Source: Alphaproteobacteria bacterium (lineage in GTDB: Bacteria; Pseudomonadota; Alphaproteobacteria; UBA7985; JAUIBT01). From it: a stretch of 35,930 nt of DNA. Below are positions 1 through 35,930 of the stretch, piece after piece. The DNA lies in the NCBI GenBank assembly GCA_030428565.1, contig JAUIDR010000035.1, forward strand, positions 1 to 35,930. The letters run 5' to 3'. Position 1 is the stretch's first letter; each line of letters begins with the position of its first letter. The notes below the pieces were generated by a model that had not been told where the DNA came from, did not search any database, and worked only from the letters and a program-made list of their open reading frames with translations. The position numbers were made by a program, and so were the translations under genes.

Positions 1-28
1 AGCCGCCAACAATCAGCCGCCAACAATC
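1..28. repeat. 14-bp direct repeat, two copies
   Basis: The window opens with two perfect adjacent copies of AGCCGCCAACAATC followed by the start of a third (AGCC). It lies just upstream of prfC and may continue to the left of the window. No function is evident. Confidence 0.7.
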
Positions 29-89
29 AGCCCATCCCCACTAAGCCGCGCCTTCGCTTGATCCTGCGCGGCAACATCACAGTCATATT

Positions 90-1697
90 ATGTCGAGCCA
101 GCTCAATTTGTCCCTTGAGGACCGCGTTGCCCTGCGGCGCACCTTTGCCATTATCTCTCACCCCGACGCGGGTAAGACCACCTTGACCGAAAAGCTGCTG
201 CTGTTCGGCGGTGCCATCCAGCAGGCGGGCGCGGTCAAGGCCAAGGGCGAAGCGCGCCGTGCGACCTCTGACTGGATGAAGGTCGAACAAGAGCGCGGCA
301 TCTCGGTCTCCTCTTCTGTCATGACCTATGATTACGAAGGCGTGACCTTTAACTTGCTGGATACGCCCGGCCACGGCGACTTTTCTGAAGACACTTACCG
401 CACGCTGACCGCTGTGGATTCGGCCGTCATGGTGCTGGACGCCGCCAAGGGTATCGAGGCTCAGACCTTCAAGCTGTTCGAAGTCTGCCGCCTGCGTGAC
501 ATGCCGATCACGACCTTTGTCAACAAGCTGGATCGCGAGGGCCGCGATCCCTTCGATATCATCGACGAGGTGGAACAAAAGCTGGCGATTGACGTGACGC
601 CTGCCTCTTGGCCGATCGGCATGGGCCGCTCCTTTAAGGGCGTCTACGATCTGATCAACGACAAGCTAATCCTGGTCGAAAACCACGCCAAGGGCCGTAT
701 CCCGCTGGAAGGCGCCGCTTGTGAGGGCATCGACGATCCCAAGCTAGACGAACTCCTGGGCGATGAGGACGCCGCCACCTTGCGCGAACAAGTCGAAATG
801 GTGCGCGAGCTGTGCCCTGCTTTTGACAAGGACGCCTACCTCAGCGGCACCCTGACCCCGGTGTATTTCGGCTCGGCCATCAACAATTTCGGTGTGCGCG
901 AGTTGTTGAACGGTGTTTCTGCCAACGCGCCCGCGCCCAAGTCCCAGACCACCAAGGACCGCCAAGTCCTGCCCAGCGAGAAAAAGGTCACGGGTTTTGT
1001 CTTTAAAATTCAAGCTAATATGGACCCCAAACACCGCGACCGCATCGCCTTTGTGCGCCTGTGTTCGGGCCATTTCAAAAAGGGTCACAAGCTGTTGCAC
1101 GTGCGCAGCGGCAAGACCATGGCCGTACACAACCCGACACTCTTCTTGGCTCAGGACCGGGAGATTGCCGAGGATGCTTGGCCGGGTGATATCATCGGTA
1201 TCCCCAACCATGGCCAGCTGCGCATCGGCGATACGCTGACCGAAGGCGAAGCGCTGCGCTTTACCGGCATTCCCTCCTTCGCGCCCGAGCTGTTACAGAC
1301 CGTGCGCCCGGAAGATCCGCTGAAGGCCAAGCATTTGGGCAAGGCGCTACAACAGATCGCCGAAGAAGGCGCTGCGCGGGTCATCAAACGAAATATTGGC
1401 TCGGACTGGATTGTCGGGGTCGTCGGCCCGTTGCAATTCGAGATCTTGGCCGACCGTGTGCGTACCGAATTCAACGTCGCTGCGCGCTTTGAGCCCTCAC
1501 CGCTGAATACGGCGCGTTGGGTCGAGTCCGACGACGCTGTCGAGCTAAAAAAGTTCTTGGACAAAAACAAATCGGACTTGGGCGAAGATCACGCCGGCGC
1601 ACCCGTGTTTTTGGTCCGCAACGGCTGGCACCTTAATAAGGCGCAAGACGATTATCCGAAGCTGCGCTTTTTAAAGACCAAAGAGCAGTTGGATTGA
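90..1697 (+). CDS. prfC: peptide chain release factor 3 (RF3)
   Basis: RF3 is a cytoplasmic translational GTPase that recycles RF1/RF2 from the ribosome after termination. The 535-residue product matches the family length (E. coli about 529). The GTPase motifs are in place: G1 HPDAGKTT at residues 24-31, the switch II motif DTPGHGD at 91-97 and NKLD at 145-148. The segment DWMKVEQERGISVSSSVM is the RF3 form of the switch I region. The C-terminal half, including GPLQFEIL, is the usual RF3 domain II/III. The ATG at 90 gives the expected RF3 N-terminus, LEDRVALRRTFAIISHPDAG. No strong Shine-Dalgarno is visible. The gene stands alone. A putative promoter for the next gene overlaps its stop codon. 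The identification is very secure. Confidence 0.97.
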   Translation: MSSQLNLSLEDRVALRRTFAIISHPDAGKTTLTEKLLLFGGAIQQAGAVKAKGEARRATSDWMKVEQERGISVSSSVMTYDYEGVTFNLLDTPGHGDFSEDTYRTLTAVDSAVMVLDAAKGIEAQTFKLFEVCRLRDMPITTFVNKLDREGRDPFDIIDEVEQKLAIDVTPASWPIGMGRSFKGVYDLINDKLILVENHAKGRIPLEGAACEGIDDPKLDELLGDEDAATLREQVEMVRELCPAFDKDAYLSGTLTPVYFGSAINNFGVRELLNGVSANAPAPKSQTTKDRQVLPSEKKVTGFVFKIQANMDPKHRDRIAFVRLCSGHFKKGHKLLHVRSGKTMAVHNPTLFLAQDREIAEDAWPGDIIGIPNHGQLRIGDTLTEGEALRFTGIPSFAPELLQTVRPEDPLKAKHLGKALQQIAEEGAARVIKRNIGSDWIVGVVGPLQFEILADRVRTEFNVAARFEPSPLNTARWVESDDAVELKKFLDKNKSDLGEDHAGAPVFLVRNGWHLNKAQDDYPKLRFLKTKEQLD

Positions 1698-1720
1698 CGA
1701 GCAGCGACAACTCCTATAAT
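1694..1720 (+). promoter_or_regulatory. putative sigma70-type promoter of the NDT/TIR-like gene
   Basis: TTGACG at 1694-1699 overlaps the prfC stop codon. It is followed after 15 bp by a consensus TATAAT at 1715-1720. The spacer is shorter than the optimal 17 bp. The TATAAT lies in one arm of the inverted repeat CCTATAAT (1713-1720) / ATTATAGG (1741-1748), so a repressor bound there would block transcription. This is an inference from motif similarity only. Confidence 0.4.
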
Positions 1721-1748
1721 TATTTAAACAATTTCTAAATATTATAGG
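1713..1748. repeat. inverted repeat in leader of NDT/TIR-like gene
   Basis: CCTATAAT (1713-1720) and ATTATAGG (1741-1748) are perfect 8-bp complements separated by 20 bp of very AT-rich DNA. The repeat lies immediately before the ATG at 1755. It could be an operator or an mRNA hairpin. The right arm overlaps the weak ribosome binding site AGGTG (1746-1750), so pairing in the mRNA would sequester it. Confidence 0.5.
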
Positions 1749-1754
1749 TGTGTT

Positions 1755-2741
1755 ATGACATCAGATCTTTGCCCCATTTGGGGTACCCCAGCGGAGGTCA
1801 CTGTCGAGAGCAACGATGGGTCTACTGTAGATTCTAGTTGCGCAGGCGGGAAGTACTTCCTTACAGGCCGTGCCAAAGCAACTTTGGAGAACGGCCGAGG
1901 CGAAGATTTCAAAATCAAGCTGACAAACTGGTTGGTCGAACAACGACGCCTTGGATCTGAGTGTCCAAAAATAAGCTCCGAACAATTGAGAAATATTACA
2001 AACGCAAAATACCTTGATGTTTTTGGTAGGGCATATGGCCTCCTGCGATGCCTCAACAAATCAACCAATTTGATAGGACAAGTAACGAAGTTTTATGCGC
2101 TAGACAACTCGCAAGATCCCGTTATATTTCACCACCTTCTGGCGTGGACCTCATCAATAAAAGCATCGGAAGTCATTACTTTGGCCGAGTATTGTGCCAG
2201 AGAAAATTGGATAGAACACAGAAAAACCGACCGTGCCTCGGGTAACGGAAATGCAACCCACGAACTGATGCTTTTACCATCTGGATATCAGAAATTGCAG
2301 GAGTTAGACGGAACTGACACAAATTCAAGCACCGCTTTTGTTGCCATGTGGTTCGATGCCTCGATGGAGACCGCCTATGAACGTGGCATAAAGGCGGGGA
2401 TAGAAGACGCTGGATACGATGCATTTCGCACAGACAAGGAAGATCACAACAACAAGATTGACGATGAAATCATTGCAGGAATTCGTCGCGCTCGCTTTGT
2501 TGTAGCTGACTTCACGCAGGGCACCTCCGGAGCGCGTGGTGGGGTGTACTACGAGGCGAGCTTCGCTCACGGCCTCAACATCCCGGTTATATTTTGCTGC
2601 CGCAAGGACGCCCTTGACGACGTTCATTTTGACACCAGGCAGTACAATCACATTGTTTGGGAGGACGAGGACGACCTCAAATGCCAGCTATCGCAACGAA
2701 TTTGCGCACCCGTTGGCGACGGCCCAAATAGAAAACACTAA
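1755..2741 (+). CDS. protein with C-terminal nucleoside 2-deoxyribosyltransferase/TIR-like domain
   Basis: This is a 328-residue soluble protein. Residues about 194-318 form a recognisable nucleoside-2-deoxyribosyltransferase-like fold: the strand AFVAMWFD, the segment EDHNNKIDDEIIAGIRRARF, VVADFT (Asp252), and GGVYYEASFAHG, whose Glu267 sits where NDT-family enzymes carry the catalytic glutamate. The tail RQYNHIVWEDEDDL is typical of stand-alone bacterial proteins of this group. The N-terminal 190 residues are unrecognised; two cysteines (CPIWG and SSCAGG) near the start might bind metal. NDT and TIR-like domains cleave N-glycosidic bonds in nucleosides or nucleotides and recur as effectors in phage-defence loci; that role is inferred here. 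The first half is clearly AT-richer than the neighbours (one 60-base line is 35% GC), which suggests horizontal acquisition. It is a lone gene between prfC and a convergent gene. Confidence 0.85.
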   Translation: MTSDLCPIWGTPAEVTVESNDGSTVDSSCAGGKYFLTGRAKATLENGRGEDFKIKLTNWLVEQRRLGSECPKISSEQLRNITNAKYLDVFGRAYGLLRCLNKSTNLIGQVTKFYALDNSQDPVIFHHLLAWTSSIKASEVITLAEYCARENWIEHRKTDRASGNGNATHELMLLPSGYQKLQELDGTDTNSSTAFVAMWFDASMETAYERGIKAGIEDAGYDAFRTDKEDHNNKIDDEIIAGIRRARFVVADFTQGTSGARGGVYYEASFAHGLNIPVIFCCRKDALDDVHFDTRQYNHIVWEDEDDLKCQLSQRICAPVGDGPNRKH

Positions 2742-2820
2742 TATGTTGGGTATGCGCTAATCACTGTGGATATCGCTCCATTCATTGTGCTGCGCGGCCT
2801 AACGCTGACCGCGCCCCCTT

Positions 2821-2855
2821 AAAAAAAGCCCTGGTGCTTAGGGACACCAGGGCTT
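2821..2855 (-). terminator. rho-independent terminator of the DsrE-family gene
   Basis: There is a perfect 11-bp stem, AAGCCCTGGTG (2826-2836) with CACCAGGGCTT (2845-2855), and an 8-nt loop. Read on the minus strand it is followed by a run of seven T (complement of 2821-2827). This is a textbook terminator about 95 bp beyond the stop codon of the minus-strand gene at 2950-3384. It may also stop read-through from the plus-strand gene, although that side lacks a T run. Confidence 0.85.
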
Positions 2856-2949
2856 CGGGCAATGCACGGTAAGAGGGCTGTGCAGAGTGAAAATTGTGGC
2901 GCCCCATGGCCGACGGAAGCGCCCCTTGCTGGACGCCTTTCTGGCCGCC

Positions 2950-3384
2950 CTAAGGCCGCACGTAGGCATAGCCTTCTTCTTGCAGCTCGACCAGGCGCAC
3001 CACGCCAGACGGCACAATGCCTGCTTCAGGCAACAGCGGCACGTCTTTGCCAGCCTTCTGGCTCATTTTGCGGTGTGTGTTGCCGCAAGCCGAGAAAGCC
3101 AAATTGTCGATATCAAGCGACATGGCCGAAATGCGCGAGGCGACCGGGCTGTCAGCGGTATACATTTTCAGACCTGGGCCATAAGCCACGACCTCAATAA
3201 TCACGTCTTCGCCCTTGGACTCGTAGTATTTCTTGACGTTCTGCACGTTGTTGAGCGCCATGTTCATGACGGCGGGATCGTTTTGATCGACATGAACCGC
3301 CAGCTTGTGAACGTCGGCGGCCTGGGCAGCGAGGCTGAGCCCCAGACTTACAAAGACTGCAGTCAGTAGTGATAGGATACGCAT
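2950..3384 (-). CDS. exported DsrE/DsrF-family protein
   Basis: The product has 144 residues. A signal peptide (MRILSLLTAVFVSLGLSLAAQA, cleavage probably after AQA) precedes one DsrE/DrsE-like domain: KLAVHVDQND, MALNNVQNVKKYYE, VIIEVVAYGPGLKMY and LAFSACGNT with Cys100. The pattern is the one found in short periplasmic DsrE-family proteins, relatives of sulfur-relay subunits. Whether it carries sulfur is unknown; Cys100 lies at the usual position. The start is supported by a strong ribosome binding site, GGGAGG, just upstream of the ATG. It is monocistronic with its own terminator, and no sulfur-oxidation genes are nearby. The physiological role cannot be read from the sequence. Confidence 0.88.
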   Translation of the reverse strand: MRILSLLTAVFVSLGLSLAAQAADVHKLAVHVDQNDPAVMNMALNNVQNVKKYYESKGEDVIIEVVAYGPGLKMYTADSPVASRISAMSLDIDNLAFSACGNTHRKMSQKAGKDVPLLPEAGIVPSGVVRLVELQEEGYAYVRP

Positions 3385-3668
3385 AGTTCCTCCCTTGGGT
3401 GTGTCCTGCTTGTTGATCCAGCGCTGATTGCTTGTGCGCGGCTTTGGTGCCCCTGGTCGCGCCGAGGCATTAAAGGCGGCAATCCTGCAAGCCCCATAGA
3501 AGCAAGGGCTTGCTGACGGCCAAGTCCGCTACATCCAGCGACTGCGACAAGTATGCACAGCGGCCTGCGACAGTTCTATCCAATAATGGCGCCTCGGCTC
3601 GACGATTTGTCGCCCCATGGCGCGGAACCAGATGTGCAAACTTTTGTTATTGCTAGACAAAAAACCGC
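3385..3668. other. intergenic stretch with one hairpin
   Basis: There is no convincing gene here. The only structure I see is GCAAGCCC (3487-3494) with GGGCTTGC (3506-3513), an 8-bp stem with an 11-nt loop and no T run on either side. The left part must hold the promoter of the DsrE-family gene. I could not pick confident -35/-10 elements. Confidence 0.4.
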
Positions 3669-5693
3669 TTATGGCTGCTCATCGAGCGTGCTACCCGGCA
3701 CGTTTTGGACCAGTTGAGCACAGGCTTGTGGCACCCAGCGCAAGCGCGCGGCGCGTTGCTTGTCGGCGGGCAACTCCTGGCCGTCATGCTCGGACAGCGC
3801 CAAAATCAGCGCCTGGTCAGCCGCCTTAGGATCCAAATCTTGCAGACCGCGCAGCACAGACAGCGCGCGCAAGCTTGCAAGCTCGGCGTTGGTCTTGATG
3901 CGATAGCCGGGCTTGATCGGGCGTGGATCAGCGGTGGCGGATATCAATAGGCAGCCGCCTGCTGGCCTATCGCCCAGCGCCTCGGCAAGGGCCCGCTTTT
4001 GCGACGCGCGCAGACGGTGGCCAAGGCTGCCAAAGGTGGCTTCAAACGACCAGGCTGCCTGTTCGGGCAGGGCAAGGCGTGCGGACGCCAGGCGGTCACT
4101 CAGGTTCTCTGCTTGCGATTGATGGCTCGCAAGCTGGCGCTGCAGGGCCGCCAGTTGCAGAGCTTGCTCGCGCTTTTCTGCTTCCACAGCCGCTAGGCGT
4201 TGATCTTGCTCAGCCGCACTGTCCTTTGCTTGGGCCAGCGCTTGTTCCAGTGCTGCATTGGCGGTGTGCGCTTCGGTCAAAGCCGCCGCAACGATCTTGG
4301 CCTGCTCGGCTTGCTGTTTCAGCTCGTCACGGGCGGTTTGCAGATTTGTTGCCTGCTGTTCAACCAACCCCCGCGCCAGCGCCAGTTCGGTGTCGCGCTC
4401 CGACACCGCAATGGTTAGCTGGCCGATCCGTGATTTTTGGCTCTCGACCTGAGCCTTCACGGCGTCTCTGATTTCGGCTTGTGCCAGCCGCGCGGCCAGC
4501 AGCGCCTGATCGCGCTCGGCCACCAACGATTTCAACGCGTCATTTTCATGCGCCAAACTCGCGGTTGCCTCTCGGCTCTGGCCGAGCTGGCTTTGCAGGC
4601 CGACCAATTCCTCGCGCAGCGCCAAGACCTCGGCTTCGCGTTCCAACAAACTACGCTGGGCCTCTGCATCGCCTTGTTCTAAGGCCTGGCGGGAGCGTTC
4701 CAGCGCGGTTTGGGTCGCCCGCAAGCGCCCCGTGAGAGTTTCAAGTTCGCTCGCCGATTGCTGGCGCGCTTGTTGCGCGGCTGCCAGTGCAGCTTGGCTG
4801 GCCTGGTGCAAATCGGCTTTGGCCGCCAATTCGCTTTCGATGGCCTGGCGCTCGCTGTCCAACGCCTTGAGCTGCTCAGCCAAGGCCTGCTTGTCGGTCT
4901 GGGTCGTGGTCAGCCGGGCCTGGGTCTGGGCCAGAGCATTGTTGAGTTCAGCCGCCTCGGCTTCGCGCTTAGCCAAATCCGCCTGGCTCTGCTCTAGCTG
5001 CAGTTGGGCCTGCTGCAATTGGCTCTGACTGCGTGCCAATTGCCCGGTCAGTTTTTGCGCTTGTTCCTTCAGAGCCAACAATGCGGCTTGGTCTCTGGCC
5101 GCATCGCTGCTTGCCGCGTTGCCCGCCTCTTGACCGGTCGTGGCATTAGCGTCTTGCCCGCCCTTCTCTTGCCCTGCCGTCTCTTGACCACCATCTCCGG
5201 CAGATTGCGAGGCAGCGGCAGGCTCATTGAGCTGACGGTTAACGCGGCTGCGCAAGGACTGGACCCGCACGTAACGGCGCTGGGCTTCTTCGTAAGCCAG
5301 TCGCAGACCGGCGGCTTCTTCCTCGCTCAGTTCACCTTCCGCATTGCGTAAGCGCTCTTGCAACGCAGCGATCGTCGCGGACAGAACGAAGCCATCTTCG
5401 CGGTTGAGCTGATCGAGCGCATTTAGCAGATTGTCCGGCTGGCCAACGCCTTGCAGCAGCTCGCTTAGAACCTGCTCGACCGCACCCAACTGGCTGGTCA
5501 GGACGCTCAATTCGCTGCGCAGCGCCGCCAGCTCATCGCGCCGGTCAAACAAGCGCAATTGGCTCTGTCCGGGCGTCGCCAGCACCACAGCCACAAGCGC
5601 CAGCGCCAGCCATGGGCGCGGGACTTGCAGCAAGGGCCTGGTCAACAAGGCGGTTAGAGTGCGACGCATCTCGACTTTCAATTCTTTGATCAT
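3669..5693 (-). CDS. exported coiled-coil protein with divergent OmpA-like C-terminal domain
   Basis: The product has about 674 residues. After a basic N-terminus there is one hydrophobic segment (PWLALALVAVVLATPG), a signal peptide or membrane anchor. Then come about 480 residues of Ala/Gln/Glu/Leu-rich heptad-like coiled coil, interrupted by a Gly/Gln/Thr-rich linker (about residues 165-205). Last is a compact domain (about the last 130 residues) with GGCLL, the segment NAELASLRALSVL and RWVPQAC. This resembles a degenerate OmpA C-terminal (peptidoglycan-binding) fold, in which N-x-x-L-S-x-x-R-A-x-x-V is the hallmark, and it is paralogous to the end of the next upstream gene. Two cysteines (GGC and QAC) are shared and may form a disulfide. 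Starts are uncertain: GTG 5714, ATG 5693 and ATG 5669 are all in frame and none has a good ribosome binding site. A role in envelope organisation is an inference. Confidence 0.8.
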   Translation of the reverse strand: MIKELKVEMRRTLTALLTRPLLQVPRPWLALALVAVVLATPGQSQLRLFDRRDELAALRSELSVLTSQLGAVEQVLSELLQGVGQPDNLLNALDQLNREDGFVLSATIAALQERLRNAEGELSEEEAAGLRLAYEEAQRRYVRVQSLRSRVNRQLNEPAAASQSAGDGGQETAGQEKGGQDANATTGQEAGNAASSDAARDQAALLALKEQAQKLTGQLARSQSQLQQAQLQLEQSQADLAKREAEAAELNNALAQTQARLTTTQTDKQALAEQLKALDSERQAIESELAAKADLHQASQAALAAAQQARQQSASELETLTGRLRATQTALERSRQALEQGDAEAQRSLLEREAEVLALREELVGLQSQLGQSREATASLAHENDALKSLVAERDQALLAARLAQAEIRDAVKAQVESQKSRIGQLTIAVSERDTELALARGLVEQQATNLQTARDELKQQAEQAKIVAAALTEAHTANAALEQALAQAKDSAAEQDQRLAAVEAEKREQALQLAALQRQLASHQSQAENLSDRLASARLALPEQAAWSFEATFGSLGHRLRASQKRALAEALGDRPAGGCLLISATADPRPIKPGYRIKTNAELASLRALSVLRGLQDLDPKAADQALILALSEHDGQELPADKQRAARLRWVPQACAQLVQNVPGSTLDEQP

Positions 5694-6037
5694 TTGAGCT
5701 TGAAATCGCCCCACATTCTTGTGGCAGGGTCGTCAAGCTTTCGACTTAAGATGGCCTTGATTCTTGTTTGCATTCAACCTTTAGCAGCAAAATTTTGATC
5801 AATTCTCAGCTTGCTGCACCGATGCGCTGATTGCAGTCCCAAGGCCGGAGTCTGCTTTGCGCATTGCAAAGCGAAAGGCCGCAATCGCGGGTATCAGGCG
5901 GCTTTTGTGAGAGACTCCAGCGAGCGACCTGGCCCCATGCCGCCGGTCCCAAGGTCGATGCGCGCCCGAAAAAGGTAAGAACGGCTGCTCCAAATTCTGA
6001 TCACCGTCGCACGCATCTTTTGGGTCGCGCACTCGCG
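5694..6037. other. gene-free spacer between the paired OmpA-like genes
   Basis: About 320 bp separate the two same-strand paralogous genes, so they are probably transcribed separately. I see no RNA gene or clear terminator. An open frame on the minus strand (5799-6092) overlaps the end of the upstream gene in another frame and has no protein-like features, so I do not call it. Confidence 0.4.
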
Positions 6038-6060
6038 CTAGGATTTTGGTTTTCCTAGCG
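6036..6060 (-). terminator. hairpin over the stop codon of the 376-residue gene (weak terminator)
   Basis: CGCTAGGA (6036-6043) pairs perfectly with TCCTAGCG (6053-6060) around a T/G-rich loop and includes the stop codon at 6038-6040. No T run follows on the minus strand, so intrinsic termination is doubtful. It may instead protect the mRNA 3' end. Confidence 0.3.
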
Positions 6061-7168
6061 AAATCATGTCCGCGCAGTCCTGATCCGTCCAACGCAGAAC
6101 CACCGAGCGACGTTCATCGTCGCTCAACCCTGGCTCGGCAAAAGTGGACAAGCCCAACAGCAAGCTCGCTTCGCGCAATGCCGGGTCCATGCGTTGAATG
6201 AGGGCCTGCACCCGCAGCGCGCGCAGAGCCGAAAGCTCAGCATTGGAGCTAAATTGACCGCCCATCTTGACCGCTTGATCGTCGGTGCTTCCGACCACTA
6301 CCAGACAGCCGCCAATGGGACGGTTCGGCAGATTGCTCCGCAAGCCGTGTTTTTGCGACGAGGAAATGCGCGCCGAGCCGCTGGCGAAAGTGACGCGATA
6401 GTCCCATTGATCGCTCGGCAATGACAGCCGCGGCTGGCCCAGCGTAGTCATCATGGCGGTGTTCTGGCTTTTGAGCTGATCGGTGAGATCTGACAGTTGC
6501 TTGATGCGCGCTTTTTGCTCGGCGATGACCGGCGCGCTCTGCTGAGCTTGTGCAGCCAAGGCCTGCAGCTCGTCAACGCGAGCCTTAGCTTTGCTGAGTT
6601 CAAAGCGGGTGGCCTGCAGCTCTTCGCGCAGGTTATCCAGCACCTGGGTGTTGACCTCGGTCTGTGCGACCAAGGTGAGGGTTGAGTCCTGCGGCGCCGG
6701 GGCGTTGGTCGTCTCGCTAGGAACGGCCGCTACCTCCTCGCTGTCGTCTTGAGCGACTTGCTCAGACGGTGCGGCGGCGGGGATGGCCGCCAAGCCCGTG
6801 TCGCTGAGCGATAGACTTGGCAGGGGCTGCAAATCTGCATCGCCATCGCCGGTATTAGAAGCATCAGAACTGCTACCTGGCAGGGCTAGTTTCAGGGTCG
6901 GGGCCTGCTGAGCTAGAACCGCCAGAGGGAAACTGCCCGCCGAAACAAAAAGACCCAGGCTTGCAAACACCAAGCCAACGCGCAGGCCGGCGCGAAACCA
7001 GGTCTTGGCGACCCAGCCTTGCCAAAACCGCGTCTTAGCGCCTTGTTCGAATAGCGCACGGGATCGACGGCAGGCGGCAAACGGTAAGAACGATGCCGAA
7101 CGGGTCAAAGACGCGCGCAACGAAATGCGATGGGAAACAGAACGATAAATCTCGCGAGGGCGAAGCAT
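6038..7168 (-). CDS. exported protein with divergent OmpA-like C-terminal domain
   Basis: The product has 376 residues. The N-terminus is unusually long and basic (about 60 residues, many Arg) before a hydrophobic segment (about 61-88, LRVGLVFASLGLFVSAGSFP), so the protein is a signal-anchored or exported envelope protein, unless the true start is later. An acidic, Ala/Pro-rich linker follows, then a short coiled coil (about 165-235). The C-terminal domain (about 250-370) is homologous to that of the coiled-coil protein downstream: VTFASGSARISSSQK, GGCLVVVGSTDD and SNAELSALRALRVQAL, the last close to the OmpA-family motif, with cysteines at about 288 and 365. The ATG at 7168 has a plausible AAGAGAG upstream. 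Function is unknown; peptidoglycan association is a guess from fold resemblance. Confidence 0.78.
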   Translation of the reverse strand: MLRPREIYRSVSHRISLRASLTRSASFLPFAACRRSRALFEQGAKTRFWQGWVAKTWFRAGLRVGLVFASLGLFVSAGSFPLAVLAQQAPTLKLALPGSSSDASNTGDGDADLQPLPSLSLSDTGLAAIPAAAPSEQVAQDDSEEVAAVPSETTNAPAPQDSTLTLVAQTEVNTQVLDNLREELQATRFELSKAKARVDELQALAAQAQQSAPVIAEQKARIKQLSDLTDQLKSQNTAMMTTLGQPRLSLPSDQWDYRVTFASGSARISSSQKHGLRSNLPNRPIGGCLVVVGSTDDQAVKMGGQFSSNAELSALRALRVQALIQRMDPALREASLLLGLSTFAEPGLSDDERRSVVLRWTDQDCADMISLGKPKS

Positions 7169-7274
7169 GGGGCTCTCTTGGCAAGTTAAACAACCAGGTC
7201 ATTAAACCTTAGGTCGTCACATACACCTGCCATCCATGACCTGGCCAGCGCTTCGCGATCCGCTCAGCGACTTG

Positions 7275-7607
7275 TCACAAAAAGGAAAAAGGATTGCGAC
7301 TTAAACGGTCCTCTACCTCCAAAATCCAGGCATCCGGGTCGCGTTTTGCGAGTCTGTGCAGGTAGGTTTCAGACTCCGATTCTGGCAGACTGGAGTCGCG
7401 CAAGGGGTTGATCCAGGCTAGATTTCCATCAAAATCGCGCTGCTGGGTCAAGACCTGAACCTGGCCGTCCAGACCATTGAGCAGCAAGGTGATCGTGCCC
7501 CGATCCGGGTCGCCCTTCTGGCGTATCATCACGGTCTGACCTTCTGCTTCGCCTGCGCGCCGCGCCGCATCGATCAGAAAGTGAACCGGCAGTCCCACAT
7601 CAAACAT
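7275..7607 (-). CDS. DUF1491 family protein
   Basis: This is a 110-residue soluble protein that ends with the family signature DPDAWILEVEDRLSRNPF. An N-terminal LIDAARRAGEA and a central TITLLLNGLDG-QVQVLTQ strand region match the small alphaproteobacterial DUF1491 family. Its biochemical function is not known. It starts 9 bp after the stop of the GNAT-Nudix gene and is almost certainly the last gene of the argJ operon. Confidence 0.85.
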   Translation of the reverse strand: MFDVGLPVHFLIDAARRAGEAEGQTVMIRQKGDPDRGTITLLLNGLDGQVQVLTQQRDFDGNLAWINPLRDSSLPESESETYLHRLAKRDPDAWILEVEDRLSRNPFSFL

Positions 7608-7616
7608 ACACTGCCT

Positions 7617-8591
7617 CTAGTTGAGCAAATCAAACAGCATGGGCACCAGCGGCACGTCGGCGGGCGGCATGGGATAATTGCGCAGCTCACCCAGGCCTAC
7701 CCACTTCAGCGCCTGGCCCTCGCGACTTTGCGGTTGCCCCTCCCAGACCCGAATAGCAAAGACCGGCATTAGCAGGTGGAAGCCATCATAGGCATGGCTG
7801 GCAAAGGTCAGAGGGGCGAGGCAAGAGGTGGTAACATCAATGCCTAGCTCCTCTTTGAGTTCGCGTACCAGCGCCAGCTCTGGGCTCTCGCCATCTTGCA
7901 CTTTACCGCCAGGGAATTCCCACAGACCCGCCATGGATTTTCCTTCGGGCCGTTGCGCCAAGAGGATGCGCCCGTCGCGATCAATCAGCACTGCTGCGCT
8001 GACCAAAACCAGTGGCTGCGCCAACGAGACGCCGGCAGCACCAAAACAGCCCGCATTGGTCTTGCCCTGTTGATAGGCCTGCTTGGTCAGAACCATCATG
8101 TTGCAGTCCACCAAAGCGCCGCCCTTGTTGGCTGCGGGCATTTGTTCGCAGCCGGTGGGTTGAAAGCCGTGCTTCTCAAGAATGCGGCGCGAAGCCTGGT
8201 TTTCGGGGTCGGTGCCTGCCTTTACGATCTCAACACCGATAACATCGAACAAGAAGGCCAGAACCGAGGTCGCAGCCTCATTCATGATGCCCTGCCCGCG
8301 CGCAGACTTGGTCAGCCAATAGCCAAAACTGTTGATGTCCGCGCGAAACCCGATACCGCCAAACGATTGCCCGGTTGCGCGGTCCAAGATACTGAACTGG
8401 TAAGAACGGCCTTCGCTCCAGGCAAGTTTAGAATCTTCCTGAAAGGCGCGAAATTCATCAGCGCTCAAATCTTCGCTGAGGCGCAGAGTGAAGCGGCGCA
8501 GCAAAGGGTCGTTCATGGCTGCAACCATGGCCTCTGCATCGGCCTGCCAGACCGGCACCAGCTCCAGGCGCGGTGTCAATAAGGTGGTCAC
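7617..8591 (-). CDS. GNAT acetyltransferase-Nudix hydrolase (MutT-like) fusion protein
   Basis: This 324-residue protein has two domains. Residues 1-170 are a RimJ/RimL-type GNAT acetyltransferase (TPRLELVPV, the acetyl-CoA loop region LTKSARGQGIMNEA, and ENQASRRILEKHGF). Residues about 190-324 are a Nudix domain like 8-oxo-dGTP diphosphatase MutT, with a complete Nudix box GX5EX7REUXEEXGU at 229-251 (Gly229, Glu235, Arg243, Glu244, Glu247, Glu248). The Nudix half probably hydrolyses oxidised nucleotides; the substrate of the GNAT half is unknown. In many alphaproteobacteria these are two separate proteins, with mutT next to argJ. Translation starts with GTG whose bases overlap the argJ stop (GTGA, 4 bp), so translation is probably coupled. 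Confidence 0.9.
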   Translation of the reverse strand: MTTLLTPRLELVPVWQADAEAMVAAMNDPLLRRFTLRLSEDLSADEFRAFQEDSKLAWSEGRSYQFSILDRATGQSFGGIGFRADINSFGYWLTKSARGQGIMNEAATSVLAFLFDVIGVEIVKAGTDPENQASRRILEKHGFQPTGCEQMPAANKGGALVDCNMMVLTKQAYQQGKTNAGCFGAAGVSLAQPLVLVSAAVLIDRDGRILLAQRPEGKSMAGLWEFPGGKVQDGESPELALVRELKEELGIDVTTSCLAPLTFASHAYDGFHLLMPVFAIRVWEGQPQSREGQALKWVGLGELRNYPMPPADVPLVPMLFDLLN

Positions 8592-9820
8592 GAGCGATAG
8601 TCCGCATTGATGTCGATGTAGCCGTGGGTCAAATCACAGGTCCAGACCCGCGCCTTGCCGTGGCCCACGCCCAAATCAACTGCGATGGTAACTTCCCGCC
8701 CTGCCAGGTGTTGAGCGACCGGCGCTTCGTCATAATCTGCCAGCAGACCGCCGCGCTCAACGATGGGGATGCCGCCCATACCAATGGCCAGGCGCGCCGT
8801 GTTGACCTCTGCGCCCGAACGGCCAACCGCCATGGCGATGCGGCCCCAGTTGGCATCCTCACCTGCTATCGCGGTCTTGACCAAAGGCGAATTGGCGATG
8901 GTCTTGGCGGCCAACATGGCATCGGCCTCATCCTTGGCCCCGCTCACATCGATCGTGATCAGCTTTTGCGCGCCTTCACCATCGCGCGCGATCAGGATCG
9001 CCAAGTCACGCAGCACCGTCTCCAAAGCGGCCTGGAACCCGTCCAAGCGCGCGTCTTGCGGATCGTCGATTGGCGCATTGCCCGCCACACCACTGGCCAT
9101 AGCAAGGCACATGTCAGAGGTAGAGGTATCGCCATCGACCGTGACCGCATTGAGCGTCGTCGCAACAGCTTCGCGCAGTAGGGCATCCAAGACGCCCGCC
9201 TCCAGCTTGGCATCGGTGGCCACAAAGGCCAGCATGGTCGCCATGTTGGGTTCGATCATGCCCGAGCCCTTGGCGATGCCGTTGATGGTCACAGGCTTGC
9301 CGTCAATCTCGCACTGGGCGGTGGCGGCCTTCTTAAAAGTGTCGGTTGTCATGATGGCCTCAGCACCATCTAGCCAAGCATCGGGTGACAAGCGCGCTTG
9401 CAAGTCATCTAGCGCGGCGATGTAGGGCACTGGGTCCAGCGGTTGACCGATAACACCGGTCGAGGCAACCGCGACCTGGCTGGCAGGAACGCCTAGGCAA
9501 GTCCCCACGGCATCGGTCTTGGCTTTGATCGCGGCCATGCCGGGCGCGCCTACCGCAACATTGGCGTTGCCAGCATTGACCAGCAAGGCGCGCAGAGCGC
9601 CGCCGCGTACGACCTCGCGGCTCCAGGTGACCGGATCACCACAGAGGCGGTTTTGCGTAAAGACACCGGCGACCTGACAGCCCGCATCGGCAGCCAACAG
9701 CAACACATTGCGTCGTCCGCCATAAAAACCGCCGACCGCCGCGCTGGCGAGTCGAATGCCAGCGATGGCAGGTAAAACAGGCAGTTGACTGGGGGCGAGC
9801 GGTGAGACAGGCAAAGACAT
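8588..9820 (-). CDS. argJ: bifunctional glutamate N-acetyltransferase / amino-acid acetyltransferase
   Basis: ArgJ transfers the acetyl group from N-acetylornithine to glutamate in the cyclic arginine pathway; bifunctional forms also use acetyl-CoA. The proprotein cleaves itself before a conserved threonine: the motif KGSGMIEPNMATMLAF is present, with the nucleophile at Thr195 counted from the ATG at 9820. Further motifs include VFTQNRLCGDPV, NAGNANV, TSDMCLAM and the C-terminal INADYRS. I chose the ATG at 9820 (410 residues) because MSLPVSPLAPSQLPVLPAIAG matches the family N-terminus. The frame stays open to an ATG at 9913, adding 31 non-conserved residues. It is the first gene of a three-gene operon. 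Confidence 0.95.
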   Translation of the reverse strand: MSLPVSPLAPSQLPVLPAIAGIRLASAAVGGFYGGRRNVLLLAADAGCQVAGVFTQNRLCGDPVTWSREVVRGGALRALLVNAGNANVAVGAPGMAAIKAKTDAVGTCLGVPASQVAVASTGVIGQPLDPVPYIAALDDLQARLSPDAWLDGAEAIMTTDTFKKAATAQCEIDGKPVTINGIAKGSGMIEPNMATMLAFVATDAKLEAGVLDALLREAVATTLNAVTVDGDTSTSDMCLAMASGVAGNAPIDDPQDARLDGFQAALETVLRDLAILIARDGEGAQKLITIDVSGAKDEADAMLAAKTIANSPLVKTAIAGEDANWGRIAMAVGRSGAEVNTARLAIGMGGIPIVERGGLLADYDEAPVAQHLAGREVTIAVDLGVGHGKARVWTCDLTHGYIDINADYRS

Positions 9821-10031
9821 GGCAGACAAACGCAAATAGGGGGAAGAAGGCTGGCCAGCGCTCGACAAGACGGGCGATCTGGCGGATAAGAAGGTAAGGC
9901 GGCCATTTGGCATTAAGGCTCTGTAAGGCGCAACGATTTTCTAGCGCGCCCGAAAACCAGCAGCCGCCATCGAAGCAGGCAAGGCCAAGCCCGACAGCAC
10001 AACCTCAAAAGCCCAACCGAGAAGAACTTAG

Positions 10032-10703
10032 ATGAAAAAGAAGACCTCACTTGCGGGTATCGTGGCAGTCCTGGCCGTTCTGGGGCTGGGCCAAGCCCTG
10101 GGCCTTGATGTGATGAACCTATTGGGCCACGCCCTAACCGATCAAACCATCAATGAAGAACAGCAGCTGGCAAAGCGCGACATGGAAGGCCGGCGGATCG
10201 ACGGCTCCCTGAACCAAGCGCCAGAGCCAAGTACTCAAGTCGCACAGAGCAGTGGCAAGCAGCAAGCCAGACCCAATCGCCGACAGGTCTGCGGTACTTT
10301 TGTTGATATCGATACCGAAGCCGAAGAGCGGCTGGAGGCCTGGGGCCAGCAACTCGGCCTTGGCAACCTGGAAGCCTTTGCCAACGTATTGCAGTTCGTT
10401 AACCAGACCGGCGATTTGCCCGATTGCTATCTGACCAAGCGCGAGGCCAAGGCCTGGGGTTGGAATCGCGGCGACGATCTGTGGCGTGTGGCTGAAGGCA
10501 TGTCGATCGGCGGCGATGACTTTCAGAACCGCGAAGGCTTGCTGCCGCGTCGCTATAACGGGCGCTATGTCGAGGCCGATTTGGACTATGCGGGCCGTCG
10601 GCGCGATGCCCGTCGCCTGGTGTTTGTCGAGGACGGCGAAGGCCAATGGCTAATTTGGATCACGCTGGACCACTACGACAGCTTCTTGCGCGTTTCTCCT
10701 TAA
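10032..10703 (+). CDS. exported barnase-family ribonuclease
   Basis: The product has 223 residues. A signal peptide or anchor (MKKKTSLAGIVAVLAVLGLGQALG) precedes a low-complexity linker rich in Gln, Ser and Pro (about 40-85). The C-terminal 115 residues align with barnase almost motif for motif: LPDCYLTKREAKAWGW, SIGGDDFQNREGLLP, YVEADLDY and WLIWITLDHYDSF. All barnase active-site residues are kept: Lys136 (K27), Arg167 (R59), Glu181 (E73), Arg191 (R83), Arg195 (R87) and His214 (H102). Cys87 and Cys132 could form a disulfide outside the cytoplasm. The enzyme should cleave single-stranded RNA. No barstar-like inhibitor is encoded nearby, which fits export to the periplasm or beyond. It is divergent from argJ. 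Its role could be nutrient RNA scavenging or antagonism. Confidence 0.93.
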   Translation: MKKKTSLAGIVAVLAVLGLGQALGLDVMNLLGHALTDQTINEEQQLAKRDMEGRRIDGSLNQAPEPSTQVAQSSGKQQARPNRRQVCGTFVDIDTEAEERLEAWGQQLGLGNLEAFANVLQFVNQTGDLPDCYLTKREAKAWGWNRGDDLWRVAEGMSIGGDDFQNREGLLPRRYNGRYVEADLDYAGRRRDARRLVFVEDGEGQWLIWITLDHYDSFLRVSP

Positions 10704-10840
10704 ATCCAGGCACCCTTAGCGCTCCTTTGCGCCCTGACCCGTGGTGAAGGGTCTCAACCACCTTGCACCGAGCGCTCGGCGTGCTACCTCTGCCTGAAAC
10801 ATCGGAGGCCATGCTTCCGCAACCCATTTAGGAGGCCCCT

Positions 10841-11053
10841 ATGGCCGTCATCAACCTCATTCTTGTTATCGGCGTCGCCATCGGCATGATCGGCGTTCTG
10901 GGCTCCTTGTTCTCGGGCCTCTTGGCAATGAGCAGCCGCTCAGAAGGTGCCAGCGAAAGATCCAACCTCTTCATGCGCTATCGCGTCGGCTTTCAACTGC
11001 TAACGCTGGTCTGCGTCGTGCTGTTGCTGTTGGTCAACCGCGCCTTATTCTAA
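10841..11053 (+). CDS. small two-helix HIG1-type membrane protein
   Basis: This 70-residue protein has two predicted membrane helices (about 4-28 and 49-68) separated by a basic/polar loop containing SNLFMRYRVGFQ. This is the layout of the short alphaproteobacterial HIG1-domain (twin transmembrane) proteins, whose mitochondrial relatives bind respiratory complexes. A very strong ribosome binding site, AGGAGG (10830-10835), precedes the ATG. It is followed by a hairpin terminator. The corrinoid adenosyltransferase gene downstream is often next to this family in alphaproteobacteria (from memory, not checked). Confidence 0.8.
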   Translation: MAVINLILVIGVAIGMIGVLGSLFSGLLAMSSRSEGASERSNLFMRYRVGFQLLTLVCVVLLLLVNRALF

Positions 11054-11077
11054 GCCCTGAATGCTCTAGGTCCTGAA

Positions 11078-11107
11078 CGCTCTTACGCTTAAGAGCGCGC
11101 CCCTTTT
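11078..11107 (+). terminator. probable terminator after the HIG1-type gene
   Basis: CGCTCTTA (11078-11085) pairs perfectly with TAAGAGCG (11090-11097) around the tetraloop CGCT. The T run after it is short and displaced (TTTT at 11104-11107), so termination may be only partial. Confidence 0.5.
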
Positions 11108-11273
11108 CGAGTCCTTCCGAGCCGCGTCCGACTGCCCCAAAGACAAAAAACGGGATTGGGGCTTGTCTTAGGGCGCGTTTCGTTGGAAGAGGGGGCGCCT
11201 TGGAGCCCGCTCTTGCGCCACCGCAAACGGCCCCTAGCCTGCCGATATACCGCGAACCCAGGAGCCAAAACCC

Positions 11274-11837
11274 GTGGTCGAACTCACACGCATCTACACA
11301 AAAGGCGGCGACAAAGGCCAAACCAGCCTGTCGTCCGGTCAGCGCGTTGCCAAAGACGATGCGCGCGTTTGTGCCTATGGCAGCGTCGATGAGGCCAACT
11401 CGACCCTCGGCGTAGCGCGGCTGTACTTGGATAGCGAGCTGGACCCCATCGTTGGACGCATTCAAAACGACCTGTTTGATTTGGGCGCCGATTTGGCGAC
11501 CCCGCAGGGCGATTATGAGTGGGAACCAATCCGCCTAGCCGCCAGCCAAGTTGACTGGCTAGAACAGCAGATTGACGCGCTCAATGCTGAACTATCGCCG
11601 CTGAAATCCTTTGTCCTACCAGGCGGAACCCCAGCCTCGGCGCATCTGCACGTCGCCCGGACCATCACACGCCGCGCCGAGCGTGACGTCGTTAGTCTGC
11701 TGCGCGAGGATGAGAGCGTCAATCGCGAGTGCCTACGCTATCTCAACCGCCTTTCTGACCTCTTGTTCGTCATGGCGCGCCACGTCAATTGGGGCACGGC
11801 GGGTGACGTTTTGTGGGAACCCCAGAAGAACCGCTGA
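11274..11837 (+). CDS. PduO-type cob(I)alamin adenosyltransferase
   Basis: This 187-residue cytoplasmic enzyme transfers the adenosyl group of ATP to cob(I)alamin to make adenosylcobalamin. The N-terminal ATP-binding motif TRIYTKGGDKGQTSL, the DARVCAYGSVDEANS segment, the RTITRRAERDVV helix and NRLSDLLFVMARHVN are all diagnostic of the PduO/MMAB family. The start is a GTG with AGGAG 9 bases upstream. The adenosylcobalamin-dependent methylmalonyl-CoA mutase later in this window is an obvious client, though it lies about 16 kb away. Confidence 0.94.
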   Translation: MVELTRIYTKGGDKGQTSLSSGQRVAKDDARVCAYGSVDEANSTLGVARLYLDSELDPIVGRIQNDLFDLGADLATPQGDYEWEPIRLAASQVDWLEQQIDALNAELSPLKSFVLPGGTPASAHLHVARTITRRAERDVVSLLREDESVNRECLRYLNRLSDLLFVMARHVNWGTAGDVLWEPQKNR

Positions 11838-12222
11838 CCGGCTCCGCGCAGCCTGCCAAGTAACGCGCTGCCCACCGGGCGGACAATTCGTCCGACCCTA
11901 GAGCGCCCTGCGCGGCGTTACAAAGCTTGAATTCCAAATCAGCCAGATCGTAAAAGAGCGGCACGATTTAGATTCTTCCGAGCACAAGTCGCAATAGCGT
12001 CATTTGTTGGCGCGCCTACCCTTGGCGCGGCTCGACGTTCTCGACTACAGCTCTGGTCTATGTCCCCGTTTCAGGATGCGCGATGGTTTCGACGTCGGGC
12101 ATTCGGCCCCTGGTGTTTGTCGATCTTGGTCAAGACCGACATGGCCAGGTCCGGCCTGTATTCGGGCCCTCTTACATGGCCCTCGGCTCGCCCGGCGGCC
12201 CAACCTTCAAGCAGGAGATGGC
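11838..12222. other. intergenic region upstream of etfB
   Basis: These 385 bp hold no supportable gene. The etfB reading frame stays open back to 12004, but the extra residues are Arg/Pro-rich and unlike ETF. Small hairpins are present, for example CGCGCC (12011-12016) with GGCGCG (12024-12029). The etfBA promoter should be here; I could not assign it. Confidence 0.4.
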
Positions 12223-12972
12223 ATGAAAGCCCTAGTCTGTGTCAAACGCGTTATCGACTACAACGTGAAAGTTCGCGTGAAGTCCGATGAAACCGGCGTT
12301 GAGCTGAACAACGTCAAAATGGCGATGAACCCCTTTGACGAAATCGCCGTAGAGCAGGCTATCCGCATGAAGGAAGCAGGCGCGGTGAGCGAGATCGTTG
12401 TCGTATCGATCGGCCCCAAGCAAGCCCAAGAGACCATCCGCACCGGTTTGGCCATGGGCGCAGATCGCGGTATCCACGTCGAGCACGACGGTGAGCTGGA
12501 GCCTCTGGCCATCGCTAAGATGCTGAAAGCCCTGGTCGAAAAAGAAGAACCCGGCATTGTCTTCTGTGGCAAGCAAGCCATTGATGGCGACAACAACCAA
12601 ACCCCGCAAATGCTGTCAGCGCTGCTGGGCTGGCCTCAGGGCACCTTTGCATCGGGCGTTGAGCTGAACGACGCGGGCGCGCTTATTACCCGTGAAGTCG
12701 ATGGCGGCTTGGAAGACATCCAAATCAACATGCCGGCGGTTCTGTCGGTTGACCTGCGCTTGAACGAGCCCCGCTATGCGTCTTTGCCCAACATCATGAA
12801 GGCAAAGAAGAAACCGATCGACGGCACGACCCCGGCCGATTTGGGCGTAGACCCCGCACCGCGTTTGACTACTTTGAAGGTCACAGAGCCCCCCGCCCGT
12901 GCGGCTGGTGTCAAAGTCGCCTCTGTCGCTGAACTGGTCGCCAAATTGCGCGACGAAGCAAAGGTCATTTAA
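12223..12972 (+). CDS. etfB: electron transfer flavoprotein beta subunit
   Basis: EtfB forms a heterodimer with EtfA that accepts electrons from acyl-CoA and related dehydrogenases and passes them to ETF-quinone oxidoreductase. The 249-residue product starts with the classic [20 protein letters not shown] and contains [16 protein letters not shown], the AMP-binding region [17 protein letters not shown], and [20 protein letters not shown], the loop that docks on dehydrogenases. The ATG at 12223 has AGGAG (12213-12217) at good spacing. The stop is 2 bp before etfA, so the two are co-translated. Confidence 0.97.
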
Positions 12973-12974
12973 TC

Positions 12975-13907
12975 ATGTCAATTCTGGTAATCGCTGATCA
13001 CGACAACGCCGCTTTGAACCCGGCGACCCTCAACACCATTGCTGCCGCTCAGCAAATCGGTGGCGACATCGATGTTTTGGTTGCGGGCTCTGGCGCGCAA
13101 GCCGTCGCCGACGAAGCCGCCAAGGTTGCAGGCGTCTCTAAAGTCTTGCTGGCCGACGACGCTGCCTACGCCAACGGCTTGGCTGAAAACGTCGCGCCTT
13201 TGATTGCTGATCTTGCCAAGGGCTACGGCCACGTGCTGGCTTCTGCCACCACTTCTGGCAAGAACATCATGCCGCGCGCGGCCGCACTGTTGGATGTTGC
13301 ACAGATTTCAGACATCACCGCTGTAATCTCCGCGGACACCTTCGAGCGTCCGATCTATGCTGGCAACGCCATGGCCACCGTTCAATCGGGCGATGCGATC
13401 AAGGTCATCACCGTGCGTTCGACGTCGTTTGAAGCCGTCGCCGCTGAAGGTGGTTCTGCGAGCGTTGAAGCGACATCCGGCGCAGGCAATGCAGGCCTCA
13501 GCAGCTTTGTCGAAGCCAAGTTGACCTCTTCTGACCGTCCCGAGCTGACGTCTGCTAAGATCGTTGTCTCTGGCGGCCGTGGTATGGGCTCTGGCGAGAA
13601 CTTCGCGCTGATTGACACCGTTGCGGACAAGCTGAACGCTGCGGTTGGTGCTTCACGTGCAGCCGTTGACGCAGGCTATGTGCCCAATGACTATCAGGTC
13701 GGCCAGACCGGTAAAGTCGTGGCACCCGACCTCTACGTCGCCGTTGGCATCTCAGGCGCTATTCAGCACTTGGCGGGCATGAAAGACTCTAAGGTCATCG
13801 TTGCCATCAACAAGGACGAAGAAGCACCGATCTTCCAGGTGGCGGACTACGGACTGGTCGCAGACCTGTTCGACGCTCTGCCTGAACTGGATAAAGAGCT
13901 GGGATAA
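12975..13907 (+). CDS. etfA: electron transfer flavoprotein alpha subunit
   Basis: The product has 310 residues. The N-terminal part is ETF-specific (MSILVIADHDN, AGSGAQAVADEAAKV). The C-terminal FAD-binding domain carries the family signature: VVSGGRGMGSGENF, GASRAAVDAGYVPNDYQVGQTGK, LYVAVGISGAIQHLAGMKDSKVIVAINKDEEAPIFQVADYGLVADLF. This binds FAD and completes the ETF made with the upstream etfB. A strong intrinsic terminator follows, so etfBA is a two-gene operon. Likely electron donors in this window include the two FAD-dependent 2-hydroxyacid dehydrogenases. Confidence 0.97.
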   Translation: MSILVIADHDNAALNPATLNTIAAAQQIGGDIDVLVAGSGAQAVADEAAKVAGVSKVLLADDAAYANGLAENVAPLIADLAKGYGHVLASATTSGKNIMPRAAALLDVAQISDITAVISADTFERPIYAGNAMATVQSGDAIKVITVRSTSFEAVAAEGGSASVEATSGAGNAGLSSFVEAKLTSSDRPELTSAKIVVSGGRGMGSGENFALIDTVADKLNAAVGASRAAVDAGYVPNDYQVGQTGKVVAPDLYVAVGISGAIQHLAGMKDSKVIVAINKDEEAPIFQVADYGLVADLFDALPELDKELG

Positions 13908-13939
13908 ACCGCTCCCGCGATTGTTACACATCGCAATTT

Positions 13940-13993
13940 GCAAGCCCGATAGCGCCCTTTCTGGGAAACCGCTGTCGGGCTTGCCTCGTTTTT
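13940..13993 (+). terminator. rho-independent terminator of etfBA
   Basis: Two 15-base arms (13940-13954 and 13970-13984) pair with a single wobble position. The 15-nt intervening loop is CCTTTCTGGGAAACC. TTTTT at 13989-13993 follows the stem after four bases. It ends the etfBA transcript 30 bp past the stop codon. Confidence 0.85.
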
Positions 13994-14135
13994 GCCGCTG
14001 TATGTGGGCAGAATCCGCCGGATCGGGGCAATTGGTCCCAAAACGCTGGCAATCGTCGCTTGTCCTAGCCCGACCGACACCCTATGTCAGGCGGTAAGTC
14101 CCTCCAACACCCAAACGCCTAGGCAGACGTTTCTT

Positions 14136-14795
14136 ATGATGTTGCAAATTATTTTCTTCGCGGTCGTGACCCTCATTATCGCCTACCGCCTCTATACCGA
14201 GCTGGGAAATAAGAACGGCACCGAAGACCAGCGCGCCCAAGAGTGGCAACCGCACCCGGTGGAGCCCGAAGAAGAAGAAACGCAACGTCGCCCCGCGCCC
14301 GTGCGCGAGCCCGAGCAAGAAACCGAAGCCCTTAGCAGTGACTTGCAAAGCGGCTTAGACACCTTGAAGCGCAAAGACCCTAGCTTCGATTTGGCCAGCT
14401 TTTCCGAAGGAGCCAAAGCAGCCTTTGAGATGGTGTTGAATGCCTTCTCACAAGGCGACCGTGAGACGCTCAAGAACTTGTTAGCTAAAGAGGTCTACCA
14501 AAACTTTGAGCAGGCCATCGCCGAACGACAGGAAAAGGGCCAGACGCTGGAGACCAGCTTGATTGGTTTTAAGGACGTCACGCCGACCAATATCGAAGTG
14601 GAGAACAGCACCGCCTACGTGACCCTGCGCATCGTCAGTGAGCAAGGATTCGTTGTGCGGGACCAGGCCGGCGGTATCGTCGAGACCTCAGGCGCGCAGA
14701 TTGACGAAGTGATCGACATTTGGACCTTGGCACGCGATCTTAAATCCAAAGATCCAAACTGGACTTTGATTGCGACCGACAGCGAAGAAGCCTAA
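14136..14795 (+). CDS. Tim44/TimA-family membrane-anchored protein
   Basis: The 219-residue product begins with one hydrophobic helix (MMLQIIFFAVVTLIIAYRLYTELG), followed by a charged Glu/Pro-rich linker and a C-terminal Tim44-like domain (about 90-215) with FSEGAKAAFEMVLNAFSQGDRETLKNLL, VYQNFEQAI and VDEVIDIWTLARDLKSKDPNWTLIAT-type sequence. This is the bacterial homologue of mitochondrial Tim44 found widely in alphaproteobacteria; it is proposed to act at the inner membrane. Its exact role is not settled. I chose the tandem ATGs at 14136/14139 with upstream AGGCAG; the frame is open to 13992 but the extra residues overlap the etfA terminator. Confidence 0.9.
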   Translation: MMLQIIFFAVVTLIIAYRLYTELGNKNGTEDQRAQEWQPHPVEPEEEETQRRPAPVREPEQETEALSSDLQSGLDTLKRKDPSFDLASFSEGAKAAFEMVLNAFSQGDRETLKNLLAKEVYQNFEQAIAERQEKGQTLETSLIGFKDVTPTNIEVENSTAYVTLRIVSEQGFVVRDQAGGIVETSGAQIDEVIDIWTLARDLKSKDPNWTLIATDSEEA

Positions 14796-14912
14796 ATACC
14801 GCCATACAAAGGGGGAATACCCCCACCCCAGCACCCCTGGGGCATACCGCGGCTTTGGCTTGCAATTTTCGAGTGAGCAGCCGCCCCTCTCAAACCGCAA
14901 ATAGGAAATTTC

Positions 14913-15491
14913 ATGCGATTGTCAAAGAAGATTGTCGGCCTTGCGCTGGGCACCGCTGCGCTGGGCGCGGCTTCACTGGGTTTTGTCTTTTCGGGCGCCG
15001 AAGATGCTGACGCACAGCTTTATGCTGCTGAAAACATTCTCGTCATCGAGCTGAAGGACGGCCCCGTCGAGATTTTGCTGCGCCCTGACCTGGCCCCCCA
15101 GCACGTCGAGCGCATCAAGACCCTGGCCAAAGAAGGCTTCTACAATGGCATCGTCTTTCATCGTGTGATCGAAGGATTCATGGCGCAGACCGGTGATCCG
15201 ACCGGCACGGGCACCGGCGGTTCGCCCTATCCCAATCTGCCCGCTGAATTCAACCGCGAGCGTTTCGTGCGCGGCGCTTTGGGCATGGCACGCTCGCAGA
15301 TGCCTAACTCCGCCAACAGCCAGTTCTTCATTATGTTCGACGATGGCGACTTCTTGAACGGCCAATACACCCTGTTCGGTCACGTCATCTCGGGCATGGA
15401 AAACGTGGACAAGATCAAGCGCGGCGATCGTGCGTCCAATGGTTCGGTGCAAGATCCCGACCAAATGCTGCGCGTTTACATGAAGGGCTAA
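14913..15491 (+). CDS. exported cyclophilin-type peptidyl-prolyl isomerase
   Basis: The product has 192 residues. A signal peptide (MRLSKKIVGLALGTAALGAASLGFVFSGAEDADA) precedes a complete cyclophilin domain: VFHRVIEGFMAQTGDPTGTGTGG with the catalytic Arg in FHRVI, ALGMARSQMPNSANSQFFIM and TLFGHVISGMENVDKI. It catalyses cis-trans isomerisation of X-Pro bonds in exported proteins. Length and motifs are as expected for bacterial PpiA-type enzymes. TAGGAAATTTC just upstream gives a usable ribosome binding site. It follows the TimA-like gene by 117 bp containing small GC-rich hairpins. Confidence 0.95.
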   Translation: MRLSKKIVGLALGTAALGAASLGFVFSGAEDADAQLYAAENILVIELKDGPVEILLRPDLAPQHVERIKTLAKEGFYNGIVFHRVIEGFMAQTGDPTGTGTGGSPYPNLPAEFNRERFVRGALGMARSQMPNSANSQFFIMFDDGDFLNGQYTLFGHVISGMENVDKIKRGDRASNGSVQDPDQMLRVYMKG

Positions 15492-15654
15492 GCGCCCGCT
15501 GGCCGAGGACGAGCCCGAAGGGGCTTGGCCTTTGCCGCCGCTGGCCCTATAAGCGGTCGCGAGCCTGCTCTGCAAACGGGCGGGCTGCGGTCCTTTGATT
15601 CGGCGAGATCCATCAGGGGCTCGCCTTTTTCATTTGTCTGCAAGCAAGCCAACC

Positions 15655-16614
15655 ATGCTCTATTCATCGCCTCAGGAATATTTGGATTGCCCCCACAAGG
15701 CCGTGACCTTGTTCGGCATGTCCGGCGTCGGCAAGACCACCGTCACCGAAAAGCTGCCGAAAGACCGCTGGTTCCACTACTCGGTGGACTACCGGATCGG
15801 CACGCGCTACCTGGGCGAAGAAATCAACGACACCTTCAAACGCCTGGCCATGGGCGAGCCGACCTTGGCACGCCTGCTGCGCGCCGACGCCATTTACATC
15901 GGCTCCAATATTCAGATCGATAATCTAGCCCCCCTTTCGACCTACATCGGCAAGGTCGGCAATTCGGAGCTGGGCGGCCTGCCGTTGGAAGAGTTCAAGC
16001 GCCGCCAAGCGCTGCATCGCCAAGCCGAGCTGCAATCGCTGCTGGACATTCCGGCCTTTATCGCCAAAGCGCAGGAGATCTATGGCTACCCCCACACGCT
16101 GATTGATAGCGGCGGCAGCTTGATCGAAGTCATCGACCTGGACGATCCACGCGATCCGGTCGTTACTGCGCTCACCCAGAACACAGCCCTGGTCTATATC
16201 GAAGCCAGCCGCGACTTGCTCGCCGAGATTATCAAGCGCGGCATCGCCCATCCCAAGCCCATGTACTTCCGATCGAGCTTTTTCGATGAAGCCTTGGCCC
16301 GTTACCTGGTGCAAGAAGGCCTGGAGGACGCCAAGCAGATCGTGCCGAATTCTTTCGTCGCCTACGTGCTGGAGGCCCTGGTCGCCGACCGGGCGCCGCG
16401 GTACCGTCGCTTGGCCGAACAACATGGTTACATCGTGAGCGCGGCAGAAATTAGCGACATTAACAATGAAGCAGACTTCGATGAGCTGGTTGCCCGAGCC
16501 ATCGCGCGCCGCCTGAGCGCCGCCCCGAAGGATGCCAGGGGCGGCACATCCGATCCCGCGACCGCCGATCCGGAACAGCCCAAGGCGATGCCTGCGCATT
16601 CGCAATCCTCCTAG
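15655..16614 (+). CDS. P-loop ATPase of unknown function
   Basis: The product has 319 residues. The Walker A motif GMSGVGKTT lies close to the N-terminus (about residues 22-30), and the protein contains a DSGGSLIEVIDLDD segment that could hold Walker B. It has no membrane segments. The last 35 residues are Ala/Pro-rich and probably disordered. It resembles uncharacterised ATPase proteins of alphaproteobacteria; I know no assigned role. I chose the ATG at 15655 because the longer TTG-initiated frame (15595) adds residues unlike the domain. It is unlikely to belong to the cyclophilin transcript unit functionally. Confidence 0.82.
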   Translation: MLYSSPQEYLDCPHKAVTLFGMSGVGKTTVTEKLPKDRWFHYSVDYRIGTRYLGEEINDTFKRLAMGEPTLARLLRADAIYIGSNIQIDNLAPLSTYIGKVGNSELGGLPLEEFKRRQALHRQAELQSLLDIPAFIAKAQEIYGYPHTLIDSGGSLIEVIDLDDPRDPVVTALTQNTALVYIEASRDLLAEIIKRGIAHPKPMYFRSSFFDEALARYLVQEGLEDAKQIVPNSFVAYVLEALVADRAPRYRRLAEQHGYIVSAAEISDINNEADFDELVARAIARRLSAAPKDARGGTSDPATADPEQPKAMPAHSQSS

Positions 16615-16720
16615 CCCCCCTCCTGGCCCCCTCCTAAACACGCATCTTCTTAGGCCCTCTTTTTCTTAGACCCGAGCCCTCTTAGCGCCCCGCCCGCATT
16701 TTCTGAACAGTTTCAGCCCC

Positions 16721-17641
16721 ATGCCCATTCGAATTCCTGAAAATCTTCCCGCTCGCACAACCTTGGACAAAGAGGGCGTGCGCCTGATTGGCCACGACCA
16801 AGCGGACCGCCAAGACATTCGCCCCCTGAGAATCGCGCTCCTTAACCTCATGCCTAATAAAAAGGTGACCGAGATTCAGCTGTCGCGCTTGCTGGGGGCC
16901 TCGCCTCTGCAGATTGAGCTTACCTTACTCAACACCGCCAGCTATCAGTCGCGCCACGTTGAACCCGAGCACTTGCTGAGCTTCTATAAGACCTTAGATC
17001 AGATCGAAGATCAGAAGTTCGACGGCCTGATTGTCACCGGCGCCCCCATTGAGCAGATGCCCTATGAAGAGGTGCACTACTGGCCAGAGCTGACGCGCAT
17101 CTTCGAATGGTCCAAAACCAACGTGCATTCGACCTTTGGCATTTGCTGGGGCGCGCAAGCCATGCTCTATCACACGCACCAAGTCCCCAAACACCAGCTA
17201 CCGACAAAGAAATTCGGCATCTATCGCCACATCAATCAAGATCCTTCCGACTTGTTGATGTTGGGTATCAACGACCACTTCATGGTACCGGTCTCGCGCC
17301 ACACTGAAGTGCGCGCAAGCGATATTCCCAAAGATTCGGGCCTGAAAGTTCTGGCACATTCCTATGGCTCGGGCCTGTGCTTGTTGGCCGACCACGCCGA
17401 TCGTCGCTACTACATGTTCAACCATCTGGAGTATGACGCCAACGATCTGGACAGCGAATACAAGCGGGACATAGCCGCCGGACAACCCATTGATTTACCG
17501 GTCAATTACTATCCGGACGACGATCCCATGCAGCACCCAAAAAATAACTGGCGTGGACATGCGCATTTGCTGTTTGGCAATTGGATCAACCTCGTATATC
17601 AGAGCACACCGTACGACCTTGAAAAGGTTCGCTGCGCGTAG
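16721..17641 (+). CDS. metA: homoserine O-acyltransferase, probably acetyl-CoA dependent
   Basis: MetA acylates homoserine in the first committed step of methionine synthesis. The 306-residue protein begins MPIRIPENLPARTTLDKEGV and carries LNLMPNKKVTEIQLSRLL, the nucleophile Cys142 in TFGICWGAQA, and NHLEYD and the glutamate region at the C-terminus. Residue 111, which in this family decides the acyl donor, is Glu (GAPIEQM, Gly107-Met113); glutamate there is associated with acetyl-CoA and glycine with succinyl-CoA. I therefore predict O-acetylhomoserine as product despite the traditional name homoserine succinyltransferase. No SAM riboswitch was recognised in the 106-bp leader. Confidence 0.95.
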   Translation: MPIRIPENLPARTTLDKEGVRLIGHDQADRQDIRPLRIALLNLMPNKKVTEIQLSRLLGASPLQIELTLLNTASYQSRHVEPEHLLSFYKTLDQIEDQKFDGLIVTGAPIEQMPYEEVHYWPELTRIFEWSKTNVHSTFGICWGAQAMLYHTHQVPKHQLPTKKFGIYRHINQDPSDLLMLGINDHFMVPVSRHTEVRASDIPKDSGLKVLAHSYGSGLCLLADHADRRYYMFNHLEYDANDLDSEYKRDIAAGQPIDLPVNYYPDDDPMQHPKNNWRGHAHLLFGNWINLVYQSTPYDLEKVRCA

Positions 17642-17685
17642 ACCCGCCTCATCACTTTGCCTCGATAATTGGGAAATCTTCGAAC

Positions 17686-18111
17686 ATGGCACAGTTGCCC
17701 ACTATTCCAGATGACTACCGGCCCGCTGAGGACGAGCCCTACATGAGCCCCATGCAGCTCGCCTATTTCCAGCGCAAACTCTTGACCTGGAAACGCGACC
17801 TGCTGAGCAGCTCTGAAGAAACGATTTCGGCTATGCAGCAAGACACCTTGCAGACGCCTGAAGCCATGGACCGCATCTCCCTGGAGACCGAAAAGTCGAT
17901 CGAACTACGCACGCGCGATCGTATGCGCAAACTCATTTCTAAGATCGACAAGGCGCTCACCAAGATTGAGACCGGCGATTATGGCTATTGCGATGAAACG
18001 GGGGACGAGATTGGCATCCGCCGCCTAGAAGCTCGCCCCATAGCCACCATGACCATTGAAGCCCAAGAGCGTCACGAAAAACACGAGCGCAGCCACCGCG
18101 ATAGCGACTAG
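17686..18111 (+). CDS. dksA: RNA polymerase-binding transcription factor DksA
   Basis: DksA binds the RNA polymerase secondary channel and, with ppGpp, reprograms transcription. The 141-residue protein has the coiled-coil core (SPMQLAYFQRKLLTWKRDLL through ELRTRDRMRKLISKIDKALTKIETG) and the globular end YGYCDETGDEIGIRRLEARPIATMTIEAQERHE. Only one cysteine of the E. coli four-cysteine zinc site remains, which I remember as usual for alphaproteobacterial DksA; such forms may not need zinc. It starts 44 bp after metA. A small hairpin (GTTTTC/GAAAAC, 18142-18157) follows. Confidence 0.95.
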   Translation: MAQLPTIPDDYRPAEDEPYMSPMQLAYFQRKLLTWKRDLLSSSEETISAMQQDTLQTPEAMDRISLETEKSIELRTRDRMRKLISKIDKALTKIETGDYGYCDETGDEIGIRRLEARPIATMTIEAQERHEKHERSHRDSD

Positions 18112-18141
18112 AGCGGGTACAGCCCCGCGCCCTTCAGGCCT

Positions 18142-18157
18142 GTTTTCTCGGGAAAAC
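18142..18157 (+). terminator. small hairpin after dksA
   Basis: GTTTTC (18142-18147) and GAAAAC (18152-18157) form a perfect 6-bp stem with loop TCGG. The arm composition is AT-rich and no T run follows, so it is at best a weak terminator. Confidence 0.3.
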
Positions 18158-18175
18158 CCACAGTATTCCATATTT

Positions 18176-18190
18176 GTTCTTGCTTTCTTC
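18176..18190 (+). promoter_or_regulatory. putative LexA/SOS box upstream of recA
   Basis: GTTC (18176-18179), seven bases, then CTTC (18187-18190). Alphaproteobacterial LexA recognises direct repeats of the GTTC-N7-GTTC type, with variants known in some genera; this site has one mismatch in the second half. It lies 64 bp upstream of the chosen recA start, as expected for SOS control. Confidence 0.55.
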
Positions 18191-18253
18191 GGAAAAAGAA
18201 CATACCGCTTGAGCTAGGCGCTGGTCTGGCGCCATTGCGTGTGGAATATAGGC

Positions 18254-19327
18254 ATGACCAATTACGACCTCGCCTTGATGGAAAGAAACGCTGTGAGTAA
18301 AGAAAAAGCGCTGGAAGCGGCCATATCGCAGATCGAACGCGCCTTCGGTAAAGGCGCGATTATGCGCATGGGTGAAAAAGATCAAAAGATCGAAGTCGAC
18401 GTGGTGAAGTCCGGCAGCCTGGGCCTGGACATCGCGCTTGGCATCGGCGGCTATCCCAAAGGGCGCATTGTCGAAATCTATGGACCCGAGTCCTCGGGTA
18501 AGACCACGCTGGCCCTGCATGCGATCGCAGAAGCGCAAGCTGCGGGCGGCACCTGCGCCTTTGTCGACGCCGAACACGCGCTGGACCCCATCTATGCCCG
18601 CAAGCTGGGCGTTAAAGTCGAGGACTTGCTGATCGCCCAGCCAGACACCGGCGAACAGTCCTTAGAAATCGCCGATACCTTGGTGCGCTCGGGCAGCGTT
18701 GATGTCCTGGTGGTTGACTCGGTTGCTGCTTTGGTGCCCAAGGCCGAATTGGAAGGCGACATGGGCGACTCGCTGCCGGGCCTGCAAGCGCGCCTGATGA
18801 GCCAGGCCCTGCGCAAAATCACGGGCTCGATCAATCGCGCCAACACCCTGGTCATTTTTATCAACCAGCTTCGAATGAAAATCGGAGTCATGTTCGGCAG
18901 CCCAGAGACCACGACCGGCGGTAACGCCCTCAAGTTTTATGCCTCTGTGCGCCTTGATATTCGCCGCATTGGCTCGGTCAAGGACCGCGATACCGTGACA
19001 GGCAACCAGACCCGCATCAAGGTCGTTAAAAATAAGATGGCACCGCCCTTCCGTCAGGTCGAACTGGATATCATGTACGGTGAAGGGGTCTCAAAGACCG
19101 GTGAGCTGATCGACCTGGGCATTCAGGCCGGGGTGGTTGAAAAATCGGGCTCTTGGTTCTCAGCTGGCGACATTCGCATCGGCCAGGGCCGCGAGAATGC
19201 CAAGAACTTCCTGCGTGAAAATCCCGAGGTGGCCCAAAAGATCGAAACCGCCATTCGCAAGAACGCGGGCCTGGTCGCCGACGCCATGTTGGAAGGCCCC
19301 AATGACAGCGATGAAAGTGCGAAATAG
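18254..19327 (+). CDS. recA: recombinase A
   Basis: RecA forms filaments on single-stranded DNA, promotes strand exchange and triggers LexA self-cleavage. The 357-residue product carries Walker [10 protein letters not shown] (from residue 77), the Walker B strand [12 protein letters not shown], loop L1 [18 protein letters not shown], loop L2 [20 protein letters not shown] and the usual acidic C-terminus. Four possible starts exist: GTG 18239, ATG 18254, ATG 18278 and GTG 18293. ATG 18254 gives the N-terminal length usual for alphaproteobacterial RecA, although its ribosome binding site is poor; GTG 18293 has a better GGAAAG. A putative SOS box lies upstream. Confidence 0.97.
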
Positions 19328-19415
19328 GCTGCATTTTGCAACGCAGCTTGATTCGATTCGCGGCGAAATGTGGTAGCAATGCGTCGATTTTAGACACAAA
19401 GGGGCGAAAAATATA

Positions 19416-19496
19416 CTTTTGATAGCTATTCTTAGCCAAAAGTGTCGAAATTGTCCCAAATGAGATGACCTTTTGGATGGGATGGGCTATCAAAAG
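19416..19496. repeat. 11-bp perfect inverted repeat behind recA
   Basis: CTTTTGATAGC (19416-19426) is the exact reverse complement of GCTATCAAAAG (19486-19496), 59 bp apart. A shorter pair GACAC (19393-19397)/GTGTC (19442-19446) overlaps this interval. Together with the hairpins at 19513-19656 this makes the post-recA spacer unusually rich in pairing potential. Confidence 0.65.
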
Positions 19497-19500
19497 ATCA

Positions 19501-19665
19501 GTTGACGCCTTTACCTGTTTTTAGGTGCGGCGGACGAGACAGCCGAGCGCTGTGGCGACCGCCGGAGCCGATCTTAGATCGGTCTGATCGTATGATCAGA
19601 AAGTCGTTTGACGTTGAGCGAGATATTACTATAGCCCGGTCCTGCTTGGATCGGGCTTTTTTTTG
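19501..19665 (+). ncRNA. candidate structured small RNA between recA and alaS
   Basis: Five consecutive elements can pair. ACCT/AGGT (19513-19516/19523-19526) comes first. CGGCGG/CCGCCG (19528-19533/19559-19564) encloses ACAGC/GCTGT (19539-19543/19549-19553). CCGATC-TTA-GATCGG (19568-19582) and CTGATC-GTAT-GATCAG (19584-19599) follow. The last is a very good intrinsic terminator ending in eight T. No protein frame ends near the terminator: recA stops 300 bp earlier. So either recA mRNA has a long structured 3' UTR or there is a separate RNA gene. The 5' end is a guess because no convincing promoter was found. I do not recognise a known RNA family. Confidence 0.4.
19634..19664 (+). terminator. 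strong rho-independent terminator 300 bp after recA
   Basis: Stem GCCCGGTCC (19634-19642) with GGATCGGGC (19648-19656), one wobble pair and a 5-nt loop TGCTT, followed directly by TTTTTTTT (19657-19664). It ends either a long recA transcript or a separate small RNA. Confidence 0.88.
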
Positions 19666-19744
19666 TCTAACCTTCCCCGCCCCACACGATTATTGCGACA
19701 GCATCTCTGGCTCTTTCGCTGAGCCCGCCTCTAGAACCGGCCCT

Positions 19745-19870
19745 GGCTCGGGGAATTTGGCTCGGGGAATTTGGCTCGGGGTCTCTGGTTCGTCGCCCCT
19801 GGCTCGGGGGCCCTGGCTTGGGGGCCCTGGGTTGGTTGCTCTGGCTCAGGGGCTCTGGGTTGGTCACTTA
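19745..19870. repeat. 14-bp minisatellite, nine degenerate tandem units
   Basis: Nine units of exactly 14 bp run in phase. The first two are identical (GGCTCGGGGAATTT), the third is GGCTCGGGGTCTCT, and later ones drift (GGCTCGGGGGCCCT, GGCTTGGGGGCCCT, GGGTTGGTTGCTCT, GGCTCAGGGGCTCT). As 14 is not a multiple of three it cannot encode a repeated peptide. It sits in the gene-free region between recA and alaS. Confidence 0.88.
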
Positions 19871-20457
19871 ATTGGCCCCGGGATCGGGCACTGGCTCCGC
19901 TGTCATGGCCCGCGCCGAACCCGTCGTGCCGGCGTCGAGGCCAGCCATGTCGACCACCGCCGCCCTTATAAGCCGTAGGTCGGGAGCTGCGAGCGCAGAC
20001 CGCGCCTGCTGTTGCACTTGGCAGGTCGCTCCTGGCTGGATTGCGCTCGGCTATTCCTGCTTAGCTCGTTGTGCCTGGCTTCATGCCCGCGCGCTAGCGC
20101 AAGCCGCGAACGAGTAGCAACACGAGTGAGCATCGACTTGCGTTATAAATCAGTCAGCTAGAGCGTCTGGCCTTTTGCAACACCAGTGCCCGACGCTCTA
20201 GACCGGATAGGGCTGCCCCTTGCAAGCAGGCGTCAAGCGACAGACTGGCGTGTCGACGCAAGAGCTTGCCAAACGCCCGCCTTTCGCAGCGCGTGCGGCG
20301 ACCTGGCTCTACGCGCAGCCCTTGATTGCTGGTTTACTCTCACGGCCAAGGCCTTATAGTCCTGCCCGTTCCAGGCATGTGCTTGGCGCGGCCAAAAGGG
20401 CTGCGCTGCATGCCCCCACTTGCCGCCCGGCACAACTTTGGACTTACGCAGCGATTT
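19871..20457. other. gene-free region upstream of alaS
   Basis: This stretch holds no supportable gene. One strong inverted repeat is present: CTAGAGCGTC (20158-20167) with GACGCTCTAG (20192-20201), 10 bp perfect, no T run. TATAAA at 20144-20149 could be a -10 element but has no good -35. The alaS frame is open back to 20326, but the extra residues are not AlaS-like. Confidence 0.45.
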
Positions 20458-23112
20458 ATGGCGACCACCAATCAGATTCGTTCCACCTTCTTGTCTTCGT
20501 TTGAGAAAACCGGCCACCGCATCGTCGACTCCTCGCCGCTGGTGCCGGACAATGACCCGACGCTGATGTTCACCAACGCGGGCATGGTCCAATTCAAGAA
20601 CATTTTCACCGGCCAAGAGACTCGCGATTACAGCCGCGCCGTGACCAGCCAAAAATGCGTGCGCGCTGGTGGCAAGCACAACGACTTGGAAAACGTCGGT
20701 CACACCGCCCGCCACCACACCTTCTTTGAGATGCTGGGCAACTTTTCGTTCGGTGACTATTTCAAAGAAAACGCCATCGAATACGCCTGGAACCTTATCA
20801 CCAAGGACTATGGCCTGGATGCATCAAAGCTGCTGGTCACTGTCTACCACACCGACGACGAGGCCGCCGCATTGTGGCGCAAGATAGCCGGCCTGACCGA
20901 CGAGCGCATCATTCGTATCCCGACCTCGGATAACTTTTGGTCCATGGGGGACACCGGTCCTTGCGGCCCCTGTTCTGAGATTTTCTATGACCACGGCCCC
21001 AGCATTTGGGGCGGCCCTCCGGGTTCGCCTGAAGAAGACGGCGACCGCTTTATCGAAATCTGGAACCTGGTCTTCATGCAGTTTGAAAAGCATGCCGACG
21101 GCAGCCAGACCAATTTGCCTAAGCCTTCCATCGATACTGGCATGGGCCTAGAGCGCATCGCCGCCGTGTTGCAAGGCAAGCACGATAACTACGATATCGA
21201 CCTGATGCGCGCTTTGATCGAAGCTAGCGCGCAGGCCTCCAACAACGATCCCGACGGCCCGCACAACGTCTCGCACCGTGTCATCGCCGACCATCTGCGT
21301 TCGTCTGCTTTCTTGATTGCCGACGGCGTTTTGCCCTCGAACGAAGGCCGCGGTTACGTGCTGCGCCGCATCATGCGCCGCGGCATGCGCCACGCGCACA
21401 TGATGGGCAACACCGAGCCTATGATGTATAAACTGGTGCCGGCGCTGGTGGCGCAAATGAGCGACCACTTCGGCGAGCTGAAGGCCGCCGAGAGCCACAT
21501 TACCGAGACTTTGAAGCTGGAAGAGACCCGCTTTAAGCAGACCCTAGATCGCGGCCTGAAATTGCTCAATGACGCAACGGGCAAGCTGGGCGATGGCCAG
21601 GCCCTGCCCGGCGAAACCGCCTTCCGCTTATACGATACTTACGGTTTCCCGCTGGACCTGACCCAGGACATTCTGCGCGGCGAAAATCGCCCGGTAGACA
21701 CCGACGGCTTCAACGCTGCTATGGAAGCGCAAAAGGCGGCCGCGCGCGCCGCTTGGAAGGGCTCAGGCGATACCGCCACGGAAAAGCTGTGGTTTGATCT
21801 GGCGGACCGCCTGCCCGCGACCGAGTTCTTGGGCTACGCCAAGACCGAAGCTTCGGGTGAAATCTTGTCCTTGGTCAAGGATGGCCAGGAGGTCGAAGAG
21901 CTAAAAGCGGGCGAGAGCGGCACAGCATTGCTCAATCAGACCCCCTTCTATGCTGAGTCGGGTGGCCAACAAGGCGATACCGGCAGCATGCAGACCGAGG
22001 GCGGCACCAGGGCGCAAGTCAGCGACACGCAAAAGAAGCTGGGCACGCACTGGCTGCACGAACTGACGCTGGAAGCCGGCAGCCTCAAGGTCGGCGACAG
22101 CGTGGATATGAGCGTTGACACCGAGCGTCGCGGCGCGCTGGCCCAGCACCACTCGGCCACCCACCTGCTGCACGAAGCCCTGCGGCGTTCGCTGGGCGAG
22201 CATGTCGCGCAGCGCGGCTCTTTGGTCGCCGACGATCGTCTGCGCTTTGACTTCTCGCACACCAAGCCTGTCGATGCCGCCAAGTTGGCCGCCATCGAGC
22301 GCAGCGTTAACGAGCACGTGCAGGAAAACTCAAACGTCACCACCCGCATTATGACACCCGACGAGGCCCGCGCGTTGGGCGCTCAGGCGCTGTTCGGCGA
22401 AAAGTACGGCGATGAGGTGCGGGTCGTGGCCATGGGGGCGCCCGACGCGGGCAGCGACAAGCCCTATTCGCTAGAACTTTGTGGCGGCACGCACGTCAAA
22501 CAGACCGGCGATATCGGTCTGGTCAAACTGGTCTCTGAAGAGGGCCTGGCCGCTGGCATCCGGCGTATCGAAGCAGTCGCCGGCGATGCTGCGCTGGCCT
22601 ACTTCAACCAGCGCGAAGGCCTGTTGACCGACGCCTCGGCGCTGCTGAAGGTGGCACCGGCAGAGCTGCCAGGGCGCATCGAAGCCCTGCTGGCCGAGCG
22701 CAAGAAACTGGAACAATCCTTGAGCGATCTGCGCAAACAGCTCGCTACCGGCGGCGCCAGCCAAGAGGTCAAGGATATCGCGGGCGTCAAGCTCAGCGGC
22801 AAAGTGCTGGACGGCGTGCCGGCAAAAGACTTGAAGGGCATGGCCGACGCGCTGAAGGGCCAATTGGGTTCTGGCATCGTGGCGCTCATTGCGACCAACG
22901 ACGGCAAGGGTTCGGTCGTGGTGGGAGTCAGCCAAGACCTGACCGAGCGCCTAAGCGCTGTTGATCTGGTCAAAGCCGCCTCTGCGGCGATGGGCGGCAA
23001 AGGCGGCGGTGGCCGCCCCGACATGGCCCAAGCTGGCGGCCCCGAAGCCGACAAGGCGGCGGCCGCGCTGGAGGCAATCGAAGCAGCGGTCGCGAGCGCG
23101 CTGGGAGCCTAG
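20458..23112 (+). CDS. alaS: alanyl-tRNA synthetase
   Basis: AlaS charges tRNA-Ala and removes misattached Ser/Gly. The 884-residue length is typical. In order: the class II catalytic domain ([58 protein letters not shown]), the tRNA-recognition helices, the editing domain with the zinc/active-site motif H565SATH569 ... C675GGTH679, and the C-terminal glycine-rich C-Ala domain ending [18 protein letters not shown] chose the ATG at 20458 because [15 protein letters not shown] is the family N-terminus. The ribosome binding site is weak. The next gene starts 6 bp after its stop, so they are probably cotranscribed. Confidence 0.97.
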
Positions 23113-23118
23113 GCCAGC

Positions 23119-24024
23119 ATGGACCTACACAACCGCGTTTTGGCATTGATGATCGAGGCTTCCGAGACCTTGATCATGCCGCGCTGGCGCCAACTCGACG
23201 AGGCGCAGGTCTCGACCAAATCCGGTCCTATGGACCTGGTGACGATCGCGGATACCGAGACCGAAGACTGGCTGACACCGCGCTTAAGCGACCTTCTGCC
23301 CGGCTCGCACGTGCTGGGCGAAGAAGCCAAGTCGCGCGGGCATGTCAGCCTGGATATCACCCAAACCGACGATCCGCTTTGGGTCATAGATCCGGTTGAC
23401 GGCACCCGTGCCTTCGCCAATGGCAGCGAAAACTTTTGCTCCATGGTGGCACTGGTGCGAGGCGGGCAAACGGTCGCCGCTTGGATCTACTATCCCGTTC
23501 CGCGCTCACTGGTCACCGCTGAGCTGGGCGGCGGCACCTACGAGTGCGAGGACCGTGTCTGCCACATCCTCAAGACATCGCAGGTGCGCCATACTGAGCT
23601 GACCGGTCATATCTCGGCCCGCGCTTTGGATCCCAGCCTTGAAGGCGACTTGCAGCAATTGCAGGTGCGCAGCTTGGACGACGTCGAGACCGTGCAAGGC
23701 CACGTGTCGATCCGCTACTTCCCCGAAGAGCGCAAGAACGAACTCAAAGCGCGCATGGCCGAACGGCCCCTGCCCCAACCGCACCCCATGCAAGCCGCTG
23801 GGCTGGAGTATCGCGACCTAGCGCGGGGGATTATTGACTTTGCTGTCTTTTATAGTCTCATGCCTTGGGACCATGTGCCAGGAGCGCTCATCTTGACGGA
23901 AGCAGGCGGCATCGCACGCAGCTTTGACGGCAAGCCCTATTCCGCGCGCTTGCACAGCGGTGGCCTGATCGCGGCGGCCAGTGAAGACGTGGCTCGACAA
24001 GTGCAAGACCGCTGGGAGCTGTAA
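23119..24024 (+). CDS. inositol-monophosphatase-family phosphatase
   Basis: This 301-residue Mg2+-dependent phosphatase of the IMPase/CysQ/HisN superfamily shows the metal-binding motifs GEEA (Glu68, Glu69), WVIDPVDGTRAF (Asp91, Asp94, Gly95, Thr96) and MPWDHVPGALILTEAGG (Asp251). An N-terminal TKSGPMDLVTIADTETEDWL matches the family. The substrate (inositol phosphate, histidinol phosphate, PAP or fructose-1,6-bisphosphate) cannot be decided. The middle part, about residues 150-230, is divergent and longer than in SuhB. It is tightly linked to alaS. Confidence 0.9.
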   Translation: MDLHNRVLALMIEASETLIMPRWRQLDEAQVSTKSGPMDLVTIADTETEDWLTPRLSDLLPGSHVLGEEAKSRGHVSLDITQTDDPLWVIDPVDGTRAFANGSENFCSMVALVRGGQTVAAWIYYPVPRSLVTAELGGGTYECEDRVCHILKTSQVRHTELTGHISARALDPSLEGDLQQLQVRSLDDVETVQGHVSIRYFPEERKNELKARMAERPLPQPHPMQAAGLEYRDLARGIIDFAVFYSLMPWDHVPGALILTEAGGIARSFDGKPYSARLHSGGLIAAASEDVARQVQDRWEL

Positions 24025-24165
24025 CGGCGACGTAGACAGGTGCCTTCGCGGATCGGCTCAAGTGCCGCCCCATGCGTTCAAGAGTGGAAGCTGGCCAACA
24101 TTTGCGGCACAAACGCTAAAGAAGAGGCGCTAGCCGCCGACCTGCAACCGCAAAGGACCGTCACT

Positions 24166-25099
24166 ATGAGCGACAAACCTGTCATTGGCTTCATCGGCCT
24201 AGGCTTCATGGGCCACGGCATGGCCAAGAATATCCGCCAAAACGGCTATGAACTTTGGGTCCGCGGGCGCAAGAACCGCCAGCCAATCGACAGCCTGGTT
24301 TCGATGGGCGCGCAAGAAGCCAGCAGCCCCAAGCAGATGGCCGAAGTCTGCGATATTATCCATATCTGCCTTTCCAACAGCCCGCAGGTCGAAGCAGTTA
24401 TGCGGGCCGAAGACGGCATCTTAGCAGGCGCGCGCTCTGGCTTGATTGTCGTGGATACCTCGACCGCCGATCCTGGCTCGACCGAGGCCCTGGCTGCTGA
24501 ATTGGCGGCCAAGGGCGGCCATTTGGTCGATGCGCCTTTGGGCGGTACACCGGTCCAGGCAGAAGCAGGTGAGCTGGGCGCCATGGTGGGTTGCGCGCCA
24601 GAAATATTGGAACAAGTTCGCCCCGTGATTGATTGCTGGGCCGGCAGCATCACCCACATTGGCCCGATCGGCAGCGGCCACAAAAATTAAGCTGCTGATG
24701 AATTTTATCAGTATGTCCTACGGTGCCTTGTTCTCCGAAGCGGTGGTGTTGGGCGCCAAGGTCGGAATTTCCCCTCAGACCATCCGCCAGGTCATCTCAC
24801 CCAGTCGCATGGGCTGCGGCTTCTTCGAGACCTTTATGGGCTATGTGGTGGATCGCAACCGCGACTCCCACAAATTCTCGATCGCCAATGCCGCCAAAGA
24901 TATCCGCTATCTTAACAATATGGCCGACCAGGCCGAGGTCATGGGTGTCATGGCAAGCGCAGCCAAGCACTACTACACCCACGCAGAGGCGACCGGCCAC
25001 GCACAGGACTATGTGCCTATGTTAAGTGACTTGGTCGGCGCTTTGAACGGCATCGACATGGCTCAAGCCGTACGCGATGGCGAACAAGGCAAAGACTAG
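24166..25099 (+). pseudogene. frameshifted NAD(P)-binding 3-hydroxyisobutyrate-dehydrogenase-family gene
   Basis: Two overlapping frames encode the two halves of one beta-hydroxyacid dehydrogenase. The first (24166-24690) has MSDKPVIGFIGLGFMGHGMAKNI, a Rossmann fold with GxGxMG, VDTSTADPGSTEAL and DAPLGGTP, and ends at a TAA just after GSGHKN. The second, plus one frame, continues with KLLMNFISMSYGALFSEAV and the helical domain to 25099. Removing one A from AAAAA at 24682-24686 joins them as GSGHKIKLLMN, restoring the family motif GxGxxxKxxxN with the catalytic Lys at 24689-24691. A good ribosome binding site, AAGGA, precedes the ATG at 24166. The other family motifs look intact, so this is a recent mutation, a sequencing error, or slippage. 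If repaired the protein has about 310 residues. Confidence 0.85.
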
Positions 25100-25196
25100 C
25101 TATCGTCAAGCCTGCGCGCCTGCCTCTTGAGCGCTTGCCCCTTGCGCGCAGTGAGCTTAAATTATCGCCGCCTCACTAGAAAAGAATAGCAGCCCC

Positions 25197-26606
25197 ATGT
25201 CTCAGTCTCCGCTTGATTCCTTTCGTGCCAGCAACTTGACATCGGCGGTCAGCCAAGAGCTGACCCAAGCCCTTGGCAACAAGATCAGCTTTGCCATGGG
25301 CGCGCGCGAACAGGCGGCTCAAACGGTAACACACCACCAACCGCAATTGCCGGATGCGGTCGTTTTTGCCCAAAATCAAGAAGACGTGCAGACCCTCGTT
25401 CGCCTCTGCAATCAACACAAGGTGCCCGTCGTTGCCCGCGCTCAAGGCTCTAGCTTGGAGGGACACACCACCGCGTTACAAGGCGGGGTCTGCCTCGATC
25501 TCAACGCCATGAATACCATTTTGGAGGTCAATCAAGGCGACCTAGACTGCCGGGTCCAAACCGGGGTCACGCGCAAGCAGCTCAACGAGCATTTGCGCGA
25601 TACCGGCTTGTTCTTCCCGATCGACCCCGGCGCCGATGCTTCGATTGGCGGTATGGCCGCGACCCGAGCCTCTGGAACCAACGCCGTGCGCTATGGGACA
25701 ATGCGTGAGAACGTGTTGGGGCTGAGCGTCGTCATGGCTGACGGCTCGCTGATGAAGTGTGGCACCCGCGCACGCAAATCCTCCGCAGGCTATGACCTGA
25801 CCCGATTGATGGTCGGCTCTGAGGGAACGCTGGGCATCATCACTGAAGTGCAATTGCGTCTCTACGGCATTCCCGAAGCAACTTCAGCAGCAATTTGCGC
25901 GTTTGAGACGACGCAGGGCGCGGTAGAAGCCGTGCAGCTCATCATGCAAATGGGAATTCCCGTTGCGCGCTGTGAGTTCTTGGACGCCGTACAAATCAAA
26001 GCAGTTAATGCCTACTCGAAAACCAATTACCCAGAAGAACCGCACCTGTTCTTCGAGTTCCACGGAACCGACGCTGGAGTGGCCGAGCAAGCAACCATGG
26101 CGGGTGAGATTTGCGCCGATTTTGGCGGCAAAGGCTTCCAGTGGACCAGCGACACTGAAAACCGCAACAAACTGTGGCAGGCGCGCCACGACGCCTACTG
26201 GGCCTCCTTGGCACTACGCCCCGGCTGCAAGGGCTTGCCGACCGACATTTGTGTGCCCATTTCGCGCCTCTCAGAGAGTTTGCTGGCAACCCGTGCCGCT
26301 GTTGAGGCCTCAGGACTGACCGCGACCATGGTCGGCCATGTGGGTGACGGCAACTATCACCTGTTGATTTTGCTGGATGAAAACAGCCCCGAAGAATGGC
26401 ATGCAGCAGAAAAGCTCAACGCGCAGATGGTAGAAAAAGCCATCGCGATGGGCGGAACCTGCACCGGCGAGCATGGCGTTGGCACCGGTAAAAAGAAATA
26501 CCTGCCATTGGAAATGCCATCGGCGCTGCCGACTATGGCCTCTATCAAGCGCGCACTGGACCCCAACAACATCCTCAATCCCGGCAAGATCTTCGATTTA
26601 GACTAG
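25197..26606 (+). CDS. FAD-binding D-lactate dehydrogenase/GlcD-type oxidoreductase
   Basis: This is a 469-residue flavoprotein of the vanillyl-alcohol-oxidase fold. The FAD-binding half has PVVARAQGSSLEGHTTALQGG, DPGADASIGGMAATRASGTNAVRYGTMRENVLGL and GYDLTRLMVGSEGTLGIITEV. The substrate half has HVGDGNYHLLILL, the GGTCTGEHGVGTGKKKYL active-site loop and the terminal DPNNILNPGKIFD. It is most like mitochondrial/bacterial D-lactate dehydrogenase (cytochrome or quinone linked), but glycolate or other D-2-hydroxyacids are possible. There is no signal peptide. It is a paralogue of the gene at 33977-35389. A 17-bp minisatellite begins 14 bp after its stop. Confidence 0.9.
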   Translation: MSQSPLDSFRASNLTSAVSQELTQALGNKISFAMGAREQAAQTVTHHQPQLPDAVVFAQNQEDVQTLVRLCNQHKVPVVARAQGSSLEGHTTALQGGVCLDLNAMNTILEVNQGDLDCRVQTGVTRKQLNEHLRDTGLFFPIDPGADASIGGMAATRASGTNAVRYGTMRENVLGLSVVMADGSLMKCGTRARKSSAGYDLTRLMVGSEGTLGIITEVQLRLYGIPEATSAAICAFETTQGAVEAVQLIMQMGIPVARCEFLDAVQIKAVNAYSKTNYPEEPHLFFEFHGTDAGVAEQATMAGEICADFGGKGFQWTSDTENRNKLWQARHDAYWASLALRPGCKGLPTDICVPISRLSESLLATRAAVEASGLTATMVGHVGDGNYHLLILLDENSPEEWHAAEKLNAQMVEKAIAMGGTCTGEHGVGTGKKKYLPLEMPSALPTMASIKRALDPNNILNPGKIFDLD

Positions 26607-26620
26607 CTTTGTTTTTTAGA

Positions 26621-26714
26621 GTTTACGGGTTTTCAGGGTTTACGGGTTTTCAGGGTTTACGGGTTTTCAGGGCTTGCGGGTTTTCAGGGCTTGCGGGTTT
26701 TCAGGGCTTGTGGG
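26621..26714. repeat. 17-bp minisatellite, five and a half tandem units
   Basis: Three identical units of GTTTACGGGTTTTCAGG (26621-26671) are followed by two of GCTTGCGGGTTTTCAGG (26672-26705) and a partial sixth. The array fills the convergent gap between the flavoprotein gene and the DMT exporter and reaches into the last codons of the exporter: its TGA stop (26701-26703) is the TCA of a repeat unit. There are no spacers, so it is not a CRISPR. Confidence 0.92.
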
Positions 26715-27678
26715 CCGATTTTCGGGTGAACAAGCGCCCGTCGAGCGCGGCCAGACCGCTCAAGATCAGCGCAAAGCCCAGCATGTGCCAACCCGTTAGG
26801 CGCTCGTGCAGGAAGACGAACCCCAGCACAATCGCCCAGCCTGGCACCAAGAATGTCACCAGCGATGCGTTGGTCGCGCCTGCGCGCCCCAAAATAAAAA
26901 AGTAGAGTAAGTAGGCAAAAGCGGTGGCCACCGTCGCTAAGACCAAGATCGCCAGCCATACCGGCGGCCGAGCTAAAAAACTGCCCCAATCAAACAGCCA
27001 GGGCGGCTCCATAAAGGCGACCAACAGGCTCATGATGAGGCAAGAGCTGGTGAGCTGGCCGAGCGCCAGACTGAATGGCCGTAAACCCATGCGCCGGAAG
27101 CGACGCGCAAACACCGCCGCGCAGGCATATGAAGTGGCCGCGCCCAAAAAGGCCGCCTGCGAGAGCAAATCGCGTCCCAGGCCCTGCAGTGCCTGCGGCC
27201 CCACCAGCGCAACAACGCCCGCCAGGCCCAACAGCAGCCCTAGCAACTTAAGGCGCGAAAAGCGCTCGTCGTCCAAGAACAGAGCCGCGACCAAGACCGT
27301 GAACAAAGGAGTGGTAGCGTTGAAGATCGACGCCAGCCCCGAGGCAACGCTGACTTGCCCCCAAAAGATCAACAAAAAAGGCACCACGTTGTTGATCAAA
27401 CCCATCAGCGCCAGCGCCCGCCAGGCTCTGAGGCCACGTGGGATTGGCAAGCCAAAGACCAAGGCCACCGCCCAGAGCGTCAACGCTGCCAGGCTAACCC
27501 GCATCCAGACCAGAATGAGCGGCGACACCGCTTGCAGGGCAACCGCGCCCATGAAGAAAGACGCGCCCCAAATCAATGACAGAGCCAGCAACGCTGCCAA
27601 CACCAGCGGCGACATGCGCGCCGATATTGACGCGTTGGAAGGCGGTCCCATTTTGGCAGCGGTTACGGCTTCTGACAT
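26701..27678 (-). CDS. EamA/DMT-family transporter
   Basis: The product has 325 residues and about ten hydrophobic helices arranged as two EamA repeats. The first begins LVLAALLALSLIWGASFFMGAVAL and the second LLSQAAFLGAATSYACAAVFARRF. The conserved features SIFNATTPLFTVLVAALFLDDE and ASLVTFLVPGWAIVLGFVFLHERL are the typical helix ends of each repeat. Such proteins export amino acids or other metabolites across the inner membrane; the substrate is unknown. The 3' end lies inside the 17-bp minisatellite, so the last residues (KSAHKP) may vary between strains. The ATG at 27678 has no strong ribosome binding site. Confidence 0.92.
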   Translation of the reverse strand: MSEAVTAAKMGPPSNASISARMSPLVLAALLALSLIWGASFFMGAVALQAVSPLILVWMRVSLAALTLWAVALVFGLPIPRGLRAWRALALMGLINNVVPFLLIFWGQVSVASGLASIFNATTPLFTVLVAALFLDDERFSRLKLLGLLLGLAGVVALVGPQALQGLGRDLLSQAAFLGAATSYACAAVFARRFRRMGLRPFSLALGQLTSSCLIMSLLVAFMEPPWLFDWGSFLARPPVWLAILVLATVATAFAYLLYFFILGRAGATNASLVTFLVPGWAIVLGFVFLHERLTGWHMLGFALILSGLAALDGRLFTRKSAHKP

Positions 27679-27700
27679 GGTGAAGGTCTCTTTTTTTTAG

Positions 27701-27736
27701 GGCCAATAACACGGCCAATAACACGGCCAACAAAAC
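27701..27736. repeat. 12-bp tandem repeat, three units
   Basis: GGCCAATAACAC occurs twice in a row (27701-27724) and is followed by the variant GGCCAACAAAAC (27725-27736). It lies in the divergent promoter region between the DMT exporter and methylmalonyl-CoA mutase. The 12-bp spacing would place sites just over one helical turn apart. Confidence 0.75.
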
Positions 27737-27971
27737 GGCTAGTGCGATGGCGAGCCAAACTCGCACAGCCGACAAGACGGGTCTATCCGAAGTCTGCAAC
27801 CAAAACGCCGCCGCTAGGCTTTTACTGTCTTCACATTCCCTGCGCCCCGCGCTCGCAGATTGCTAGGTTTTGCCCGCGAGCCTTGCTAAGCTCCGCAATG
27901 AAGATTGAACCAGTACGTCGCGTCTACCAAGCCCAAAGATGCGCGCATTTAAAAAATCAGGGAGCCCGCCA

Positions 27972-29993
27972 ATGACCCTTTATACCGCTGACGACATCCA
28001 AGGTCTGCCGCACTTGGGCAGCCAGCCGGGCGAAGCGCCCTTCGTGCGTGGCCCCTATGCCACCATGTACACCCAGCGCCCTTGGACCATCCGTCAGTAT
28101 GCGGGCTTTTCTACAGCCGAGAAATCGAACGCCTTTTATAAGCAGGCACTAAAGGGCGGCCAAAAGGGACTGTCCGTGGCCTTCGATTTGGCGACCCACC
28201 GCGGCTATGACAGCGACCACCCGCGCGTTGAAGGCGATGTCGGCAAGGCCGGCGTGGCCATTGATAGCGTCGAGGACATGAAGCGCTTGTTCGACGGCAT
28301 CGCGCTGAAAGATGTCTCGGTCTCCATGACCATGAACGGTGCCGTGCTGCCGATCTTGGCCTCTTACATCGTCACCGGGCTCGAGCAGGGCGCAACGCTG
28401 GAGCAGCTCTCTGGCACCATCCAAAATGACATTCTTAAAGAATTCATGGTGCGCAATACCTACATCTATCCGCCCGAGCCCTCCATGAGGGTCGTCTCGG
28501 ACATTATCGGCTACACCGCTGATAATATGCCGAAATTCAACTCGATCTCGATCTCGGGCTACCACATGCAGGAAGCCGGCGCGACGCTGGAACAAGAGCT
28601 GGCCTTTACCCTGGCTGATGGCCGCGAATACGTGCGCGCCGCCATCGCGCGCGGCCTCGACGTGGACAAATTCGCCCCACGGCTATCTTTCTTCTTCTGC
28701 ATTGGCATGAACTTCTTTGCTGAGGCCGCTAAGCTGCGCGCCGCGCGCTTGCTCTGGTCGCGCATCATGGCCGAGTTCGAGCCCAAGAACCCCAAGTCGT
28801 TGATGCTGCGTACCCACTGCCAGACCTCAGGCGTCTCGTTGCAAGAACAAGACCCTTATAACAACATCGTGCGCACGGCCTTTGAGGCCATGTCGGCGGT
28901 GTTGGGCGGCACTCAATCGCTGCACACCAACTCCTTCGACGAGGCGATCGCGCTGCCGACCGAGTTCTCCAGCCGTATCGCGCGCAACACCCAGCTTATC
29001 TTGGCGCACGAGACCCAAGTCACCGATGTCGTCGACCCGCTGGCGGGCTCCTATTACGTCGAACGCATGACCCACGACATGGCCGAAGCCGCTTGGAAGC
29101 TGATGGAAGAAGTCGAGGCTATGGGCGGCATGACCAAGGCCAACGAAGCAGGCTGGCCAAAGAGCCAGATCGAGCGCGCTGCCATCACCCGCCAAGCCAA
29201 GATCGACAGCGGCGAGACCGTCATCGTGGGCGTCAACCGCTATGAGCGCGATGAAAGCGACCCCGTTGAAGTTCTGGACATCGATAACCGCGCCGTGCGT
29301 CAGGCCCAGGTCGAGCGCCTGCAAGCCCTGCGCGCGAGCCGCAAACAGGCCGACGTCGACGCGGCGCTAGCCCGTCTGCAAGAAGCCGCGCGCGGCGACG
29401 GTAATCTGTTGGCCGCCAGCGTTGAAGCCATGCAGGCGCGTGCAAGCGTCGGCGAAGTCTCTGACGCCCTGCGCGAAGTCTTTGATGAACACCAAGGCTC
29501 GCCCGCCATTGTCCGCGGCGTCTATGGCGAAGCCCTAGGCGACGAACCTCGCTTCACCAACCTGACCGAGCGCCTGGCCAAGACCGCAAAGAAGCCCTTG
29601 GTCTACATGGCCAAGCTGGGCCAAGACGGCCACGACCGTGGCGCGCGCGTGGTCGCCTCGGCCTTCCTGGACTTTGGTTACGAAGTAGAGACCTCGGAGC
29701 TGTTTCAGACCCCGCGCGAGGCGGCTGAACAAGCTGTGGCAGCGGGCGCCGATGTCGTAGGCGTCTCGTCGTTGGCGGCGGGCCACAAGACCCTGCTGCC
29801 CGAGTTGATCGCGGCGCTAAACGACCTGGGCAAGGGTGACATTCCGGTCATTTGTGGCGGTGTCATTCCTGAGCAGGACTACGCCTTTTTGCGCGAAGCG
29901 GGTGTGGCCGCCATTTTCGGCCCTGGCACGAACTTGATGGATGCGGGCGCCAAGGTCATGGACATTCTGGAAGGCCGCCTGCCCAACCGTTAG
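27972..29993 (+). CDS. scpA: methylmalonyl-CoA mutase (adenosylcobalamin-dependent)
   Basis: The enzyme interconverts (R)-methylmalonyl-CoA and succinyl-CoA, ending propionate, odd-chain and Val/Ile catabolism. The 673-residue single-chain enzyme has the substrate barrel with [53 protein letters not shown] and [15 protein letters not shown], then a linker and the C-terminal B12 domain with the base-off motif DGHDRG (His554), [11 protein letters not shown] and ICGGVIP. The first 20 residues are shorter than in many homologues (about 710). AGGGAG precedes the chosen ATG at 27972. Ethylmalonyl-CoA mutase is a relative but the sequence fits methylmalonyl-CoA mutase better. The cofactor-making PduO-type enzyme is also in the window; no meaB or epimerase is seen. 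Confidence 0.94.
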
Positions 29994-30096
29994 AGCTGGA
30001 TGCCGAGCTTGGATCTTTGCCAAGCGGTGGCTCTAACCCCAACTCACCTGCCCCTCACAGCCTTCCCCTCACAGCCTGGCAAACGAAAGGCTCCCC

Positions 30097-30852
30097 ATGT
30101 CCGACATTCTGGTTCAGCGCAGCGGCGCAACCGGCATCTTGACCATCAATCGTCCCGATAAGCTCAACGCGCTATCAGGCACGGCGGCGGATGCATTGGC
30201 AGCCGCCCTCGATGAGTTGCAGAACGATGAGGCGCTGCGGGTCATCATCTTGACCGGCAATGGGCGCGCCTTTTCCTCCGGCTTTGATTTGAGCCTTGAG
30301 GATGGCAGCAGCGGGGTGCCGGACTTGGCCGCCGTGCTGCACGACCATTTCAACCCATTGGTCCTGGCCATGCGCGCCTGTCCCAAACCCATTATCGCCG
30401 CCGTCAATGGCGTGGCCGCTGGTGCGGGCGTTGGCCTGGTCTTGGCCGCCGACGTCGTACTGATGGCCGAAGGTGCGACGCTCAACCAGCCCTTTGCCAA
30501 CATTGGACTGGTGCCAGCGGCGGGCAACTCCTGGTTCTTGACGCAAGCGCTTGGCCGCCACCGCGCTGGCCAGCTCATGATGACCGGCGGCAAGATCAGC
30601 GCCGAGCAAGCCATCGCCTGGGGACTGTCCAGCCAGACCAGCCCCAGCACGGCGGTTTTGCAAGACGCCTTGAAACTGGCTGAAACTATGGCCTCAAAAT
30701 CAGAGACCTCTTTGCGCTTGTCAAAGGCCCTGTTGAGCGCTGCCGACGAGGCCGCTTTGCGGGCACAGTTGGAACGCGAGACCGGTGCCCAAGCTGAAGC
30801 GGGTGCCTCGCCTGAGTGGCTAGCTGCGACCGAAAAGTTCCGCCGCTCTTAA
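30097..30852 (+). CDS. enoyl-CoA hydratase/isomerase-family (crotonase) protein lacking canonical glutamates
   Basis: This 251-residue cytoplasmic crotonase has the N-terminal GILTINRPDKLNALS, the oxyanion-hole loops GRAFSSGFDLS and NGVAAGAGVGLVLAADVVLM, and the C-terminal SAEQAIAWGLSS. In rat mitochondrial enoyl-CoA hydratase, Glu144 and Glu164 do the chemistry; the aligned positions here are Gly (GAGVGL) and Phe (LNQPFANIGLVP). The overall shape resembles PaaG-type isomerases, but the Asp those use after IGLVP is Ala (IGLVPAAGNSW). It is therefore a CoA-ester binding crotonase whose reaction I cannot assign. It lies about 100 bp downstream of the mutase, with a hairpin and a small direct repeat (CCCCTCACAGCCTT) between, possibly in the same transcript. 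Confidence 0.88.
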   Translation: MSDILVQRSGATGILTINRPDKLNALSGTAADALAAALDELQNDEALRVIILTGNGRAFSSGFDLSLEDGSSGVPDLAAVLHDHFNPLVLAMRACPKPIIAAVNGVAAGAGVGLVLAADVVLMAEGATLNQPFANIGLVPAAGNSWFLTQALGRHRAGQLMMTGGKISAEQAIAWGLSSQTSPSTAVLQDALKLAETMASKSETSLRLSKALLSAADEAALRAQLERETGAQAEAGASPEWLAATEKFRRS

Positions 30853-30877
30853 GGGGACCAAAGCCCAATCAATTAGA

Positions 30878-31108
30878 TCAATTGCACCGGCAATTTTGCG
30901 GCATACCAACTGGAAGGCGTATCAAACGAGGTTCGATGAACGAAGCATGAGCCCGACTGCAACCGCAGTTTCCGTCGAGGGCGAACTCATAGCGCTTACC
31001 CGCTCTTTGCAAGCCATGCAAAAATCGCAAGAATTGGAACACTGCAATTGACGCGAGTCCCCAGCGCCCTAGATAAACGATCAAAATCGAGATCACGACC
31101 AGCCACAT
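30878..31108 (-). CDS. possible small membrane protein
   Basis: This 76-residue frame begins MWLVVISILIVYLGRWGLASIAVFQFL, a good membrane helix, followed by a basic/Cys-containing tail. The ATG at 31108 is preceded by GGTGAG at 8-base spacing. It lies 71 bp downstream of the interrupted minus-strand frame at 31180-31776 and on the same strand. I recognise no family. It may be a real small gene or chance. Confidence 0.35.
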   Translation of the reverse strand: MWLVVISILIVYLGRWGLASIAVFQFLRFLHGLQRAGKRYEFALDGNCGCSRAHASFIEPRLIRLPVGMPQNCRCN

Positions 31109-31179
31109 TGATCAATCTCACCTGCGTTAAGTGCCATCTTCTGGCAATGCATTCATTTCGGCGAATCGAAAATGCGCCC

Positions 31180-31776
31180 TCAATTGTCTGAGGCGCTGAT
31201 ACCCAGGTATCCTCCATAAGCACCGCCTAGCAAACCACCGACACCGGCACAACCAGTGGTTGTCACCGGCTCCGGCGAAGCCGATCCTATGGCTGCACCA
31301 CGCCCAGCGCCTACCCAACTTCCGTCTCACGCTCCCCCGATTGCATCGAGTCTACACTTACTAAAGCGCTTGTGGTTATACCTTCCCGACAAATCCTCCA
31401 CCTTGCCCGCAAACGCTTTCCACAAATTTGCCGCCCGATTGCTACCGATAGGAGCCCAATATTTGGTTTGGTTTGAGGGATAGGCCGTTGCCGGTGTTGG
31501 ACCAGCTTCTGGATAACCAGGGCCGCGCCTTGTGTAGCCTAACGGAAAGCTTTGGCGCCCAGAGGGCCAAGGATCTTTTTTGCCAGATAGTTGAACGATT
31601 GCCATTGCTAGGGTGTTAGAACGCCAAGGGTGCGGCCTGTTCGATTGGCCCGGCTTCAAAGCCAAGATTTTCTCAAAAGCCGCAGCGCTGACCGACTTGC
31701 GGCGCAGACTATAGGTTGTTGGGGTTCCAGCGAATGGCTGGTTGATCGTATAAGGCACGGGTTTTCCCCTATACAA
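31180..31776 (-). pseudogene. interrupted frame of an unrecognised gene with glycine-rich C-terminus
   Basis: A 149-codon frame (31327-31776) ends at a TGA and then continues in the same frame for 48 more codons to a second stop at 31180-31182. The part after the stop is strikingly non-random: GAGRGAAIGSASPEP, TTTGCAGVGGLLGGAYGGYLG, a glycine-zipper-like segment that could insert in a membrane. The part before it has TINQPFAGTPTTYSLRRKS and KYWAPIGSNRAANLWKAFAGK. A single change (for example TGG to TGA) would explain the interruption. The frame opens with a TTG and its true start may be lost. I cannot name a family. Confidence 0.4.
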
Positions 31777-31973
31777 TGTTCATTTTATGTCCTGTGATAC
31801 TCACTTGATAAATGCAAGATAATTTTTTACCGATTTTACTAGTTAGCTGCTCGGCTGCTTGGTTGAACGGTTTGCTGTCGGCTGGAAATTTCGTTCTTGT
31901 TTTGATCTGGCAAGAAGCAACCGGAGGGCGCTGCGGCCTCACACGTAACTCCAACCACGCCGGTGTTCGGCAG

Positions 31974-32573
31974 TCAGTCGTTCGCGACCCAATAATCGCC
32001 CAAAGCTTCTTGGGCAGGCTCCAGCGCACCCTCGACCAACAGGCGAACACCGCTCGCGTCATAATCGCGCTCAAGTACGGCAAGGCCTAGGCTCTCGACC
32101 AGGCGTTCCAGCTCGGACTGGCGATCAAAGCCAGCCGACAGCCAGCGTTGTCCAATCTTTTGCCAGACCTTCAGCGCGCCTTGCTGCTCGGCCTGGCTAA
32201 TCGCCGCGTTGGCGGCCCCGGCATAGGCGCGTGCCAGGCCGCCGGTGCCCAACTTGGTGCCACCAAAATAGCGAACGGTAATCAGGCCGACATCCACCAG
32301 GCCCGCCCCCATCAGCGTGCGCAGGCTCGGCATGCCGCTGGTTCCACCCGGCTCGCCGTCGTCTTTAGCGCCTTCATCAATACGGCCGTCATCCAGCATG
32401 CGCCGAAAGGCCGTGACGTGGTGCGCTGCCTTGGGGTGCTGGGCGCGCAATTCGGCCAAGCGCTCTTCGAAAACGCCAACCGGCACCAGGTGAGCCAGAA
32501 AGATCGATTTCTTCTCTTCCAGCTCACCCACCACCTCGCGCTTTATGAAGCGAAGGTTCGTGCCGTCTGCCAT
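31974..32573 (-). CDS. IMPACT/YigZ-family protein
   Basis: This 199-residue protein has the UPF0029/YigZ signature: VVGELEEKKSIFLAHLVPV, HPKAAHHVTAFR, DDGEPGGTSGMPSLRTLMGAGLVDVGLITVRYFGGTKLGTGGLARAYAGA, then a small C-terminal domain. Bacterial YigZ is thought to bind nucleic acids or nucleotides; the eukaryotic relative IMPACT regulates GCN2. The biochemical role in bacteria is unsettled. It begins 23 bp after the stop of the M24-family hydrolase gene, so the two are probably cotranscribed, though their link is unclear. Confidence 0.92.
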   Translation of the reverse strand: MADGTNLRFIKREVVGELEEKKSIFLAHLVPVGVFEERLAELRAQHPKAAHHVTAFRRMLDDGRIDEGAKDDGEPGGTSGMPSLRTLMGAGLVDVGLITVRYFGGTKLGTGGLARAYAGAANAAISQAEQQGALKVWQKIGQRWLSAGFDRQSELERLVESLGLAVLERDYDASGVRLLVEGALEPAQEALGDYWVAND

Positions 32574-32596
32574 ATCAGCGAAGCTCCTCTGCCAAC

Positions 32597-33799
32597 CTAG
32601 TCTTTGATAACCAGATCGCGCGGCAGGTTTGCAAACAGCTCGGGTTCGCCGTCGGTGATGGCCAGGCTCTCGGTGATTTCAAAGCCCCAATCGTCCATCC
32701 ACAGACCTGTCATAAAGTGCATGGTCATGCCCGGCTGTAGCACGGTGGTCTCGCCGCGGCGTAGGCTGTAAGTGCGCTCGCCCCAATCCGGCGGATAGGA
32801 CAGGCCAATGGGATAGCCGGTACGGTTGTCCTTGTGAATTCCGTACTTGGCCAGCGTATCGAACAGAGCGATGGCGATCTCCTGCACCTCGTTGCCCGCG
32901 CGCGCTTTTTCCAAGCCCGCCGCTAAGCCTTCCTGCACCGCCTTTTCAGCATCCAAGAAAGTCTGCGATGGCTTGCCCAAAAAGACCGTGCGCGACAAAG
33001 GACAATGGTAGCGCTTGTAGCAGCCGCCAAGCTCATAAAAGGTGCCCTCGCCGCTCTTGAAGGGCTGGTCGTCCCAGGTCAGGTGCGGGGCCGCGGCGTC
33101 CGAGCCCGAGGGCAGCAGCGGTACGATGGCCGCATAGTCACCGCCGAATACGCCGCTCTCGTCCTCTGCGCCGTTGAAGGCCGTCGACTGAATGGCCGCG
33201 ACGACCTGATTCTTCGGCACGCCCGGTTCAACCATGTCCCAAACGACGCGATGCATGCGCTCGACAATCTTGCCCGCCCGACGCATGTAGGCCAACTCGG
33301 TCGGCGACTTAACCGCGCGTTGCCAGTTGGTTAGGCCGGTAGCGTCGGCCCATTGAACGTCTGGCAAAGCGGCGACAAGGGTGGCGTGCGCTTTGGCGGA
33401 ATAATAGTAATTGTCTAACTCGACCCCAATACGGCCCTTGGCGATGCCTTGATCGCGCAAGTGTTGCGCCAGAACTTCCATAGGGTGCTTGTGGGGGTTT
33501 TGAACATAGATATCATCGTAAGACAGCACCCGCGCGTGGTCCATATAGACCGTGCGCACCGCGCCGTTCGCATCTTGGCGACGCCCGAACCAAAAGGGCT
33601 CCCCATCGGGACCAACGATTACCGCCTGGTGGACATAAAACGACCAGCCATCATAGCCCGTCAGCCAGGCCATGTTTGACGGATCGCTGACAATCAGCGT
33701 ATCCAGGCCGGCTTCGGCCATGGCCTTGCGGGTCTTGTCCAAGCGGTCTTGGTATTCTTGCAAGCTAAAGGGCAGCTTTTCGGCAGATAAACGCGACAT
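32597..33799 (-). CDS. doeA: M24-family hydrolase, probably ectoine hydrolase DoeA
   Basis: This 400-residue protein of the Xaa-Pro aminopeptidase/creatinase (pita-bread) fold has an N-terminal creatinase-type domain (DTLIVSDPSNMAWLTGYDGWSFYVHQAV, RRQDANGAVRTVYMDHARV) and a C-terminal M24 domain (NWQRAVKSPTELAYMRRAGKIVERMH, FGGDYAAIVPLLPSGSDAAAPHLTWDD, YHCPLSRTVFLGKP, TGYPIGLSYPPDWGERTYSLRRGE). These segments match DoeA, which opens the ectoine ring to N-acetyl-2,4-diaminobutyrate so that ectoine can be used as nutrient. The creatinase-like members lack the usual metal-binding Asp pair, as seems true here. No doeB or ectoine transport gene is in view, so the substrate is inferred from similarity. 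Confidence 0.8.
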   Translation of the reverse strand: MSRLSAEKLPFSLQEYQDRLDKTRKAMAEAGLDTLIVSDPSNMAWLTGYDGWSFYVHQAVIVGPDGEPFWFGRRQDANGAVRTVYMDHARVLSYDDIYVQNPHKHPMEVLAQHLRDQGIAKGRIGVELDNYYYSAKAHATLVAALPDVQWADATGLTNWQRAVKSPTELAYMRRAGKIVERMHRVVWDMVEPGVPKNQVVAAIQSTAFNGAEDESGVFGGDYAAIVPLLPSGSDAAAPHLTWDDQPFKSGEGTFYELGGCYKRYHCPLSRTVFLGKPSQTFLDAEKAVQEGLAAGLEKARAGNEVQEIAIALFDTLAKYGIHKDNRTGYPIGLSYPPDWGERTYSLRRGETTVLQPGMTMHFMTGLWMDDWGFEITESLAITDGEPELFANLPRDLVIKD

Positions 33800-33976
33800 G
33801 CCTTACCTTTCCTCTGTTCCTCGTTTGGCGGTGCTATACCGCCTTGATTTCTCCAGTTCTTCTGTGCAGTTTGCCTGCAGAGCGACTGTGTGACGGCCCA
33901 ACTAGCAACAATAGCCCGCGGTTCGTCCAGCAAAATCCGACATCCCTTGTCACAGTCCTGCTAAGGAGCCGCAAGA

Positions 33977-35389
33977 ATGGACAAAGCCGAACGCCTGCGC
34001 CCCCAATTTGAGGCCCTGGTTGGCGCCGCTCATGTCTGGGGTCGTGAAGAAGACCTGAGCCACTACAACAACGATAACAGAGGCCTCTATTTTGGTGATG
34101 CGGCCTTGATTGTGCGTCCGGGCTCGACCGAGGAAGTCAGCCGCGTTCTGGCTCTTGCTTACGAAAATGACATCGCCGTGGTGCCGCAGTCCGGGCACAC
34201 GGGCCACTCCGCCGGTGGTGTGCCCGCCAAGGGGCAAATCGTGGTCACGACCGAACGCTTGACCCAAGTGCGCAATATTGACCCCGACAACAACGCTCTG
34301 GCGGTGGATGCTGGTGTCATTTTGGAGAACATCCACGCGCTTGCTGCGGCCCAAGACCGCCTCTATCCGGTGTCGCTGGCCGCCAAGGGCTCGTGCCGCA
34401 TCGGCGGCAACGTGGCGACCAACGCCGGTGGAACCGGCGTACTGGCCTATGGCAACACCCGCGACAATGTGTTGGGCCTAGAGGTGGTGCTGCCCGACGG
34501 GCGCATATGGGACGGCATGCGGGCTCTGCGCAAGGACAACACCGGATATGACTTGAAGCACCTGTTTATCGGCTCTGAGGGCACCTTGGGGCTCATAACC
34601 GGCGTAGTGCTGAAACTGGTGCCCAAACCAAAAGGCCGGGAGGTGGCTTTTGTCGGTCTGCGAGACCCCGCCCAAGCCTTGGCACTGCTGCTGCATCTAA
34701 AGGGCCAGCTTGGCAGCGAGCTGACCGCATTCGAGATCATGCCGCGAACGCCCATTGACTTTACCCTGGCCTATCAAGCTAGTTTGCGCGATCCATTCCC
34801 TGAGCCCTACCCTTGGTACGCCCTGGTTGAGATCTCCAGCGGTCTCTCGTCGGATGCGGCACGCGAAAACGCTGAACAGCGCCTGGCCGCCGCCCTAGAG
34901 AGCGAAATCGCGTTGGATGTTGCCTTGGCCCAATCCGAGGCTCAGCGGCAGGACTTTTGGGCCATTCGCGAGACCATGCCACCCGCGCAAAAGCCGCAGG
35001 GCTGGTCAATCAAACACGATATTGCCCTGCCCGTGCACCGCGTGCCCGAATTTTTCCAGCGTGCCGATGACATTGTGGCACAAGCCTTGCCTGGCGCGCG
35101 GATTTGCGGTTTTGGCCACATGGGCGACGGCAACATTCACTACAATATCACTCAGCCGGAGGGCGCGCCTAAAGCCTTGTTCGAACCCAAGCGACAAGAG
35201 ATCAACGCCAAGATCCACACGCTGGTCAGCGATATGCAAGGCAGTGTCTCGGCAGAGCACGGCATCGGACTGGCCAAAAAAGCCCTGCTTGCGGAGACCA
35301 AATCGCCGGTTGAATTGGCCATGATGCAAGCGGTCAAACAAGCGCTGGATCCCAAAGGGCTGATGAACCCGGGCAAGATCTTCGATTAG
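33977..35389 (+). CDS. FAD-binding D-2-hydroxyglutarate dehydrogenase-like oxidoreductase
   Basis: This 470-residue flavoprotein has the FAD domain (VVPQSGHTGHSAGGVP, SLAAKGSCRIGGNVATNAGGTGVLAYGNTRDNVLGLEVVLPDG, GYDLKHLFIGSEGTLGLITGVVLKLVP) and the substrate domain (FGHMGDGNIHYNI with metal-binding His, SVSAEHGIGLAKKALL, LMNPGKIFD). The AAKGSCxIGGNxATNAGG block is typical of D-2-hydroxyglutarate dehydrogenases, which hand electrons to ETF; the etfBA genes lie in the same window. A strong ribosome binding site, AAGGAG, precedes the ATG. It is divergently transcribed from doeA with a 177-bp shared promoter region, so co-control is possible. Confidence 0.92.
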   Translation: MDKAERLRPQFEALVGAAHVWGREEDLSHYNNDNRGLYFGDAALIVRPGSTEEVSRVLALAYENDIAVVPQSGHTGHSAGGVPAKGQIVVTTERLTQVRNIDPDNNALAVDAGVILENIHALAAAQDRLYPVSLAAKGSCRIGGNVATNAGGTGVLAYGNTRDNVLGLEVVLPDGRIWDGMRALRKDNTGYDLKHLFIGSEGTLGLITGVVLKLVPKPKGREVAFVGLRDPAQALALLLHLKGQLGSELTAFEIMPRTPIDFTLAYQASLRDPFPEPYPWYALVEISSGLSSDAARENAEQRLAAALESEIALDVALAQSEAQRQDFWAIRETMPPAQKPQGWSIKHDIALPVHRVPEFFQRADDIVAQALPGARICGFGHMGDGNIHYNITQPEGAPKALFEPKRQEINAKIHTLVSDMQGSVSAEHGIGLAKKALLAETKSPVELAMMQAVKQALDPKGLMNPGKIFD

Positions 35390-35679
35390 GCGCGCGAGCG
35401 TCGGCGCTGCAAGGACACGCCAACAAACTTTGAACCCGTGTTCACCTGACCCAGCCCGGAATGCCTAACACGCCCGCCCCCCAGTAATTGCTCAAGAAGG
35501 GAGCGGCAGACCACATCCCGGACCGACAGGACCACAGGGGATCGCTAAATCGCACTGATATTAATCATCATTGTTACGAATTATTAATACGGGTATCATT
35601 CATCGCTCGGGCCGCCGGCCTGGTCAAACGACATGGGAGCGCTGAAGAATGGAAAAGATCTCGCTAGAGCCTCCGGCCA
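35390..35679. other. spacer before an IS630 remnant
   Basis: No gene is seen. The centre (about 35560-35600) is AT-rich, with repeated ATTAAT words unlike the surrounding DNA, perhaps promoter or insertion-target sequence. The terminal inverted repeat of the IS630 element must lie in or near the right part, but only one end of the element is in the window so I cannot define it. Confidence 0.4.
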
Positions 35680-35930
35680 TTAACCTGAGACATATCCAGC
35701 AGCTTTGAAGTAATTCCAACACTCCTCCGGTGAGAAGAGGTCACAGATTTCTGTGAGGGCGTGGAACATATCAGTGAAAGTTCGTGCGCCGACCTTGCGC
35801 AGGTGCGCCTTGAGCTTTGAGAAGGCCATCTCGATCGGGTTCAGGTCCGGGCTGTAGGGCGGCAGGAACAGGAACCAACATCCAGCCTTGCGCATGGCTT
35901 TAGCGGCGGTTGCATTCTTATGGGTGGCGA
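35680..35930 (-). mobile_element. IS630-family transposase, C-terminal part (runs off window)
   Basis: The frame is open from the window edge to a TAA at 35680-35682. It encodes the DDE-superfamily ending CWFLFLPPYSPDLNPIEMAFSKLKAHLRK, where Glu of NPIEM is the last catalytic residue, followed by ICDLFSPEECWNYFKAAGYVSG. This is the IS630 type, which inserts at TA. The earlier Asp residues lie beyond the window, so whether the element is complete cannot be judged. It is transcribed toward the D-2-hydroxyglutarate-dehydrogenase-like gene and marks a possible boundary of an accessory region. Confidence 0.92.

Follow-up and report, generated by a model that had tools for sequence, protein, structure and literature searches.

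What is the dense chain of hairpins that lies between recA and alaS in this alphaproteobacterial genome: a long 3' untranslated region (UTR) of the recA message, possibly processed into a small RNA, or an RNA gene in its own right? The initial annotation offered both readings and suggested a link to the SOS response. The window, i.e., the whole 35,930-nt stretch of DNA analysed here, is contig C21 of a 3.5-Mb assembly (G000), and it was compared within its genus (three genomes; G000, G001 and G002) and its order (11 genomes). We find that the element is probably a functional RNA tail of the recA message, from which a small regulatory RNA may be derived.

Setting and predicted structure of the element

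The genes around the element are ordered metA-like, dksA, recA, a gap of roughly 1.1 kb, and alaS. A TTG-started alaS frame opens at 20326, but its TIGR00344 match starts only at residue 50, so that translation probably begins at the ATG near 20458. The element is on the same strand as recA, with nothing coding in between, and is closed by an intrinsic terminator. The same arrangement occurs in the congener G002, with the element immediately 3' of recA. In five of six genomes of family f2, recA and alaS are separated by only 11-43 bp and such a UTR is absent. The features of the locus are as follows.

18176-18190, + strand: LexA-like box GTTCTTGCTTTCTTC (GTTC-N7-CTTC, one mismatch to GTTC-N7-GTTC), 5' of recA
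18239-19327, + strand: recA (TIGR02012, 556 bits; last base of the stop codon at 19327), presumed 5' part of the same transcript as the element
19328-19380, + strand: post-stop segment, 83% identical to G002, fold unremarkable
19389-19417, + strand: promoter-like site TTTAGA-17-TATACT (9/12 match), with the -10 but not the -35 conserved in G002
19402-19510, + strand: long hairpin P1-P3, 92% identical to G002
19402-19406 with 19506-19510, + strand: P1, outer helix of the long hairpin
19416-19426 with 19486-19496, + strand: P2, an 11-bp inverted repeat (CTTTTGATAGC/GCTATCAAAAG) spanning 81 bp
19430-19446 with 19467-19482, + strand: P3, part of the long hairpin
19513-19526, + strand: P4, ACCT/AGGT (ACCT/GGGT in G002)
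19528-19564, + strand: P5, CGGCGG (19528-19533)/CCGCCG (19559-19564) around ACAGC (19539-19543)/GCTGT (19549-19553)
19568-19582, + strand: P6, CCGATC-TTA-GATCGG, with two G-U-compatible changes in G002
19584-19599, + strand: P7, CTGATC-GTAT-GATCAG, stem identical and loop different in G002
19601-19630, + strand: invariant 30-mer AAGTCGTTTGACGTTGAGCGAGATATTACT, 3' half predicted unpaired, a candidate seed or Hfq contact
19633-19664, + strand: terminator P8, stem 19633-19657 and T run 19657-19664 (eight T)

The hairpin chain, the 11-bp repeat over 81 bp, the CGGCGG/ACAGC stem, the GATC hairpins and the eight-T terminator all lie where the initial annotation had placed them. The predicted folding energy of 19328-19665 is -135 kcal/mol, as compared to -98.4 +/- 5.5 in shuffles (z -6.7), and the orthologous stretch of G002 reaches a z of -5.3. 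The signal is located in 19402-19510 (z -6.1) and 19509-19660 (z -4.9); the fold is not unusual in the flanks, either at 19328-19400 (z -0.5) or in the 338 nt 3' of the terminator (z +1.1). In a coarse scan of the stretches 3' of recA at 90 loci (15 shuffles each), the stretch studied here had the lowest z, but several unrelated loci also reached values of -6 to -8; a low z is therefore not special by itself. One of 300 dinucleotide shuffles contained an inverted repeat that was perfect over 11 bp or more and fitted inside 100 nt. GATCAG occurs twice and CTGATC once (19497-19502, 19584-19589 and 19594-19599), all conserved, and it is possible that CTGATC pairs with either GATCAG copy to give an alternative fold.

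Several other features of the window were recorded. Just 3' of the recA stop are two neighbouring GANTC sites (19350-19359; GATTCGATTC), where G002 has GAGTCGATTC, and CGATTCG is also found just 3' of the recA stop in genomes of the sister family f3. In alphaproteobacteria, GANTC is the site methylated by CcrM. Immediately 3' of the terminator is an imperfect 14-bp tandem array (GGCTCTGGCTCGGG x8.6; 19739-19858). Since comparable 14- and 15-bp arrays (GGCCGCCGAGCCAG and AGCCAGGGCCGACCG) occur at G000:C28 and G001:C185, a dispersed family of short tandem arrays in the genus is possible. Elsewhere in the window are a 17-bp array (TTTTCAGGGTTTACGGG x5.5, 94% matches; 26613-26706) flanked by glcD-like and exporter-like genes, and a 12-bp array (GGCCAATAACAC x3.2; 27701-27739). 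In G002 the element is followed not by alaS but by a convergent, apparently broken frame (L003 1-1500), which we take, by eye, to be aminopeptidase-P-like.

Conservation, distribution and excluded identities

Among 61 related genomes, that of the congener G002 alone carries the element; recA was not found in the third congener (86% complete). Between the window and G002, recA is identical at 92, 97 and 61% of first, second and third codon positions, respectively. Identity in the UTR is 83% over 19328-19380, falls to 43% over 19381-19401 and rises to 92% over 19402-19508. Just 5' of the terminator, 19601-19630 is identical at 30 of 30 nt, and 19605-19632, which includes two differing bases 3' of the 30-mer, is 93% identical. 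Beyond the terminator, identity drops to about 35-50%. Set against the recA third positions and the drop behind the terminator, the identity of 19402-19508 and of the 30-mer indicates selection on the element at the nucleotide level, with the terminator as its boundary.

When the two species were folded separately, P1-P3, P4, P5, P6, P7 and P8 were predicted in both, and the remaining parts of the folds differed. RNAalifold, run on the full two-sequence MAFFT alignment, gave local hairpins mixed with doubtful long-range pairs, in part because MAFFT misaligns the terminator. The stems P1, P2 and P4-P8 of the window and G002 were therefore compared in a hand alignment, in which 45 pairs are unchanged, five are kept with a one-sided change, two are kept with a two-sided change, three are broken and two are gained. 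Every broken or gained pair is in P5, where the internal loops are displaced. One two-sided change, G-C to A-U, is also in P5 (ACAAC/GTTGT in G002); the other, C-G to U-A, is in P8, which retains 10 of 10 pairs. P1, P2 and P7 are invariant between the two species. A random single substitution would retain a G-C or A-U pair with a chance of about 25-33%. The pair changes are thus suggestive of the predicted fold, with covariation that is thin because it comes from two sequences.

Covariance models were built of the 5' hairpin (R1) and the 3' chain (R2). Among 385 alphaproteobacterial genomes, convincing matches to R1 and R2 were found only in G000 and G002, and the same held for R2 among the 11 genomes of the order. 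A match of 20.7 bits in the wider search (L103) has several broken pairs and was set aside as chance. A lack of conservation in sister species would, by the initial annotation, have refuted its reading. The element is kept in G002, with the suggestive covariation described above, and was not found beyond the genus. No Rfam 15 family reached its gathering threshold on the element, the best sub-threshold matches (~18 bits) lying over the terminator. The 6S RNA model (RF00013) does not match here, the genuine 6S RNA of the genome being at C2:6085-6248, and a tRNA or tmRNA identity was likewise rejected. No additional copies were found in the same genome or in phages, plasmids and viral contigs. 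Short frames exist within the element, but coding is unlikely since they differ between the species by 1-2 nt indels and mostly amino-acid-changing substitutions, and the 30-mer is identical even at their third positions.

Proposed transcription and processing, and competing explanations

Our preferred explanation, to which we assign a probability of about 0.5, is that the element is a selected, terminator-ended, genus-specific 3' UTR of recA that is processed into an Hfq-type small RNA (sRNA) co-regulated with recA. What is observed is a strong fold that evolution has maintained, together with a terminator; the element is syntenic with recA in two species, lacks coding capacity and occurs as a single copy, and the genome encodes Hfq. 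The steps from there are proposed. Transcription would begin at the recA promoter and end at P8. RNase E or RNase III would excise the 3' part, from either the P1-P3 hairpin or the hairpin chain to P8, and this part would persist as a small RNA. Hfq would bind the U-tail of the terminator, the invariant 30-mer would pair with target mRNAs, and the level of the RNA would track that of recA, including during the SOS response.

In the ensemble predicted for the window, most of the 3' half of the 30-mer is single-stranded, and the final ~10 bases of the 30-mer are unpaired in both species; some predictions place part of the 30-mer in a short GUC/GAC hairpin. An invariant, largely unpaired segment beside a U-tailed terminator would, by analogy, make this a candidate 3' UTR-derived Hfq sRNA. 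The hfq gene of G000 was identified by PF17209 (109 bits), and Hfq was found in all four genomes searched; ProQ, searched alongside, was not found. Complements of two 15-nt seeds gave no target site common to G000 and G002. A G000 site just 5' of a Shine-Dalgarno-like stretch (L124) has two mismatches, corresponds to none of the G002 sites and was rejected. Autoregulation was rejected as well, because two conserved UTR segments paired with the recA 5' region no better than shuffles did.

GTTC-N7-GTTC is the consensus of alphaproteobacterial LexA boxes. G002 has a LexA-like box upstream of recA (GTTCTTGCTTTTTTC), as does the window, each with one mismatch to this consensus, and none was found within the UTR. 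Given this placement, the suggested SOS link survives only as co-transcription with recA, and the LexA box itself is putative.

A serious rival, though a somewhat unlikely one in our estimate, is that the UTR acts only in cis, its hairpins shielding the recA mRNA from 3' exonucleases and its terminator insulating recA from alaS, with no trans-acting RNA. The terminator and strong stems exist, the UTR-free spacing in f2 contrasts with the gap of ~1.1 kb here, and divergence of sequence between families would be expected if structure alone mattered. Stability and termination cannot, however, account for a segment identical at 30 of 30 positions, nor for stems and loops of 19402-19508 that are equally near-identical. 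An ordinary terminator with chance hairpins, whose only selected function is termination, would fit the low z of other recA-downstream stretches, but conservation far above that of third codon positions in recA extends over >130 nt apart from the terminator itself, and the divergence of 19381-19401 and of the DNA past the terminator disfavours a locally low mutation rate. We consider this reading very improbable.

Transcription from a promoter of the element's own, near 19389-19417 with a start near 19424, would make it an independent sRNA gene. The 9/12 site, the conservation of TATACT in G002 and the sharp climb in identity from 19402 speak for such a gene, which we nevertheless judge quite unlikely. 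The -35 falls within the block of lowest identity (43%); three promoter-like sites are present where shuffles predict 1.0 +/- 0.9, so that one more is unremarkable; and a transcript starting at 19424 would lack P1 and the greater part of the 5' arm of P2. Of the two readings offered by the initial annotation, then, the recA 3' UTR gains from synteny, the terminator and the invariant segment, and the independent gene is weakened by the poorly conserved -35 and by a start that would cut the 5' arm of a conserved hairpin. Transcription of recA reading through the UTR to P8 is the simplest reading. A mobile or phage-derived, MITE-like hairpin element, or a site acting at the level of DNA, might have come to lie behind recA by chance, and the perfect inverted repeat and the enlarged recA-alaS gap relative to relatives would suit it. 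There is, however, one copy per genome and no match in phages, plasmids or viral contigs, the location is identical in both species, and the hairpins and one-sided T run indicate an RNA made from the + strand; such an origin has hardly any likelihood.

Known systems and significance

The closest known systems are 3' UTR-derived sRNAs of other parent genes. In Rhodobacter sphaeroides, SorX, CcsR1-4, UdsB and UdsC are cut from 3' UTRs by RNase E and extend to the terminator (PMC8625941). They resemble our element in being alphaproteobacterial and terminator-ended, with an RNase E-generated start that is one proposed option here, but they have other parent genes and no Rfam relation to it, and recA is absent from that paper (PMC8625941). 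DinR of Klebsiella pneumoniae is an SOS-linked sRNA from the 3' end of dinI, for which experiments established processing, dependence on Hfq and ftsZ as a target (PMC10907235). Both DinR and our element are at the 3' end of a DNA-damage mRNA, share the mRNA end, are lineage-specific and occur in a genome with Hfq; the parent of DinR is dinI rather than recA, our element is known from sequence alone, and we claim no sequence relationship (PMC10907235). The parent of DinR is LexA-controlled, and that of our element has a LexA-like box. The DinR authors describe one Hfq-dependent, LexA-controlled trans-acting sRNA, with other LexA-regulated ones lacking in their data (PMC10907235). OppZ and CarZ of Vibrio cholerae share the concept of a 3' UTR-derived sRNA and pair with their own transcripts, unlike our element, whose pairing with the recA 5' region does not exceed shuffles (PMC7398697). 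A non-exhaustive search of titles and abstracts in the open-access literature found no sRNA from a recA 3' UTR. The element is best described as a structured, genus-restricted 3' UTR that belongs to an SOS-type mRNA, and as a candidate sRNA of the known 3' UTR-derived type.

A UTR of similar plan occurs in the sister family f3 (G004 and G006).

L088 2569-2742 and L089 1311-1485, minus strand: f3 recA 3' UTR, ~175 nt (338 in the window)

Its hairpins (z -7.3 and -4.9) are followed by a terminator, and it contains an almost invariant hairpin and a conserved block, TGACGGTTGTCGGCTCAAATTTGAAG, just before that terminator. It is thus, like that of the window, structured and terminator-capped with a conserved block in the same place, but it differs in length and shows no similarity in sequence or by covariance model; the model built from the f3 UTR (R3) did not match the window. 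We raise as a speculative and rather doubtful generalization that, in this order, the recA mRNA repeatedly ends in structured tails that evolve fast, are particular to each family and are set free as regulatory RNAs coupled to the SOS response. If so, the central gene of the SOS response would also produce the response's own trans-acting RNA, differing in sequence by family while its place and plan stay the same.

If the UTR acts in cis only, it is an ordinary 3' UTR that stabilises and insulates its message. If it is processed, a small RNA would be encoded inside the recA message and hence tied to DNA damage, and this would point to independent origins of SOS-linked 3' UTR RNAs in other classes, with rapid turnover.
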